In this document: one piece after another, positions 1 to 64,000 of the stretch
Numbering within the stretch: position 1 is the first letter of the stretch
Layout: each line of letters starts with the position of its first letter
Source of the DNA: Verrucomicrobiota bacterium
GTDB taxonomy: Bacteria > Verrucomicrobiota > Verrucomicrobiia > Verrucomicrobiales > Verrucomicrobiaceae
Direction: 5' to 3'
Assembly: GCA_025360015.1 (NCBI GenBank)
Contig: JANYCZ010000032.1
Span: 62,001 to 126,000, forward strand
DNA length: 64,000 nucleotides
The notes under the pieces: model-generated
Seen by the model: the letters and a program-made list of their open reading frames with translations, nothing else
Told to the model about the DNA's origin: nothing
The model's database searches: none
Program-made: the position numbers and the translations under genes

Positions 1-1
1 C

Positions 2-367
2 CTTGCGCTGCTCTCCATCGGGTGCGCCTCACAATCACCCGCTCCAAAATCTGCTCACGCCCGGTCTGCAGCAACAACATCGAGCCAGGAAGAAGAAATC
101 CCCTTCGAAAGGCGAGTTGCCAAATTAAGGCTTGGCATGTCGAAGGCCCAAGTCACTGCCATCATGGACGATGAAGGGCAATCGCTCCACCGGTCGCTCA
201 CAGGCCAGGGAAACATTGAAACGGTCCTTTATCAGCCAAACTTCGGGCAGCGTTACTCCACCGCGCTTAAGCAGCAGTTCAGCCTTGGATTTGCCGGACG
301 TTCTGATCCCAATGCCACGACATTGATGTTTAAAAATGGACGCCTCAGCAGCGTCTCATCTCATTGA
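2..367 (+). CDS. BamE/SmpA-like lipoprotein, 5' end outside window
   Basis: The frame is open from the window edge to the stop at 365-367, so the gene starts upstream. The first visible residues read LALLSIGCAS, a lipobox with the lipidated cysteine, so the missing N-terminus is probably only a short signal-peptide stretch. After a Ser/Ala/Thr-rich linker comes a segment reading KLRLGMSKAQVTAIM, which resembles the start of the SmpA/OmlA (BamE-like) fold (GMs-x-x-qV). The protein is probably a small membrane-anchored lipoprotein. The domain assignment rests on this one motif and the role is not established; the remaining 70 residues are not distinctive. Confidence 0.6.
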   Translation, partial: LALLSIGCASQSPAPKSAHARSAATTSSQEEEIPFERRVAKLRLGMSKAQVTAIMDDEGQSLHRSLTGQGNIETVLYQPNFGQRYSTALKQQFSLGFAGRSDPNATTLMFKNGRLSSVSSH

Positions 368-574
368 GAACCCCCAGGAGACTTCTCCCCCAGCAGCTCC
401 AGCGCCCTAGACAGCCACTGTAGTCCCTCCTCAGGCGGACCGAGATACGTGCGCGCATGGCCAAAAATCGCCCCCTCTCTCCCGGAGAGATTGCGCATAC
501 TCGCCTTTCTCGTCACCCAGCGCGAGATACAGCCGAGGCTCGAACGAGCCATACCACTGCTCAGGCTCCAGCAC
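361..574 (-). pseudogene. Frameshifted gene remnant, minus strand
   Basis: On the minus strand two overlapping frames look coding. One reads LEPEQWYGSFEPRLYLALGD and runs out at a stop. The other continues with HARTYLGPPEEGLQWLSRAL and ends at 361. Switching frame at the A/T homopolymer at 463-467 joins them into one plausible protein tail. No start codon or full-length frame exists. This suggests the 3' end of a decayed gene, or a base-call error in the homopolymer. Family not recognised. Confidence 0.35.
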
Positions 575-632
575 CGTATTTGGGACACGTTATATTGGCA
601 TCAAAGGGCATGAAGGAAAATGTTTGAGCAGA

Positions 633-695
633 GGGATGTTTTAATCCCCTTCTTTGTGCTCACTCCGATCTCAAACCGGGGATCAAGATAATCCC
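633..695. repeat. Two GGGAT-N(6-7)-ATCCC palindromes
   Basis: Positions 633-648 and 679-695 each carry GGGAT, a 6-7 nt centre and ATCCC. The same design recurs at 4288-4304 and 12020-12036, with a looser copy at 12070-12086, always outside genes. Here the pair lies in the gap before the DUF3817 gene. They could be small hairpins or protein-binding sites, or members of a dispersed repeat family. Confidence 0.4.
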
Positions 696-746
696 TTTCC
701 GCAAAATCCTTTCCAGCCCGCGCCAACCCGTGCTAGAGCCCCTGTG

Positions 747-1061
747 ATGAAACACCCCGTCTTCTTCCTGCGCATCGTTACTTTGCTCGAAGCCATTTCT
801 TTCCTCATTCTGCTCTTCGTCGCCATGCCGCTGAAGTATGCCTGGGGCATGCCGCTGGCGGTCAAGATCGTCGGCATGATGCATGGCGTTTTGTTTGTCC
901 TCTTCTGCATCGCTCTCTATCGGGTGATGCTACGGACGAACTGGCCCTTCAAACGTGCCGCGCTGCTTTTCATTGCCTCGCTGCTGCCGTTTGTGCCATT
1001 CTTCATCGACCGCCGCATGCGTGCATGGGCGGCGGAAGACTCCACCCAGACGCCGGCGTGA
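747..1061 (+). CDS. DUF3817-family small integral membrane protein
   Basis: This 104-residue protein has three hydrophobic segments: around residues 5-25 after a short [11 protein letters not shown] start, 35-60, and 70-88. A charged tail follows. The pattern of a conserved Glu in the first helix ([11 protein letters not shown]), a small polar loop and a [14 protein letters not shown] second helix matches the DUF3817 family, whose function is unknown. An upstream ATG at 654 would add 31 Pro/Arg-rich residues unlike the family, so the ATG at 747 is preferred. The stop overlaps the GTG start of the ribonuclease HI gene by 4 nt (GTGA), implying translational coupling. Confidence 0.7.
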
Positions 1062-1564
1062 AGAAGGTCCTCATCCATTCCGACGGTGGCTGTCATGGCA
1101 ACCCTGGCCCCGGTGGCTGGGCCGCCACGCTGGCCTATGGCAAGCATGTGCGTGAACTCAAAGGCGGGGTGCCGGCCACGACGAACAATCGCATGGAGCT
1201 GCAGGCCGCCATCGAGGCCCTGCGCATTCTCAAAGAGCCCTGCCTGATCGACTTCCACACCGACTCACAGTACGTCCGCCAGGGCATCAGCCAGTGGATC
1301 GCTGGTTGGAAGCGCAACGGCTGGCGCACGAGCAATAAACAGCCGGTGAAAAACGCCGACCTCTGGCGCGAGCTGGATGCTGCCACCGCGCAGCACAAAA
1401 TTGAATGGCACTGGGTCAAAGGCCATGCCGGACATATCGACAACGAACGCTGCGACGAGCTCGCCAACGAAGCCATCGCCGCCGTGAAAGACGCGCACTC
1501 ACCACAGCAATTGAGGAGGTTGCTCGAAGAATTCAAAGCCGAGGCCGAGTCTCAGCTTATCTGA
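1058..1564 (+). CDS. rnhA: Ribonuclease HI
   Basis: This enzyme degrades the RNA strand of RNA-DNA hybrids in the cytoplasm, for example R-loops and Okazaki primers. The 168-residue protein begins [19 protein letters not shown], the classic first strand with the catalytic Asp. The other three acidic residues follow in order: Glu in NNRMELQAA, Asp in HTDSQYV and Asp in [12 protein letters not shown]. The WVKGHAG motif is also present. The length is typical of the bacterial type 1 enzyme. The GTG at 1058 is chosen because it abuts the conserved fold and overlaps the preceding stop by 4 nt; an ATG at 1025 would only add residues encoded inside the neighbouring gene. Confidence 0.95.
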
Positions 1565-1587
1565 CGCCCGCTTGCACTGCGGGGGGC

Positions 1588-4272
1588 ATGGACTACACAC
1601 TCACACCCATGCCAGCCGCCATCACACCCGAGCACGAACGCCTCCGCGCTGACCGCGAGCGCCAGGCCAACTGGAAGCGATGGGGGCCCTACCTCTCCGA
1701 GCGGCAGTGGTCCACCGTGCGCGAGGACTACTCGGCCGATGGCGATGCCTGGGGCTCGTTCCCCCATGAGCAGGCGCGCTCACGCGCTTATCGCTGGGGC
1801 GAGGACGGACTGCTCGGCATCACGGATCGCCAGTGCCGCCTGTGCTTTGCGCTCGCCCTGTGGAATCACCGCGACCCCTTCCTCAAAGAGCGTCTCTACG
1901 GCCTGACCGGCCCGCAGGGAAACCACGCGGAGGACGTGAAGGAGCTGTACTACTACCTCGACTCCACACCGACGCACTCCTACCTGAAGGCGTTGTACAA
2001 ATACCCGCAGGGCGAGTTTCCCTACCAGAAGCTGGTAGAGGAAAATGCGCGGCGCGGACTGACCGATCCTGAGTTTGAAATCACCGATACGGGTGCTTTT
2101 GATGCAGAGCGCTACTTTGATGTCTTCGTGGAGTACGCCAAGGCTGCGGCAGAGGACATCGGCATCCGCATCACCCTGCACAATCGCGGCCCCAAAGATG
2201 CGGCGCTGGATGTGCTGCCCACCCTTTGGTATCGCAACACGTGGTCCTGGGAAGCAGGCAGCACACGGCCGCAACTCACACTCGTCAATGGCATGGTCGA
2301 AGCTGCGCACAGCGAGCTGAAGTCAGGCATCGTGGACGATCTCGGTCGGCATCGTTTGCAGGCCATGGCCGCGAGTGATGGCACACAGCCGCAGTGGCTT
2401 TTCACCGACAATGACACGAATCAAAAGCTGCTCTTTGGTTCACCCAATGCTTCGCCCTACACCAAGGACGCGTTTCATCGCTACGTGATCGATGGCGAGG
2501 CCGGAGCGGTGAATCCGGCGCAAGCGGGCACGAAGGCGGCCGCGCATTACCGACTGCACATTCCCGCCGGCGGCAGCGTGACGCTGCAACTGCGCCTGTG
2601 CGAGCGCAGCCTTGCTCCCGCCACTGACTTCGATGGCGTCTTCACGCAGCGCATTCAGGAAGCGGATGCGTTTTACCAGACGCTCAATGATCCGAAGCCG
2701 GTGCATGCGCAGATCCAACGTCAGGCTTTTGCCGGGCTGCTGTGGTCGAAGCAATTCTATTATTACGTCGTGCCGGAGTGGTTGCAGGGAGACCCCGCGT
2801 ACCCACCACCACCGGAGAGCCGCAAAGGCGGGCGCAATAACCACTGGCAGCATTTTTATGCCAAAGATGTGCTCTCCATGCCAGACAAGTGGGAGTACCC
2901 TTGGTTTGCCGCGTGGGATGCCGCCTTTCACATGCTGCCGTTTGCTGAGCTGGACCCGGACTTTGCCAAGGACCAGCTCCTGCTCCTGCTGCGTGAATGG
3001 TACATGCACCCGAACGGCCAGATCCCCGCCTACGAGTGGAAGTTTGGCGATGTGAATCCTCCCGTGCATGCCTGGGCCTGCTGGCGTGTGTATAAAATCT
3101 CCGCTCCTGCGGGAGCGCGTGATCGCGAGTTTCTGGAGCGCTGTTTTCAAAAACTCCTGCTCAACTTTACCTGGTGGGTGAACCGCAAGGACAGCGAGGG
3201 GCACAACCTTTTTTCCGGCGGCTTTCTCGGCCTGGACAACATCGGGATCTTTGATCGCTCACAGCCGCTGCCAGACGGCCAGCACCTGGAGCAGGCTGAC
3301 GGCACCGCGTGGATGGCCTTCTACGCACTGACCATGTTGAACATGGCGCTGGAACTCGCACAGCGGAGGGACGGCACCGTGAACGCCGCCTATGAAGACA
3401 TGGCCTCCAAGTTCTTCGAGCATTTCGTGCAGATCGTCGATGCCATCAACAACATCGGTGACGAAGGCCTGTGGGATGAGACCGACGGCTTTTACTACGA
3501 TGAGCTGCATGCCGAAGGTCAGCCACCCCAGGCGATGCGCACACGGTCGCTAGTGGGCCTGTTGCCGCTCATCGCCGTGGAACTGCTGGATGAGGGGCGC
3601 ATCGCTCTGCTGCCTGGATTCAAGAAGCGCATGGACTGGTTTCTGCACCATCGTGCAGACCTTGCCCATCATGTGAGCTACTGCCAGAGCGGCGGCACGC
3701 ATGGGCACCGCCTGCTCGCCATTCCTTCGCGCGAGCGACTGGAGCGGCTGCTCCGCTACTTGCTTGATGAAAAGGAATTTCTTTCCCCCTTCGGCATCCG
3801 CTCCCTTTCCAAATACCACGAAGAGCATCCCTACATGCTGCGCTTCAACGGTGGTGACCTGACCGTGCGCTACGTGCCCGGGGAAAGCGACAGCCTCATG
3901 TTTGGCGGCAACTCCAACTGGCGCGGCCCCGTGTGGTTTCCCATCGCCTACCTCATCGTCGAAGCCCTGGAACGCTACCATCATTTCTACGGCAGCGACT
4001 TCACAGTCGAACTGCCCACCGGCAGCGGCAACCGCGTGACCCTGCAAGGCGCCGCCAATGAGATCTCGCGCCGCCTGACCCACCTCTTCGAGCCTGACGC
4101 CACCGGCCACCGCCCCTGCCACGGTGGGGATGAGCGCTACGCCACCCACCCCGACTGGAAAGACCTGCTCCTCTTCCATGAATACTTCCACGCAGATACC
4201 GGGCGCGGCTGCGGTGCTTCGCACCAGACGGGCTGGACGGCGCTGGTGGCGCGGCTGGTGAGGAAGAGCTAG
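1588..4272 (+). CDS. GH63 / MGH1-like glucosidase
   Basis: This 894-residue cytoplasmic protein has no signal peptide and matches the large bacterial 'glucosidase' group of the (alpha/alpha)6-barrel GH63/MGH1 clan. Near the N-terminus it carries the characteristic block WGPYLSERQW...VREDYS and ARSRAYRWGEDG. The second half is the catalytic barrel, with PWFAAWDAAFHMLPF, where an Asp sits at the usual general-acid place, and the late GGNSNWRGPVWFPIAY block. The exact substrate cannot be read from sequence; family members cleave alpha-glucosides or mannosylglycerate-type compounds. The ATG at 1588 follows a G-rich stretch (GGGGGG); the next in-frame ATG is at 1609. The reading frame stays open further upstream into rnhA, but that part is shadow. 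The 3' end faces ligA. Confidence 0.85.
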   Translation: MDYTLTPMPAAITPEHERLRADRERQANWKRWGPYLSERQWSTVREDYSADGDAWGSFPHEQARSRAYRWGEDGLLGITDRQCRLCFALALWNHRDPFLKERLYGLTGPQGNHAEDVKELYYYLDSTPTHSYLKALYKYPQGEFPYQKLVEENARRGLTDPEFEITDTGAFDAERYFDVFVEYAKAAAEDIGIRITLHNRGPKDAALDVLPTLWYRNTWSWEAGSTRPQLTLVNGMVEAAHSELKSGIVDDLGRHRLQAMAASDGTQPQWLFTDNDTNQKLLFGSPNASPYTKDAFHRYVIDGEAGAVNPAQAGTKAAAHYRLHIPAGGSVTLQLRLCERSLAPATDFDGVFTQRIQEADAFYQTLNDPKPVHAQIQRQAFAGLLWSKQFYYYVVPEWLQGDPAYPPPPESRKGGRNNHWQHFYAKDVLSMPDKWEYPWFAAWDAAFHMLPFAELDPDFAKDQLLLLLREWYMHPNGQIPAYEWKFGDVNPPVHAWACWRVYKISAPAGARDREFLERCFQKLLLNFTWWVNRKDSEGHNLFSGGFLGLDNIGIFDRSQPLPDGQHLEQADGTAWMAFYALTMLNMALELAQRRDGTVNAAYEDMASKFFEHFVQIVDAINNIGDEGLWDETDGFYYDELHAEGQPPQAMRTRSLVGLLPLIAVELLDEGRIALLPGFKKRMDWFLHHRADLAHHVSYCQSGGTHGHRLLAIPSRERLERLLRYLLDEKEFLSPFGIRSLSKYHEEHPYMLRFNGGDLTVRYVPGESDSLMFGGNSNWRGPVWFPIAYLIVEALERYHHFYGSDFTVELPTGSGNRVTLQGAANEISRRLTHLFEPDATGHRPCHGGDERYATHPDWKDLLLFHEYFHADTGRGCGASHQTGWTALVARLVRKS

Positions 4273-4287
4273 CACCCAAAACTTGGA

Positions 4288-4304
4288 GGGATCGGGATGA
4301 TCCC
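4288..4304. repeat. GGGATC-N5-GATCCC palindrome between convergent genes
   Basis: A 6-bp perfect inverted repeat with a 5-nt loop fills the 34-nt gap between the stop of the glucosidase gene and the stop of ligA. There is no T-run on either side, so a classic intrinsic terminator is not evident. It belongs with the similar palindromes at 633-695 and 12020-12086. Confidence 0.45.
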
Positions 4305-4306
4305 GC

Positions 4307-6578
<2,272 letters not shown>

Positions 6579-6582
<4 letters not shown>

Positions 6583-6806
6583 GCCATCTGCAGCACCGGA
6601 TCCTTCACGAAGTGCAAACGAACTTGCTGCGGTTTTTCATCTGGCTCAAAAAAGCCCTGCACTGCATCAGCCACCATTTCCTGGAGTTCGTTGAGCGAAT
6701 CTCCCTGCGTGGTGATGCCACCACGTCCGAGCGGATCATCCCAGCGGGCAACATAGCCGCCGGTTTCGTGGCAAGGTTCCACGGTGAAGGTGATTTCTGC
6801 GTTCAT
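6579..6806 (-). CDS. hicB: HicB-family antitoxin, minimal form
   Basis: This 75-residue partner of HicA has the partial RNase-H-like HicB fold: ITFTVEPCHETGGYVARWDD, then a G-T-Q-GDSLNELQEMVADAV segment. It stops soon after, without the C-terminal helix-turn-helix or ribbon-helix-helix domain found in longer HicB proteins. It should therefore bind the toxin but may not repress its own promoter alone. Antitoxin precedes toxin here, as in many chromosomal hicBA pairs. The ATG at 6806 is the only sensible start. Confidence 0.85.
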
Positions 6807-6848
6807 GTTAAATTAATAATGCCTTCCCATGCTCCTGACAATCCTTCT

Positions 6849-8504
6849 TCACTCTGGCTGCGCCACCCACGGGGTGTCGCGCATGAGGTATTTCATGAGG
6901 ACGGTGGCACCGACCATCAGCACGGCTTCCACCGCGAGAAAGATGCCGAAATGGCCGAGGTGCCACATGTAGCTGGAGAGGCCGCCGATGAGGCCTGCGG
7001 CGGCCATGGAGCCGCCCATCATGAGGCAGCCGGCGGTGGTGTTCTTGACGTCTTCGGCGGGTTTGGAAAAGGGCAGCCACTGACCCATGAGGCCGGTCAC
7101 GAGGGAAAAGGTGGGCAGAAACAGCACGGCGGGCAGGCTGAGGGCCAGCGGAGCCCATGAACGCTGCAGGCCGCAGATGAGGGCGGTTTGCAGGATCAGC
7201 ACGGGGAAACTCAGCCAGCACAGCACTGCCTTGCGCGAGCCATGAAACAGCGGCGTCCAGTGCCGCAGGGGTGCCACATAGAAAAAGGCGGCGGCACGCC
7301 AGTGCTCGGAGCAGCCGAGAAACATCAAGGCCTGCAAGGACACCATGCCGAGAAAGCAGGTGGCAAAGCCCTGCATCATCATCGCGCCCTGATCACTGCC
7401 GCGCCCCCCGGAGAAAAGCATGACCAGCGGCATGATGAGCATGGGCGCGATACCGGGGTAGAGCCGCAGCTTGATCTCGCGATCCCGGAAGAGATACGCC
7501 GTGGTGAGTTTGAACGACTCCCGCTCCACCGGATCGCGCAGCCACCAGCGCAGCGGCGGCAGTTTGACGATGGCCGCGAGCCATACGCCCCGCGGCTTGG
7601 TGCGTCCTTTGGATGTGCCGGCAGACTCGTTCAAGTTCATGAGCCCCTGCCCGTAGGCGTTGCCCAGTTTTTCCAGCGCCAGCCAGCTTGTGGCTGCGGT
7701 GACGACCACCGCGAGCCCCGCTGGCAGCCAGAGTGTGGCGGTGTTGAGCGTGGTGCCGCTGAGCAGCGCATCCAGCGCACCAAACCACAGCGGCGGCAGC
7801 GCCAGCATCCAGCCGGTGATGTGGTCGAAGTGCTTGAATACATCCAGATGCATCACCTGCGGCATGATCTGCCCGCCCATGATCATCACCACCGTGAGGA
7901 GTGACTGCACCGTGGCAAGGAGGTTGTCCAGACGCTCGCGGCCAAACCATTTGAGGCAGGCATTGTACACCAGCACGATGCTTGAAGCAGAAAAGACCAT
8001 CAGCAGCGCGGTGGAAAACAGGTGCGCGGGGATGAAGCGCCACGTCGCGCCCTTGCACCACAAACCGCTGACGAATCCCGCCAGGTTCAGCGCCAGGGCG
8101 AGCATGAGGGCAAAGCCCGCCAGCACCGCGCACTTCGCCCGCAACATCTGCTGCGGTGTCACCGGCCGGTGCAGCAGGATCTCCGCCTCCTCTTTCATGA
8201 AGAGCATCGTCCCCGCGCTGGAGGCCAGCGTGAGCGAGGCGAACATGAAGGTGAAACCGTGCAGCGTGCAGGCAAAGACAAAGAGGTCCACGTTTTGCGC
8301 GAACAAGGCGGGCACGAGGCCGACCAGCGCGTAGATCAGCATGGTGAGGCCCAAGCCCATCTGCCGCCGCGTCTTCTGGGTGCCCGCCTGCTGCGCCGCA
8401 CGTCCGCGAAACAGCAGCTTCCAAAACAGGCTGCGCAGCACCTTCGCGGGAGAGGGCGACCGGCGGCGAGGCTTGTCTTGGGTGCTTTCGACAGCCGCAT
8501 TCAT
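6849..8504 (-). CDS. ABC-2-type exporter membrane subunit
   Basis: This 551-residue polytopic inner-membrane protein has about a dozen hydrophobic segments, among them TMLIYALVGLVPALFAQ near residue 55 and AMAAAGLIGGLSS near residue 505. It has no ATP-binding motifs. Its start overlaps the stop of the upstream ABC ATPase gene by 4 nt (ATGA), which makes it the permease of that transporter. The family is of the ABC-2/ABC-export type, with substrate unknown. An HRP/QQM-containing cytoplasmic stretch (EAEILLHRPVTPQQ) in the first half resembles coupling helices of such permeases. It is the last gene of the pair. Confidence 0.75.
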   Translation of the reverse strand: MNAAVESTQDKPRRRSPSPAKVLRSLFWKLLFRGRAAQQAGTQKTRRQMGLGLTMLIYALVGLVPALFAQNVDLFVFACTLHGFTFMFASLTLASSAGTMLFMKEEAEILLHRPVTPQQMLRAKCAVLAGFALMLALALNLAGFVSGLWCKGATWRFIPAHLFSTALLMVFSASSIVLVYNACLKWFGRERLDNLLATVQSLLTVVMIMGGQIMPQVMHLDVFKHFDHITGWMLALPPLWFGALDALLSGTTLNTATLWLPAGLAVVVTAATSWLALEKLGNAYGQGLMNLNESAGTSKGRTKPRGVWLAAIVKLPPLRWWLRDPVERESFKLTTAYLFRDREIKLRLYPGIAPMLIMPLVMLFSGGRGSDQGAMMMQGFATCFLGMVSLQALMFLGCSEHWRAAAFFYVAPLRHWTPLFHGSRKAVLCWLSFPVLILQTALICGLQRSWAPLALSLPAVLFLPTFSLVTGLMGQWLPFSKPAEDVKNTTAGCLMMGGSMAAAGLIGGLSSYMWHLGHFGIFLAVEAVLMVGATVLMKYLMRDTPWVAQPE

Positions 8505-9271
8505 GACAGCATGTTTTTAGCAAAGGACTCAGCGCGTGCCTCCAGACCACTCAGACCGGTGAGCTGGGTAAAAAGCTGCTCCAGCGTGTCCGCCCCGTAC
8601 TGGTGCTGCAGTTCCTGCGGCGAGCCCTCCACCAGCAGTTTTCCCTGCGCCATGATGGCCACGCGATTGCACACACGCTCCACCACATCCAGCACGTGCG
8701 AGCTGTACACGATCGTCTTGCCTTCACGCGCCAGGGTTTCCAGCAGCGCCTTAAAGCCGACGGCGGCGTTTGCATCCAGCCCATCCAGCGGTTCATCCAG
8801 CAGCACCACCTTGGGGTTGTGCAGCAGCGCAGCGGTGATGACGACCTTGCGCCGCATGCCCTTGGAATACGCGCCGAGGAGCTTGGAGGTGAGCGTCTGC
8901 TCATCCAGCTCAAAGAAGTCAAGAAACTGCCGGATGCGCGGCCGGGCCTCGTCCTCGTGAATGCCGTACAGCGCGCCGATCATGAGGAGGAATTCAAGGC
9001 CGGTGAGGGATTCATACACCGCACCCGAGTCCGGCACAAAACCGAGCAGGCGCTTGGCCTCCATGGGGTGCGTGGAGATGTTCACGCCGCAGATCAGAGC
9101 CGTGCCTTCATCTGGCTGCAGCATACCGGTGACCATTTTCAGCGTGGTGGTCTTCCCCGCCCCGTTCGGCCCCAGCAGTCCTACAATTTGACCCGGCGGC
9201 ACCTCCCAGGTCAGATGATCGACGGCAGTTTGAGCACCGAAGCGCTTGGTGAGACCCTGAATGGAGATCAT
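8501..9271 (-). CDS. ABC transporter ATP-binding protein (ABC-2 type)
   Basis: This is a single nucleotide-binding domain of about 256 residues. It has Walker A GPNGAGKTT, a Q-loop region (LLGFVPDSGAVYESLTG), the signature YSKGMRRKV typical of the DrrA/CcmA-like ABC-2 exporters rather than LSGGQ, and Walker B VVLLDEPLDGLD. The switch His is in SSHVLDVVE. It energises the permease encoded immediately downstream. The ATG at 9271 sits at the domain boundary (MISIQGLTKRFG). A GTG at 9319 would add 16 residues of unconserved-looking sequence, and neither start has a clear ribosome-binding site. Substrate unknown. Confidence 0.85.
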   Translation of the reverse strand: MISIQGLTKRFGAQTAVDHLTWEVPPGQIVGLLGPNGAGKTTTLKMVTGMLQPDEGTALICGVNISTHPMEAKRLLGFVPDSGAVYESLTGLEFLLMIGALYGIHEDEARPRIRQFLDFFELDEQTLTSKLLGAYSKGMRRKVVITAALLHNPKVVLLDEPLDGLDANAAVGFKALLETLAREGKTIVYSSHVLDVVERVCNRVAIMAQGKLLVEGSPQELQHQYGADTLEQLFTQLTGLSGLEARAESFAKNMLS

Positions 9272-9364
9272 GGGGCCCGACCATCCGTGGCCTGCGGATG
9301 CTTGCAAGGGGGCATTCACACGAACACAGAAAGTATGAATTTTAATAGATATTAACTAAAACCC

Positions 9365-9392
9365 TTGCCGCTAAGGCTAAATTCAATATACT
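9365..9392 (+). promoter_or_regulatory. Candidate sigma70-type promoter of the secretin gene
   Basis: TTGCCG (9365-9370) and TATACT (9387-9392) are separated by 16 bp in an unusually AT-rich gap. Transcription would start about 12-15 nt before the ATG at 9411. The bases before that ATG (TTTCAATAAT) contain no Shine-Dalgarno sequence, so the mRNA would have a very short leader lacking one. Confidence 0.4.
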
Positions 9393-9410
9393 GACTGTAA
9401 TTTCAATAAT

Positions 9411-11771
9411 ATGTCGCAATTCCCTTCCCACCTGACGACGCGTCTGCGCTTCGCCGTGCTATTGGTGCTTTTGATTCTCGGCATGCGCCAGGCCACTAAG
9501 GCCCAGGCCCCGGGATTGGCCCCCACAGTGCCGCTGCCAGCGGCTCAGTCGAATGCTGGCATCTATGTCCCCGTGGGCGAGGGCGCGTCCATCAAGGTCA
9601 ATTTTCCCAGCGCCCCCATCCAGGCTATCATCCCGTTTTACACTCAGCTCACAGGGAAAAAACTCATCCTCGACTCAGCTCTCCAGGGCGAAATGCTGCG
9701 CATCATCTCCCCGCAGATGCTCACGAAAAAGGACGCCATCGCTTTCATCGAAGCCACCCTGCTGCTCAATGGCTATGCCATCATCCATATCGATGCGACC
9801 ACCGCGAAGCTGATCAACCAGTCCGGCGGCAAAAGCCCCACCGCCGCCGGCTTGAAAGTGTACAGTTCCCTGCGCGACCTGCCGCAGAATGAGGAGATCT
9901 GCCACTATGTGCTCCCCCTGCAATTCATCTCGGCTGACGAAGCCTCCAAGGCCTTCCAGCAGGTCATCAAACTGAACGCTTACGGTGCCATGTCCGGTGT
10001 CTCGAATGACACCGCCCTCATCATCACGGAAAACAGCGCCACCATCCGCAGCATCTGCGAGATCGCCCAGATCATCGATGTGCCACCGACGGAAACCTCG
10101 AATGAAATGATCAAGCTGGAGCGCTCCGATGTGGAACTAGTGGCCGAGATCGTGAACGAGATCTTCGAGCAGCAGGAGAAGTCCAAGAGTTCCACGAACG
10201 CACCAGCCGCCGTGCCCAATGTGGGCGGCCGCCCGGGTGTCCCTGCCGTTCCCGTCAATCCCACTGCGAGCACCACCGCGACCAATCCTGCTGCGGCACG
10301 CGTCAAGGTCTTTGCCTACCGCCGCACCAATGAGCTTCTCGTCATCGGCCGCCCGGTGGACATCACCTACATCAAGGGACTGGTCGGGAAACTCGACAAG
10401 CAGAGCGATGGCTCCAATTTCCTCAAGCGTCGCCTGAAGTACCTCGACGTGCTGGACTTCCTCTCCGTGGCCTACAATGCGCTGGCCAAAGACACCGACA
10501 TCCAGGGCAACAGCGACGGTGCCATCTCCGGTGCACCCGGCGGCGGCGGCGGCACCCGCCGCAAAGCCGGTGCCACCTCCAACTCCCCCTCCACGGACGC
10601 CAACAACCGCAGCAGTTCCAACAGCGGCAGCAACAACAGCTCTGCCTTCGGTGCCAACACCGGCCTCGGCGGCAGCTTCGGCAGTTCCACCGGATCTCAA
10701 AACGGCGGCAGCGGCTCCAACTCGAACCGCAGCCTGCTCGACAATCCGGAAGACGTCGGCGCGCCTGAGTCCATGGTCGTCGGCAAAACCCTGCTCATTG
10801 GTGATCCGCAGTCCAACAGCCTCATCGTTTCCGGTTCACCCGAGCACATTGATCGCATCGACCAGTTGCTCAAGGAAATGGATATCCGCCCGCAGCAGAT
10901 CTACATCTCCGCCATCATCGGCCAGCTCAGCCTGGGCAAAAATTTCAATTACGGCGTCGATTTCCTCCAGTTGCTCTCCGACTTCAGCGTCAACCGCAAC
11001 GGTGCGGTCAATACAACCACCACGACGAGCGGTGCCACCACAAGCGCCACGACGGGTTCCAACATCGTCCAGTTCCCAGCGAAGTTTGGGCAGCTCAACT
11101 TTTACGGCCAGATCGGTTCGCTGAGCAACTACATCAAGCTCATCGACAGCAACAACAACTTCAAGGTGCTGGCCACGCCGAGCATCTACGCAAAGAACGC
11201 CGCCAAGTCCGTCATCTCCTCCGGGCAGCGCATCGCCGTGCCTGCCAACATTCTGACCAATGGCGGTTTTTCCGCCGGCGTGGCCAACACCAGCGTGAGC
11301 GTGACCTACCGTGACGTCGTTCTCAAACTGGAGGTCATTCCTTTGATCAACTCCGACGAGGAAGTCACCCTGCGAATCGCCCAGATCAATGACAACATCG
11401 TCGGTTCGCAGACCATCGGCGGCAACACCGTGCCCACCATCGGCACGCAGGAGCTCCTCACCGAAGTGGCCGTGAAAAACGGTGCCACCGTCGTTCTCGG
11501 CGGTCTCATCACCGAGAAGACCACCAAGAACAAAAACGGCGTCATCGGCCTCAGCCGCATTCCCATTCTGGGCAATCTCTTCGGCACCACGCAAAACCAG
11601 ACCATCCGCGAAGAACTGCTCATTTTCATCCAGCCCCGCATCGTGCGCTCGGATGATCCTCTCGACACCCCCAACAACATCGAAAGCACCCGCAGCAAAG
11701 TTTACAACGAAGCCATGCAGTTCAGCTCCCCCGAACTGGAAAACATTCCCCGCGCTCTGCCAGCGCGGTGA
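9411..11771 (+). CDS. Secretin (GspD/PilQ superfamily) outer-membrane channel
   Basis: This 786-residue outer-membrane protein has a signal peptide (FAVLLVLLILGMRQATKAQA). The N-terminal periplasmic region contains successive N-type domains: around residues 60-140, 160-225, 300-350 and 450-500, the last with NSLIVSGSPEHIDRIDQLLKEMD. The secretin barrel follows, with VPTIGTQELLTEVAVKNGA and the hallmark LGGLITEKTT...GLSRIPILGNLF. A Gly/Ser/Asn-rich insertion of about 75 residues interrupts the N-domains at roughly residues 365-440. Secretins export folded proteins or pili. No other type II or type IV pilus gene adjoins, so it is an orphan here and its partners must be elsewhere. Confidence 0.9.
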   Translation: MSQFPSHLTTRLRFAVLLVLLILGMRQATKAQAPGLAPTVPLPAAQSNAGIYVPVGEGASIKVNFPSAPIQAIIPFYTQLTGKKLILDSALQGEMLRIISPQMLTKKDAIAFIEATLLLNGYAIIHIDATTAKLINQSGGKSPTAAGLKVYSSLRDLPQNEEICHYVLPLQFISADEASKAFQQVIKLNAYGAMSGVSNDTALIITENSATIRSICEIAQIIDVPPTETSNEMIKLERSDVELVAEIVNEIFEQQEKSKSSTNAPAAVPNVGGRPGVPAVPVNPTASTTATNPAAARVKVFAYRRTNELLVIGRPVDITYIKGLVGKLDKQSDGSNFLKRRLKYLDVLDFLSVAYNALAKDTDIQGNSDGAISGAPGGGGGTRRKAGATSNSPSTDANNRSSSNSGSNNSSAFGANTGLGGSFGSSTGSQNGGSGSNSNRSLLDNPEDVGAPESMVVGKTLLIGDPQSNSLIVSGSPEHIDRIDQLLKEMDIRPQQIYISAIIGQLSLGKNFNYGVDFLQLLSDFSVNRNGAVNTTTTTSGATTSATTGSNIVQFPAKFGQLNFYGQIGSLSNYIKLIDSNNNFKVLATPSIYAKNAAKSVISSGQRIAVPANILTNGGFSAGVANTSVSVTYRDVVLKLEVIPLINSDEEVTLRIAQINDNIVGSQTIGGNTVPTIGTQELLTEVAVKNGATVVLGGLITEKTTKNKNGVIGLSRIPILGNLFGTTQNQTIREELLIFIQPRIVRSDDPLDTPNNIESTRSKVYNEAMQFSSPELENIPRALPAR

Positions 11772-12108
11772 GTTGGGGAAAGGAAACCGTAGTCCTAAAG
11801 GCCTGTGCCACCACCCGGCTCTTTTGGAGTCCGGCCGCGATGAGCTTCCGCTTTCGAGCGTCTCGTGGCGGGCGCGAGTTGACCAGCCTGCGAAAAACCG
11901 GCTCGCACTCACGGACATACCATGGCACGCGCGACCCACCCGGCACGTCGAAAGCGGTGGCTCCGTTCGTTCCTCACTTCGCAACCGCAGCCCAAATGGG
12001 TTTGCGGCCCAGGAGGAGTGGGATCGTCCCGATCCCTCACACTCTGCGTTCAACTTGCCGCGCCAAACAGGGACCAAAATGATCCCTCTCCTACACTGAG
12101 CAGTCCCC
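11772..12108. other. Gene-free gap between convergent secretin and mlaA genes
   Basis: The 337-nt gap contains two palindromes (12020-12036, 12070-12086) but no convincing gene. On the minus strand a stretch ending near 11780 translates as CEPVFRRLVNSRPPRDARKR, which looks protein-like but has no family match I recognise. The region may be part of a dispersed repeat; within this window it occurs once. Confidence 0.4.
12020..12086. repeat. Two GGGA(T/C)-type palindromes downstream of secretin gene
   Basis: GGGATCG-TCC-CGATCCC at 12020-12036 has 7-bp arms. A weaker copy, GGGACC-N5-GATCCC, lies at 12070-12086 and has a mismatch. Both are in the convergent gap and resemble those at 633-695 and 4288-4304. 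Confidence 0.4.
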
Positions 12109-12942
12109 TTACCGCTTCGCCGCTTCAGCGCGATTCTGGCTGTAGGCGCTGCGTGCGGAGAGATAGGGGTCCACCGCATCCTTGGTGATCGTGTCGTACT
12201 TGTCCATCTGGGCGGGTGTGGAGCGCAGTGTGTTGGCCGAGGGAGGGATGATCACCCAGTCATGCTTCGTCCGGCTGCCGTACCACCACAGGTAAGGCCA
12301 GTTGATCGGATTGAGCGCATAATCTCCGGCGAGTCCCACTCCATCGCGCACGCTGCTGGGTCCCAGCACCGGCAGCACCAGATAGGGGCCGTTCGGAATG
12401 CCCCACTTGGCAAAGGTCTGCGCCGTGTCTTCATCCGGCAGATTGGCGAGCGCTGGAATTCTTTGCGCCGGGCGGAAGATGCCGCCCACACCGCCCACAG
12501 TGTTCACGACGAATTTGCCCGTTTCCTTCCCCGCTTGCTTGAGCTTGCCCTGCAGCGTGCAGTTCACAAAACGCACAGGGTACTTCACGTTCTCAAACGC
12601 ATTGTCGATGCCTTTGCGCACCGGCCGTGGGAAGAGCAGCGTGTAGCCCTTGGAGATGGGACGCAGGATGAAGGTGTAAAGCTGGTCATTCACCCAGAAG
12701 GTACCGCGATTGAGCTTTTCCAACGGATCAGACATGTCCGGTGCTGCGGCGTATTCATCCGTCTCGGCTTCGTTCTTGGCCGGACCGACTTTCTTCGCGC
12801 CTTTGCCCTTGGCAGAAGCGGCCACAGAGCCTGCTTCGGCGGAGGGTTTCACTGCGGTCTTTGTTGCGGACATACTGCAATCAGTCAGCAGTGGAATCAC
12901 TGCTAGCAACGACAGACGGAGTGTGGATGAGGTGAATTTCAT
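12109..12942 (-). CDS. mlaA: MlaA (VacJ) outer-membrane lipoprotein
   Basis: MlaA removes mislocalised phospholipids from the outer leaflet of the outer membrane. The 277-residue protein has a lipoprotein signal ending LLTDCS. An Ala/Lys-rich linker is followed by the family core: DPLEKLNRGTFWVNDQLY, then PRPVRKGIDNAFENVKYP, a Gly-rich VNTVGGVGGIF and EDTAQTFAKWGIPNGPYLVLPVLGPS, the strongest family block. Its start overlaps the mlaC stop by 4 nt. In Escherichia coli mlaA lies apart from mlaFEDCB; here it ends the same operon. Confidence 0.95.
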   Translation of the reverse strand: MKFTSSTLRLSLLAVIPLLTDCSMSATKTAVKPSAEAGSVAASAKGKGAKKVGPAKNEAETDEYAAAPDMSDPLEKLNRGTFWVNDQLYTFILRPISKGYTLLFPRPVRKGIDNAFENVKYPVRFVNCTLQGKLKQAGKETGKFVVNTVGGVGGIFRPAQRIPALANLPDEDTAQTFAKWGIPNGPYLVLPVLGPSSVRDGVGLAGDYALNPINWPYLWWYGSRTKHDWVIIPPSANTLRSTPAQMDKYDTITKDAVDPYLSARSAYSQNRAEAAKR

Positions 12943-13508
12943 TGGGCGCGGGAGACGGACTGCGTAAGGGAGCTGATGACGGCGGTTGCGCCACCTTTTT
13001 TAAACTGCGCATCCAGCTGGCTGCGGTAGTTGGCGATGAGGCTGACACCCTCGATCACCACATCCGTGATGAGCATCTGCTCCATGCGATAGACCACGGT
13101 GTAGTGGCTGCCTTTGTAAACCATGCTCGTCGGCACATCCACACGACCTGCCGCCGGCTCCACCGCCGTTTGGTAGGTGATGTCAGGATGCTCCCCCGGC
13201 GTGAATTTGCCGCTGTAGCTGCGGATGATCAGCGTGGCAAAAAGCTGGGTGGCCTCTTTCTGCTGCGCGGGGGTGAACTGCTTCCAGCCGGGCCCGACGG
13301 CGCGCTTCGTCATCGTTTCAAAGCTCACGTACTTGTGCAGCACCGGGCGCAGCTTTTCCGGCAGGGCACTGCGATTTCCGCTGCGGTCTGCCACGCTGAG
13401 CACTTCCGTCACCGCCGTTTTCAGACGAGTCTGGGCCTCGGCAAGCTGGGCGGTCGCGGCCAGCGGGACGGCGGCCAGGAGAAGTGGGAGCAGAAAACGT
13501 AGGGTCAT
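12939..13508 (-). CDS. mlaC: MlaC periplasmic phospholipid-binding protein
   Basis: MlaC shuttles phospholipid across the periplasm between MlaA and the MlaFED complex. The 189-residue protein has a cleavable signal peptide (FLLPLLLAAVPLAATA). The Ttg2D/MlaC fold includes VSFETMTKRAVGPGWKQFTPAQQKEATQ and LITDVVIEGVSLIANYRSQ, the latter being the typical C-terminal block. It overlaps mlaD upstream and mlaA downstream by 4 nt each, so the three are translationally coupled. Confidence 0.93.
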   Translation of the reverse strand: MTLRFLLPLLLAAVPLAATAQLAEAQTRLKTAVTEVLSVADRSGNRSALPEKLRPVLHKYVSFETMTKRAVGPGWKQFTPAQQKEATQLFATLIIRSYSGKFTPGEHPDITYQTAVEPAAGRVDVPTSMVYKGSHYTVVYRMEQMLITDVVIEGVSLIANYRSQLDAQFKKGGATAVISSLTQSVSRAQ

Positions 13509-13984
13509 GGAGCTGGAGGGGGGGAATCTTTGCCTTTTTCAACACTGCCGAAAGCCATCTTACCAATCAACGACTCAAGATCGACCGAGGACTCTGTCAT
13601 GGTGATGCGTGAACCAGCAGAAAGATAAGTTTCATCCGCGCCGGGTGCAAGCGCCACGTATTTGTCTCCGATCAGCCCCGTGGTTTTGATCGAGGCCATC
13701 GTGTCCGTGGGCAGTTTCAGGCCCGCCTGCACGCGCAGCGTCACCATGGCGCTGTAGTCGGTGCCGTCCACGCGGATGCCGTCCACCCGCCCGACTGGCA
13801 CGCCCGCCACGAGCACGCTGCTGCCAGTGTTGAGCCCCCCGGCATTGGTAAAACGCGCTTCCATGACATAGGTGTCCCCACCGATCATCGCTCCTGCGCC
13901 GAGTTTCACCGTCAGATACACGACGGCGGCGATACCCAGAAGGACGAAGAGCCCGACGTAAAGTTCCAGCTTGGATTGTTTCAT
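13505..13984 (-). CDS. mlaD: MlaD, MCE-domain lipid-binding protein
   Basis: This inner-membrane-anchored subunit forms a hexameric lipid channel under MlaFE. The 159-residue protein has one N-terminal membrane helix (LYVGLFVLLGIAAVVYLTV). A single MCE domain follows, with FTNAGGLNTGSSVLVAGVPVG and LIGDKYVALAPG. The short Pro-rich tail contains no second MCE repeat. The length matches E. coli MlaD. Start and stop overlap mlaF and mlaC by 4 nt each. Confidence 0.94.
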   Translation of the reverse strand: MKQSKLELYVGLFVLLGIAAVVYLTVKLGAGAMIGGDTYVMEARFTNAGGLNTGSSVLVAGVPVGRVDGIRVDGTDYSAMVTLRVQAGLKLPTDTMASIKTTGLIGDKYVALAPGADETYLSAGSRITMTESSVDLESLIGKMAFGSVEKGKDSPPPAP

Positions 13985-14790
13985 GAGTCTTCAGATTGGA
14001 GGGCTTCACCCCGACGCATAGCAGCAATTGTGCTGCCAAGTGCTGCCGCGCTGTCGCGAAAATCACCCACCACAGAGGAGGTGGAGGCGGAAAACTCCGC
14101 AGGCGTGCCTTCAAAGCACATGCGCCCTTTGTCAAGCAGCGCAACGCGGTCGCTGGCGATGAGCGCCTCCGTCAGGTCATGTGTCACCACCAGCGCGGTG
14201 AAGCCAAACTGCCGCTGGTATTTGGCGATCATGGCAAACACGGCATTGCGCCGCAGCGGGTCCAGCCCGGCGGTGGGCTCGTCAAACAGCACCAGCTCCG
14301 GCCGCGTGACGATGGCGCGTGCCAGTGCGAGGCGCTTCTGCATGCCACCGGAAAGCTGGCTGGGGTAGCGCTCCTGATGCGCCTCAAGCTCAAGCTGCCG
14401 CAGCGCCTCCAGACTGCGCTCACGGATCTCCTTGTCGGGCAGATCCGTCGTCTGCTCCAGCGGCAGCGCAACGTTTTCCAGCGCGGTCAGCGAGTCAAAC
14501 AGCGCATTGCTTTGAAACAGGAAGCTGCAGCGTCTGCGGAAATCCGCCCGGGCGGGGGCATCTCCCGCACTGAGCGGTTTGCCGTCAAAGCAGATGCTGC
14601 CCGCGTCTGGATGCTCCACATCCGCCAGGCATTTCAACAGCACGGATTTGCCCGCGCCGCTGCGCCCCAACACGCTCACCAGACTGCCGCGCTGCACATC
14701 CAGGCTCGCGCCGTCGAGCACCACCTGGTCACCGAAGCGCTTGAACAAGCCTTCGATGCGCAGCAGCAGTTGGTTGGTGTCAGCACCCAT
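13981..14790 (-). CDS. mlaF: MlaF, ATPase of the Mla phospholipid transporter
   Basis: This is the ATP-binding subunit driving MlaE. The 269-residue protein has Walker A GRSGAGKSV, the signature QLSGGMQKRLALARA, Walker B LVLFDEPTAGLDPLRR and the switch His in VVTHDL. The LSGGM form and the FQSNALFDSLTALENVALPL Q-loop region are typical of MlaF/Ttg2A. The ATG at 14790 is one base after the mlaE stop codon. The frame is open upstream, but those residues are shadow of mlaE. Confidence 0.95.
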   Translation of the reverse strand: MGADTNQLLLRIEGLFKRFGDQVVLDGASLDVQRGSLVSVLGRSGAGKSVLLKCLADVEHPDAGSICFDGKPLSAGDAPARADFRRRCSFLFQSNALFDSLTALENVALPLEQTTDLPDKEIRERSLEALRQLELEAHQERYPSQLSGGMQKRLALARAIVTRPELVLFDEPTAGLDPLRRNAVFAMIAKYQRQFGFTALVVTHDLTEALIASDRVALLDKGRMCFEGTPAEFSASTSSVVGDFRDSAAALGSTIAAMRRGEALQSEDS

Positions 14791-14791
14791 A

Positions 14792-15568
14792 TTAGACGAG
14801 GAAGGAGGTGATGATATAATCCGCAGCCAGCACGATGATGCTGGACTGCACCACCGCACGCGTGGTCGAGGCGCTGACCGCACGTGCGCCAGTGGCCGAG
14901 CTGCAGCGGTGGGCATTAAATCCATGGTAAGCACACAGCGATATCGTCAGCAGCCCGAAAGTGGCCGCCTTGATGAAGCACTCCCTCACATCCGGCGCTG
15001 CAATGGCGCGTTCCACCGAAGACCAATAAACTCCCGGCTCCAAGCCTAGCAGCAGCGAGCCCGAAAGGCTGCCACCCCACAAACCCACCGTGACAAACAA
15101 GGCCGTCTGCATCGGGTACACCACCAATGCTGCGATCAATCGTGGGGTGACCAAATAAGCGTGACTGCTCACGCCCATCGTCTCCAGCGCGGCGATCTGC
15201 TCCGTATTGCGCTGAATGCCCAGCTCCGCCGCCAGGGCGGAACCCGCCTGCCCCACCAGCATCAGCGCGGCCAGCACCGGCCCCAGTTCGCGGATCAGGC
15301 TCAGTGAAACCAAAGTACCTAGCAGTCCTTCCGAGCCAAAGCGGTTCAATACATAGTAACCCTGCAGGCCCAGCACCAGCCCGGTGAACATGCCCACAAT
15401 CACAATCACCGGCAGGCAGCGCACGCCCTGCTCAAAGCCGGCGCGGACAATCCGCCTGCCCAGCCGCCGCGAGCCCAGCACGGAACGAAAAGACTGCCCT
15501 GTAAACAGTGCAAAGTCGCCCAGTTCATGAACAATGGAGAGTGAGTAACGACCTACGGTGCGCAGCAT
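14792..15568 (-). CDS. mlaE: MlaE, permease of the Mla phospholipid transporter
   Basis: The 258-residue polytopic inner-membrane protein has the MlaE/Ttg2B signature: an amphipathic N-terminus, VIVIVGMFTGLVLGLQGYY, then RELGPVLAALMLVGQAGSALAAELG and QIAALETMGVSSHAYLVTPR. It is the first gene of the mlaE-F-D-C-A operon. No MlaB (STAS-domain) gene is present, as is common outside Proteobacteria. The ATG at 15568 gives the family's usual start. Confidence 0.94.
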   Translation of the reverse strand: MLRTVGRYSLSIVHELGDFALFTGQSFRSVLGSRRLGRRIVRAGFEQGVRCLPVIVIVGMFTGLVLGLQGYYVLNRFGSEGLLGTLVSLSLIRELGPVLAALMLVGQAGSALAAELGIQRNTEQIAALETMGVSSHAYLVTPRLIAALVVYPMQTALFVTVGLWGGSLSGSLLLGLEPGVYWSSVERAIAAPDVRECFIKAATFGLLTISLCAYHGFNAHRCSSATGARAVSASTTRAVVQSSIIVLAADYIITSFLV

Positions 15569-15681
15569 GCGAAGTCTGGACTTTCACCCACGCAGCCGAG
15601 ATGCGCAACGCCACAGAGCCCCACCCCCGCAATTATTCTGGGTGAGACGCAGGGCAATAAAGTTGCCTTGCTGCTGTGCAA

Positions 15682-15717
15682 CAAGGCTCCCTGTTCCACA
15701 GGAACAGGGCTACCTTG
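15682..15717 (-). terminator. Strong hairpin downstream of the dehydrogenase gene
   Basis: A 9-bp perfect stem CCCTGTTCC/GGAACAGGG with a 3-nt ACA loop (15689-15709) is extended by an outer CAAGG/CCTTG pair. It lies 3' of the minus-strand isomerase/dehydrogenase genes and 5' of mlaE. No U-tract follows on the minus strand, so it may end transcription only partly, or stabilise RNA ends. Confidence 0.5.
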
Positions 15718-15732
15718 CCGAGCCTTTCAGGA

Positions 15733-16884
15733 TTACAGCTCCCCCACCGGCAGCCACTTGCGCTGCTCCCAGCTTTGCAGGCCCAACTCGGCGAGTTGCA
15801 CTCCTTTCGCGCCTTCGCGCAGGGTCCAGGGGAAGGGCGTGTCCAGCGCCACATGCTTGAGGAATTCCTCCCACTGGATCTTGAAGGCGTTGTCGTAGAT
15901 CGTCGTGTCCGGCACTTCCTGCCAGCCGCCGAAGAAGTCGATGGGCTGGTCGATGTCCGGGTTCCATGTGGGCCGCGGCGTGGTGCCGATGCTTTGCACC
16001 CAGCACTTGCGCAGCCCCACCACGGCGCTGCCGTGCGTGCCGTCCACCTGCATGGTCAGCAGATCATCGCGCCGCACTCGCACCGTCCACGAACTGTTGA
16101 ACTGGCAGATGACGCCGTCTTCGCATTCAAAGGTGGCATAGCAGGCGTCATCGCTGGTGCAGGCATAGGGTTTGCCGCGCTCGTCGATGCGCTTCGGCAG
16201 GTGCGTGGCCCCGATGCAGCTTACGGCCTTGATCTTGCCAAACAGATTGTCCACCACGTAACGCCAGTGGCAGAGCATATCGACGATGATGCCGCCGCCG
16301 TCTTCCTTGCGGTAGTTCCATGAGGGCCGCTGCGTGGGCTGGTCCCCTTCCTCACCCGTGAAGACCCAGTAACCAAACTCACCCCGCACACTGAGGATGC
16401 GACCAAAGTAACCCTGATCTCGTAACATGCGGAATTTGCGAATGCCGCTGAGCCAGAGCTTGTCCTGCACCACGCCGTTTTTCACGCCTGCATCTTCGCA
16501 GAGCCTGGCCAGACGTAACGCCTCGCTCGTTTCCACCGCCGTCGGCTTTTCACAGTAGATCGCCTTCCCTGCCGCCACTGCCTTCTCCACAAAACCCGCA
16601 CGCTGCAAAGTACCCGAAGCATCAAAAAAGATCTCGTCCTCCTTGTTCGCCAGCGCCGCATCAATATCCGTGGTGAAGCGCGTCACGCCCGTGCGCTCCG
16701 CCAGGGCCTTCAGCTTGTCATGATTGCGCCCCGTGAGGATCGGGTCCGGCATCAGCGTGAGATCATCGCTCACCTTGAGTCCGCCTTGATCGCGGATGGC
16801 CTTGATCGAGCGGATCAGGTGCTGGTTCGTACCCATGCGCCCCGTGACGCCGTTCATGATGATGCCGATTCGTTTGGTTTCCAT
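15733..16884 (-). CDS. Gfo/Idh/MocA-family sugar dehydrogenase
   Basis: This is an NAD(P)-dependent oxidoreductase of about 383 residues. The N-terminal Rossmann segment is RIGIIMNGVTGRMG. The conserved EKPTAVET motif carries the catalytic Lys (YCEKPT). It is followed by GGGIIVDMLCHWRYV, where the late His is the usual family catalytic residue. Substrates of this family are sugars or inositols; which one is not visible. The TTG at 16920 would overlap the upstream gene. The ATG at 16884 starts right at the dinucleotide-binding fold, though it lacks a good ribosome-binding site. It forms a pair with the isomerase gene upstream. Confidence 0.82.
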   Translation of the reverse strand: METKRIGIIMNGVTGRMGTNQHLIRSIKAIRDQGGLKVSDDLTLMPDPILTGRNHDKLKALAERTGVTRFTTDIDAALANKEDEIFFDASGTLQRAGFVEKAVAAGKAIYCEKPTAVETSEALRLARLCEDAGVKNGVVQDKLWLSGIRKFRMLRDQGYFGRILSVRGEFGYWVFTGEEGDQPTQRPSWNYRKEDGGGIIVDMLCHWRYVVDNLFGKIKAVSCIGATHLPKRIDERGKPYACTSDDACYATFECEDGVICQFNSSWTVRVRRDDLLTMQVDGTHGSAVVGLRKCWVQSIGTTPRPTWNPDIDQPIDFFGGWQEVPDTTIYDNAFKIQWEEFLKHVALDTPFPWTLREGAKGVQLAELGLQSWEQRKWLPVGEL

Positions 16885-16916
16885 TTGAGTAAAGTTGGGG
16901 ATGTGGGGCGAAGAAT

Positions 16917-17741
16917 TCAAAGATCATCCGGATAAATCTCGCGATAGCTCTCGCTGATTTTGTCCAGAAACACTTGTTGATCCATGGCCCAGAGACGGTT
17001 CGAAAAAATCTCCACCTCGCGATGTCCGGTAAAGCCCGTGGCATCCACCCAGTCGCTGATTTCCCGGATGTTGATGCAGCCTTCGCCCATGAGGCCGCGA
17101 TCATTGAGGAGGTCGATGGTGGGCGTCCTCCAGTCACAGATGTGGAAGGCATGCAGGCGGCCGGTTTGTCCGGCGAGTTCAATCTGCGCCTTCAACTCGG
17201 GATCCCACCACACGTGATACACATCCACCGCGATGCCGACTGCTTTTGGCGAGCCCAGCGCATCGCAAATCTCATGCGCCTGCCGCATCGTGTTCACTGC
17301 GCTGCGATCATCCGCGTACATGGGGTGCAGCGGCTCGATGGCCAGTTTCACACCCGCCTGCTCCGCCGCAGGCAGCACCGCAGCGATGCCATCGGCGATC
17401 TGTTTGCGCGACTCCACCAGCGTCTGCCCGGGCACCGCCCCGCAGACCAGCACGATGAGCGGAGCGCCAACAGTGTGCGCCTGCTCGATGGCCTTCAAAT
17501 TGTCATCAATGGCCGTCTGCCGCCCAGCCGCCGGCGCCGCTGGAAAAAAACCGCCACGGCACAGGCTCACCACTTCAAGCCCTGCTTCCCGCGTCTGCCG
17601 TGCCACCGCACCCAGATCACGCCCCTCCAGCGCCTGTCGCCAGATCGTGATGCCGCTGACGCCCCGCTTTGGGAACTCCACCAAACACTCTTCAAGGCTC
17701 AGCGGTTTGGTGGTGATGGTGTGGACGCAAAGTCGGCGCAT
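16917..17741 (-). CDS. Sugar phosphate isomerase/epimerase-like TIM-barrel protein
   Basis: The 274-residue protein belongs to the xylose-isomerase-like/AP-endonuclease-2 superfamily (IolE/IolI type). Probable metal ligands are visible: Glu in KLAIEPLHP, Asp and His in VGIAVDVYHVWWDP, His in LHAFHICDW and Glu in HREVEIFSNRLW. Genes of this kind usually stand next to Gfo/Idh/MocA dehydrogenases, as here, and together they oxidise and isomerise a sugar or inositol. The two are cotranscribed with at most a short gap. The precise substrate is unknown. Confidence 0.82.
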   Translation of the reverse strand: MRRLCVHTITTKPLSLEECLVEFPKRGVSGITIWRQALEGRDLGAVARQTREAGLEVVSLCRGGFFPAAPAAGRQTAIDDNLKAIEQAHTVGAPLIVLVCGAVPGQTLVESRKQIADGIAAVLPAAEQAGVKLAIEPLHPMYADDRSAVNTMRQAHEICDALGSPKAVGIAVDVYHVWWDPELKAQIELAGQTGRLHAFHICDWRTPTIDLLNDRGLMGEGCINIREISDWVDATGFTGHREVEIFSNRLWAMDQQVFLDKISESYREIYPDDL

Positions 17742-17922
17742 GAGACGATCCTGCGCCGCATCGGGTCATAAGGAAAAGATTTCTTTTCAATCGTCACGAT
17801 TGGAAATCCTGATGCTCGTCCTTGCTCTGCTCGCGGCCGCAAACGCACAGCCGCCTGGCATCTATGGTAAAAAATGGAGATGACATTCGCCATTCCCATG
17901 CTTGTTTTTGTGACAGGTCGTT

Positions 17923-20085
17923 ATGAACACCACCCAAGCTTCGCAGGTCTTTGGATTTGTCCTTCCTTTCAACCGGAAGGAATGGGAAAAGGGATGCAGG
18001 GTGGTCTTTCTGAGCCTGCTGGCATTGGCTGCACAGCGTGCGTCTGGCCAGGATACGTCCATTCCGGAGCTACCCGTCGTTCCGACTGCTGCTAAGCCTG
18101 ATCCCTTTCGGGTTCCCAAACCCTTGTCATCTTCGGCCTCGTTCTCCCCACTGCCTGAGGGGACAACACCACCAGGGATTGCATTGCGCCCCACGAGTCC
18201 GCTCGCATCCGCCAAGGAGCTCCGCCAGGCAGCGGAGCAGGGTGACGCAGAGGCGCAGTTCCTCCTGGGCCTGGCATACGCTGAAGGCAAAGGGATGCGA
18301 AAGGATGCGGAGGCAGCCGTGAAGTGGTTCCGTCTGGCTGCGGATCAGGGTGAAGCGAGGGCCCAGCAGGCTCTGGGCGGCGCCCTGCTGCAAGGCAAAG
18401 GCGTGAAGAAGAATGTGGAGGAAGGCATGCAGTGGCTGCGCAAGGCCGCCGCCCAGCACGATGCCAGAGCCGAGTACGCCCTGGGCCGCGCCTTTCTCCA
18501 GGGCACCGGCGTGACGCAGGATCCAGCAGAGGCCGTGAAGTGGTTTCACCTGGCCGCTGAGCACAGGAATGTGGATGCCATCTACAGCCTGGGCAGATGC
18601 TGCGCCAGCGGCACTGGCATGCCGCAGGATGCAGAGACAGCAGTGAAGTGGTACCAGGAAGCTGCGTCACTGGGTGATGTCAGAGCCCAGATGGCCCTGG
18701 GCAATGCCTATCTGCATGGCACCGGCATGCGGCAGGACACGGCGGAGGGGCTGCGGTGGTACTTTTCGGCTGCTGACCAGGGCAACACCGATGCGGAGGA
18801 TGTCGTGGCCCACGCCTACCTCACCGGCGATGGAATGAGCCAGAACACCCAGGCAGCCTTGCTCTGGCACCACAAAGCCATTGGCATGAGCAAAAGCCTC
18901 GAACACAACCCGCTGGAAACCGCCAAGTGGTGCCTCCGAGCCGCTGAGCATGGAGACGTCTATGCTCAGATCGAACTGGCCCATGCCTGCGTCTCAGGCG
19001 CAGGTGTGACTAGGGATGTGGCGGAAGGCGTGAAGTGGTTTCTCAAAGCCGCCGAGCAGGGTGTGGCCAGCGCCCAGAGTGAGGTGGGCTACGCCTACAT
19101 GCGCGGCAAAGGGGTGGAGATGGACCCCGTGGAAAGTGTGAAGTGGTACCGCAAGGCCGCCGAGCAAGGAGATGCCAATGCTCAGTATGCCCTGGGTGTG
19201 GCCTACTACCAGGGTGAAGGCGTGCGGAGAGACCCCGTGGAAGCTTTGAAGTGGCACGTCCGCTCCGCCGAACATGACTCAGGCGCGTCGAAAAATTCGA
19301 CGACGAGAAGCCAGGGGCCCATCGCTCGGGCAGTCACGGGAGAAGACACCGTGAGAGGAAAGCCGCACCCCTTCCCCAGTGCGCTGTATCGCGGTGCAGA
19401 AGAAACCGTGAAATGGCTGCGCATGGCCGCCGGACGTGGCGATGCCTCGGCACAATACTGCCTAGGCACCGTCTATACTACGGGAGAGGGCATCGCCCCA
19501 GACGCCGCCATCGCAGCGTACTGGTACCGCAAGGCGGCTGAACAGAACTATGTGCAGGCTCAGTTGGAGATGGGCCGTGTGTACTTCTCCGGAGACGGCG
19601 TAGCCAAGGATGTCGCAGAAGCCGCGAAATGGACGCGTAAAGCCGCGAATCAAGGCAATGCCTGTGCGCAGGACGAACTCGGCAGCCTCCACATGACAGG
19701 CCTCGGCGTGGCGAAAGCCCCGGCAACCGGCGCACAGTGGTACCAGAAAGCGGCAGACCAACAGTACGCCGACGGCCAGTATCACCTAGCCCGCTGCTAC
19801 CATGATGGCGTGGGCCTGGCTCAGGATCTGGAAAAAGCCGCGCAGTGGTGCCGCAAAGCCGCCGAGAAGGGCCATGCCAGGGCGCAGTACAGTCTAGGTC
19901 AGAGCTGCCTGCTGGGTGAAGGCGTGGTGGAAGACCCCGTCGAGGCCATGCAGTGGTTCCTCCTCGCCTCCGCCCAGGGCCTCCCCGAGGCCAGTGATGA
20001 GGTCGAGAAGACAAAATCCAAACTGACCCCCGGCCAGCTCTCCGCTGTGCTGATACGTGTGGAGAAGTTCCGCCCCAGCCGGTAG
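17923..20085 (+). CDS. Sel1-repeat (SLR) secreted protein
   Basis: The 720-residue protein is built almost entirely of about 14 Sel1/TPR-like repeats of roughly 36 residues, with the pattern A-x-x-LG-x-x-Y-x-x-G-x-GV-x-x-D-x-x-EA-x-KW-x-x-KAA-x-QG. A hydrophobic stretch at residues 29-43 (VVFLSLLALAAQRASG) is a likely signal peptide with a long charged n-region, suggesting export. A non-repeat linker at about residues 448-490 splits the array into two blocks. Such solenoids mediate protein-protein contacts; partners are unknown. The repeat DNA is itself internally similar. A weak AGG lies before the ATG at 17923. Confidence 0.85.
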   Translation: MNTTQASQVFGFVLPFNRKEWEKGCRVVFLSLLALAAQRASGQDTSIPELPVVPTAAKPDPFRVPKPLSSSASFSPLPEGTTPPGIALRPTSPLASAKELRQAAEQGDAEAQFLLGLAYAEGKGMRKDAEAAVKWFRLAADQGEARAQQALGGALLQGKGVKKNVEEGMQWLRKAAAQHDARAEYALGRAFLQGTGVTQDPAEAVKWFHLAAEHRNVDAIYSLGRCCASGTGMPQDAETAVKWYQEAASLGDVRAQMALGNAYLHGTGMRQDTAEGLRWYFSAADQGNTDAEDVVAHAYLTGDGMSQNTQAALLWHHKAIGMSKSLEHNPLETAKWCLRAAEHGDVYAQIELAHACVSGAGVTRDVAEGVKWFLKAAEQGVASAQSEVGYAYMRGKGVEMDPVESVKWYRKAAEQGDANAQYALGVAYYQGEGVRRDPVEALKWHVRSAEHDSGASKNSTTRSQGPIARAVTGEDTVRGKPHPFPSALYRGAEETVKWLRMAAGRGDASAQYCLGTVYTTGEGIAPDAAIAAYWYRKAAEQNYVQAQLEMGRVYFSGDGVAKDVAEAAKWTRKAANQGNACAQDELGSLHMTGLGVAKAPATGAQWYQKAADQQYADGQYHLARCYHDGVGLAQDLEKAAQWCRKAAEKGHARAQYSLGQSCLLGEGVVEDPVEAMQWFLLASAQGLPEASDEVEKTKSKLTPGQLSAVLIRVEKFRPSR

Positions 20086-20112
20086 GTGGGGGGAACTGAT
20101 GGCCGAGGCCGC

Positions 20113-20838
20113 CTAGTTTTTTAGGGCATGCATAGCCGTCGAATTCATCGAAATCCACAGCGGTCTGAGCGGCACCTTGGCCTCCACATCTGATGCGACA
20201 TCAGGTGGGACGGATGTGTCGAAGCTCACATATATGTCTGAAGAAACCGCCTCCGCCCTCCAGACAAGCTTGTAGGTATGGGCGTCGGACAAGATGTAAT
20301 CGGCTTTCAAAGTGCGCTTGGTGACCTTCCGGGCGTAGTTGGCCCCGGTAAATCCCGCGGATCCTCCAAAGCCATTCCATCCTGAGCTACGCCAGCTTCT
20401 GATACGCGTGGAGTAGCCGATGCCATACCAGCGGTTGATGATCTGTTTGTTGGAGTCTGACCGCAGCATGATCCTGAAAATATAATCCGCCTGATCCGGT
20501 CGTATTTTCGAAAAAGAGGCGTCGGAGGCTTTACCTGCGGGCGGGCTCTCAGGCCCGATGCCCGCCTCGGACAGGAAGCAGACGCGGGCTCCCTTCAGAC
20601 GGTGCTGCAACGCCTCCTCCGCTTTGCTCAGAACGGGTGCGTCAATGTCCTCGCCGGGCCAGTTTGAGGCTGTGATCAGCATTCCTTCAATTCCAACCGT
20701 CTTGCCTTGCAGCATGCCCGGTTTCAATCGATCAACAACGACCGTCACCCTCGGTCCCTCGCAACTGCTCAGCAGCAGAGACAGCAGTGAAAAGAGGAAG
20801 CAAGCATGTCTCACGGTAATTCCTAGGATGTCTTGCAT
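20113..20838 (-). CDS. Uncharacterised lipoprotein
   Basis: The 241-residue protein has a signal peptide ending in a lipobox (SLLSLLLSSC), so it is probably a membrane-anchored lipoprotein. The mature part contains VDRLKPGMLQGKTVGIEGML and a C-terminal block with DYIFRIMLRSDSN, GYSTRIRSW and YKLVWRAEA, mixing beta strands with a Gly-Trp-rich loop (GWNGFGGSAGF). I recognise no family. Its 3' end faces the Sel1 gene with a 27-nt gap. Its 5' end is divergent from the LysR regulator, which may control it, an inference from position only. Confidence 0.6.
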   Translation of the reverse strand: MQDILGITVRHACFLFSLLSLLLSSCEGPRVTVVVDRLKPGMLQGKTVGIEGMLITASNWPGEDIDAPVLSKAEEALQHRLKGARVCFLSEAGIGPESPPAGKASDASFSKIRPDQADYIFRIMLRSDSNKQIINRWYGIGYSTRIRSWRSSGWNGFGGSAGFTGANYARKVTKRTLKADYILSDAHTYKLVWRAEAVSSDIYVSFDTSVPPDVASDVEAKVPLRPLWISMNSTAMHALKN

Positions 20839-20981
20839 GGGTATCAGACGGTTAACGATGATGCCAGCTTCAATTTGATCGCAAAATTATCGAACTTTAC
20901 GGACTCGGCGTGACCGTCGAAACCGTCAGACGGTTTCTCGCTTGGAAACGATGCAGGATGCTTCAATCTAGCCGCCGCATC

Positions 20982-21878
20982 ATGGAACTTTACCAGCTCG
21001 GCTATTTTCTGGAGATCGCCCGCCAGCGCAGTTTCACGCGGGCGGCGGGTCGTCTGCACATGGCGCAGCCGGCGCTGAGCCAGCAGATGAAAAACCTCGA
21101 GGCAGAGCTGGGTGCCGCGCTGTTTATCCGTGGTCGTAAAGAAATCCAGCTCACCGCCGCCGGGAAAGCCTTCCTGCCACGCGCGGAGGGACTCCTGGCC
21201 CAGGCGGAGGCGGCGAAGACCGTCGTTTCTGATGTGGCTCAACTGCGCGGCGGCAAGCTGACCATCGCCGCCATCCCCAGCGTCAGCGCCTGCCTGCTGC
21301 CGGAGGTGGTGCGCAGCTTCCACCGGCTGCATGAGCAGGTGGCCCTGCAACTGATCGAAGACAGTTCCGAACGCGTTGCTGACTGCGTGGAATCCGGGCT
21401 GGCAGACATCGGCTTCCTCCAACTCCCTGTCAGCAAGTCTGCCTTTAAAACGCAGACTCTCATCACCGAGCCCTTTGTGCTCCTCGTCGGAAAATCACAT
21501 GCGCTTGCCAGACAGCAGTCGGTGTCGTTGCGGCAGTTGTCCGCCGAAGCTTTCATTTTCTACAAAGGCCGCGCCCGGGACACGGCTCTGGAATCGTGCC
21601 GGAAAGCTGGCTTTGAGCCCCGCATCGTCTGCGAAAGCGGCGAACTGGGAACCGTTCGCGCCTTGGTCGCTGCCGGTCTGGGTCTGGCCATTGTCCCACG
21701 CCTCGCGGCAGAAAACCTGCCTTCCACCATCCGCACCGTCTCCATCCGCGAGCCCAAAATGCAGCGCCAGATCGCCGCCGTGTGGCAGAAAGGCACTGTC
21801 CTCTCTCCTGCTGCAGCGACCCTTTTGCATCTGACTACAAGCCTGCTCGCCTGCGGAGACACACCGCCCACGATGTAG
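20982..21878 (+). CDS. LysR-family transcriptional regulator
   Basis: The 298-residue DNA-binding protein begins MELYQLGYFLEIARQRSFT, followed by the winged helix-turn-helix ARAAGRLHMAQPALSQQMKNLE and a typical substrate-binding domain. The late motif is GTVRALVAAGLGLAIVPR. The start at 20982 is chosen because the family N-terminus begins there; the frame is open to 20910 but would add 24 unrelated residues. It is divergent from the lipoprotein gene upstream, a common LysR arrangement. The inducer and the regulon cannot be told from the sequence. Confidence 0.88.
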   Translation: MELYQLGYFLEIARQRSFTRAAGRLHMAQPALSQQMKNLEAELGAALFIRGRKEIQLTAAGKAFLPRAEGLLAQAEAAKTVVSDVAQLRGGKLTIAAIPSVSACLLPEVVRSFHRLHEQVALQLIEDSSERVADCVESGLADIGFLQLPVSKSAFKTQTLITEPFVLLVGKSHALARQQSVSLRQLSAEAFIFYKGRARDTALESCRKAGFEPRIVCESGELGTVRALVAAGLGLAIVPRLAAENLPSTIRTVSIREPKMQRQIAAVWQKGTVLSPAAATLLHLTTSLLACGDTPPTM

Positions 21879-21993
21879 TCGTAAATCACTTAAATATGAC
21901 CCGCTTACAGAGAAACAGCGCCGTCTCTTTCCACCTTTTTGGACTGCGTTCGCTCAGCAACTTATGGGAAGCAGTCCCAGCAGCCGCGCTCCC

Positions 21994-24201
21994 TTACGAT
22001 TTGGTGACAGCCGCAGCAGCTTCACCGGTTTGCTGAGAGCTGGTCTTGGCAGGTGCGTAGTAGTAGCTGGCGTAGTTGTAGTAGGTGTACTCCTTCAGGT
22101 TCGAGCTGGAGCGGTTCAGAATCACTCCACCGATGTTCACCTGACGCTCATAGAGCAGATCCAGTGCCTTGCCAGAGAGACGGGCCATGGTTGAAGACAT
22201 GCGCACCACAAAGAGCACAGAGTCAAGCTTCGGCGCAAAGCTCGCCGTGTCATCCGCCACCAGCACCGGGGCGCTGTCGAAGATGACGTAGTCGTATTCT
22301 TCGCTCATTTCACGCAGCATCTCTTCAGCTGTTTTGGACAGCAACATTTCAGAAGTCTGGTCAAAAACGTCACCACGGGCCAGCAGGTCCAGATTCCGCG
22401 TGCTGGTTTCCTGCACGGCATCACGCCAGTGCAGCTTGCCACGCAAGGCTTCGCTGAGGCCGGGGGATGAGGGCAACTTAAAGAGTTCGCTCACACCACC
22501 ACGGCGCAAGTCGCAGTCGGCCAGCAGCACGCGGGCTCCCGCCAGCGCCATGGTCACAGCCAGATTGGAGGTGACGGTGGTCTTGCCTTCGTTTGGCACC
22601 GCACTGGTGATGAGAATGGTCTTTGGCGGCTTACCCTGCCAGTTTTTGAAGAGAATGGACGAGCGTACATTGCGGAACGCCTCGGCATAGAGATGGCGGT
22701 CATCATTCGGACGCAGCAGCGCCACATCGCCCCGGTTTCTCTGTTCAGGCACCTGCCCCAGAACGGCTTCTCCGGGGAACAAGGTCTGGAATTCGCTGTA
22801 GGAATTCATGCGGTCGTCCAACCGGTCAAACAACAGCAGGATGACAATGCCAGCTCCCATGCCGCCAATCAGGCCGATCACGATGGGCATCACCCAGTCC
22901 TCCACATTTTCAGAGGCAGGCGTAGCGCGCTCTTGAATGGCCACGAAGTCCGCCTGGGAGTTGAAAACGCTTTGAATCGCCTCCACTTTTTCAAACAGTT
23001 TGTCGTAGGCCATTTTGGCTGACTCCGCCGCTTTTTCCAGTTTGTCGTGCTGGGCGATTTTACCACCGAGATCAAGAGCCTCTTTTTGCTTTTCGCCAAT
23101 CTGGGCGTCCAAAACCTGCATGCGACGCTGAATGTCCGCCACCTGCGTATGCATCTCCTGCTGAATCTGCTCCGCATAAGAGGACAGCAACGCTTTCTGC
23201 GCCGCCAGTTCTTCCGTGATATCCTGCACCATGGGGTGCTGCTGCTTGAATTGGATGAGGAGCGAATCCAGTTTCGTCTTCAATTCGGTGATTTTCGACT
23301 TGGTGCGCAGATAATCCTGCTCCGCCATCGTCATGCCATTGCGTCCGGGCGAGGTATCCGTTGCCTTCACACCGCTGGATGGCTGCACATTCTCAGCGCC
23401 TTTGGCACCTGCCACAGGAGCTGCACCGGCTGCGACCGCACTCAGCATGCGTTCACGTGCCTCCATGGCTGCGTTCACATTGTCGATCGCGAGTTTCAAT
23501 TCATCCAGTGTCGTGCGCTGCGCTATCCGCTGCGCTTCCAGGTTTACAAGGTACTGGGCGGCAAGATTGTTGCCGTTGGTGAGCGTAAGGATGTTGTTGG
23601 CCGCCTTGAACTTGGTGAGGCTATCGAGGCTGTCTTCCATGACTTTCTGCTTAGTCACCACCTCTTGAAGAAACTGCTGAAGCACCTTGCCCTGGGCCTG
23701 TTCACGAATGTTCTGCCGGAACGCAATGAACTCGTCCAGCAACGCATCCAAAAAGATTCTCGTGTATTTGGGTTCAGAGCCGGTCGCAAGAATGTTGAAA
23801 ATCGCGGAGCCCTTGGTCTGCGCCACCCGGATTTCCACATCCGAGTCCTTGACGTCTGGATTCAGCGCCCGCACACGCTCCAAAGCACGTCGTTTCATTT
23901 CGGCGCTTTCAACCGTTTCAATGATCGTACCATAGAAATCCTGCTGCTGCTCACGCCAGGTCACATTGTCGTTAAACGCCAGCTGGCCGCCCGCCACAAG
24001 CTTTGCGAGGGAGCGAAACTCCTGGGGGCGACCGGTGATCCGCAGCGCCTGGACACAAACACCAATGCTAGCAGTCAGCAGCAAGAACCACCAACGGCGG
24101 CGCAGCAGAATCTTGTATCTCTGAAACTTGGCAGAAGCCTCGTGAATGCGGCTCAGGGTGCTTGATTGTGCCGGCCCTGGGAGTGTGAGGTTTTGTTCCA
24201 T
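21994..24201 (-). CDS. Wzc-like polysaccharide co-polymerase with tyrosine autokinase domain
   Basis: The 735-residue inner-membrane protein controls chain length and export of a capsule or exopolysaccharide. An N-terminal Wzz domain with a first membrane helix (RWWFLLLTASIGVCVQAL) leads into long coiled coils (about residues 170-420). A second helix (VMPIVIGLIGGMGAGIVILLL) follows, then a BY-kinase domain with Walker A SAVPNEGKTTVTSN, A' VLLADCDLRRGG and Walker B YDYVIFDSAP. The C-terminus has the Tyr cluster YTYYNYASYYY, the usual autophosphorylation site. The ATG at 24201 is preferred to an upstream TTG. wza-like and beta-barrel genes precede it in the same orientation. Confidence 0.92.
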   Translation of the reverse strand: MEQNLTLPGPAQSSTLSRIHEASAKFQRYKILLRRRWWFLLLTASIGVCVQALRITGRPQEFRSLAKLVAGGQLAFNDNVTWREQQQDFYGTIIETVESAEMKRRALERVRALNPDVKDSDVEIRVAQTKGSAIFNILATGSEPKYTRIFLDALLDEFIAFRQNIREQAQGKVLQQFLQEVVTKQKVMEDSLDSLTKFKAANNILTLTNGNNLAAQYLVNLEAQRIAQRTTLDELKLAIDNVNAAMEARERMLSAVAAGAAPVAGAKGAENVQPSSGVKATDTSPGRNGMTMAEQDYLRTKSKITELKTKLDSLLIQFKQQHPMVQDITEELAAQKALLSSYAEQIQQEMHTQVADIQRRMQVLDAQIGEKQKEALDLGGKIAQHDKLEKAAESAKMAYDKLFEKVEAIQSVFNSQADFVAIQERATPASENVEDWVMPIVIGLIGGMGAGIVILLLFDRLDDRMNSYSEFQTLFPGEAVLGQVPEQRNRGDVALLRPNDDRHLYAEAFRNVRSSILFKNWQGKPPKTILITSAVPNEGKTTVTSNLAVTMALAGARVLLADCDLRRGGVSELFKLPSSPGLSEALRGKLHWRDAVQETSTRNLDLLARGDVFDQTSEMLLSKTAEEMLREMSEEYDYVIFDSAPVLVADDTASFAPKLDSVLFVVRMSSTMARLSGKALDLLYERQVNIGGVILNRSSSNLKEYTYYNYASYYYAPAKTSSQQTGEAAAAVTKS

Positions 24202-24392
24202 GATTTCGAAATCCAAATTTATTCTGTCGGGCTACGATGAGCACCTGCTGCCGCCCCGTCATTTTCCAGGCTGGCAGATTCGCTCAAGACACGATTCAAA
24301 GCCATTGGATTTATTTGGACGTTACTCTGTTCGATTTTAACTTAAATTTTCCCTCACTTGGGCTCGAAATACCTTGGATGACCCCCACAGCT

Positions 24393-25112
24393 TCAGAAAT
24401 TGATCTTCTTTTCCTCGACGATGATGACGTCATCTTTCCGGATGAACACATCCCTCTCGAGATCCCCCTGGCGCATGATCCCGTCGACATTGACCAAAAT
24501 GGTCTTGTTGCCGTGAGGGGTCTTGCGGATGATTTTCACCCTCTCCTTGTTCGCGAACTGAGCGAAACCACCAGCGCGAAGAATGGCCTGGCTGATGGAG
24601 ATGTCTTCATTGGCCGGCAGGTCGTATTTCCCCTGCTTGGCTACAATCCCAAACATCACATAAAAATCCAGTTCCTTCTCCTGCGTCCTGATGGAGTCTT
24701 CAAGATTGATCTTGTCGATCGCGATCACCACCGTGGCGTGCTGGAAGAAATTCTTCTCGAGCTCTTTTTTGATCGCGAATGCCAGTTCCCGGCAAGTTTT
24801 ACCTTTGGCGGTGACCAAACCCACATACGGAACTTGCACTTCTCCGGTAACAGCAACCGTCAACTGCAAGGCATCACGGCGGTCTTCCAGAATTCGGATA
24901 CTGATGAGATCACCTGAGGCAATGGTCTGGTTGTTGTCCAGTACGTCCATGGAGGACAACACGGCCGCACCGGCATTGACGGATCCGCCCGTGGCCGCAG
25001 CCTGCCGAGCGGCCCTTCCTGACTGCTCAGGGATCCGAAATCCAGCATCTTGCGCTTTCAAACCTGTTACGGCAATGACAAGCAGAAGAAACGACAGTGA
25101 TGACTTTTTCAT
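24393..25112 (-). CDS. Wza-like polysaccharide export protein
   Basis: The 239-residue secreted protein has a signal peptide (SLSFLLLVIAVTGLKAQ). The poly_export domain carries GDLISIRILED and TVAVTGEVQVPYVGLVTAKGKT. One SLBB-type domain contains VMFGIVAKQGKYDLPANEDISISQAILRAGGF. There is no lipobox cysteine, unlike E. coli Wza. The protein is expected to form the periplasm/outer-membrane conduit for the polymer controlled by the Wzc-like protein next to it. The gap to that gene is 191 nt and contains no gene. Confidence 0.88.
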   Translation of the reverse strand: MKKSSLSFLLLVIAVTGLKAQDAGFRIPEQSGRAARQAAATGGSVNAGAAVLSSMDVLDNNQTIASGDLISIRILEDRRDALQLTVAVTGEVQVPYVGLVTAKGKTCRELAFAIKKELEKNFFQHATVVIAIDKINLEDSIRTQEKELDFYVMFGIVAKQGKYDLPANEDISISQAILRAGGFAQFANKERVKIIRKTPHGNKTILVNVDGIMRQGDLERDVFIRKDDVIIVEEKKINF

Positions 25113-25206
25113 GATGATAGCGAATGATTTTTGACGTCCTCAGGCACCAAGGCCGGTCATGGCTTGGCTGGGATCAAAACTCATAGACCAGTTACGATCC
25201 GTTTCG

Positions 25207-26907
25207 TTAGAAATTGTAATTGAGGCCCAAAATCACGCGGGTCTGGGTGGAATCCGCATTGGACTGCTTATAATTGGTAACGAAGTAACGATAGCCAAAG
25301 TTCACACCGGCCTTGGCGGTCAGGGTGTAGTTCAGATCAAACGAAAACCCGCTCTGGTCCGCATCCCTTCCGACCACTCCGGAATAGTCCGCACGGCCAA
25401 AATGGTAGCCTGCGCCAGCCCGAAGCTTTGAAGTCAGCTGGTGCGTGTAATACAAGTCCACACCAAACTGAGTCAGTTTATACCCTGTCCCTGGATAAGC
25501 GAGATTGGTGAAAGATGGATTGGCGTTTTCATAATAGCCTGAAACTGAGAAGCGGCCCCCCTTCCAAGCCACCATCGAGACACCGTAGTTGACGAAGTCA
25601 GCCGTGATGAAGTTCGATGCCAGGTTGATGGAAGACTCATGTCCGACAGTCAATGTATGACTGAAACGAGCATTGAGCTGATTGGTGATGCTGAGATTGT
25701 AATAATAACCATTCAGGTTGGAATGGTCGCCAGGACCCGCAGGAGCAAAAACGGTGGGAGCATCGAATCTAAACTCCTGAATGCCACCCGAGAGTTTGAT
25801 GATGGTCGATTTGCCCAGCGGAACACTGACAAACGTACCCCAGTTAAACAGAGTGCCGTCATTCAATGTGGGTTTAATGTAGTTCAGGAAAGTGACCCCG
25901 CCTTCTGTTCCCAAAATCCAAGTCGCGGTCGGACTGTAGGTCAACGAAGCATGCAAAGTGTTCATGGTACGGCTGAACTGGCTGTTGGCACTTCCCAACG
26001 CTTCGGACAGCGTGTTGGTGTAATTCGCAGCAAGCGCCCAAGCAGAGTTGATCTGCCAGTTGGCGGCGATACCAAAATCGTTCTGGAACACACCAAAGCT
26101 CGAATTGTTCCCCGCCCCCACGAATGCATTGTTCAGCGCAGGGCGCATGGACATGCGGTCATAGATGGTGATGTTCACCGGTCCAGCCTTGATATCAAAA
26201 GCAAGCGTCGTACCAGGCAGAACGTTGATCAGGTAATTGCCGTTGCCGTAGGCTGCGAGTTCCGGATGATTGAAATAGTGATCTATGCCGATGCCGCCGG
26301 TGAAGCTCAGCACGTTGTTCGGCGTAATCCGATAATTGGCGCTGATGTTAAACAGCGTGCTGCTGATCACGTCAGATACGGGGATCGCAGTACGACGAAT
26401 GTTGCTGTTATACTCAAGGCTTTGATAGAGCCCGAGACCGATATTGACGGGGCCGAGCATCAGGTTGCGTTTGCCTGAAAGGAACGGATCAGAGGTGTAG
26501 GTAGGAGCAAAATAGCTCAATGCCTGCGAGTACTGGCCTGAGTAAGTGGTATAATCACCCACGGAACGGGCTGCAAAGGCAGAACTGCCGCTTCGGACCG
26601 AAGGCTGGGATATCTGACGGTCAGAACGCAGCAATTGCTGAAGACTTTGGTACCCCTCCTGATCTTCTTGGCTGACGTAGGCCCCCTTCTCATAATCATA
26701 GACCACATCACCACTGCGAGCGGCGGACTCACTGGTCTTTTTCATCTGACCGGTGCGATTCCGAAGGTCATTGAAAAAGTTGCTGGTTTGTGACGGTGAG
26801 ACCCCAAATTGAGCGTTCGAACGAAGCGGCAACAAGCAGCCGGCCGTAAGGGTAAGGCCCATCAGAAGAGCGTTGATGGGTATGGGGCGAGAGTGTTTGA
26901 TCAGCAT
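25207..26907 (-). CDS. Outer-membrane beta-barrel protein of the exopolysaccharide cluster
   Basis: The 566-residue exported protein has a signal peptide (LLMGLTLTAGCLLPLRSNAQ). It consists of alternating amphipathic strands rich in Tyr, Asn and Gly and ends in an aromatic residue (ILGLNYNF), a typical barrel terminus. Repeated blocks such as NYRITPNNVLSFTGGIG and YYENANPSF fit a roughly 18-strand porin-like outer-membrane protein. Barrel proteins of this kind accompany Wza/Wzc export genes in Verrucomicrobiota and Gammaproteobacteria (BBP2/Gcw-type annotations). A role in polymer secretion or attachment is inferred from position only. Confidence 0.75.
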   Translation of the reverse strand: MLIKHSRPIPINALLMGLTLTAGCLLPLRSNAQFGVSPSQTSNFFNDLRNRTGQMKKTSESAARSGDVVYDYEKGAYVSQEDQEGYQSLQQLLRSDRQISQPSVRSGSSAFAARSVGDYTTYSGQYSQALSYFAPTYTSDPFLSGKRNLMLGPVNIGLGLYQSLEYNSNIRRTAIPVSDVISSTLFNISANYRITPNNVLSFTGGIGIDHYFNHPELAAYGNGNYLINVLPGTTLAFDIKAGPVNITIYDRMSMRPALNNAFVGAGNNSSFGVFQNDFGIAANWQINSAWALAANYTNTLSEALGSANSQFSRTMNTLHASLTYSPTATWILGTEGGVTFLNYIKPTLNDGTLFNWGTFVSVPLGKSTIIKLSGGIQEFRFDAPTVFAPAGPGDHSNLNGYYYNLSITNQLNARFSHTLTVGHESSINLASNFITADFVNYGVSMVAWKGGRFSVSGYYENANPSFTNLAYPGTGYKLTQFGVDLYYTHQLTSKLRAGAGYHFGRADYSGVVGRDADQSGFSFDLNYTLTAKAGVNFGYRYFVTNYKQSNADSTQTRVILGLNYNF

Positions 26908-27406
26908 GACGGGGAGAGAGTGGATCGGGAATTAAACGCTGATAGAAGCAATTTTAACAGCTTTTGTCCATACCAAATTTTTCTCGATTTCGCCACATTC
27001 CATCCCTTGATCTTCAATAACTTGCTCCATAGCGGGAGGGTTTGCCCCCTTCGCCCTTCCTTCAGTTGCTCTTAATGGCAGGCGACTTCACTTTTCACGA
27101 ATTCGCGTCCTGCGCTCAAATTCGAACTCGAGCTGAATCTCTCTTGAAGATGCTCGATCCCACGACCTGTGAGGGCAGTTTGCCTGCGGTGCCACAACGA
27201 TTAAGCTGCGTAATTTGCTGAACAGCTTCCCGATTGGCATCCGTGTGGAATTGAAAGAATTCATGGAGCGTCTATGGTGATTAGATAACTTTACTCATCT
27301 ATATAGTGTTCATTATAACATGTTCAAATGAATTGTTGAGCTGCGCGAAATAACTCGGCGACGCCTCCTTGATTGACGCCGCTGTTTTAAAAGTGGATGG
27401 GCGTCT
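26908..27406. other. Gene-free divergent promoter region
   Basis: The 499 nt lie between the barrel-protein start (minus) and the deaminase gene (plus). They are AT-richer than the surroundings, notably 27280-27335. A short protein-like stretch, in frame from 27197 to a stop at 27278-27280 (TIKLRNLLNSFPIG...), has no start codon and could be a gene fragment. Otherwise I see only candidate promoter sequence. Confidence 0.4.
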
Positions 27407-27874
27407 ATGTCCTTTAAAGCCCCTCCTGCCCCCGTGGCACGACTGTCCATACCGGAATATGCCATGGCGCTGGCCCATGTCGCCAGCCTGCGTTCAGAGG
27501 ATCCGTTTCGGAAGGTGGGCGCGGTGGCCATTGATTTCGACAACCGCGTGATCGGCACTGCCTACAATGGCCTGGCCCCCGGTTACAATGCCGACCCCGA
27601 TTTTTGGGAAGATCGCGATGCACGCCGTAAATACATGCTGCATGCCGAGGTGAACCTATGCAGCCTTTTCACCCGTGGAAATGTCAGACTCGTCGCCTGC
27701 ACCACCAAGCCTTGCACCAGCTGTATGCAGATGCTCTGCGCCTACGGGGTGAAGGAAGTCTATTACCGCGACGATTATCCTGAATCCGAGGCCGATGCCA
27801 TCGCCGGACGTTATGGCATCCCTTTGATTCAAGTTTCTGACTACCCGCAAGTCATTGCGGCGGGAGGGACGTAG
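27407..27874 (+). CDS. dCMP/cytidine deaminase-superfamily protein
   Basis: The 155-residue cytoplasmic zinc enzyme has the deaminase signatures HAEVN (zinc-binding His and proton-shuttle Glu) and PCTSC (two zinc Cys). The N-terminal YAMALAHVASLRSEDPFRKVGAV matches deoxycytidylate deaminases (the ComEB type), which make dUMP for thymidylate synthesis. It lacks clear allosteric dCTP/dTTP residues that I could place, so a broader nucleotide-deaminase role is possible. The ATG at 27407 is the longest sensible start; shorter family versions begin near MALAHV. Confidence 0.82.
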   Translation: MSFKAPPAPVARLSIPEYAMALAHVASLRSEDPFRKVGAVAIDFDNRVIGTAYNGLAPGYNADPDFWEDRDARRKYMLHAEVNLCSLFTRGNVRLVACTTKPCTSCMQMLCAYGVKEVYYRDDYPESEADAIAGRYGIPLIQVSDYPQVIAAGGT

Positions 27875-27877
27875 CCA

Positions 27878-28144
27878 CTACCGCGGTCTCACAGTGCCTG
27901 CACAATACTGCCCGTGAGAGGCCAGCGCCGCAGCGAAGATCTCCTGCGTAGCCGCTGCCTCCTCCACCGTGGCACAACCGCAGCGCCCCGCGAGCAAGCC
28001 CTCACGCGCCATGAGGTCCCGTCTTGAACGGCATGCCAAAGCCGGGACCCGTCTTCTTCCAAAACTGCTCCTTGCCGATATCAAACAGCACAGTGTCTTC
28101 GGCTCCTTGGCGCTAAATCGCAGCCCGACGCCGTTCTTTTCATA
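27878..28144 (-). pseudogene. Decayed gene remnant with frameshifts
   Basis: Three minus-strand frames each give a coherent stretch, in order: EKNGVGLRFSAKEPK, then TVLFDIGKEQFWKKTGPGFG, then CGCATVEEAAATQEIFAAAL ending at a stop at 27878. Two frame changes (near 28095 and near 28015) would join them into one protein. No intact frame or start exists. It is immediately downstream of gmd on the same strand. Family not recognised. Confidence 0.4.
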
Positions 28145-28173
28145 GCACGTTCAAACGGCGCGTTCCCGTCCCA

Positions 28174-29196
28174 TCACTCGGCCGTCGTCGCGTTCTTCAC
28201 CGCCAGTTCATGCTTCGCGAGCTTCAGATCCGCTGCCACCATGATCTGCACCAGTTCCTTGAACTTCACCTTGGGCTCCCAGCCCAGCTTCTTCCGGGCC
28301 TTGGCCGGATCCCCGATGAGAAGTTCCACCTCCGCCGGGCGTTCGTAGCGGGCGTCATATTTGACATGCTGCTCCCAGTCGAGCCCCAGCGCACCGAAGG
28401 TCTCCTGGACAAATTCCTTCACGCTGTGCGTCTCGTTCGTCGCGACCACGTAATCGTCCGGCTCATCCTGCTGGAGCATCATCCACATCATTTCCACGTA
28501 GTCCTTCGCGTAGCCCCAGTCGCGCTTCGCGTCCATGTTTCCCAGGAAAAGCTTGTCCTGCAGGCCCATCTTGATGCGCGTGGCTGCACGGGTGATCTTG
28601 CGCGTCACAAAGGTCTCCCCGCGGCGTGGCGACTCATGGTTGAAAAGAATGCCGCTGCTCGCGTGCAGGCCGTAGCTCTCGCGGTAGTTCACCGTCAGCC
28701 AGTGGCCGTACACCTTGGCGCAGGCGTAGGGGGAGCGCGGCCAGAAGGGCGTCGTCTCCACCTGCGGCACCGCCTGCACCTTGCCAAACATCTCCGACGA
28801 GGACGCCTGGTAAAAGCGCACCTTGCCCACCAGCCCCGTCTCGCGGATGGCTTCCAGAATGCGCTGCGTCCCCAGTCCCACGATGTCTCCCGTGCTCTCA
28901 GGCACGTCAAACGACACCCGCACATGGCTCTGGGCCCCTAAATTGTACACTTCGTCCGGCTTCAGCGCATAGAGCAGTTTCACCAGCGCCACCGAATCCA
29001 TCAAATCCCCGTAATGCAAGTGCAGGTTCTTGGACGGCAGGTGGGACTCCGGCTCAAAAAGGTGCTGCAGCCGCCCGGTGTTAAAGCTGGAAGCACGACG
29101 GATGATCCCATGCACCTCATAGCCTTTTGCGAGCAGCAATTCCGTGAGGTAGGAGCCGTCCTGTCCTGTGATGCCGGTGATGAGCGCTTTCTTCAT
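28174..29196 (-). CDS. gmd: GDP-mannose 4,6-dehydratase
   Basis: This enzyme converts GDP-D-mannose to GDP-4-keto-6-deoxymannose, the first step to GDP-fucose, GDP-rhamnose or GDP-perosamine for surface glycans. The 340-residue short-chain dehydrogenase has the NADP motif [17 protein letters not shown], the active-site segment [12 protein letters not shown], the YxxxK pair in [12 protein letters not shown] and the late [15 protein letters not shown] block. It lies close to the exopolysaccharide export genes, consistent with supplying a deoxysugar. The usual fcl/wcaG partner is not adjacent. Confidence 0.95.
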
Positions 29197-29327
29197 GTGT
29201 CAAATCGAGCGCCGATGAGACAGTACCGCCCCCGTTTCCGCAAGGGGAAAAGCAGGAACATAACAGTTGCACCCCACCCCACCCCCTTTATTCTTTGCGC
29301 CCCCAATCCCAGCCCCAATTTCAATTT

Positions 29328-29540
29328 ATGAGAGCTGACCTCGTCGAACAAGCCGCGCTAATCATCAAAGATCACCCCATTCTGATCAACATGGTCTCCA
29401 AGAGAGTCCGTCAGATCGCGGCGGGTCATGCCGTCCTCGTCGAGCGCCGTCCCGGCCTCCGTGAGGCCGATCTCGCCCTCCTGGAAATCATTCAGGGCAA
29501 GATCACCATCGCCACCCCAGAGCAGCTGCAGCAGCGCTAG
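29328..29540 (+). CDS. rpoZ: RNA polymerase omega subunit
   Basis: The 70-residue protein has the omega fold: ADLVEQAALIIKDHPILINMVSKRVRQIA, then GLREADLALLEIIQGKITI. It promotes assembly and stability of RNA polymerase. The ATG at 29328 (MRADLVEQA) gives the family's usual N-terminus. An in-frame ATG at 29295 would add 11 Pro/Gln-rich residues. smpB follows 65 nt downstream on the same strand, a plausible operon of housekeeping genes. Confidence 0.83.
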   Translation: MRADLVEQAALIIKDHPILINMVSKRVRQIAAGHAVLVERRPGLREADLALLEIIQGKITIATPEQLQQR

Positions 29541-29605
29541 GCCAGCTGCCCCATCCGGCAGAACCGCCAGTTCTTCGTTAACATCAGCGGTTCACCGCGC
29601 GACCC

Positions 29606-30067
29606 ATGTCCGAGATCGCCACGAACCGCAAAGCTGCGCGCGACTACCACATCCTCGAAAAATACGAGGCTGGCGTCGAGCTCCGCGGCACCGAGGTCAA
29701 ATCCATCCGCCTCGGGAAGCTCAATATCTCTGACGCCTTTGCCCGCGTGGATCGCGGCCAGGTCTGGCTCTATGGCTGTGACATCCAGACCTACGAGAAG
29801 GCCAGCCACACCACCCACGAGCCCCGCCGCACCCGCCGGCTGCTGCTGCACAAGAACGAGATCATGAAGCTGCTCGCCCAGACGCAGCAAAAGGGCCTCG
29901 CCCTCCCCATCCTGCGCGCCTACTGGAAAGGCCACCACATCAAGATCGAGATCGGCGTCGGCAAAGGCAAGAACCACGGCGACCAACGCCAGGACCTCAA
30001 AGACAAAGCCGAAAACCGCGAAGCCGCCCGGACCGTGGCGAACTTCAATCAGAAGAACAAGCGGTAA
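29606..30067 (+). CDS. smpB: SsrA-binding protein SmpB
   Basis: SmpB delivers tmRNA to stalled ribosomes in trans-translation. The 153-residue protein shows the full family core: NRKAARDYHILEKYEAGVELRGTEVKS, NISDAFARVDRGQVWLYG and H-EPRRTRRLLLHKNEI. The basic C-terminal tail (KGKNHGDQRQDLKDKAENREAAR) carries the D-x-R-x-x-x-K pattern. No tmRNA gene (ssrA) is evident nearby. An SD-like element before the ATG is weak. Confidence 0.96.
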   Translation: MSEIATNRKAARDYHILEKYEAGVELRGTEVKSIRLGKLNISDAFARVDRGQVWLYGCDIQTYEKASHTTHEPRRTRRLLLHKNEIMKLLAQTQQKGLALPILRAYWKGHHIKIEIGVGKGKNHGDQRQDLKDKAENREAARTVANFNQKNKR

Positions 30068-30185
30068 GGGGCAGAGGGGAGAGCAAGCGTCTTCACGTGA
30101 CCGCTTCGGCACCCATCGAATTTGTCGCGGAACACGTACTCGACAGATTCGTGGCCCTCCAATAGTTTGGCCCCTTTTACGCGCT

Positions 30186-31010
30186 ATGAGCCAACCAATA
30201 TTCATGTTCGACGATAAAGATCCTGAGATGCAGCGGGCGTATCAGACAGCGCAAACAACCTTCCGCTACTTTTGGCGGGAGCTTTCGTGGGAGAGGCGGC
30301 GAATCGTCCCCGGCTTAGACTTGACGATGGTGAAGCTGCCGTTCACCGATGGCCCCCGAACGGATGGGAATTCGGACTTTGAGCACATGTGGATTGAAGA
30401 CATCGGCTTCGATGGCGAATCGGTGAGCGGCACACTTTTGAACTCTCCGAACTGGCTAACCTCAGTGAGCAAGGGTGATGCTGTTTCAGTTCCCTTCGGG
30501 CATCTCACGGACTGGATGATGACGTCGGATGGCCGTGCGTATGGTGGATTCACGGTGAACCTGATGAGATCCAGAATGAGCAGCAGAGCGCGTGCTGAGC
30601 ATGATCAGGCGTGGGGTCTTGATTTTGGCGAACCGGCTGACGTTCAGATTGAGATCAGGCGAGAACCCAAGCCCAAAGCAGGTTTTCTCGCCAGTCTGTT
30701 TGGAAAAGGATCGCGCAAGGAGGTGGTTCCAGAGGGTTTTCGAGACCATCCCATGTGCGTGAATATGATCCCGAAGATTGAGGCTCAAATTCAGGCCGAC
30801 CGGAGCACTGTCAACTATATGGGTGATGACGGTTGGACGTTGCTCCAGCAGGAGGCGCTTTCTGGCAACCTCGGAGTCGTGAAGATCTTATTGGCCCATG
30901 GGGCAGATTCCTCCGCCCGCACTCCAAACGGGCACACGGCTGCTGAGCTTGCTCAGAAGATCGGCTGGGCAGAAATCGCAGACTATATCAATGGTCACAC
31001 CAAGGCCTAA
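30186..31010 (+). CDS. DUF2314 domain protein with C-terminal ankyrin repeats
   Basis: The 274-residue cytoplasmic protein has a DUF2314-like N-terminus (MFDDKDPEMQRAYQTAQTTFRYFWRELSWE, then a segment ending GDAVSVPFGHLTDWMM). A basic linker joins it to about two ankyrin repeats at residues 215-270 (DDGWTLLQQEALSGNLGVVKILLAHGAD and TPNGHTAAELAQKIGWAEIADYI). DUF2314 proteins are of unknown function; pairing with ankyrins suggests an interaction module. The gene is noticeably less GC-rich than its neighbours, and its stop codon sits in a GCCTAAC box starting an attC-like element, so it may have arrived as a mobile cassette. Confidence 0.75.
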   Translation: MSQPIFMFDDKDPEMQRAYQTAQTTFRYFWRELSWERRRIVPGLDLTMVKLPFTDGPRTDGNSDFEHMWIEDIGFDGESVSGTLLNSPNWLTSVSKGDAVSVPFGHLTDWMMTSDGRAYGGFTVNLMRSRMSSRARAEHDQAWGLDFGEPADVQIEIRREPKPKAGFLASLFGKGSRKEVVPEGFRDHPMCVNMIPKIEAQIQADRSTVNYMGDDGWTLLQQEALSGNLGVVKILLAHGADSSARTPNGHTAAELAQKIGWAEIADYINGHTKA

Positions 31011-31103
31011 CAAAGTGCTGGCGCGAACGGCTCCCTCCAAGTTTACTCCACCGCGCGGCCTTTGCGCACGCTCCGTTTGCCGCTGACCTTGCTGCCGTTA
31101 GCC
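31005..31103 (+). repeat. Possible integron attC-like recombination site
   Basis: The 99 bp start with GCCTAAC, overlapping the stop of the DUF2314-ankyrin gene, and end with GTTAGCC (31097-31103), fitting the R'' (RYYYAAC) and R' (GTTRRRY) core consensus of attC sites. Inner arms are only partly complementary (GGCGCGAACGG versus the reverse complement of CCGTTTGCCGC). A second GCCTAAC occurs at 31260-31266, ending a short frame (31062-31265), but no matching GTTRRRY was found after it. No integrase is in the window. Confidence 0.3.
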
Positions 31104-31296
31104 CTTCTTGCCAATGCGAAGGAGTCGAACATACCGGCGCAAATGATACTCCTTTCCGGTAGCCACACTTCCCGATGGTCGTGCAGTCCCTGCACGCGGC
31201 GTTTGCTTTCTTGGAAGGGAAAATCAGTCAAACTTCCGGCCGCTGAAATTAACTTCGTGGCCTAACAACCATCCCCTCGCAGAGAAACAATGCCCC

Positions 31297-31686
31297 ATGA
31301 AGTCTCATCTTTCAGCCATTTGTGCCGTGCTGGGAATCGGCTTTGTTTTCACAAGCAGCCTCGCCGCCATACGCACCATCGTGGATGGGATTTCTGCTTC
31401 TCGACAAGTCATGTCTTTGCCCGGCAGCGACCCTTCTCAACTTTCCGCAGTCATCGGCGAGACCATCATCGCTTTTATTAGCAGAGGATTCATTGCGATC
31501 ATCCCCGCCATGCTGATCTATCTGGCGCTTGTTCCACTCCGTGAGCGTGATCAATCCTTCTACACGGGCGCTCGACTGGCCAGCTATTGTTTGCTTGTCA
31601 TGTTTCCATTTGGCACCCTCTGCGGCATCATCCTTCTCGTGATGTTACGCCGCCGTCGATTAGAGTTTGTCAGAGAACTCCACTGA
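31297..31686 (+). CDS. Small integral membrane protein, unknown
   Basis: The 129-residue protein has three hydrophobic segments: residues 5-27 (AICAVLGIGFVFTSSLAAI), 50-75 (IIAFISRGFIAIIPAMLIYLAL) and 90-115 (YCLLVMFPFGTLCGIILLVML). It ends in a very basic tail (RRRRLEF). I recognise no family. The start is the first ATG of a clear frame. Neighbouring genes are on the same strand but functionally unrelated as far as can be seen. Confidence 0.55.
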   Translation: MKSHLSAICAVLGIGFVFTSSLAAIRTIVDGISASRQVMSLPGSDPSQLSAVIGETIIAFISRGFIAIIPAMLIYLALVPLRERDQSFYTGARLASYCLLVMFPFGTLCGIILLVMLRRRRLEFVRELH

Positions 31687-31753
31687 CCCGTTTGATCATT
31701 CGCCGGCGCTTTGCCCTTGGCTCTCCTGCCATTGCTGCTAGCATCCGCGCCTT

Positions 31754-32794
31754 ATGAATCGCAAACGCCTTGGCCGCACGGGTATCGTCGTCACTGACAT
31801 CTGCATGGGAACCATGACCTTTGGTCTGCAGGCCGATGAGGAAACCTCCTTTGAAATCATGGACCGGGCTCTCGATGCGGGCATTGACTTCTTCGACACC
31901 GCTGAGCTTTACCCCGTGCCGCCGAGCGCGGAGCTGTTTGGCGGCACGGAGCAGATCGTGGGCAAATGGCTCAAAGGACAGAAGCGTGGCGAGATCATCA
32001 TCGCCTCCAAGGTTACCGGGCCCGGCCATGGCTGGTTCCGCCCGCCGGTGCGCAATGGCTTCACGGCGCTGGACCGCCGCCAGATCTTCCAGGCCTGCGA
32101 GGACAGCCTGCGCCGCCTGCAGACGGATTACATTGACCTCTATCAGACGCATTGGCCAGACCACGGCATGCAGCAGGAGGAAACCCTCGGCGCGCTGACT
32201 GATCTCATCGACCAGGGCAAGATCCGCGCCTGGGGCGGCAGCAATGAAACCTGCTGGGGCGTGATGAAAAATCTCTGGGAGGCTGAGAAACACGGCCTCG
32301 CCCGCATGGCCACGGTGCAGAACAATTTCTCCCTCATCAACCGCCGCTGCGAGAGCGAGCTGGCCCAAGTCTGTCGCAAGGAAGGCGTGAGCCTCCTGCC
32401 CTACTCGCCCCTGGGCGGCGGGGTGCTCTGCGGCAAATACAACAACGGCGCACTGCCTAAAGGCGCACGCTTCACCGACTACATCCAAAACGGCGGCCCG
32501 CGCCAGAAGATGATGGCCGCGCGCTTCGTCAATGAGCGCAGCCTCGAAACCACCGCGCGCCTGCAAGTCATCGCCGCAGATCTCGGCGTCAGCGTCACCG
32601 CGCTAGCCCTCGCCTGGAGCAAGCAGCACGACTTCGTCGCTTCCACGATTGTGGGTGCTACAACGGTCGCGCAATTGAACGACAGCCTCGCCGCCGCCGA
32701 TCTCGTGCTCAGTGCGGAAACACTCGCCCGCATCAATGAGATCGATGCTGCCATCCCCTGCGCGATGACGGAGGATGGCTTGCGGCGGCTGTAG
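31754..32794 (+). CDS. Aldo/keto reductase
   Basis: This is an NADP-dependent carbonyl reductase of the Tas/YghZ-like group. The 346-residue TIM barrel begins [19 protein letters not shown]. The catalytic tetrad is visible: Asp and Tyr in [12 protein letters not shown], Lys in [11 protein letters not shown] and His in YQTHWPDH. The cofactor region near the C-terminus ([20 protein letters not shown]) is typical. The physiological substrate is unknown. A hairpin with a following T-rich stretch lies directly after the stop. Confidence 0.92.
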
Positions 32795-32795
32795 C

Positions 32796-32829
32796 CACGC
32801 TCGTCAGAGCGTGAGGGGTAGTTATTTTT
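32796..32829 (+). terminator. Intrinsic-terminator-like hairpin after aldo/keto reductase gene
   Basis: CACGCTC and GAGCGTG (32796-32802 and 32807-32813) form a 7-bp stem with a GTCA loop two bases after the stop codon. TTATTTTT follows at 32822-32829, slightly distant from the stem. Confidence 0.5.
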
Positions 32830-32930
32830 CGAACCGCGAAAATGACATTGCGCTGCAGGCAGTCATTTGATGGAATCGCCGTGCGCGCTGCGTTTTCGCT
32901 CGTTCCGTTCTCTCATTCCCACTCCGACCC

Positions 32931-34472
32931 ATGACACAGACCACCTCCGGCAAGGCCGACATGAAACTCTTCTGGGCCTGCTTCATCGCCCTGGTCGCCA
33001 CTTCGTTTGTGTTTGGAGTGCGCGCCTCCACCATCGGGGAACTGCAAAACAGCTTCAACCTGTCTGAGTCGCAGAAGGGGGCCATCAATGGGGCGAGCAT
33101 GTGGCCCTTTGCGCTGAGCATCATTTTCTTCAGCCTGGTCATCGACCGCATCGGCTACAAAACGGTGGCGCTGTTTGCCGCGGGCTGCCACGTGGTGTCG
33201 CTGGTGCTCACGCTGCGCGCCTCAGGCTTCGCGGATTTTTACTGGAGCTCGCTGCTCATCGCAGTGGCCAATGGCACGGTGGAGTCCTTCATCAATCCGG
33301 TGGTGGCCACGATCTTCAGCAAGAACAAGTCGAAGTGGCTGAATATCCTGCACGCCGGCTGGCCCTGCGGCATGGCGCTGGGCGCGCTCTTCTGCGTGCT
33401 GCTGCCGGAAACGAAACTGTTCTTCAATGCCGTGTGGCAGTTCCGCTTTGCGCTGTGCTTCATCCCCGTAGTGCTTTACACGCTGCTCATCCTGCCGCGC
33501 ACCTTCCCGGTCAATGAGCGCGTGGCCGCCGGGGTGAGCTACCGCGACATGCTCAGGGAAGTGGGGGCCGTGGGCTCCTTCATCATCGGCTCCCTGGCCT
33601 ACTGCGCGGTGGTGCAGATGATGGGCTATGAGGCCTCGCTGCGGGACTCGGTCATCGCGGGCGTGGTGCTGGGTGCTGCGGCTGGATTTTACACGCAGTC
33701 TTTGGGCAACTGGCTCTTCATCGTCGTGCTCGTCACCATCGGGCCGCTCGCCACGACCGAACTCGGCACCGATGGCTGGATGCCGGAGTTGCTCAAGCTC
33801 AGCGGCCCGGACTTCCCGAACTTCGGCACGTGGGTCTTTGTTTATGTGTCCGTCATCATGACGGTGATCCGCTTTTCTGCCGGGCCCATCGTGCACAAGG
33901 TCTCGCCCATCGGCCTGCTGGTCATCAGCGCGGCCATCGCCATTGTGGGTCTGGTCTTCCTTAGCAACGCCACCGGCTGGGTCATCGTGGCTGCGGCGAC
34001 GGTGTATGCCCTGGGCAAGACCTTCCTGTGGAGCACCACGCTGGGCCTCACCGCCGAGCAGTTCCCCAAAGGCGGCGCGCTGACGCTGAACGGCGTCTCC
34101 GCCGTGGGCGTGCTCTTCCTCGGCGTGCTGGGCAGCCCCTACATCGGCCACAAGCAGGACCACGACATGGACCAGCGCCTCTCCGCCACGGAGCACAGCG
34201 CGCTCTACGCACAGATCAAAGGCGAGCCCAAGCCCGGCATCTTTGGCAGCGCACCCACCCTCAACCAGGAAAAGATCCAGGCCCTCCCTGCCCCGCAGCA
34301 TCAGGAACTGGAAGCCGTGCAGGCCGCCAGCAAACGCAGCGTTTTCACCACCATCGCCATCCTCCCTAGCTTCATGCTGGTCTGCTACCTTGGCATGTTC
34401 TTCTGGTTCAAGTCCAGGGGTGGCTACAAACCAATCGCTATTTCTGAAGGAGCCGCAGATCCGGCCCATTGA
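32931..34472 (+). CDS. MFS transporter, paralogue 1
   Basis: The 513-residue inner-membrane protein has about 12 hydrophobic helices. The first half contains SFVFGVRASTIGELQNSFNLSE and an MFS-like loop after helix 2 (LVIDRIGYKTVALF). A long cytoplasmic loop lies before the last helix (about residues 415-480). It ends FKSRGGYKPIAISE. Its architecture, loops and C-terminal GGYKP motif match the transporter at 35096-36673, so the two are paralogues. Substrate unknown; sugars or nucleosides are typical for this group. Confidence 0.8.
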   Translation: MTQTTSGKADMKLFWACFIALVATSFVFGVRASTIGELQNSFNLSESQKGAINGASMWPFALSIIFFSLVIDRIGYKTVALFAAGCHVVSLVLTLRASGFADFYWSSLLIAVANGTVESFINPVVATIFSKNKSKWLNILHAGWPCGMALGALFCVLLPETKLFFNAVWQFRFALCFIPVVLYTLLILPRTFPVNERVAAGVSYRDMLREVGAVGSFIIGSLAYCAVVQMMGYEASLRDSVIAGVVLGAAAGFYTQSLGNWLFIVVLVTIGPLATTELGTDGWMPELLKLSGPDFPNFGTWVFVYVSVIMTVIRFSAGPIVHKVSPIGLLVISAAIAIVGLVFLSNATGWVIVAAATVYALGKTFLWSTTLGLTAEQFPKGGALTLNGVSAVGVLFLGVLGSPYIGHKQDHDMDQRLSATEHSALYAQIKGEPKPGIFGSAPTLNQEKIQALPAPQHQELEAVQAASKRSVFTTIAILPSFMLVCYLGMFFWFKSRGGYKPIAISEGAADPAH

Positions 34473-34503
34473 ATCACGCAACCACTGACCCACAAACACC
34501 CCT

Positions 34504-34884
34504 ATGAGCAAAAAAAACAAACCTGCCGGTATCAAGTGGCTCGCGAAAGTGGAGGAGCATGACTACCCCGCAGCCCAGTCTTACCTCCTGCTGATCTATG
34601 ACAAGAAGCAGGTGAAGAAGATCATCGCGCTGCTCAAGGCTGCGGAGGTCACCCAGTTCAAATCCAAGGACATCTTCCGCGCCTCCGGCCTCTCGCTGCT
34701 CGGCATCAGCAATTCCCACGTCGAGAAAGACAGCAAAAAAATCCGCGATGGCAAAGCGCTCTCCCCGCTGCTCCTCGTCCGCGATCCTCTCCACGGCAAA
34801 GTCATCATCGCAGACGGTTACCACCGCCTCTGCTCCATTTACGGCTTTGACGAGGATGCCCTGATTCATTGCAAGATCGTGTAG
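34504..34884 (+). CDS. ParB/sulfiredoxin-like-fold protein, unknown role
   Basis: The 126-residue cytoplasmic protein begins with a lysine-rich stretch. The C-terminal half reads KIRDGKALSPLLLVRDP and GKVIIADGYHRLCSIY. The VIIADGYHR segment is the ParB/Srx-fold signature (x-x-DGxHR), with the charged pair that binds nucleotide in ParB. There is no DNA-binding domain. Small stand-alone proteins of this kind are widespread and uncharacterised. It lies between the two MFS paralogues, 31 nt after the first. Confidence 0.65.
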   Translation: MSKKNKPAGIKWLAKVEEHDYPAAQSYLLLIYDKKQVKKIIALLKAAEVTQFKSKDIFRASGLSLLGISNSHVEKDSKKIRDGKALSPLLLVRDPLHGKVIIADGYHRLCSIYGFDEDALIHCKIV

Positions 34885-35095
34885 TCGCGCTGCGATAAGA
34901 GATCGCACGCCCCTAAAGCGCTCACAGCAAAAGTCCGTCCCCCCGGAGGCGCTCTGCGGTCCTTCACCGCTGCGCATTCTACCGGCTTCTCAGTCTTGAG
35001 AACACTTTTTCCTTGTCGCCTAGAGGCGTGGCACCTAAAACACGCCCGTTCCCGACAACCACCACCAACCAACACACACACTCCACTCCTCCTCT

Positions 35096-36673
35096 ATGAG
35101 CGAAAACAATCGAATGAGACTTCTCTGGGCCGGCTTCATGGCCATTCTCGCGGCCGGCGTCGGCTTCGCCATCCGCGGCGGCATCTTTGACAACTGGGCG
35201 AAGGAGTTCGGCTTCACAGGCGCGCAGCTTGGCGCCATCGGCGGCATGGGCTTCAACGGCTTCTGCTTCGGCATCATCCTCGGCGGTGTCGTGGTGGACA
35301 AGATCGGCTACGGCAAGCTCGTCGTGGTGGCCTTCCTCCTCCACATCGTCTCCGCGCTCATCACCTTCACCGCCAGCGGCAGCAGCGCGTTCATGGTGCT
35401 CTCCCTCGGCATGTTCATCTTTGCTTTCGCGAATGGCACTCTGGAAGCCGTGGCCAATCCACTCGTCGCCACCCTGTTCCCGGAAAACCGCACGCATTAC
35501 CTCAACATCCTGCACGCCTCCTGGCCTGCCGGCATGGTGATCGGTGTGATCATCGGCTGGTTCCTTGATGACAAACTCGAGATCAACTGGCGCATCCAGC
35601 TCGCGCTCTACCTCATCCCGACCGTTATCTACGGCCTCATGTTCATGGGCCAGAAGTTCCCCCAATCCGCCGCTGCGGCCAAGGGTGTCAGCTTTGGCAA
35701 CATGCTCAAAGACGTCGGCATCCTCGGCGGTGCCGTGGCCTGCTTCCTCCTTTCCTTCTTTGCGGAAGGTTTCTTCAAGGACGTGCTCAGCGTTGAGCCA
35801 GCTCTTGCCAAGAACCTCGGCTACGCCACCGGCGGTATTGTGCTGATCGCCGTGGGTGTGCTCACCAAGTTCTCGCTCGGCTCCCTTGTGCTCTTCGTCC
35901 TGTTCGTCACCCACGCACTTGTCGGCGCTGTCGAGCTCGGCACGGACGGCTGGATCCAGAACATCACTGGCAACCTGTTCACCCCTGAGCAGGGCAAGGC
36001 CCTCTTCCTCTGGACCTCCGCCATCATGTTCGGCCTGCGCTTCTGCGCTCATTGGATTGAAAAAACACTCAAGCTTTCCCCCATCGGTCTCCTCTGCATC
36101 TGCGCAGCTCTCGCCTGCGGCGGCCTCACCCTGGCTGCTGGCATGAACACCTTCACCACCGCGCTCATCGCCCTCGGTGTCTATGCCTTCGGCAAAACCT
36201 TCTTCTGGCCTACGATGCTCGCCGTCGCTTCTGATCGCTTCCCGCGCACCGGCGCTGTGGCCATTTCCATCATGGGTGGCATCGGCATGCTCTCTGCGGG
36301 CATCATTGGTGGTCCTGGCCTTGGCTACACCAAAGACCGCTTCGCCGGTGAGTCCCTGAAGGCCTCCAATCCGGCCCTCTACGAAACCTACAAGGCCGCC
36401 GCTCCAAGCAAGTTCCTCAATTTGGAAGCCACCGCAGCCGTCGGTCTCGATGGCAAAAAGCTCTCCGAAGCCAAGGAAGCCAAAGAGAGGACCGCTGACC
36501 AGCTCGCGGTCGTAGCGGCCGATCAGCAGGGTGACCGCAAGACCCTGAAGTTCGACTCCTACATCCCCGCCACCATGGCGGCGATTTACCTCCTCCTGCT
36601 CCTCTACTTCAAGTCCATCGGTGGTTACAAGCCCCTGACCATCGACGAAGAGCTGGCCGGCGAGAAGGCCTGA
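35096..36673 (+). CDS. MFS transporter, paralogue 2
   Basis: The 525-residue polytopic inner-membrane protein begins [23 protein letters not shown]. The post-helix-2 loop is [14 protein letters not shown], closely like VVIDRIGYK-type in paralogue 1. A long hydrophilic segment (about residues 420-485) precedes the last helix, and it ends [18 protein letters not shown]. The two transporters are therefore duplicates with diverged sequence, possibly for related substrates. It is followed by a strong terminator. Confidence 0.8.
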
Positions 36674-36698
36674 TCTCGTTCCCCCAACACTCCCACGC

Positions 36699-36727
36699 GG
36701 CGTCCCCTCACCGGGACGCCGTTTTTA
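36699..36727 (+). terminator. Intrinsic terminator after MFS gene
   Basis: GGCGTCCC (36699-36706) pairs with GGGACGCC (36713-36720) around a CTCACC loop. It is directly followed by GTTTTTATTT, a classic Rho-independent terminator 25 nt after the transporter stop. Confidence 0.8.
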
Positions 36728-36785
36728 TTTCCCGCCTTGCAAGGAACTTGAAACTTTGAACCATCAACCTGAAACTCGAATCCAC

Positions 36786-37013
36786 ATGCCCACCTACGTT
36801 TACGAAACCATCCCCCAGTTTGAAGGCGAGCCCGCCAAGCGCTTCGAAATCCGCCAGAGCATGAAGGACAACGCCCTCACGCAGCATCCCGACAGCGGCC
36901 AGCCCGTCCGCCGCGTGCCCATCGGTGGCACGGGAATGATGGGCGGCAGCAGCGGTGGCTCGCAGGCCTCCAGCGGCGGCAGCTCCTGCGGCACCGGCTG
37001 TGGCTGCCATTGA
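36786..37013 (+). CDS. FmdB-like small protein lacking the zinc ribbon
   Basis: The 75-residue protein starts MPTYVYETI, the N-terminus of FmdB-family regulatory proteins, but the usual C-x-x-C after it is replaced by PQFEGEPAKRFEIRQS. The middle (HPDSGQPVRRVPIGGTG) also matches the family. The tail is Gly/Ser-rich and ends CGTGCGCH, where all Cys are found. It may be a zinc- or metal-binding relic. An upstream in-frame ATG at 36756 adds ten residues and is less likely. Confidence 0.6.
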   Translation: MPTYVYETIPQFEGEPAKRFEIRQSMKDNALTQHPDSGQPVRRVPIGGTGMMGGSSGGSQASSGGSSCGTGCGCH

Positions 37014-37060
37014 GGGTGGCCTACGGAACACACAGAAGAAGCGGAAGTTAGAAACCCCGG

Positions 37061-38356
37061 TTATTCCGTCTGTTCCGCGCCTTCCGCAGGCGATGACTGA
37101 TCGGAATTTGCCTCCACACTCGGCATCACTGCAGCCTTCCTCATCAAACGCGCTGCATAAAACCCATCAAACGCACCCGTCTCGGGTGTGCGGTGCAGCT
37201 CTTCTTCCAGCGTCCAGTCGTCACCATGCTTGGCCAGAAAGGCCTGCACCTGACGTTCATTTTCACTCGGCAGGATGCTGCACGTGGCATACACCAGCTT
37301 GCCACCGGGCGCGACCATGCGGCTGTAGCTTTCGAGAATCTCAGCCTGCAACGCAATAAGCCGGTCGATCTCGACATCGCTCAATTTCCACTTCGCATCC
37401 GGATTGCGGCGCAGCACGCCCATGCCGGAGCACGGCACGTCGAGCAGCACGCGATCCGCCTTTTGCGCCAGGCGCTTCACGGTCTTCGAGCCTTCGATCT
37501 CCCGCGCCTCGATGATGTCCACCCCGGCGCGTGAGGCACGCTTGCGCAGCTCCGCCAGCTTCCATGCATGCACGTCCAGCGCCAGCAGGCGGCCCTTGTT
37601 GCGCATGATCGCTGCAATGTGCAGCGCCTTGCCACCACCACCCGCACACGCATCGATCACACGCATGCCCGGTTCAGGCTGCAAAAACGGCGCGATGAGC
37701 TGCGACGCCGCATCCTGCACCTCAAACATCCCGGCCTTGTAGGAATCGGTGCCGAACAGATTGGCCCGCTGCTTCAGGCGCAACGCGCTGGGCACTTGGT
37801 CCACCGCCTCGGTTTCATACCCTTCCTGCCCCAGCTTCTCGCGGAGTGAGCGACGGTCATTTTTGAGCGTGTTCACGCGCATGAACACATCCGCCGGCAG
37901 GTTCAGCGACTCGCGCAGCGCCGGCCATCCAGCGCCAAGCTCAAGGCTGCCCCGTGCTTCCAGCCAGTCTGGGATCGCCGCACGGATCGCGGGGGAGGCC
38001 CCGTCTTTGGCGCGTTTCCGCACATCGTCCGGCTTCACCTCAGGTGCCGTTTCATCCTGGGGCAGATCACGGCCATTGCTGATCCAGTAGGCAGCCCAAA
38101 CGCGCCACAGGCGCTCCGGGGTGATGTTCTCCGGCTGCGTGTGCTCTTCATCTGGCAGTCCGGCCAGATACCAGAACCAGCGCCACCAGCGCACGCACTC
38201 ATAAATTGACTCCGCAAAGATGCGCCGGTCGCGGCTGCCCCACTTACGGTGCCGTTTGAAAGTGAACTCGATCACCTTGTCGGCATAGCGTTTGCCCACA
38301 AACACCTCTCCGAGTGAGAGGATGATTTCGTCGAGCAGGTGGGGGGGGAGCTTCAT
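37061..38356 (-). CDS. RsmB/NSUN-type RNA cytosine-C5 methyltransferase
   Basis: This is a SAM-dependent rRNA methyltransferase of about 431 residues. The SAM loop is VIDACAGGGGKALHIAA. Motif IV is LDVPCSGMGVLRRNPDAKW and motif VI is YATCSILPSENERQV, carrying the two conserved Cys. The N-terminus (LLDEIILSLGEVFVGK) is the helical RsmB-like region. The target is probably 16S rRNA (RsmB-like position), though other NSUN targets are possible. The ATG at 38356 is preferred; a GTG at 38380 adds eight residues. Transcription is divergent from the NRPS gene. Confidence 0.9.
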   Translation of the reverse strand: MKLPPHLLDEIILSLGEVFVGKRYADKVIEFTFKRHRKWGSRDRRIFAESIYECVRWWRWFWYLAGLPDEEHTQPENITPERLWRVWAAYWISNGRDLPQDETAPEVKPDDVRKRAKDGASPAIRAAIPDWLEARGSLELGAGWPALRESLNLPADVFMRVNTLKNDRRSLREKLGQEGYETEAVDQVPSALRLKQRANLFGTDSYKAGMFEVQDAASQLIAPFLQPEPGMRVIDACAGGGGKALHIAAIMRNKGRLLALDVHAWKLAELRKRASRAGVDIIEAREIEGSKTVKRLAQKADRVLLDVPCSGMGVLRRNPDAKWKLSDVEIDRLIALQAEILESYSRMVAPGGKLVYATCSILPSENERQVQAFLAKHGDDWTLEEELHRTPETGAFDGFYAARLMRKAAVMPSVEANSDQSSPAEGAEQTE

Positions 38357-38505
38357 CCCACGTCGATAGTTCGCCGCCACGCGTGTTGCAAGCCGCCATT
38401 CTCTCTGGCGGCCACCCTGACGCGGATGAGAGAACTTTCACTATTCAGCGGGTTTAAAAACTGCCACCATCGCGCTGTCACAAACCACACGAAACCCACC
38501 CCTGT

Positions 38506-41500
38506 ATGCCGGCATCCGTCTCGCAGCCCACGCGCCTGCATGATTATTTTCTTTACTCTGCCTCGTTGCATTCACAGCGCCCTGCTGTGATCACCGCCGG
38601 GCGCACCGTCTCCTACGCGGAGCTGCATGCACTCTCCGACCGCATCGCCTCCCGCCTGCAGGAGCAAGGGGTGCAGCGTGGCGACCGCGTGGGCATGTGG
38701 CTGCCACGCTCACTGGAGGCTTACGCCTCTTTGCTGGGCATCTTAAAAGCCGGTGCCGCCTACGTGCCCATGGACGCCGCTTATCCGCCAGACCGCGTGC
38801 AGTTCATCAGCACAGATGCCGAGGTCAAACTCCTCATCACCCTGCCTGACCTTGCCCTCTCGCTGGGTGTGGGAGGTGCCCCGCTGCTGGTGCTCGATGC
38901 CGGCTGGGAAACCCTGCCCGCCGCGCCGTTGCTGGAAACTGACGTCACTTCAGACGATCTCGCCTACATCATCTACACCTCCGGCTCCACCGGCAGGCCC
39001 AAAGGCGTGCCCATCCCTCACGCCTGCGCATGTCATTTTGTGCATGCCGAGGCCCAGGTGCTGCCTGTGAGCGCGGAGGACCGCGTGTTCCAGGGCTTCT
39101 CGCTCGCCTTTGATGCCTCGGTGGAGGAGCTGTGGCTGGCGTGGGGAAACGGTGCCGCGCTGGTTTCCGGCAGCGCTGATTTGCTGCGAGACACCACCGC
39201 CCTGGCGGAGCGCCTCACGCAGTTCGGTATCACCGTGCTGTCCTGCGTGCCCACGCTGCTGGCCATGACGGAGCACGACATTCCCTGCCTGCGCCTGCTC
39301 ATCGTCGGTGGCGAGGCCTGTCCGCAGGATCTGGTGCGCCGCTGGACGCGTGGCACCCGCCGCATGGTCAACACTTACGGCCCCACCGAGGCCACAGTCG
39401 TCGCCACCTGGCATGACCTGCATGCCGATGAGCCGGTGAAAATCGGCAAGGCGCTGCCGGGCTATCGCATCTGTGTCGTGGACGACCAGCTCGCTCTGCT
39501 TCCCTCCGGCAAGCCGGGCGAACTCCTCATCGGCGGCCCATGCCTCACGCCGGGCTACTTGAACCGGCCCGAGCTGAACCAGGAAAAATTCATCACACCC
39601 GCCTGGGCGCAAGGCGCACGCTGGTACCGCACCGGCGACCTCGTACGTTTCGATGCCGACGACGCACTCGAATTCCTCGGCCGCATCGACGACCAGGTGA
39701 AACTGCGCGGCTTTCGCATTGAGCTTGGCGAAATCGAGAGCGTCATCATGAGCTGCACCGGCGTGGCCGCAGCAGCCGTGGCGGTGAAGCAGGATGCCAG
39801 CGGCACCGAATTCCTCGCCGCCTACCTGACGCTGAAGCACACCGCCGTGTGGGATGAAAAGAGCGTGCGCCACGCCGTCAGCGAGCGCCTGCCACCCTAC
39901 ATGATGCCGGCGGTGCTCACCGTGCTCGATCAACTGCCCACGCTGCCGAGTGGCAAGGTCAGCCGCAAGGCCCTGCCAGACATCACCCTGCCGCTGCGCA
40001 CGCTCGCCTCCCCGCCGCCTGCCGAGTTCACGCCCGCGCAGCAGATCGTCTATCAGCAGTGGCAGTCCTGCTTTCCCGGCACCATGCCGAAGCTCACGGA
40101 TAATTTCTTCGACCTCGGCGGCCACTCATTGCTCGCCACCCGCATCGTGTCCGAGCTGCGAGCGCAATCACGCTGGGCCAACATCTCCGTGATGGATGTC
40201 TATCATCTGCTCACGCTCGAAGCCTTCGCGCAAAAGCTCGATGACCTGGAAGCCGCCTGGCGTGCGACCCATCCCACCGCTGCCATCGGCTCAAATGAAC
40301 CCGAGGCCCGCGCGCCATCGGCACCTGACCCCACGCTGCGTTCGCGTCACTTTCTCTGCGGCTTGTCCCAGTTTTTCTCACTCTACGGACTCTTCGCACT
40401 GGCTTCACCCGTGTGGCTGGCCAGCTTTTTTGTGTGGGACGAGATGGTGGCGCAGGACATGAAGTATCAGTTCTTTGTGGCCATCATCGTGGCCGTGTCC
40501 CTGATGTTCAACTTGCAGGTCGTGCAGGCCGCCATCTGCATCCTCAGCAAATGGCTCATCATCGGCCGCATCCGTCCAGGACGTTATCGCCTGTGGGGCG
40601 TGTATTACTTCCGCTTCTGGCTCGTGCAGCGCATTCATTCCATCTTCAGCCTGGGTCACTTCAGATCCACGCCGATGATCAATCTCTACTTCCGCCTCAT
40701 GGGCGTGAAGATCGGCAGGCAGGTGCATCTGGGCACGGCTCACTTCGCGGCCTTTGATGTCATCAGCATCGGGGATCGCACCAGCATCGGGCATGACGCC
40801 ATGCTGAATGGTTACACTTTGGAAAATGGCTGGCTCATCATCGGGCCCATCACCATTGGTGCGGATTGCTTCATTGGCTCAAAAACTCTCGTCAATCGAG
40901 ACACCACCCTGCAGCCAGACTCATCGCTGGATCATGGTTCCATGATGCCACCCGGCTCCGTCATTCCCACCGGCGAATACTGGCATGGCGCGCCTGCCCG
41001 CGCCTCCCAAAGTCCTGAGCGCTGGCATCCCGCCCAAGCGGACCGCCGGAACAGCCTCGCGTCCATGACACTCGCCTACATCGTGGGTTTGTTTCTCCTC
41101 TCGGTCATCCCCACCATCGCCATTCTCCCGGAGGCTTTCTTCATTGGCTGGATCGAAGAAGGCGTGAATCTCCACGGGAGCACGATCTCACACATCTTTA
41201 CCTACGAATCCGGTTTTTGGAAAATCGTCCTCGCCGCACCCATCGCCAGTGCCTCCTATGTAATGGTGCTCTGCCTCATCATCGCTTTGGCGAAGAAGCT
41301 TCTGCTCGGGCGAGTCCAGCCCGGCATCTATCCACTGCACAGCCTGTGGTATGTGCGTCACTGGTTCATCGGCTGCCTGATGAACATGAGCCTGGAGCTG
41401 CTTTTCCCTCTCTATGCCTCCATCTATCTGCCGCCGTGGCTGCGCCTGCTCGGTGCTAAATTTGGCAAAAACGTGGAAGTCTCCACGGCGGAGAACTTCA

Positions 41501-42510
41501 ATCCCGATCTGCTGGATCTCGATGAAGGCGTCTTCGTGGCGGATGCCGTCTGCCTTGGCGCATCCGAAATCCGTGAAGGCTGGGTGCGCCTGCAACCGGT
41601 GACCGTTGGCAAAAACAGCTTCTTGGGAAACAGCGCCGTCATTCCCGGCGGCACCACCCTCGGCTCTGACTCGCTGGTGGGGGTGCTCTCCATGCCACCG
41701 CAAAACCATGCCGATGCGTTGCTCAACGACAGCTCCTGGCTCGGCATTCCCTCCTTCGCGCTGCCGCACCGCGAAAAGAACACCGGCTTCGGCCTCGAAC
41801 GCACCTACAAACCGACGCGGAAGCTGCGCCTGCTGCGCGCGGTGATCGAATTCCTCCGGGTCATCCTGCCCACCACCATCTCCATCATCGCGGCATTCGT
41901 CATGTTCCTGCTGCTGTCCGACCTGCTCTACTTTCACGAGCTGGAGTTCATGGGCACCGTGCTGCTCTTCCCCGTGTTTCTTCTGCTGCTGGGTCTGTTT
42001 TGCATGGGCTGCACCATCGTTTTGAAGTGGGTGCTCATCGGCCGCTACAAGCCCGCTGAGCATCCGCTCTGGAGCCACTTCGTCTGGCGCACGGAGCTCA
42101 TGGCCGCCGTCCATGAACATCTGGCCATGCCAGCGCTCGGCGGCATGCTCATCGGCACGCCCTTCCTGCCCTGGTATTTCCGCCTGCTGGGGGCGCACAT
42201 CGGCAAACGCTGCTGCCTCGAAACGCCCTACCTCACCGAGTTTGATCTCGTGCACCTCGGCAATGATGTCTGCCTCGGCTATCAGGCAGATCCGCAGACG
42301 CATCTCTTCGAGGATCGCGTCATGAAAATGTCCACCGTCACCATCGGGGACAACTGCTCCGTCGGTCCGCTGGCCGTGGTGCTCTATGACGCTGAAATGA
42401 AACCGGGCTCTCGTCTCGATGGCCACTCCCTGCTGATGAAAGGCGAGACCCTGCCGCCCTACACACGCTGGCATGGCTCTCCCGCCCAGCGCATCGACTC
42501 CTTTGTATGA
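38506..42510 (+). CDS. Pls-like (poly-amino-acid synthetase type) NRPS with membrane beta-helix modules
   Basis: The 1334-residue protein joins an adenylation domain (residues 15-495), a carrier domain (510-580) and three tandem C-terminal modules. Core motifs are intact: YTSGSTGRPKGVP, FDASVEELW (Asp203 for an alpha-amino group), NTYGPTEA, WYRTGDLV, RIDDQVKLRGFRIELGE, and Lys484 in LPSGKVSRKAL. The carrier serine is Ser541 in LGGHSLL. Each module has two membrane helices plus a left-handed beta-helix hexapeptide domain (for example GVKIGRQVHLGTAHFAAFD). This is the layout of epsilon-poly-lysine synthetase, of similar length, so a secreted poly-amino-acid or short peptide product is inferred. 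No thioesterase or reductase domain is present. Confidence 0.88.
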   Translation: MPASVSQPTRLHDYFLYSASLHSQRPAVITAGRTVSYAELHALSDRIASRLQEQGVQRGDRVGMWLPRSLEAYASLLGILKAGAAYVPMDAAYPPDRVQFISTDAEVKLLITLPDLALSLGVGGAPLLVLDAGWETLPAAPLLETDVTSDDLAYIIYTSGSTGRPKGVPIPHACACHFVHAEAQVLPVSAEDRVFQGFSLAFDASVEELWLAWGNGAALVSGSADLLRDTTALAERLTQFGITVLSCVPTLLAMTEHDIPCLRLLIVGGEACPQDLVRRWTRGTRRMVNTYGPTEATVVATWHDLHADEPVKIGKALPGYRICVVDDQLALLPSGKPGELLIGGPCLTPGYLNRPELNQEKFITPAWAQGARWYRTGDLVRFDADDALEFLGRIDDQVKLRGFRIELGEIESVIMSCTGVAAAAVAVKQDASGTEFLAAYLTLKHTAVWDEKSVRHAVSERLPPYMMPAVLTVLDQLPTLPSGKVSRKALPDITLPLRTLASPPPAEFTPAQQIVYQQWQSCFPGTMPKLTDNFFDLGGHSLLATRIVSELRAQSRWANISVMDVYHLLTLEAFAQKLDDLEAAWRATHPTAAIGSNEPEARAPSAPDPTLRSRHFLCGLSQFFSLYGLFALASPVWLASFFVWDEMVAQDMKYQFFVAIIVAVSLMFNLQVVQAAICILSKWLIIGRIRPGRYRLWGVYYFRFWLVQRIHSIFSLGHFRSTPMINLYFRLMGVKIGRQVHLGTAHFAAFDVISIGDRTSIGHDAMLNGYTLENGWLIIGPITIGADCFIGSKTLVNRDTTLQPDSSLDHGSMMPPGSVIPTGEYWHGAPARASQSPERWHPAQADRRNSLASMTLAYIVGLFLLSVIPTIAILPEAFFIGWIEEGVNLHGSTISHIFTYESGFWKIVLAAPIASASYVMVLCLIIALAKKLLLGRVQPGIYPLHSLWYVRHWFIGCLMNMSLELLFPLYASIYLPPWLRLLGAKFGKNVEVSTAENFNPDLLDLDEGVFVADAVCLGASEIREGWVRLQPVTVGKNSFLGNSAVIPGGTTLGSDSLVGVLSMPPQNHADALLNDSSWLGIPSFALPHREKNTGFGLERTYKPTRKLRLLRAVIEFLRVILPTTISIIAAFVMFLLLSDLLYFHELEFMGTVLLFPVFLLLLGLFCMGCTIVLKWVLIGRYKPAEHPLWSHFVWRTELMAAVHEHLAMPALGGMLIGTPFLPWYFRLLGAHIGKRCCLETPYLTEFDLVHLGNDVCLGYQADPQTHLFEDRVMKMSTVTIGDNCSVGPLAVVLYDAEMKPGSRLDGHSLLMKGETLPPYTRWHGSPAQRIDSFV

Positions 42511-43118
42511 GCACACAGCCGGCGGTGCAGACCATCGTGCTGCACGCCTCCATGCATCTCGGCCTGGAGTGCCGCCTGCTGACCCTGGATGCACCTCGTG
42601 ACCAGCTCCGCATTCACACACGCGCCGTCCTGCTGGAGTTGCTCGCCAGCAGGCTGAACATACCAGCATCGCAATTGGAAATCGTGATCTCTGCGGGTGG
42701 CAAGCCCTGCTGTCCGCAGGCTGTGGCCGCGGGCCTCACTTTCAGCTTTTCTTACGCTCCACCCCATGCCTGCCTCGTCGTCGGTCATGGCAGCCGCATC
42801 GGCATCGACATCGAACGCGTGGTCCCCAGCGAACCCACCTGGAATCTGCTGGAGCACGTCTTCACCGAAGCGGAACTCCAGCAATGGCTGCGTCTTCCCG
42901 CCGGAAAGCCGCGCTGCCACGCCTTCACCGCCGCCTGGACCCTCAAGGAAGCCATGCTCAAAGCACGCGGCACCGGCCTGGCGGAGGCTCCGCAAAGTGT
43001 CGGCGTCACATTCTCAGAGAGTGGTCACGTCACACCAGCCGCCGTCCCCCAGCATGCCTCCTGGCTGTGCCTCGATTCGCTTCCGGGTTACGTCGGCGCG
43101 ATCATCCATTTCGGCTAG
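42507..43118 (+). CDS. Sfp-type 4'-phosphopantetheinyl transferase
   Basis: This enzyme loads the phosphopantetheine arm onto carrier domains. The 203-residue protein shows the family core: GIDIERVVPS (Mg-binding Asp/Glu), FSFSYAPPHACLV, and the AAWTLKEAMLKARGTGL block with the WxxKEA motif. Its start overlaps the stop of the synthetase gene by 4 nt (ATGA), so translation is coupled and it very probably activates Ser541 of that synthetase. An acyl carrier protein synthase role is less likely given this context. Confidence 0.9.
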   Translation: MSTQPAVQTIVLHASMHLGLECRLLTLDAPRDQLRIHTRAVLLELLASRLNIPASQLEIVISAGGKPCCPQAVAAGLTFSFSYAPPHACLVVGHGSRIGIDIERVVPSEPTWNLLEHVFTEAELQQWLRLPAGKPRCHAFTAAWTLKEAMLKARGTGLAEAPQSVGVTFSESGHVTPAAVPQHASWLCLDSLPGYVGAIIHFG

Positions 43119-43203
43119 CTCGAGCCGAGTCGTGATCAGTGAGACCCCAAGAAATCACTGGCCCCAGCCTGGAAGCAGCTTAGTCTCAGTCACCCCTCAA
43201 GAC

Positions 43204-43731
43204 ATGCCCACCGAGTTCGATATTCAATACGCCCTGGAGAACACCCAGGTGCTCCATGAGCCGGACCGCCGTATCGACACCTTTGGCAGCACCCATTTCG
43301 AGTTTCAGATCGTCACCGAACTCATGGATACCGTCGGTGCCGTGCGCGTGCGCGAAGGCCGCATCGAGGCCGAAAAGCCTCTCATCCTCCGTCCGGAAAT
43401 GCCCGGCCAGTTTGACTTCGAGGGCTTCGGTCCCGAGGTCTCCGAATTTGGCGAATTCCTGAAGGCCAACCTGCACAAGCTGGCGGTCCTCAAATACGGC
43501 TTCAAATTTCGCAAAGGCGAAATCAGCGAGCAGATCATCCACGAATCCATGGAAGAAGTCACCGGCAAGCTGCTTGGCGACATCCGCGCTTCGGGCAATC
43601 CGATGCGTGCGATCATTCAAGGCGTGGACGACACCTGGGAAATCTGCCTGCTGAAGTTCACCGTCGAGATGATCGAGAAGTCCCAGAACATCAACCTTTT
43701 CGATTTCAAACGCCGCGGCCTGCTGGGCTGA
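43204..43731 (+). CDS. Conserved hypothetical protein
   Basis: The 175-residue cytoplasmic protein begins MPTEFDIQYALENTQVLHEPDR, continues FGSTHFEFQIVTELMDTVGAVRVREG and ends MIEKSQNINLFDFKRRGLLG. It is acidic, lacks signal peptide and membrane segments, and shows well-spaced charged and hydrophobic residues expected of a folded protein. I do not recognise a named family. The ATG at 43204 follows a weak purine-rich stretch (CAAGAC). It lies between the phosphopantetheinyl transferase and LysM genes on the same strand. Confidence 0.7.
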   Translation: MPTEFDIQYALENTQVLHEPDRRIDTFGSTHFEFQIVTELMDTVGAVRVREGRIEAEKPLILRPEMPGQFDFEGFGPEVSEFGEFLKANLHKLAVLKYGFKFRKGEISEQIIHESMEEVTGKLLGDIRASGNPMRAIIQGVDDTWEICLLKFTVEMIEKSQNINLFDFKRRGLLG

Positions 43732-43753
43732 GCGGGCTTTGTTGTTTCACGCA

Positions 43754-44707
43754 ATGGCCAAGACCCAGATCAAACTGCTGATTTTCCTCATCACCGTGGG
43801 CTTGGTGGCAGGCACTCTCGGCATGGGCTACTGGGTTTATACGAACATCCTGCTCAAGGAGAACCAGGTGGAGCACGACATCGCCTCCATGAAGGCCAAA
43901 GACCGCCCGCGTATCGACCCTGGCGTACGTCGTTTCGAAGCCGCCGTCGAACTCATCCATCAGGGCAAGATCGACGAAGGCCGTGATGCCCTCTACAAAC
44001 TGCGCCAGCAGTTCCCCGATTCCAAGACCTGCCCGGAGGCCATTCGCATCATTGGCGAAATCAACATGGATCAGCTCTACTCGGCCAATTCCACCGCCGG
44101 GAAGAAAGACTACATCGTCCAGCCGGGCGACTCGCTCAATCTCATTGCCAACAAGCAGGGCACCACCGTGGATTCCATCATCCGCTCCAGCGGTTTGATG
44201 AGCTTCAATCTTCAACCCGGCGATCACCTCACCATCATTCCGATGGATTTCCATCTCGGCGTCAGCATCGCGAAAAAACAGGTCATGCTGTTTCGCAAAG
44301 TCGGCGACAAGGAGTACCTCTTCAAAGCTTATGACGCGAAGGACATCCGCCTCCCGCCTGGCATGCGCCTGCCGGTGGAGATGTCGCTCTCAGGAAAAAA
44401 CTCCATCTTCGATGGCAAGCCCGTGCTCTCCACCGACCCCAATTACCTTGATGCGGAAAAGTGGTTTTCGGGCAAGAAGACCGGCTCAACCACGACCATC
44501 AGCATCCGCACGCCGCCAGTTGCCCGCGCCCTGCCCGTGGAGGAGCCGAAAGCCCCGGCCTCAAAAAAGAAATCCACCACGCCTGATGCCATGCCCGCTC
44601 CCGCACCTGCACTCACCGCAGAAACCGGCATCTTTCTTAGCCGCGAAGACCTCGAAGAACTCTTTGCGCTCGTGCGCAATGGGTCAAAGTTGAGCCTCGT
44701 GAGATAA
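43754..44707 (+). CDS. LysM-domain membrane-anchored protein
   Basis: The 317-residue protein has an N-terminal membrane helix (LLIFLITVGLVAGTLGMGY). A charged TPR-like helical region (IHQGKIDEGRDALYKLRQQFPDS) is followed by a LysM domain at about 118-162 (YIVQPGDSLNLIANKQGT and LMSFNLQPGDHLTIIP). LysM binds peptidoglycan, so a cell-wall role outside the inner membrane is likely. The following part (VSIAKKQVMLFRKVG) recalls the N-terminus of L,D-transpeptidases, but no H-x-x-x-x-C catalytic motif is present. The tail is Pro/Ala/Thr-rich. The ATG at 43754 is preferred to one at 43739. Confidence 0.78.
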   Translation: MAKTQIKLLIFLITVGLVAGTLGMGYWVYTNILLKENQVEHDIASMKAKDRPRIDPGVRRFEAAVELIHQGKIDEGRDALYKLRQQFPDSKTCPEAIRIIGEINMDQLYSANSTAGKKDYIVQPGDSLNLIANKQGTTVDSIIRSSGLMSFNLQPGDHLTIIPMDFHLGVSIAKKQVMLFRKVGDKEYLFKAYDAKDIRLPPGMRLPVEMSLSGKNSIFDGKPVLSTDPNYLDAEKWFSGKKTGSTTTISIRTPPVARALPVEEPKAPASKKKSTTPDAMPAPAPALTAETGIFLSREDLEELFALVRNGSKLSLVR

Positions 44708-44737
44708 TCCCTCCCATCCCTTTCCCAATCGACCGCC

Positions 44738-45697
44738 ATGAAACCTGTTTTGGAATTCGAAAAGCCCATCGTCAAAATCCGCGAAGAAATCGAGGAGGCT
44801 AAAAAGAAGCTGGCCGCCAAGCCCAGCGACAAACTCGCCCAGCAGATCGCCGATCTCGAAACGAAGGCCGAAACCCTGCAGCGCGACATCCACGCCAATC
44901 TCTCCCCCTGGCAGCGTGTGCAGATCTCCCGCCACGTTGGCCGGCCCTTCATGCTCGACTACGTGAAGCACATCTGTGATGAGTTCGTCGAACTGCATGG
45001 CGACCGCCACATCGGCGATGACAACGCCATGCCCGCCGGCTTCGCCACCATCGGTGGTCAGCGCGTCGCCATCCTCGGCCACCAGAAAGGCCGCGACACC
45101 AAGGAGAACCTCCTGCGCAACTTCGGCAGCGCCCATCCCGAAGGCTATCGCAAAGCCCTCCGCCTCATGCGCATGGCCGAAAAATTCAGCCTGCCCATCA
45201 TCACCCTCATCGACACCCCCGGAGCCTTTCCCGGCATCGGCGCGGAAGAGCGCAACATCGCCGAAGCCATCGCCTTCAATCTGCGCGAGATGATGACCCT
45301 GCGCACGCCCGTCATCGCCACCGTCATCGGTGAAGGCGGCAGCGGCGGCGCCCTCGGCATCGGCATCGCAGACCGCGTGCTCATGATGGAGAACGCCTAC
45401 TACTCCGTCATCAGCCCTGAAGGCTGCGCCGCCATCCTCTGGAAGCATCGCGAGCACGCCCCTGAAGCCGCCTCCGCCCTCAAGCTCAGCGCCCAGGATC
45501 TCTCCAAGCTCGGCGTCATTGACGGCATCGTCCCCGAGCCCCTCGGCGGCGCGCACAACGACCACTTCGCCGCAGCCGCCTCCCTCAAAGACGCCCTGCT
45601 TACAACCCTCAAGGAACTCAACGACCTCCCGACCGCCCAGCTTCTGGAGCAACGCTATCAGAAATTCCGCGCCCTCGGTCAGTTCACAGAAGGCTGA
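44738..45697 (+). CDS. accA: Acetyl-CoA carboxylase carboxyltransferase subunit alpha
   Basis: This subunit, with AccD, transfers carboxyl from carboxybiotin to acetyl-CoA in fatty-acid synthesis. The 319-residue protein carries the family blocks HVGRPFMLDYVKHICDEFVELHGDR, LIDTPGAFPGIGAEERNIAEAIA and VIGEGGSGGALGIGIADRVLMME, then VISPEGCAAILWK. An N-terminal coiled segment (KIREEIEEAKKKLAAK) is typical. A bidirectional terminator follows. accD is not in the window. Confidence 0.97.
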   Translation: MKPVLEFEKPIVKIREEIEEAKKKLAAKPSDKLAQQIADLETKAETLQRDIHANLSPWQRVQISRHVGRPFMLDYVKHICDEFVELHGDRHIGDDNAMPAGFATIGGQRVAILGHQKGRDTKENLLRNFGSAHPEGYRKALRLMRMAEKFSLPIITLIDTPGAFPGIGAEERNIAEAIAFNLREMMTLRTPVIATVIGEGGSGGALGIGIADRVLMMENAYYSVISPEGCAAILWKHREHAPEAASALKLSAQDLSKLGVIDGIVPEPLGGAHNDHFAAAASLKDALLTTLKELNDLPTAQLLEQRYQKFRALGQFTEG

Positions 45698-45722
45698 GCC
45701 GTTCCATCTGAATCCTCCTCAC

Positions 45723-45751
45723 AAAAGCGGTGCTGTTTCAGCACCGCTTTT
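45723..45751. terminator. Bidirectional intrinsic terminator between accA and autotransporter gene
   Basis: A 13-bp stem, AAAAGCGGTGCTG (45723-45735) against CAGCACCGCTTTT (45739-45751), has a TTT loop. A T-run continues to 45753, and the A-run gives a T-run on the minus strand, so it should terminate accA and the convergent autotransporter transcript. Confidence 0.88.
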
Positions 45752-45761
45752 TTGTGCCTCG

Positions 45762-48191
45762 CTAAAAGCTGTACCCAAAACGCACACTGCCAAAGTGGGC
45801 TTCCTGATTGTTGCGGAAGAACTGGCCTGAGTAACTCAGCAGCAGGTGGAACCGGTCGTTGAATTGAAAGTTCACCCCCGCACCCGCCACCATGTAGTCC
45901 TGTCCAGGCGACTGATTGCCACCGCTGGCGCTGAAGGGCGCATTGATCAGCGCGACACTGGTGCCGTTGTTCTTGAGGTTCTGCCGCTCATAGCTCAGCC
46001 GCACCTGCGGTGTGATGGTGGCCCAGTCGGTTTTTATCTTCTTGCTGGCTGACCAGCCCACGCGGGAAACAAGGGATTCGTAGCTCTGCTGGCCGTAGCG
46101 CAATGCAGCACCACCACCGCCAGTTTCGCTGTAGGCGTCCACGCTGCCATGCAGGTAGTCGATGCCCACAAAGGGACCGGTGACGAGCGTGTTGTCCTGA
46201 AAGCGGAAGTTCCACCCGGTGTTGTATTGAATTGAGTGGGTGTAAGTGCGCGTCGTGCCGTTTGCTGTCGGGAAGCCGAAACCGGGATTGCGCGTGGAGT
46301 TCAGCTCATAGGTGCCGAAGCTGTAGAGCAGGCTGCTCCAGTAGTTTTTGCGCACAAAGGAGACATACGTGGAGAGCGCGGGGCCTTCAAGATGCAGGCT
46401 GCCAAGACCGCCGGTGTAGCTCTGATCACTGGTGAGGAATGAAGCCGCGAAGCCGAGGGCGAGACCGCGGGAGAGATGCCGCTCGATGCCGATGCTCGGT
46501 GCCCAGGCGCTGACCTGCACTCCGGCCTGCCCGCCAATGGCGCTGAGTCTGACATTACCGTAGTTCACCGTGGTGAAGACTTCCCATTGGCGCGAGCGCT
46601 TGATCTTGCGAGCGATGGGATCCTCCGGACCGTCGCCTTGCCCCACCACAACGCCATCATCCATTGAAGAGGCAATGCTGCCATCCGAGGCTTCTTCGCC
46701 ATCGCCAGCACGCAGATTGAAGAGATGGTTGTTGAGGTCGTTGGTGACCGTGTTGCCAGCACTGATCAGTATTTGCCCCTCGGCATTGGCCATCGGCAGG
46801 CCGGACTCGCCAGCGGACAGTTGCGCTCGGATGTCCACGATGCTGAAGACCCCGGTGCTCGGGTCAAAACTGCCAGCGAGACCGGAGGCCAGTCCCAGTG
46901 AGTGAGCGTCCACGGCCAGCGTCCCAGTGATGCTGCCCGCATTGAGTCCGACGCTGTTGAGTTCGAGCAGCTTCCACTGATCTCCAATGGCGAAGGCCGT
47001 CATGGCATTGGGGTTACCGATGGCAAGAATGCCGCCTGCGCTGGCGTCGAGATGACCCTGCAGATTGAGTGTATCGGCTGCCGTGCTGGTGGCCGTGTTG
47101 TTTCCCAAGCCCGCTCCTGTGAAGAGATCGACAGCGATCACACTGCCCGCACCCATGACCACAGCTCCGAGTCCAGTGGTGGTGAGGGACAACGTGGATG
47201 CGGCGGGAGCAACCAGGGGATCGCCCACACTGAGGGTGCCATTGATGAAAAAGGACTGATCCACCGCAGGCGCCATCGTTCCCGTTCCGGCCAGCATGGC
47301 ACCGCTGTCCACGGCGAAGCTCGCCCCGCCCGTCAGCAAGCCGTTCACTACCAGGGAGCCTGCCGCCACATGCGTCGCGCCGGTGTAGGCGCTGGTCCCC
47401 GTGAGTGTGAGCGAGGACGTGCCCGCCTTCGTCAATCCGCCATCACTGGTGATGGGGCTGCTGATGAGCACGCCTGCCGGGTTGCTGGCCGTGATGGTGG
47501 GCGTGGCACCGGTGAAAACGAGGCTCGTGGTGCTGATGGTGACCAAGCCCGTGGCAGCGTCGCCTGTAGCAGGATTGCTCACGACGATGGCGTCATTGCC
47601 AGTGATCGTCAGCGTGTTATCCCCGCTGATGGTGAGAGGGCCAATGAAAGGACCAAAAGTCCAATTCGAAACGGCTTCTGGCGCGGTGTTGATGCTCAAG
47701 ACCGCGAAGTCGGCCCCCAGCACCGTATTTGGAAATGCGCTGCCTCCCGTGAAATAGACGGTGTCGCGGGCCGTCGGGAGCACCGTATCGGCGTTCCCTG
47801 CTTGAATGGTGTCCCCATTCTGGGATTGAGCCCACCAGTTGCCAACAGTGGTCCATAGAGAATCCAACCCGCCCCCTCCACCCACCTGCCAGCGACGGCC
47901 AGGCAGGCTGGCAATGCCACCTCCCGGAACACCAGAACCCGTATTAGCGGTAGAACCCGTACTCGTGCTGGAACCTGTACTCGTACTCGAACCCGTATTA
48001 GCGGTGGAACCAGCGATGATCGCCTGTGGCACATGGGTAATCACCATGATGAGCAGAACCATGATGAGCGAGCTCCCCATTGAGGGACGGAATCTCTCAG
48101 CAGGCTTCGTGGCTGGACTGATCTCCAACACAGTCTCTGGAGAATCGGCTGAGCTTCGGCTTTCGGGTGATGGGATGGATGTGGTTTCCAT
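45762..48191 (-). CDS. Autotransporter with beta-strand-repeat passenger (paralogue 2)
   Basis: This is a roughly 809-residue type V secretion protein. After a hydrophobic signal segment (SLIMVLLIMVITHVPQAI) comes a Gly/Ser/Thr hexapeptide repeat. The beta-helical passenger carries the autotransporter-associated strand motif (GGLTKAGTSSLTLTGTSAY). From the MANAEGQ stretch onward it matches the neighbour, including a 12-strand-type barrel ending in the aromatic F of VRFGYSF. The passenger is probably surface-exposed or released; function unknown. The GTG at 48209 gives six extra codons conserved in frame with the paralogue; the ATG at 48191 (METTS) is taken as start. Confidence 0.85.
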   Translation of the reverse strand: METTSIPSPESRSSADSPETVLEISPATKPAERFRPSMGSSLIMVLLIMVITHVPQAIIAGSTANTGSSTSTGSSTSTGSTANTGSGVPGGGIASLPGRRWQVGGGGGLDSLWTTVGNWWAQSQNGDTIQAGNADTVLPTARDTVYFTGGSAFPNTVLGADFAVLSINTAPEAVSNWTFGPFIGPLTISGDNTLTITGNDAIVVSNPATGDAATGLVTISTTSLVFTGATPTITASNPAGVLISSPITSDGGLTKAGTSSLTLTGTSAYTGATHVAAGSLVVNGLLTGGASFAVDSGAMLAGTGTMAPAVDQSFFINGTLSVGDPLVAPAASTLSLTTTGLGAVVMGAGSVIAVDLFTGAGLGNNTATSTAADTLNLQGHLDASAGGILAIGNPNAMTAFAIGDQWKLLELNSVGLNAGSITGTLAVDAHSLGLASGLAGSFDPSTGVFSIVDIRAQLSAGESGLPMANAEGQILISAGNTVTNDLNNHLFNLRAGDGEEASDGSIASSMDDGVVVGQGDGPEDPIARKIKRSRQWEVFTTVNYGNVRLSAIGGQAGVQVSAWAPSIGIERHLSRGLALGFAASFLTSDQSYTGGLGSLHLEGPALSTYVSFVRKNYWSSLLYSFGTYELNSTRNPGFGFPTANGTTRTYTHSIQYNTGWNFRFQDNTLVTGPFVGIDYLHGSVDAYSETGGGGAALRYGQQSYESLVSRVGWSASKKIKTDWATITPQVRLSYERQNLKNNGTSVALINAPFSASGGNQSPGQDYMVAGAGVNFQFNDRFHLLLSYSGQFFRNNQEAHFGSVRFGYSF
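47937..48011 (-). repeat. In-frame 18-bp tandem repeat (about four copies)
   Basis: Four successive hexapeptides alternating GSTANT and GSSTST lie right after the signal segment of the autotransporter. The DNA units are similar but not identical, with the outer and inner pairs matching. Such a tract can change copy number by slippage in steps of six residues. Confidence 0.7.
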
Positions 48192-48234
48192 AAAAAATGA
48201 ATCCGTCACCTAATTCGAAAGACCGATTTAGAAC

Positions 48235-48252
48235 ACCCCCGTGCATGGGGGT
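48235..48252 (-). promoter_or_regulatory. CCCCC-N6-GGGGG palindrome upstream of autotransporter 2
   Basis: ACCCCCGTGCATGGGGGT lies between the stop of paralogue 1 and the start of paralogue 2. The same element, differing by one base, sits before paralogue 1 (50007-50022). Flanks also match: downstream on the minus strand both read TGTTC, then an AGGTGAC stretch. It could be an RNA hairpin in the leader or an operator. Confidence 0.6.
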
Positions 48253-48270
48253 TCCACCAGGTTGGCGGCG

Positions 48271-49962
48271 CTAAAAACTGTACCCAAACCGCACACTGCC
48301 AAAGTGGGCTTCCTGGTTGTTGCGGAAGAACTGCCCCTGATAGAAGAACAGCAGGTTGAATCGGTCGGTGAACTGGAAGTTCAGACCCGCGCCCGCCACC
48401 ATGTAATCCTGTCCGGGAGACTGATTGCCCCCGCTGGTGCTGAAGGGGGCGTTGATCAGCGCGACACTGGTGCCGTTGTTCCTGAGGTTCTGGCGCTCGT
48501 AGCTCAGACGCAACTGCGAGGTGATGACGGCCCAATCAGTGTGGACTTTTTTGGAAGCGGTCCAGCCAACGCGGGAGACGAGCGACTCGTAGCTTTGTTT
48601 GCCATAGCGCAGGGCCGCCAGACCGCCGCCAGTTTCACTGTACGCGTCCACGCTGCCATGCAGGTAGTCGATGCCCGCGAAAGGACCGGTGACAAATGTG
48701 TTGTTCTGAAAGCGAAAACTCCAGCCCGTGTTGTACTGCACCGCATGGGTGTAGGTACGCGTGGTGCCAAAAGCAGCCGGGAAACCGAAGCCCGTGTTGC
48801 GCCGGGAATCCATCTCATAGGTGCCAAAGCTGTAGAGCAGGCTGCTCCAGTAGTTTTTGCGCACAAAGGAGAGATACGCGGAGAGCGCAGGGCCTTCGAG
48901 ATGCAGGCTGCCGAGGCCGCTGGTGTACCTCTGATCACTGGTAAGAAAGGACGTGGCAAAACCGAGTGCGAGGCTGCGTGTGAGATGACGTTCGATGCCG
49001 ATGCTGGGCGCCCAGGCATCGATCTGCACTCCGGCCTGACCACCGATCGCGCTGAGTTTGACGTTGCCATAGTTAACCGTGGTGAACATCTCCCAGCGGC
49101 GGGAACGCTTCACACGTTTGGAGATCGGACCTTCCTCACCGTCTCCCTGACCGACCACGACGCCGTCGTCCATCGCAGCAGCGAGGCCCTCTTCAGCGGC
49201 TTCTTCTCCTTGGCCGGCACGAAGATAGAAGAGGTGGTTGTTGATGTCATTGGTAACGGTGCCGCCCGCACTGATGAGCATCTGCCCCTCGGCATTGGCC
49301 ATGGGCAAACCGGTGAAAGTGGCTGACAACTCCTCAGGCGGAGGGCCGCCGAATGTCACAATGAATTGAAAAAAGGGTGTGGCGCTGGATGTGTAGGTGC
49401 CGGACGCAAAAATTCCAAGGCTGGCCAGGGTGGCCCCCGTGAAGGTCATGGAGCCCGAGAGCGGAGCGCCGGAGACGTAACCTGAAGGCACGTAAACAGA
49501 ATTTCCAAAGAAGTTGGCTCCGAAGGTCTGGCCTGAAACCGAATTGGGGGAGATGTCTCCGCCGGGACCGAAGGGAGTCACAGATATCGGGACGAACCCG
49601 TAGAGATCGCCTGCGATACCAGAAGAAGAAAAGAACTGCACCGCTGACGGATTCACGTGACCACTGATGTTTTCCACCCCTAGGGCAGTCATGCCAGTCA
49701 GGTCCACGTTGCCCGAGTAGGTGATCACCACGTCTGCTCCCATTTGCACCGGTAGAGCCGTGATGTCAGCATGCGCGGAGTTCGGCACAAGCGTGAGCTG
49801 CGCCAGCAGAAGGGCCGCGCAGGTCAGCAGGTTCACAGAGCCGAGGCACCGACGCCCGATGGCGGTACGGAGTCTGGCAGCAGGCCTTGTTGTTGGCAGG
49901 GGCTCCACCACAGGCTGCGGAGAATCGGCTGAAGAGGACAGTGGAGTGGGTGCGGTTTCCAT
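48271..49962 (-). CDS. Autotransporter with short passenger (paralogue 1)
   Basis: This is a roughly 563-residue type V secretion protein. The signal peptide is VNLLTCAALLLAQLTLVPNSAHA. The passenger of about 190 residues is shorter and unrelated-looking compared with paralogue 2. The linker (LPMANAEGQMLISAG) and the C-terminal barrel are nearly the same in both, ending VRFGYSF. The barrel resemblance covers about 320 residues and even the 3' flank, pointing to a recent tandem duplication with passenger replacement. The ATG at 49962 (METAP) is taken; the GTG at 49980 is in frame. It is the first autotransporter after the LuxR gene. Confidence 0.85.
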   Translation of the reverse strand: METAPTPLSSSADSPQPVVEPLPTTRPAARLRTAIGRRCLGSVNLLTCAALLLAQLTLVPNSAHADITALPVQMGADVVITYSGNVDLTGMTALGVENISGHVNPSAVQFFSSSGIAGDLYGFVPISVTPFGPGGDISPNSVSGQTFGANFFGNSVYVPSGYVSGAPLSGSMTFTGATLASLGIFASGTYTSSATPFFQFIVTFGGPPPEELSATFTGLPMANAEGQMLISAGGTVTNDINNHLFYLRAGQGEEAAEEGLAAAMDDGVVVGQGDGEEGPISKRVKRSRRWEMFTTVNYGNVKLSAIGGQAGVQIDAWAPSIGIERHLTRSLALGFATSFLTSDQRYTSGLGSLHLEGPALSAYLSFVRKNYWSSLLYSFGTYEMDSRRNTGFGFPAAFGTTRTYTHAVQYNTGWSFRFQNNTFVTGPFAGIDYLHGSVDAYSETGGGLAALRYGKQSYESLVSRVGWTASKKVHTDWAVITSQLRLSYERQNLRNNGTSVALINAPFSTSGGNQSPGQDYMVAGAGLNFQFTDRFNLLFFYQGQFFRNNQEAHFGSVRFGYSF

Positions 49963-50006
49963 GATGGGTGACTGAGTCACCTAAACCGACGCCCAAAATT
50001 TGAACA

Positions 50007-50022
50007 CCCCCATGCATGGGGG
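50007..50022 (-). promoter_or_regulatory. Perfect 16-bp palindrome upstream of autotransporter 1
   Basis: CCCCCATGCATGGGGG is perfectly palindromic and lies 26 nt before the first possible start of autotransporter 1, the same distance as the copy before paralogue 2. It is 20 nt after the stop of the LuxR-type gene. Confidence 0.65.
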
Positions 50023-50042
50023 AAATGCACGCCCCTCCAGCG

Positions 50043-50813
50043 CTATGTCGAACCCAGGTGCCTGAGGGCAAACACCGTGGCAGAATGTCGATTCTCCTGC
50101 ATCAATATTTTTAGAATGTTCTCCACATGTTCCTGCACGGTCGCGAGGCTGCGGCCAAGGATCATCGCGATCTCGCGGTTCTGTTTCCCTTCCGTCATCC
50201 AGTAGAGCACGTCCGCCTGCCGGGCGGTGAGTCCGAGCTTCTGCAGCCGCACGCGATCTGGCACTTTCGCTTTTTCCGCAGCCACCCACGGATCCGGGTG
50301 GCGGTTCCAGGCGAGCAGGAAGTGTGGTGCAAAGGCATCCAACAAAGCACAGTGCTTTTTGGTGAAGTTGGACTTGCTGCGGTCAAAGCTGAGCCCGCCC
50401 ACGGTGTCCTCATTGACGTTCACCGGCAGCGCCAGCGTGTGGACAAACCCAAGCCGCTTTTGGCAGTTGATGTAATGGGGGCTCACAAGGTAGTCCTTGA
50501 GCTTGATGACATCCGTCCTGCGCCGCGCCTTGGTATCGCCCGTCTTGGTAAAGTGCAGCACCAGTTGATCACTCTCCGGATTCGCGGAATAATAGTCCAG
50601 TTCATCCTGCGAGTAGAGGCATTCCGGCAGCATGCGGAACGCCAGCCTTTTCGTCTTTCGGTCAAGGACGTGAATCACCGTCTGGTCCGCTTGAATCAAG
50701 CGGGACATCCCCGTGGCCACTGCAGACAGTAAGTCGGCGTGATCGCGGGCGGTGTTCATTTCGTAAACGGCGTCAAACAAGGGACCCCATTCACGCTTGG
50801 CAAGATTCGGCAT
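50043..50813 (-). CDS. LuxR-family transcriptional regulator
   Basis: The 256-residue protein has an N-terminal GAF/PAS-like sensing region (about 10-170, with TLALPVNVNEDTVGGLSFD) and a C-terminal LuxR/FixJ helix-turn-helix: GLTARQADVLYWMTEGKQNR, then EIAMILGRSLATVQEHVENIL. No phosphoacceptor domain is present, so it is probably a ligand-responsive regulator. It lies directly upstream of the two autotransporters on the same strand, 62 nt before the first possible start, so it may control them. The signal is unknown. Confidence 0.86.
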   Translation of the reverse strand: MPNLAKREWGPLFDAVYEMNTARDHADLLSAVATGMSRLIQADQTVIHVLDRKTKRLAFRMLPECLYSQDELDYYSANPESDQLVLHFTKTGDTKARRRTDVIKLKDYLVSPHYINCQKRLGFVHTLALPVNVNEDTVGGLSFDRSKSNFTKKHCALLDAFAPHFLLAWNRHPDPWVAAEKAKVPDRVRLQKLGLTARQADVLYWMTEGKQNREIAMILGRSLATVQEHVENILKILMQENRHSATVFALRHLGST

Positions 50814-50858
50814 GAGCCAATTCTTTACTTCCGCGACTGCGACCTGAAAAGTTTAAAA

Positions 50859-52637
50859 TCACTTTTCCCCCGTAGAAGAGGAGCGCGGATGCAGCGGCCG
50901 CCAGCCCCCGCGTGCTTGTTCCGCAGGCAGCACGTCCTTGTCATAATCCGCCAGACCCGTGTGCATGTGGGTGACGATGCGCGGCCCCTGACGGAAGGCG
51001 GGGCTGGCGATGCTGCGGTCAGGCGAAGTCAGCTGGCAGCTTAGGCCCGCGAGATCCAGCAGGGTGTGGAAGGTGTTGTCAGACGACATCGGCACCTCCA
51101 CATGCGCACGCAGGGCCGCAGACTGGCGCGGACGTGTGGCCTGATACTCCGGCGAAAGCCAGACCAGCAGCGGCACATGCAGCACCTCCGTGGTGAGATT
51201 CCCATGCCCCCATGGCAGCACCACCGCCTCCGCGCCATTTTCGCCATGATCGGAAACGTAGTAGAGCGAGGTCACGCCGTGCTCCGCCACCATGATTTCG
51301 ATGAGCCGGTGCAGCACCGAATCAATGAAGGTGACGGTGTTGTCATAGGCGTTGTGCATGTGCTCGTTCACCACCTCCGCCGGATAAACGTTGCTGCGTG
51401 CCTGAGCACACACCTTGGGATCTGCCGGGAAGCGGTTGAACGCTGGCGGATAACGCTCCTCATAATTCAGGTGGCTGCCCATCGTGTGCAGTACAAAGAG
51501 CACCTTCGGCTCTCCCCTGGCCAGGATTTTCTGCACCTCAGGAATGAGGTCCGAGTCCAGCGCCACCGCCGGAGCCTGCGCCGTCTTGCCCCCGAGGAAC
51601 TGGGATTCATGCGCATCGGCGGAGAAGATGGTGTTGCGGGATTCCCACACCCCGTTCTTGGGCTGCACTGAAAGCCAGTAAACCCGGTACCCAGCCGCCT
51701 TGTAAACATTCAGCACACTCGGCGTCCGATAAGCCTCCCATAGCGCGGCCGCCTTCGTGGGCGTCAGCAAAAGGGGTACACTCAGGATCGTGGCCGGAGC
51801 CGGAGCGATCACGTTCTTGAAGCTCAGCAGGCCCGGCGTCTGTGCGAGCAATGGCGTGGTCTCGCGCTCATAGCCGTTGAGTTGCAGACTGCTGGCCCGC
51901 GTGCTCTCACCGATCACCAGCATCTGAATTTCCCGTTTTCCTGCTGGCACAGGCGGCGCAGTGGACTGCACCGCCACCCTGTCACACACATCCCGTCGCA
52001 CTTGCACCTGATGGCGCAGCACCACCGCCGAAAGAACAGCCCGCAGCAGCCCCCCGGGATACTGCTGCGTAAAGCGCGACACCTCCCGCTCCCAGACTTC
52101 ACCAGCACTCAGGCTGCTTAACTGGCTCAGCGGAAACAGCACCACACAGACACCGCACAGCGCCGCGCACACCGGTCCGGGCCGAAACTCCGCCGGAATC
52201 CGCCGCCGGATGATCCACCCATACCCCACAGCCAGGAGTACGATGAACATCACCGCCCCCACGATGCTGACAGCAAAGGTCGCAGCCTCTCGAAAAGTTG
52301 CTTCAATCCCCATTAGCAAGAGCCACTCGCTGGGCAGTTCCCCCGTGACCCAGCAGCAGGCCAAAACCGTCGGCCCCACACAGACCAGCGGCCACAGCAC
52401 CCAGAGCAGCCGGCGCAAAGACAGTCCGAAAAAGCACGGCACCAGCAGCACGCACAGCACATGAAAAAAATCTAGTAGTCCCTCCTGATCCCACCGCGGC
52501 CAAAAGGAGAGCACCAGATTGGGCAGCAGCACCAGCCCCAGCGCCAGCAGCACCCACGGCAAAGCCTCTCGCTCCACGGGCGCACGCTTTTCCAGCACGG
52601 CGCGGGTGCGGTTCCAGAAGGCTCTCATGCCTTCCAT
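50859..52637 (-). CDS. EptA-like phosphoethanolamine transferase (sulfatase fold)
   Basis: The 592-residue protein has about five N-terminal membrane helices (residues 25-200) and a periplasmic alkaline-phosphatase-like domain. Catalytic features are GESTRASSLQLNGYERETTP (nucleophilic Thr after Glu), FVLHTMGSHLNYEERYP and the metal-binding YVSDHGENG; a later GHGNLTTEVLHVPLLVW is also diagnostic. Relatives add phosphoethanolamine to lipid A or other glycans, changing surface charge. Whether lipid A is the target here is not known. It is upstream of the LuxR gene on the same strand with a 45-nt gap. Confidence 0.87.
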   Translation of the reverse strand: MEGMRAFWNRTRAVLEKRAPVEREALPWVLLALGLVLLPNLVLSFWPRWDQEGLLDFFHVLCVLLVPCFFGLSLRRLLWVLWPLVCVGPTVLACCWVTGELPSEWLLLMGIEATFREAATFAVSIVGAVMFIVLLAVGYGWIIRRRIPAEFRPGPVCAALCGVCVVLFPLSQLSSLSAGEVWEREVSRFTQQYPGGLLRAVLSAVVLRHQVQVRRDVCDRVAVQSTAPPVPAGKREIQMLVIGESTRASSLQLNGYERETTPLLAQTPGLLSFKNVIAPAPATILSVPLLLTPTKAAALWEAYRTPSVLNVYKAAGYRVYWLSVQPKNGVWESRNTIFSADAHESQFLGGKTAQAPAVALDSDLIPEVQKILARGEPKVLFVLHTMGSHLNYEERYPPAFNRFPADPKVCAQARSNVYPAEVVNEHMHNAYDNTVTFIDSVLHRLIEIMVAEHGVTSLYYVSDHGENGAEAVVLPWGHGNLTTEVLHVPLLVWLSPEYQATRPRQSAALRAHVEVPMSSDNTFHTLLDLAGLSCQLTSPDRSIASPAFRQGPRIVTHMHTGLADYDKDVLPAEQARGGWRPLHPRSSSTGEK

Positions 52638-52671
52638 TTAAGCCACCACCGGGACTGCTCGTCACCTCATT

Positions 52672-53307
52672 TTACACATCCACCACCCGCAGCGCGGATT
52701 CTGCAGAGGCATCGTGCATGATCTGGCTGGTGAGCCCCGCGATGCTGGACATCCCTGCGTAGGGCGCTGGAGTTGGCGCATCACGCGTGGCGATGTCCCA
52801 TTCCAGACGCAGATACTCGGCGATCACATTGGTGAGGCTGAGCTGGAAAAAATGTCCCACCGCCGCCCACACGATGGCGATGTGCTCGTCACATCTCCCC
52901 TGCTCCACCGCCTCACGCAGCCGGCCCAGCACGCCCTGATAGCGGGCATGTTTCGTCGATTTGAGCAGCACCGCACCCGCCTGCAGACTGCGCTGGCAGG
53001 CGGCGGGCGGGAGCTGGGCGGACAGCTTGGCAGCCGCCGCGATGAGCCCCGCCAGATCATTGGCATGGGCGCACTTCCAGGCTGTCTTGAGCGCGGGACC
53101 GATGGCCTCACGCAGCAGACCTTCAGAGAATTCGTTCCAGTCTGACACGTCCCCGACCAGCAGCACCTCCATGCGCGCGCGCACGCTGCCCAGCAACCAC
53201 TTCACCCAGTCCAGGCCGCGCGACCAGTCCTCGATGATCTGCTGGTCATCCGCCGTGTCATGCGGCGTTGGCAGCAGGGTGATGGTGGGCAGCAGATGCA
53301 GTTTCAT
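52672..53307 (-). CDS. Hypothetical helical protein
   Basis: The 211-residue cytoplasmic protein begins MKLHLLPTITLLPTPHDTADD. It is mostly alpha-helical by residue pattern (LAGLIAAAAKLSAQLPPAA and GVLGRLREAVEQGR), with an aromatic segment IVWAAVGHFFQLSLTNVIAEY. No signal peptide or known motif is visible. The ATG at 53307 is the only reasonable start. It stands just upstream of the EptA-like gene on the same strand (gap 34 nt). Function unknown. Confidence 0.6.
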   Translation of the reverse strand: MKLHLLPTITLLPTPHDTADDQQIIEDWSRGLDWVKWLLGSVRARMEVLLVGDVSDWNEFSEGLLREAIGPALKTAWKCAHANDLAGLIAAAAKLSAQLPPAACQRSLQAGAVLLKSTKHARYQGVLGRLREAVEQGRCDEHIAIVWAAVGHFFQLSLTNVIAEYLRLEWDIATRDAPTPAPYAGMSSIAGLTSQIMHDASAESALRVVDV

Positions 53308-53424
53308 CGCGACAGCAGCTCGCGCCGCAATCTTGAGCGGCGATGTTCAAACCTTCGTTGCATGGACCCGTTCATCGCACAAACTATGCCTCCAGCGCAG
53401 CATTGCGCGAACAGAATACTTTTC

Positions 53425-53787
53425 ATGACCACAGCCTCCCCGCTTGACACCTCCACGCCGTGGTATGCCTGCCAGCGCTGCGGCAACTGCTGCCGCTGGC
53501 CGGGGGATGTGCGCGTCACGGACGACGAGATCACTAACATCGCCGCCTTTCTGGACATGCCACGCATCGAGTTCATTGAACAGTGCACGCGGCTGAACGC
53601 GAACCGCACCGGTTTGAGCATCATCGACAAGCCGAATGGCGAATGCCTCTTCCTCGAAGGTGTGAACGTCTGCCGCATCCAGCCGGTGAAACCCGCACAG
53701 TGCGGAGGCTTTCCCAACGCCTGGAACTTTCCCGGCTGGCGCGAGAAATGCGAAGCCGTGGAAGCCCCACGTCCCGACGCCCTCTGA
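53425..53787 (+). CDS. YkgJ-family cysteine-cluster protein
   Basis: The 120-residue protein has the conserved zinc/iron-cluster Cys pattern: YACQRCGNCCRWPGDVRV near the N-terminus, then ECLFLEG, NVCRIQPVKPAQCGGFP and a final Cys in WREKCEAV. This CxxCGxCC...C...C...C layout defines the YkgJ/UPF0153 family, whose role is uncertain. The ATG at 53425 gives the normal start; the longer frame to 53260 overlaps the divergent hypothetical gene and is shadow. The product is acidic and cytoplasmic. Confidence 0.85.
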   Translation: MTTASPLDTSTPWYACQRCGNCCRWPGDVRVTDDEITNIAAFLDMPRIEFIEQCTRLNANRTGLSIIDKPNGECLFLEGVNVCRIQPVKPAQCGGFPNAWNFPGWREKCEAVEAPRPDAL

Positions 53788-53851
53788 CGGCACGCCTTTT
53801 TTGCAGATCGCCGCTTTACTGCGCCAGCGGCCCGTGCATGACATCACAAAC

Positions 53852-54460
53852 ATGAAGCAGCAGACCATCGTTACTCTCGACCTCGAAGGCGTTCTCGTCC
53901 CCGAAATCTGGATCGCCTTTGCCGAGAAGACCGGCATCCCCGAACTGCGCCGCACCACACGCGATGAGCCCGACTACGATGTGCTCATGAAGAGCCGCCT
54001 CAAAATCCTCGATGCGCATGGCCTGAAGCTGCCGGACATCCAGCAGGTCATCGGCACTCTGTCGCCCATGGAGGGCGCGAACGCCTTTCTCGATGAACTG
54101 CGCTCCATCACCCAGGTGATCATCCTGAGCGACACCTTTGCCGAATTCGCCCAGCCGCTGATGCGCCAGCTCGCCTGGCCCACGATCTTCTGCCATCAGC
54201 TCGACATCGCCGCAGATGGCCGCATCGTGGACTACAAGCTGCGCCAGCCGAACCAGAAGCAGAAGTCCGTGGCCGCCTTCAAAGCGCTGAACTACCGCGT
54301 CATCGCCGCCGGTGATTCGTTCAACGACACCACCATGCTCGGCGAGGCCGATGTCGGTTTCTTCTTCCACTCCCCCGCCAGCATTCAGGCGCAGTTCCCG
54401 CAGTTCAAACCGTACGATGATTACAGCGAGCTGCTGGCTGCGATGAAAGCGGTGCTTTGA
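53852..54460 (+). CDS. thrH: ThrH phosphoserine/homoserine phosphotransferase
   Basis: This HAD-superfamily enzyme dephosphorylates phosphoserine and can transfer phosphate to homoserine. The 202-residue protein matches ThrH throughout: VTLDLEGVLVPEIWIAFAEK (nucleophile Asp in DLEG), TTRDEPDYDVLMKSRL, VIILSDTFAEFAQPLMRQL and VIAAGDSFNDTTMLGEAD (last HAD motif). The typical ThrH replacement of DxDxT by DLEGV is present. The ATG at 53852 begins right at the fold. trpE follows, so both serve amino-acid metabolism, though coregulation is only inferred. Confidence 0.92.
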   Translation: MKQQTIVTLDLEGVLVPEIWIAFAEKTGIPELRRTTRDEPDYDVLMKSRLKILDAHGLKLPDIQQVIGTLSPMEGANAFLDELRSITQVIILSDTFAEFAQPLMRQLAWPTIFCHQLDIAADGRIVDYKLRQPNQKQKSVAAFKALNYRVIAAGDSFNDTTMLGEADVGFFFHSPASIQAQFPQFKPYDDYSELLAAMKAVL

Positions 54461-54518
54461 AGCATCATTGCCACAACGCGATTTCGCGTCCAGAATGCAG
54501 GCTCGTTTCACGCCCCGC

Positions 54519-56027
54519 ATGCCTCAGCTCCATCTTCAGCCCGACTTCGCCACGTTCCAGACGCTCGCTCAGCAGGGCAATCTCGTACCGGTGATGGCGG
54601 AACTCGCCGCCGATTACGAAACCCCGCTCTCCGCTTTCCAAAAGATCCACGATGGCCGCTGCGCCTTCCTGCTGGAATCGGCGGAACTCACGCAGCACTC
54701 GGGGCGCTACTCATTGCTCGGCAGTTCGCCGCGCATCATCTTCACCGCACGCGGGCGTGAGATCGAAATCGAAGAGCGGGGCAAAAAGCGCAGCTACACC
54801 ACCACCGGCGATCCGCTGACGGAGTTGCAGGAGTTGATGAAGCCTTTCACCCCGCTGGAGACACAGCCCCTGCCCGTCTTCCACGGCGGCGCGGTCGGCT
54901 ACCTGGCCTATGACATGGTGCGCTTCTTTGAGCCGACACTCTCCCCTCCACCCAAGGATGAGCTGGGTCTGCCGGACATGGTCTTCATGGTCACCGACAC
55001 CGTGCTCGTGTTTGACCACCGCACCCGCCGCCTCTCCATCGTGGCCAACGTCCACACCGATGAGCATGCCACTCTCGAGGCCGCTTATGAATGGGCGCGC
55101 GAGCAGATCGCGGATGTCATTGCCAAACTGGAGAAGCCGCTCGCGGCCAAGCCCCTGCAAACCTTTGCCCCCGTGGGCCAGCTGCCACCACCCGCCAGCA
55201 ACACCACGCAGGAGGAGTACGAGGCCATGGTGCTCAAGATGAAGGAGTACATCAGCGCGGGCGACATCTTCCAGGGCGTGCCCTCCCAGCGCTTCGAGAC
55301 TGACTACACCGGCACCACGCTGGATCTCTTCCGCGCGCTGCGTCACGTGAACCCCAGTCCTTACATGTTCTGCCTCGACTTCCCGCAGGGCTTCGCGCTG
55401 GTCGGCAGTTCACCCGAGGTGCATGTGAAGTGCATGAACGGCCGCATCGACATCCGCCCCATCGCCGGCACTCGCTGGAGGGGCAAGACCACCGCTGAAG
55501 ACGATGCGCTGGCCCAGGAACTGCTTAACGATCCCAAGGAACGCGCCGAGCACATCATGCTCGTCGATCTCGCGCGCAATGATGTCGGACGTGTGGCCGA
55601 CTACGGCACTGTGCGCGTCAGTGATCTGATGATCATCGAACGTTATTCACACGTCATGCACATCGTCTCGAATGTGGACGGTCATCTGCGCGACGACAAG
55701 ACCGCCTACGACGTCATGCGCGCCACCTTCCCCGCTGGCACAGTCAGCGGCTCGCCCAAGGTGCGTGCCATGGAGATCATCAATGAGTGCGAGAAGAGCA
55801 AACGCAACGCCTATGCCGGTGCAGTGGGTTACTTCGGCTTCGATGGCAACCTCGACTCCTGCATCGCTCTGCGCACCTGCGTGGTGAAGGATGGCAAAGC
55901 TTACGTGCAAGCGGGCGCGGGCATTGTGGCCGACTCTGTTCCTGCCGCCGAGTACCAAGAAACGATCAACAAGGCCACCGGCATGCTGCGCGCCATTCAA
56001 TGGGCGCGTCAGTTGAGCGCACCGTGA
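54519..56027 (+). CDS. trpE: Anthranilate synthase component I
   Basis: TrpE converts chorismate to anthranilate in tryptophan synthesis with TrpG supplying ammonia. The roughly 502-residue protein has the N-terminal anthr_synt_I region (PLSAFQKIHDGRCAFLLESAEL, the Trp-binding side) and the chorismate-binding domain with PIAGTRWRGKT, VDLARNDVGRVADYG, FPAGTVSGSPKVRAMEII and GAGIVADSVPAAEYQET. The ATG at 54519 (MPQLHLQPDFATF) matches known starts; frames open to 54468 from TTG or 54495 from ATG are less likely. trpG is not adjacent. Confidence 0.94.
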   Translation: MPQLHLQPDFATFQTLAQQGNLVPVMAELAADYETPLSAFQKIHDGRCAFLLESAELTQHSGRYSLLGSSPRIIFTARGREIEIEERGKKRSYTTTGDPLTELQELMKPFTPLETQPLPVFHGGAVGYLAYDMVRFFEPTLSPPPKDELGLPDMVFMVTDTVLVFDHRTRRLSIVANVHTDEHATLEAAYEWAREQIADVIAKLEKPLAAKPLQTFAPVGQLPPPASNTTQEEYEAMVLKMKEYISAGDIFQGVPSQRFETDYTGTTLDLFRALRHVNPSPYMFCLDFPQGFALVGSSPEVHVKCMNGRIDIRPIAGTRWRGKTTAEDDALAQELLNDPKERAEHIMLVDLARNDVGRVADYGTVRVSDLMIIERYSHVMHIVSNVDGHLRDDKTAYDVMRATFPAGTVSGSPKVRAMEIINECEKSKRNAYAGAVGYFGFDGNLDSCIALRTCVVKDGKAYVQAGAGIVADSVPAAEYQETINKATGMLRAIQWARQLSAP

Positions 56028-56119
56028 GTTGTTGGAGTTGCTCACATGCTAATCACATCGTGCTAACACGCTAATCACACAGTTGCTCACAATGCGCAGA
56101 TGCATCACCCAGAAACAGA

Positions 56120-56150
56120 GAACCCTCCGGCATGCGAAGCCGGAGGGTTC
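56120..56150 (+). terminator. Strong hairpin after trpE
   Basis: GAACCCTCCGGC (56120-56131) and GCCGGAGGGTTC (56139-56150) form a 12-bp stem with an ATGCGAA loop, 93 nt after the trpE stop. No T-run follows on either strand. It resembles a terminator stem or a dispersed repeat hairpin. Confidence 0.55.
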
Positions 56151-56437
56151 CATTTGGCGATCCAGCAACCAACAACGATGGAGGACCGATTGGCACGAAA
56201 TGCTTTAGCTGAGGAAGCTTGCAAACGTGGCCCGCGAGTTGCCCCACAGACGCGACCATGTTAAAAAGTTTTGCCCCTCCCGTCAACCTGCCCACCCTTC
56301 TTTTGCAAAAAGAAACCGCTGAGTCGCACAAATGAGAGCCCAAAACGCCCAATTGTTCTCAAAAATTTAGTAAAACGAGTCTTGACACCCCTCTGGCCTT
56401 TTCGGCCAACCACTAATCACCTGAACACCTCCCAACA
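56151..56437 (+). other. Leader region of the GH3 gene
   Basis: The 287 nt between the hairpin and the beta-N-acetylhexosaminidase start hold no gene. A perfect -35-like TTGACA at 56382-56387 has no good -10 partner at the expected spacing, and a small TGGCC/GGCCA stem follows. The short frames here lack coding character. Confidence 0.3.
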
Positions 56438-57547
56438 ATGTCCTCTTCCCAAGATCTCGGCCAGCTCCTCCTCATGGGCGTCCCCGGCGCCGAACTCACC
56501 CCTGAAACCGCCGCCCGCCTCAAAAAACTTCAGCCCGGCGGTTTCATTTTATTTGGCCGCAACATTCAGACCCCGGAGCAGCTCCGCAAACTCATCGATG
56601 ACCTGCGCGACATTTCAGATGTCGAGCCCTTCATCACCATTGATCAGGAAGGTGGACGCGTCTCGCGTCTCCGCCTCATTGGTGAAGAGCCGCCGAATGC
56701 ACAGGCGCTGCGTGACAAAGGAGATCCCGCGCTGATCAAACGCCACGGCAAGATCACCGGCCAGATTTTGCGCCAGTTCGGTTTCAATCTCGATCTCTGC
56801 CCCGTGCTCGACATCTCCTATGATGATGCAGCGGACAACTCACTCAAAGGCCGCACCTATGGCCGCGATCCACAGCAGGTCATCGACAACGCGGGCATCT
56901 TCAATCGCGCGATGCGTGCCGAAGGCATCCTGAGCTGCGGCAAACACTTCCCCGGTTACGGTCCTGCCGACTGTGATCCGCATGAGTTCCTCCCCGTCAT
57001 CACCAAGAGCCGCGAAGAAATGGAACGCAGCGAACTTCTCCCCTACTCCGCTCTGCTGCCAGAGCTCGACAGCGTCATGACCTGCCACAGCAACTACACA
57101 GCGTATGATCCGGATCGCGGTCGCTGGCCTGCCAGCTTGAGCCACAACATCGTGACGAAGCTTCTGCGTCATCAATACGGCTTCGACGGCCTCGCCATGA
57201 CCGATGACCTCGACATGGGGGCCATCCTCAATGAAGTTACCTTTGAGCAGGCCATTCAAGAAGCCGTGCGCGCCGGCAATGACCTCGTCATGATCTGCCA
57301 CCGCGTGGAAATGGTGGAGCTCGCCCGCCAGCACCTCGAAGGCGTCGAAGCACCCGCGCTGCATGATGCGCTGATGCGCATCGAGAAAACCAAGAAGCGC
57401 CTCGTGAAGCCGGACAAATTCGATCTCGACCGCTTCGCCGCCATCAACCGCGACATCTGGCAGCTCCGCGTCGACACCCTCGGCGAAGAAGGTGCCAGAA
57501 ATCTCAGCGTCGAAGACGGCAAACGCTCGCCGGTGGAGTTGTATTGA
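56438..57547 (+). CDS. nagZ: GH3 beta-N-acetylhexosaminidase (NagZ-like)
   Basis: This enzyme removes N-acetylglucosamine from cell-wall fragments during peptidoglycan recycling. The 369-residue cytoplasmic GH3 domain shows FITIDQEGGRVSRLR near residue 67, the CGKHFPGYGPADCDPHEFLP motif (Lys-His plus loop His) and the nucleophile Asp in LAMTDDLDMGAI. The length matches single-domain NagZ. The catalytic loop reads GYGPADCDPH rather than the usual GHGDTxxDSH, a deviation that may alter specificity, so the exact substrate is less certain. Confidence 0.82.
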   Translation: MSSSQDLGQLLLMGVPGAELTPETAARLKKLQPGGFILFGRNIQTPEQLRKLIDDLRDISDVEPFITIDQEGGRVSRLRLIGEEPPNAQALRDKGDPALIKRHGKITGQILRQFGFNLDLCPVLDISYDDAADNSLKGRTYGRDPQQVIDNAGIFNRAMRAEGILSCGKHFPGYGPADCDPHEFLPVITKSREEMERSELLPYSALLPELDSVMTCHSNYTAYDPDRGRWPASLSHNIVTKLLRHQYGFDGLAMTDDLDMGAILNEVTFEQAIQEAVRAGNDLVMICHRVEMVELARQHLEGVEAPALHDALMRIEKTKKRLVKPDKFDLDRFAAINRDIWQLRVDTLGEEGARNLSVEDGKRSPVELY

Positions 57548-57629
57548 GGCGGAGACGTCAAGGATTCGTCAAGCAGTGGTCAATCAGGTCAAGGATCACC
57601 TCTTGACCACCTTGACCGTTTGACCTCCC

Positions 57630-58400
57630 CTACAAACTCTTATCAATCAACAACGACGCCGAACGTCGCGGATTCGGATGATACCCATTCATCGCCGCAC
57701 GGATGCGCTTCGCGCGATCCACACAAGCCTCAGCTTTCTGGAAATCTCCTGAAGCTTTATACACAGCCCCGAGATTGATGAACGTCTGCGACAAATCAGC
57801 CGGGTCCATCTGCCCTTCATTCAAATTCTGCCGGATCGAAAGCGCCCGCTCGTGCATGGCCTGGGCGCGGTCCACGTCCATGCTGCTGTAGTAGAGAACG
57901 CCGAGGTTGTTGTACACCGAGGCGACGCGTGAACTCTGCTCACCATCAATGCGCTGAAAGGTCTCCAGCGCATCGCAGTAGTAGCCCTCAGCCTTTTCAA
58001 ACTGCCGCAGTTGTTTGAAAATCATCGCCAGGTTGTTCTTGATCGTGGCCACCTTGTCACTGTCATCCAAGCCATTGTTAGCGCTGATGTTCAGCGCCAG
58101 TTCATAGAACTCGGCCGCCTTGTCCATGCGCCCCCAGCGATCATACAGATGGGCGAGGAGCGAGTAGATGCCTGTCAGCAGATCCGGGTCCTGCTTGCGC
58201 AGTTCCTGGGCCCGAAAGAGCGCCTCACGGTAAAGCGACTCGGCCTTGCGAAAATCCCCCTCCTTCTGCCGCAGATCCGCCAGCACGCTGATCTGCTCCA
58301 CCAACGCACCGACGCGCACCGGATCATGGTATGCAAGCCTCCGCGCCTCCTCGACGCTGCGGGAGGCGGAGGCAATTTGGCGCTCCAAGGCAGTATCCAC
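57630..58400 (-). CDS. bklc: Bacterial kinesin light chain (TPR protein) of the tubulin operon
   Basis: The 256-residue TPR protein has about five tetratricopeptide repeats resembling those of kinesin light chains, for example AESLYREALFRAQEL, AAEFYELALNIS, AEGYYCDALETFQRI and AQAMHERALSIRQNL. In Prosthecobacter, bklc is cotranscribed with btubA and btubB, and its product binds bacterial microtubules. Here it follows btubB by 50 nt on the same strand. The GTG start at 58400 is uncertain: no clear ribosome-binding site precedes it, and the frame stays open upstream into the end of btubB (PLKRPSDLFSSTN), so a non-ATG start further up is possible. Confidence 0.88.
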   Translation of the reverse strand: MDTALERQIASASRSVEEARRLAYHDPVRVGALVEQISVLADLRQKEGDFRKAESLYREALFRAQELRKQDPDLLTGIYSLLAHLYDRWGRMDKAAEFYELALNISANNGLDDSDKVATIKNNLAMIFKQLRQFEKAEGYYCDALETFQRIDGEQSSRVASVYNNLGVLYYSSMDVDRAQAMHERALSIRQNLNEGQMDPADLSQTFINLGAVYKASGDFQKAEACVDRAKRIRAAMNGYHPNPRRSASLLIDKSL

Positions 58401-58427
58401 GTTGGTTGAAGAGAATAAGTCGCTGGG

Positions 58428-58439
58428 CCGCTTAAGCGG
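58428..58439. repeat. 12-bp palindrome in the btubB-bklc spacer
   Basis: CCGCTTAAGCGG is a perfect palindrome within the 50-nt gap between the btubB stop and the bklc GTG. It could form a small intercistronic hairpin, or simply be coding if bklc starts further upstream. Confidence 0.5.
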
Positions 58440-58450
58440 TAAAATCGGGG

Positions 58451-59728
58451 CTAGCTCGCGTCGCGGTAGGATTGAGCGAGGTTGACGATGGTATTGCGCG
58501 CATGCGCCATCATTTCGCGCGAGACGCCGTTGTTCTCATACCAGTGCGTGTAAGCATGGTTGTCGAACATGATGTCAAAATTGGTGATGAGGCGCTCAAA
58601 CACGGCGGCAATGCCGGTGTGATTGACCAGGGCCAGACCGCTGGAGGCAAAGCCTTCCGGGGCGGTTTCAGCCACACCCATTTTGATGCCGGTGGGGACG
58701 TAGCTGGCGAAGTTCAGGCTCTTGCGGATAGCCGCCATGTTTTCCTCGACTTCCTTGGCTTTCACATCACCCCGGAACAGGGCGCAGGCAGCGAGATACA
58801 CGCCATTGGTCCAGTCGATGGCCGCCGTGAAATTGTCCTGCGAGAAGGTCTCACGGGCAACGTCAGGGAAGTTGATGCGGACCTGCCCTTCCTGACCGGG
58901 AGCACGCATGGGGGCAAACGAAGCGGTGAGGAAATGGTTGCCAGGAAACGGCACCAGATTGGTCACATATTCGCTCAAATCGGTGTTCAGCTTGCCAGGG
59001 AAACGGAGGGACGCCGTCACCGAACTCATGATGAGAGCGATGATGTGGTTGAGGTCCATGTAGTTCGGGCTGCGGTGCAGCTTCGACTTGGCGATGCGGA
59101 ACAACGCCTCGTTGTCGAGCAGCACAGCGGCATCCGCATTGTCCAAAATACGCTGCAGCGTGAGAATGGCGTTGTAGGGCTCCACTGCGGAATCGGAAAT
59201 CAACGGCGAAGGAACGACCGAGAACGTAAAGATGCGCTTCTTCGGATAGGCCTGCCGCAGACGCTCAAGGATAAGCGAACCCAGACCTGAGCCGGAGCCA
59301 CCACCGATGGAGTGAGTGATCAGGAACCCCTGCAGAGACTTGGTTTTTTCGACGGCAGCGTCGATCACATTCATGATCTGGTCGATGATGCGCTCACCTT
59401 CGACGTTGTAACCACGTGCCCAGTTGTTGGCGGCACCCGGGATTTTGCGGATGATGCAGCTCTCGTCAAACAGCTGCGCCATGTCTCCGCCTTCGATACG
59501 AGCGATGACACCGGGTTCGAGATCGATCAGTACTGCGCGGGGGATGTACTTCCCATCACGCACCTTGTGGAAGAAGACTTCCAGGTTGGCATTCGTGGCG
59601 GCCGACGTGTTGCCCTCCTTCGGCGTGCCGTTTTCGGTCAGGCCATGTTCACGAAGTACCAGCCGCCAGTAACGGTCGGCGATTTGATTGCCACATTGTC
59701 CGACATGAATGCTCAGAATCTCTCTCAC
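58451..59728 (-). CDS. btubB: Bacterial tubulin BtubB
   Basis: This GTPase copolymerises with BtubA into bacterial microtubules. The 425-residue protein carries the tubulin signature GGGSGSG at residues 142-148, an N-terminal GQCGNQIADRYW and a PYNAILTLQRILDNAD helix. The T7 loop has Glu253 in LSEYVTNLVP, the position of the alpha-tubulin catalytic Glu254. The C-terminus has FDNHAYTHWYENNGVSREMM. The loop before the last strands is short, as in beta-tubulin. It starts with GTG at 59728 behind a clear GGAGG ribosome-binding site. It is 43 nt downstream of btubA. Confidence 0.97.
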   Translation of the reverse strand: MREILSIHVGQCGNQIADRYWRLVLREHGLTENGTPKEGNTSAATNANLEVFFHKVRDGKYIPRAVLIDLEPGVIARIEGGDMAQLFDESCIIRKIPGAANNWARGYNVEGERIIDQIMNVIDAAVEKTKSLQGFLITHSIGGGSGSGLGSLILERLRQAYPKKRIFTFSVVPSPLISDSAVEPYNAILTLQRILDNADAAVLLDNEALFRIAKSKLHRSPNYMDLNHIIALIMSSVTASLRFPGKLNTDLSEYVTNLVPFPGNHFLTASFAPMRAPGQEGQVRINFPDVARETFSQDNFTAAIDWTNGVYLAACALFRGDVKAKEVEENMAAIRKSLNFASYVPTGIKMGVAETAPEGFASSGLALVNHTGIAAVFERLITNFDIMFDNHAYTHWYENNGVSREMMAHARNTIVNLAQSYRDAS

Positions 59729-59771
59729 GGGTGTTCCTCCAAACTTTTGTTATCTACCTGATTGACTGTAT

Positions 59772-61190
59772 TTAGGCGCGACGACGATCAACGAGGTCAC
59801 GCAGACTCATGCCGCTGCCACGGCTGTCATCCGCACTGGCGCTGGTGCGCGGGATGTCGGACGCACTGTCCTGCACCTTGGCCTTGGCTCCGCTTTCTTC
59901 AGCCACCTGATAGCTTTGAATGAGTTCCTGAGCGGAAGCACGGAGAGCATTGATCTGCTCCTCAGACATGCCCTCGTTGAGGTACCAGTTGGCGAATGCC
60001 TTGCGGTGCCAGAGCTTGTCAAAGTTGTGGCAGATCCGGTCCAGCACGCGGGCGATTTCCGTGTTGTTGGCCAGCAGCACCATGCTCTTGCGGTGGGAAA
60101 TGCCGGGTTGCTCCACGTAGCCGATCTTAAAGGCGGTGGGAATCCAGTAGGTCAGCGGCAGTTGCTCGCGCATGGCGGCTAGGGCGGCGTCCGCCAGCGG
60201 CTTGTCGTCCATGATGCCACGGTAAAGGACAGCCGTGCTCAGGAAGCGGCCTTCCATCGGGGAGCAGGCGGCAAACACGGAGCTGTTGTCAAACAAGCTG
60301 CGGATCATGTCCTCGACACCCATTTCTTCAAACTTGCTGCGGTCAGGCGGCGTCAGCGGTGCAAAGGCGCACATGAGGAAATGCAGCGAAGGCTGCGGCA
60401 CCAGATTCGTTAGCAGCTCGCGCAGGCTGATTTCCACCGTGAGGAATCCGCTGAAACGCATGGAGGCGGTTAGCCCTGCCAGCGCTTCGGTGATGAGCAG
60501 GTTCAGATCGTCCACCGTCGGGCTCTCGATGTTCCATTTGCGGTGGGCGAGTTCGAACAGCGCTTCATTGTCGAAAATAAGACAGGCGTCCGCCGAACGG
60601 CGCAGTGTGTTGAGCGTGAACACCGTGTTGTAAGGCTCGGTCACCACCGAGGAAACCTGCGGGGACGGCAGCACCGCACAGCTCAGGATGGGGAACTCGG
60701 GATACTTCTCTTTGACAGTCTCAATAAGCAGAGCGCCAAAGCCCGAACCAGAACCGCCACCAGTGGCATGCAGCACGAGAATACCGCCGACATTGTCGCA
60801 CTTGTCGATTTCGGCATCGAGGCGGCCCATCACTTCTGGCAGCACCTCGCGTCCGGCACCCAGATAACCCACGGCGAAATTACCGCCGGCACCTTCCGTG
60901 CGGCTGATGAGATTGCCGGGATTGAACAGCGATCCGGAGGTGGCCTTGATGTTGTCGATCACACTTGGCTCCAGATCCACCATCACCGCACGCGGCACAT
61001 AGCTGCCGGAGGTTGATTCACCCAGCTTGGTGAAAAACGCGCTCCAGTTGCCGCGAGGAGCCTGCCCTGGGGCGGTCTGACCTGTGAGAGGGTCAATTCC
61101 GTGCTCCTGACAGATGGTTTTCCAGAAAGACGCGGCAATCTGATTGCCTGCCTGACCGATTGAAATAACGATAGTGTTGTTGACCTTCAT
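59772..61190 (-). CDS. btubA: Bacterial tubulin BtubA
   Basis: The partner GTPase of BtubB in bacterial microtubules. The 472-residue protein has GQAGNQIAASFW at the N-terminus, the signature GGGSGSG at 144-150, EPYNTVFTLNTLRRSAD, and T7-loop Glu258 in SLRELLTNLVP. The C-terminal helix includes RKAFANWYLNEGMSEEQ. It then continues into a tail of about 45 residues rich in Ser, Asp and Ala, ending LRDLVDRRRA, unlike the acidic tails of eukaryotic tubulins. A strong AGGAGA site precedes the ATG at 61190. It is the first tubulin gene of the operon. Confidence 0.97.
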   Translation of the reverse strand: MKVNNTIVISIGQAGNQIAASFWKTICQEHGIDPLTGQTAPGQAPRGNWSAFFTKLGESTSGSYVPRAVMVDLEPSVIDNIKATSGSLFNPGNLISRTEGAGGNFAVGYLGAGREVLPEVMGRLDAEIDKCDNVGGILVLHATGGGSGSGFGALLIETVKEKYPEFPILSCAVLPSPQVSSVVTEPYNTVFTLNTLRRSADACLIFDNEALFELAHRKWNIESPTVDDLNLLITEALAGLTASMRFSGFLTVEISLRELLTNLVPQPSLHFLMCAFAPLTPPDRSKFEEMGVEDMIRSLFDNSSVFAACSPMEGRFLSTAVLYRGIMDDKPLADAALAAMREQLPLTYWIPTAFKIGYVEQPGISHRKSMVLLANNTEIARVLDRICHNFDKLWHRKAFANWYLNEGMSEEQINALRASAQELIQSYQVAEESGAKAKVQDSASDIPRTSASADDSRGSGMSLRDLVDRRRA

Positions 61191-61455
61191 CAGTCTCTCC
61201 TAATTTTCGCGGTTTCTAATTTGATGTGTACTGCCTGCAATTGATTGTGGGGAACGCAACCCGCCGCACCATGCCGGTGATCCATCATCCGGCATGCCCC
61301 GGACTTCGCAATCAAAGCAGCATTGTTTGCGGCACTCATCTCCACAGAGAGACTTTTACCTGTGAGTGCGCCGGGAGTCCAAGCAAATTCCGTCCTTTCG
61401 TGAGGAAACCCACGCAGAAACGGTTGCAATATTGAAATGCGGACGACGGCTTGGA
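61191..61455 (-). promoter_or_regulatory. Upstream region of the tubulin operon
   Basis: The 265-nt gap between the pseudokinase stop and btubA holds no gene. An inverted repeat, CATGCCGG (61270-61277) and CCGGCATG (61289-61296) with an 11-nt loop, lies 80 nt before btubA. It could be a terminator-like stem for the upstream gene or an operator. A weak promoter candidate (TTGCAG on the minus strand at 61240-61235 and an AT-rich stretch about 16 nt later) lies nearer btubA. Confidence 0.45.
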
Positions 61456-63933
61456 TCACGGTGTTTCTTTTCGTTCCGGCGGCATCGGGGATGCGGTGGA
61501 CATGATCGGCATCTGCCCGGTTCTGTTTTCCACCTGTCCCTGTTTCATGCGGTCGATCTCCTCTTTGGAAGGAACGATGGCACGGCGAATGGTGACGGGG
61601 TCCTTCTCCGGCAGCTTGCCGACAGTGGCCGGAGATACGGGCATGACCAGCGGCTGCGGCTTGCTGGCAGCGGGTGTCACCACAACAGCGGTGGTCACCG
61701 CAGGATCTGCCGCCGCGGGCTTCACGGCATTTTCCTGGGACGGCGTATTCTTCGTCACAGCAATCGTGGGATTGGGCACTGGCAGTGTGGGCGGTGCCAG
61801 CTTGACGGGTGGATTGGGCTGAACGGTCGCAACGACGACAGCAGCGGGCTGTGGTTTGGCAGCTTCCACTTGCGCGGGGCCCGGCTTCTCCTGAACAACC
61901 GTCTTGACCTGCGGTGGCGATCCATTTTGGCCACTGGCAGGTCCTTCAGAATCCGAGGACGAAACTGCGGGCTCCGCCACCGGTTTTGATTCATTCCGGC
62001 CTCCCAGGAAAATCCATGCCCCAATGCCCAGCAGCACCGCTGCAGCCGCAGCCATCGCCCCCCAGGGAGCACTGCGCTTTTGCTGATGCAATGGATTAAA
62101 ATCATGCGTCTTGATGCCGCGCTTGATGGGTGAAATCGGTTCTCCCTCAAGAGCTCCGGCATCCTCAGCATTCGCGTTCCAGTCATCATCAAAATCAGAA
62201 ACCGAACCGACGCTTTCCATCTCCTCTTTCGCCACAGTGTTGCCTCGCAGGCGTGTGGCCAGATCCACCGTTGGCGCGGACAGCAGCCCCTCGAACTTGT
62301 CGATGAAATCACCCGGGCTGGGGGTCTTGCCCGCACGGCGCACCAATTCGAGGCATTCCCGCACATACGCGGCGGCGGCCTCAGGAATGGATTCTGGGAA
62401 CTGCGGCACTCCGCCGCTCTGACGCTCCCCTGTCAGCAAATAGCCTGCCAGCGCCACAAAGGAGCGATGCCGGAAATCACGGTTCTGCAGATGCTCTTCC
62501 TGCGTCTGCCCCTCCATGAGGTCCATGTCCACCAGCAGCGGCTCATACAGGCTGCGCATGGTCATATGCGGACGCAGCTTCACCACAAACGTAGGCCACG
62601 CATCGAGACGCTTCTGCATCAGCCTCTCAAGTTCACGCGACAGCAAGGGGCCGCTTTTGCCCACCCGCAGCAGAATGTTGGAAGGATGCAAATCCACCCG
62701 CTGCACGCCGCACTCCACCGCCTGGTCCAGCCCGGCGCGGATCTGGCGCATCAGCACCGTCACTTCAGCAGGGTTCAATGTAATGCGCTCAGCCATGAGA
62801 CGGCTGAGAGTAAAGCCCGGCTCGCGCTCTTCAGTCAGGAACGTCCAGTCCGGGCTTTCCCACAGGCTCAGAGAGCGCAGGATGTTCGGGTGGCGTTCAG
62901 GATTGAACCGCCACATTTGCAAAGGCACCGCTTCATAGCGCGATTTGTCCACGATCCGCGAGGGTGGCAGCAGGTGCACCATGACTGGCTGCCCCAGCTT
63001 CGTGTTCGTCGCGGGAATGGAAAAAGGATAACGCCGGGCGTGATCCGCATCCTCCACCCGGAAACGTGTTCCCATGATGGTTTCCACCGGCACATCTTCC
63101 AGAAGCAGTTCCTGCAGCTGCGACTGCGGCAGCAGCGAGGAGCTCACCACCAGATGTTTGCGGAAATTACGCGCCTTGATGTTGCTCGACAGGGCGCTGA
63201 ACGCCTCGCGCACGTCATCACGCAGCTTTTCGATGGATGCCGGAGCATTGTCGGGATCAGTGAGAGCGGCTCTGACCGCAGTGCGCAGCCCCATCGGCAG
63301 TTGCGTCAATGCCGGGAAGCGGTCAGGGTTTTCACCTGCATAAGGCTGCCCGGTGAGCAGCAGAAAGATCAATCGGCAGCCTTCCACCACCAGCCGTGCG
63401 CCGCTTTGCACTTCCGAACCTGCATCCATTTGGGAGAGGCCGTAGTCAAACACACGGAGCTGCAGAAAGGTGTCCTCCAGAGTCGTGACCAGCACGCGGT
63501 CCAGATGCATGCGCGAGACCAGACGTTGATAGCCTTGCAGTTGCAGCAAATCATCCAGCAGTTGATACACCATCGCCAGCGCTGTCGCAGGGGCCACCGC
63601 ACCGCGTCTTTTGGTGTAATGTTCGACGAACTCACCGTCGTTGAGATTACTGGTGTAATAGACCATCCCTTGATCTTCACCCACTTCCAAAATGCGCATG
63701 AAGGCATGCCCGCGGATTTCTGAAGCTTGCCGCGCACGGTCAAAGGCCGATCTCTTCATCGCCGCATCCAGGGTGCTTCCTCCTCGCAGCACATGCAGTT
63801 CCACCAGACGGTGGATCCGATTGTCAAAGGCCAGAAAAACCACCTCGTCTTTGGAACGCACCAGCTCCACCGGAGCGCCACCAGTTCGGTGCGCCACGGA
63901 TAGACTGCCAAATTGCTGGAGCTCTTCAATCAT
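61456..63933 (-). CDS. Tandem pseudokinase-like membrane protein upstream of tubulin operon
   Basis: The 825-residue protein has two serine/threonine-kinase-like domains (about 1-250 and 285-550), a membrane helix at 624-644 (AMAAAAAVLLGIGAWIFLGG) and a Pro/Ala/Val-rich tail of about 180 residues. In domain 1 the beta3 lysine place reads VELHVL, the HRD loop is SRMHLDRVLV, and only DYG survives of DFG. In domain 2, VDLHPSNILL keeps Asp and Asn of the catalytic loop, but the beta3 lysine place reads MVHLL and the DFG place LRP. Both domains are thus probably inactive scaffolds. Same strand as btubA, 265 nt upstream; functional link inferred. Confidence 0.8.
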   Translation of the reverse strand: MIEELQQFGSLSVAHRTGGAPVELVRSKDEVVFLAFDNRIHRLVELHVLRGGSTLDAAMKRSAFDRARQASEIRGHAFMRILEVGEDQGMVYYTSNLNDGEFVEHYTKRRGAVAPATALAMVYQLLDDLLQLQGYQRLVSRMHLDRVLVTTLEDTFLQLRVFDYGLSQMDAGSEVQSGARLVVEGCRLIFLLLTGQPYAGENPDRFPALTQLPMGLRTAVRAALTDPDNAPASIEKLRDDVREAFSALSSNIKARNFRKHLVVSSSLLPQSQLQELLLEDVPVETIMGTRFRVEDADHARRYPFSIPATNTKLGQPVMVHLLPPSRIVDKSRYEAVPLQMWRFNPERHPNILRSLSLWESPDWTFLTEEREPGFTLSRLMAERITLNPAEVTVLMRQIRAGLDQAVECGVQRVDLHPSNILLRVGKSGPLLSRELERLMQKRLDAWPTFVVKLRPHMTMRSLYEPLLVDMDLMEGQTQEEHLQNRDFRHRSFVALAGYLLTGERQSGGVPQFPESIPEAAAAYVRECLELVRRAGKTPSPGDFIDKFEGLLSAPTVDLATRLRGNTVAKEEMESVGSVSDFDDDWNANAEDAGALEGEPISPIKRGIKTHDFNPLHQQKRSAPWGAMAAAAAVLLGIGAWIFLGGRNESKPVAEPAVSSSDSEGPASGQNGSPPQVKTVVQEKPGPAQVEAAKPQPAAVVVATVQPNPPVKLAPPTLPVPNPTIAVTKNTPSQENAVKPAAADPAVTTAVVVTPAASKPQPLVMPVSPATVGKLPEKDPVTIRRAIVPSKEEIDRMKQGQVENRTGQMPIMSTASPMPPERKETP

Positions 63934-64000
63934 AACAATTTAATCAACCATACAATGAGATTGTAGCCGAGTGGAGATTTCGGCGAACAACCTCAATTTC

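Follow-up and report, generated by a model that had tools for sequence, protein, structure and literature searches.

The 64-kb window (the whole stretch of DNA analysed here) carries a canonical bacterial mini-microtubule operon, whose three genes, btubA, btubB, and bklc, are intact and under strong purifying selection. This gene set as such is already known. Our analysis indicates that it is very probably a working operon, in which BtubA and BtubB would form tubes and Bklc would serve as their membrane tether. Among the known relatives of eukaryotic microtubules, those of bacteria are the simplest. The window locus and its relatives provide a concrete candidate for the anchor of these tubes, the product of an upstream gene designated here as Pkin, and also a natural experiment in the form of genomes that lack the tubulins yet possess Bklc, some of them together with Pkin.

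Organization and conservation of the window locus

The genes considered in this study are as follows.

59772..61190, minus strand: btubA, encoding the 472-aa bacterial tubulin A from an ATG start; open reading frame with Tubulin and Tubulin_C domains
58451..59728, minus strand: btubB, encoding the 425-aa bacterial tubulin B from a GTG start; open reading frame with Tubulin and Tubulin_C domains
57630..58400, minus strand: bklc, encoding the 256-aa TPR protein called "bacterial kinesin light chain" from a GTG start; open reading frame with TPR domains
61456..63933, minus strand: Pkin, 825 aa, in which the kinase fold occurs in two domains and which has a disordered tail and a transmembrane helix (predicted); its membership in the system is a proposal

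The first three genes are arranged in tandem in the order btubA, btubB, and bklc, with intergenic gaps of 43 and 50 bp. A sequence-only reading of this DNA had described an intact operon of two full-length tubulin homologues with GGGSGSG signatures and tubulin-type C-termini, followed by a TPR protein resembling kinesin light chain. This description was borne out: all three frames are full length and have exactly the ends that it gave, the motif is present in both BtubA and BtubB, and Pfam Tubulin and Tubulin_C domains were found in both proteins, as were TPR domains in Bklc. The good ribosome-binding sites that it had also reported are present at btubA (AGGAGAG) and btubB (GGAGG). The sequence upstream of bklc contains no obvious one. 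No tRNA genes were found within the window. When compared with the relative L087, dN/dS was 0.020 for btubA, 0.026 for btubB, and 0.024 for bklc (dS 0.54–0.80), and the values for these genes against three more distant relatives were 0.06–0.14.

The best solved structure was 2bto for BtubA (E 2.6e-291; 91.3% identical to 2bto_A), 7quq (E 1.9e-251) and 2btq (E 4.6e-251; 87.7% identical to 2btq_B) for BtubB, and 5o01 for Bklc (E 3.1e-158; 94.1% identical to 5o01_A, with the match extending over the whole length). The set is of the microtubule-making kind known from Prosthecobacter, as had been proposed: the btubA–btubB–bklc operon of that genus (PDB 2bto, 2btq, 5o01, 5o09, and 7quq) has the same gene order, lengths, and signatures, and the window operon differs from it in sequence divergence only; at the window locus, the Pkin gene is situated upstream of the operon. 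Bklc also resembles the TPR domains of eukaryotic kinesin light chain (E 1.8e-20), in the TPR part only and with 76.7 bits, against 527.4 bits for the solved Bklc.

Proposed assembly and tethering of the tubes

BtubA/B tubes have been observed both in vitro and inside cells, including E. coli, and GTP-dependent assembly into tubes of 4–5 protofilaments has been shown for relatives of the window BtubA/B (PMC3232192). Bklc of P. vanneervenii is reported to bind both the Btub polymer and the membrane; it binds vesicles on its own and can bridge polymer and vesicles (PMC5372463). Because the window proteins are 88–94% identical to tested homologues and are under strong purifying selection, we infer that polymerization and tethering also occur here. 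BtubA and BtubB would form GTP-binding heterodimers that polymerize in head-to-tail fashion, giving thin tubes with 4–5 protofilaments, and Bklc would decorate the polymer and tie it to the inner membrane, as it does near the cell stalk in the published species. In an extension of this mechanism, the membrane protein Pkin would act as a receptor that binds Bklc and would hence set the place of tube attachment.

Pkin as a candidate receptor for Bklc

The gene-order count for Pkin covers loci L082–L115, namely 34 of at least 36 Verrucomicrobial btubA loci, the latter number being a lower bound because the contig scan used a single peptide pattern and may have omitted the record of the window itself; L119 and L120 are outside the count. 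Five of the 34 (L085, L100, L111, L112, and L115) were excluded because too little upstream DNA was available; in 20 of the remaining 29, Pkin is the immediate upstream neighbour of btubA. A cut Pkin is visible in L111, and Pkin adjoins btubA in L119 and L120 (genomes G002 and G053). This gene, often conserved at that position, had been missed by the sequence-only reading. At E <= 1e-150, a Pkin match occurs in 40/42 btub-bearing and 5/26 btub-less genomes of the family, counts that are uncorrected for ancestry and include G037 through a paralogue, its true gene being cut by the contig end. For comparison, bklc-like matches (E <= 1e-30) were found in 42/42 btubB-bearing and 6/26 btubB-less genomes of the family, again uncorrected for ancestry; where Bklc persists in relatives that lack the tubulins, it is often accompanied by Pkin.

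Pkin has the same fold as the bacterial Ser/Thr (PknB-type) kinases, but with two domains in tandem: residues 4–246 gave Z 19.6 to 2fum_B (3.0 Å, 221 residues), and residues 282–557 gave Z 18.1 to 4eqm_D (3.5 Å, 235 residues). Its Foldseek matches include the pseudokinase Rv3910, and its Pfam Pkinase score, 29.2 bits, is below the cut-off of 31.7. The canonical catalytic residues of an active Hanks-type kinase are the VAxK lysine and the HRD and DFG aspartates. In an alignment of 19 rows inspected by eye, His or Leu occupies the position of the VAxK lysine; domain 1 keeps D-x-G, and domain 2 keeps the D and N of an HRD-like motif in most rows, with no clean DFG. The lack of conservation of these canonical motifs, as judged by eye, suggests that Pkin is a pseudokinase. 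A hydrophobic helix near residues 624–644 is predicted to span the membrane. The gap between Pkin and btubA is 265 bp, and a separate promoter for btubA is therefore possible.

That Pkin is the membrane receptor for Bklc is inferred only tentatively. We counted as support for this step the adjacency in 20/29 loci, the co-occurrence in the family, and the Pkin–bklc pairs without tubulins in g11, where Pkin adjoins bklc in three of the four genomes. A rival explanation, which we consider somewhat favoured, is that Bklc alone anchors the tubes through its amphipathic helix, Pkin being a long-standing neighbour that serves a different function. Bklc binds vesicles unaided (PMC5372463), Pkin is not upstream in 9/29 loci, and no close Pkin was found in G019, which possesses btubAB–bklc. 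In addition, Pkin is present in the btub-less genomes G015, G016, G029, and G054, a relative of Pkin that adjoins neither a tubulin gene nor bklc occurs in four genomes of f3, and Pkin evolves faster than btubAB (dN/dS 0.09–0.23). Further points counted against the receptor step were the transmembrane helix, which was not seen in f3 Pkin and was not clear in g11 Pkin, the 265-bp gap, and the differing chromosomal location of the btub operon among three species (PMC3232192). Counted against the explanation by Bklc alone were the persistence of the Pkin–bklc adjacency in the absence of tubulins in g11, the position of Pkin beside the remnant operon of G042, and the strong, though ancestry-uncorrected, co-occurrence of Pkin and btub in the family.

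Distribution and loss of the operon

btubB is kept in 42 of the 68 genomes of the window's family, representing 7 of 11 genera. The operon was also found in Brevifollis gellanilyticus and in a MAG labelled Phragmitibacter, and a divergent form is present in a sister family. Within the window's own genus, 14 of the 48 sampled genomes have no intact btubB (missing in 13 and degraded in G042). Because the operon occurs in 7/11 genera and is missing or degraded in 14/48 genomes of its own genus, it is not diagnostic of Prosthecobacter, and the earlier claim that the locus identifies the organism was too strong. Its rarity in bacteria, claimed at the same time, holds within the phylum: a draw of 387 genomes, searched with an alignment of the third tubulin that also picks up BtubA and BtubB, yielded matches in five, all from the window's family.

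Decay of the operon is known in this group, since only btubB fragments are left in G042, btubA is absent from G100, and a stop codon lies within btubB of G055. Silence or decay of the window operon in its own strain is nevertheless very improbable, given its three full-length frames and a dN/dS of about 0.02 against L087. An apparent BtubA–BtubB fusion in G203 (a 912-aa frame) was rejected because the frame passes through a run of N.

Relationship to other tubulins

After BtubA and BtubB, the next matches of the window tubulins are Asgard and eukaryotic tubulins. The NCBIfam FtsZ model gave 24.1 bits for BtubB against a cut-off of 295.2 and did not list BtubA at E <= 0.001. Best matches to FtsZ or TubZ in a profile search had been named beforehand as the outcome that would speak against the operon; the best matches were BtubA and BtubB. 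A misreading of FtsZ/TubZ-type proteins, with which the window tubulins share the Tubulin/FtsZ GTPase domain, is thus hardly credible in view of these matches, the Tubulin_C domain, and the separate FtsZ encoded elsewhere in the genome, and we rejected it.

Asgard AtubA/AtubB (9f6t and others; PMC13394414) are tandem heterodimeric tubulins, as at the window locus. AtubB matches the window BtubB with E 1.4e-123, and BtubB clusters with AtubB in both of our trees. Neither Bklc nor Pkin was found beside the Heimdall AtubA/AtubB pair in L117.

A third, divergent tubulin is encoded beside an XRE-type HTH gene in the sister family, and in another family the tubulin and HTH are fused in one protein. 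We named it BtubX, not BtubC, because PMC9871819 uses btubC for bklc. Among five f4 BtubX proteins tested, Pfam HTH was detected in G092 and, below the cut-off, in G086, and not in G077, G083, or G101; G086 BtubX matches the G100 HTH protein by BLAST (E 7e-33). Eukaryote-type tubulin pairs were found in Myxococcota and in one Methylococcaceae MAG.

In the first tree, long branches meet around f4 BtubX and the placement of Poly1_G734 is unresolved. The second tree is the first minus ten rows (two FtsZ, five f4 BtubX, both G734 tubulins, and one G740 tubulin). Both were built without gamma-, delta-, and epsilon-tubulin, Odin tubulin, and AtubC, and neither includes the first G740 tubulin, the partial G104 BtubX, or the fused G100 BtubB.

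One reading, rather doubtful as a whole, would combine these observations. The operon and Pkin would form a four-part membrane machine with Pkin, a tandem pseudokinase, as the Bklc receptor; Pkin–Bklc would be a longer-lasting unit that can outlive the loss of btubA/B (g11 and G042); BtubX of Verrucomicrobia, derived from BtubA, would have become a DNA-binding (XRE-HTH-linked) protein; and Myxococcota and a Methylococcaceae would have independently acquired eukaryote-type alpha/beta-tubulin pairs.

No account of Pkin, of an HTH-linked tubulin, or of Myxococcota or Methylococcaceae tubulins was found in searches of an open-access library, and the main text of PMC13394414 does not mention Myxococc, Polyangi, proteobacter, Methylococc, or kinase. 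Prokaryotic tubulins have been stated to be restricted to Odinarchaeota and Prosthecobacter (PMC9871819), a range since extended to Loki- and Heimdallarchaeia (PMC13394414), which will need further widening if the Myxococcota and Methylococcaceae pairs hold up. These pairs in two further bacterial groups and the HTH-linked third tubulin are relevant to the question of how bacteria came by tubulins, and the comparison hints that microtubule genes are distributed over a wider range of bacteria than had been expected.

The tubulins of G349 were rejected as eukaryotic contamination because their contigs carry, as judged by eye, channel-like, phosphatase-like, and splicing-factor-like genes; the G349 tubulin placed in the trees groups with eukaryotic alpha-tubulin. 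In L125, a Mollicutes MAG, short broken tubulin pieces lie on a 5-kb contig.

The btubA-btubB-bklc operon

The window, bases 62001-126000 of contig 13 in a draft genome of 6.61 Mb, carries the bacterial tubulin genes together with the gene for bacterial kinesin light chain (Bklc):

61190..59772, minus: btubA, Tubulin and Tubulin_C domains
59728..58451, minus: btubB, Tubulin and Tubulin_C domains
58400..57630, minus: bklc, TPR protein

The sequence-only reading had given the ends of all three genes exactly. Its description of the operon as intact was borne out by the reading frames, the domains, the closest solved proteins (BtubA, BtubB, and Bklc; 91.3, 87.7, and 94.1% identity, respectively), and the dN/dS values against a close relative, L087 (btubA 0.020, btubB 0.026, bklc 0.024). 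The intergenic gaps are 43 bp (btubA-btubB) and 50 bp (btubB-bklc); the good ribosome-binding sites it had reported are clear for btubA and btubB, whereas none is clear for bklc. An ordinary FtsZ is also encoded in the genome. A convergent GH3 beta-N-acetylhexosaminidase-like gene (56438-57547) lies next after bklc and is kept beside the operon in close relatives.

Thin tubes of BtubA/B were observed in cells, in E. coli, and in vitro (PMC3232192), and Bklc binds both the polymer and lipid vesicles and is able to bridge them (PMC5372463). By homology to these tested proteins, BtubA/B heterodimers of the window would form thin tubes, and its Bklc would link the polymer to the lipid membrane. 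The locus is real and intact and belongs to a known system, and its own novelty is modest; of more interest are the upstream gene Pkin, tubulin loss with partners kept, the divergent third tubulin BtubX, and eukaryote-type pairs elsewhere. The comparative results are based on public genomes alone, many of which are MAGs.

Distribution of the operon

BtubB matches (E <= 1e-10) were found in 43 of 68 family genomes, including G042 with remnants only, and in 7 of 11 genera; within the window's genus, BtubB is kept in 34 of 48 genomes. An order-wide draw gave matches (E <= 1e-20) in 48 of 386 genomes, namely the same 43 family genomes, three of a sister family (f3), G092 of another family (f4), whose match is a third tubulin, and one eukaryotic contaminant. 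Across the phylum, the third-tubulin alignment matched 5 of 387 sampled genomes; every one belonged to the window's family and was picked up through BtubA/B. The operon therefore marks the family rather than the genus, and the earlier claim that the locus identifies the organism was too strong. Among the named genomes that carry it are Prosthecobacter MAGs, Brevifollis gellanilyticus, and a MAG under the label Phragmitibacter.

A Bklc-like match (E <= 1e-30) was present in 42/42 family genomes with btubB versus 6/26 without (Fisher p 2.8e-12, ancestry ignored), and bklc is next after btubAB in 32 of 34 Verrucomicrobial btubA loci compared (L082-L115), the remaining two ending at contig edges. 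G014 has two complete operons (L041 7118-10915 and L042 7035-10592), whose genes share about 80/82/65% and 89/87/73% identity with those of the window. Genes split into two reading frames, btubB in L086 (9459-10736) and btubA in L113 (8001-9421) and L111 (926-2346), are either pseudogenes or assembly errors.

Pkin, encoded upstream of btubA

The AlphaFold2 model of Pkin (825 aa; mean pLDDT 67.8, pTM 0.62) has two kinase-like domains: residues 4-246 match the solved kinase 2fum_B (Z 19.6, 3.0 A, 221 residues) and residues 282-557 match 4eqm_D (Z 18.1, 3.5 A, 235 residues). The catalytic motifs look eroded by eye on the alignment. A hydrophobic helix near 624-644 and a disordered tail follow. 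This helix was found in all four Pkins scanned from family f1; none was seen in the f3 Pkin scanned, and it is unclear in the Pkin relatives of g11 (a group with tubulin-free Pkin-Bklc loci), which terminate in a short hydrophobic stretch.

Pkin lies directly 5' of btubA in 20 of the 29 loci (of 34) with enough upstream DNA and is absent there in 9. It was matched (E <= 1e-150) in 40/42 btub-bearing versus 5/26 btub-less family genomes, G037 being counted via a paralogue as its true Pkin gene is broken by a contig end; Pkin is lacking in G019 and in the incomplete genome G001. Pkin and btub occupy separate loci in several genomes (e.g., G013, G014, G017, G018, and G046). In four f3 genomes the Pkin relative is flanked by neither tubulin nor bklc, which counts against a tight Pkin link. 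Eight close relatives (G021:C38, G027:C68, G034:C76, G037:C443, G041:C18, G042:C173, G047:C103, and G059:C3) have a second Pkin paralogue (42-45% identity) elsewhere in the genome.

Tubulin loss with partner genes kept

In G042 (L043 5400-6970), btubA is gone and btubB persists as fragments, in place between the Pkin end and an intact bklc (91% identity). G048 keeps bklc (95-96%) without either tubulin or a close Pkin. The f3 genome G100 has lost btubA; what is left of its btubB forms an in-frame fusion with a Pkin piece, while bklc and BtubX are still present. In 3 of 4 g11 genomes, one of them a single contig of 8,220,857 bp, relatives of Pkin (34%) and Bklc (35-36%) are immediate neighbours and no tubulin is present:

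L067 6357-9230: Pkin-Bklc neighbours
L068 6006-8889: Pkin-Bklc neighbours
L069 5793-8673: Pkin-Bklc neighbours

A reverse search with the G067 Bklc relative returned the window bklc first (E 1.6e-35; next match 7.5e-5). These data suggest that Bklc and Pkin have a role beyond tubulin or that slow decay is under way.

BtubX and the origin of Btub

Third tubulins that adjoin an XRE-type helix-turn-helix (HTH), or are joined to it in one protein, were located as follows:

L034 9535-11546
L035 3473-5648
L040 6793-8727
L064 6622-8556

BtubX of the f3 genomes G100 and G177 (about 25% identity to BtubB, 33% to BtubA) is encoded directly 3' of the HTH gene and is followed by Pkin; the order in G177 is HTH, BtubX, Pkin, btubA, with btubB and bklc on a separate contig. 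HTH and tubulin are joined in one 644-aa protein in G092, the AlphaFold2 model of which (mean pLDDT 65.3, pTM 0.66) matches tubulins. In G086 the arrangement is the same, with the HTH match falling below the Pfam cut-off; the relatives in G077, G083, and G101 (589-594 aa) have eroded glycine motifs and gave no HTH match in a Pfam search, and that of G104 is partial.

BtubX grouped with BtubA in the first, larger tree (91/99) and in the second (100/100), where the two f3 sequences are the sole BtubX rows. BtubA showed no tie to Heimdall AtubA in either tree. BtubB grouped with Heimdall AtubB (88/91 and 89/65) and, in the second tree, with both Asgard AtubB (100/98), in agreement with the grouping described in PMC13394414, where Verrucomicrobial BtubA/B sequences had already been added.

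Eukaryote-type tubulin pairs in other bacteria

Among named genomes, a scan turned up tubulin genes in tandem in one Methylococcaceae MAG (L116) and in three MAGs of Myxococcota (L121, L123, and L124), whose contigs reach 1.55 Mb. The pairs are as follows:

L116 7989-9305, 9380-10702: eukaryote-type alpha- and beta-tubulin, MAG bin_45, 72-kb contig, bacterial-looking flanks
L124 7965-10615: one alpha-like, one beta-like
L121 7959-10807: one alpha-like, one beta-like
L123 2418-5074: one alpha-like, one beta-like
L139 8201-10710: one alpha-like, one beta-like
L138 with G740:C8:50981-53425: one alpha-like, one beta-like

Such pairs occur in 5 of 29 genomes of L124's Myxococcota order and in 1 of 151 drawn from the Methylococcaceae. 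In each of G728, G729, G730 (partial), and G731, a different contig gave one more FtsZ/tubulin-family match, which was taken to be FtsZ. The Methylococcaceae tubulins grouped with eukaryotic alpha (99/98 and 97/95) and beta (100/98 in both trees), and the Polyangia tubulins, one long-branch row excepted, with the alpha and beta clades; the pairs therefore seem to be of eukaryote type and independent of Btub, and neither Bklc nor Pkin relatives turned up next to them. The third-position GC of the pairs resembles that of most neighbour genes at the three loci checked. Chimeric assembly is a possible source of the Methylococcaceae pair, known from a single MAG, and an unlikely one for the Polyangia pair, which recurs in five genomes. 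The alpha-tubulin contigs of a Verrucomicrobial MAG (L038 = G349:C329 and L039 = G349:C295) were rejected as eukaryotic contamination.
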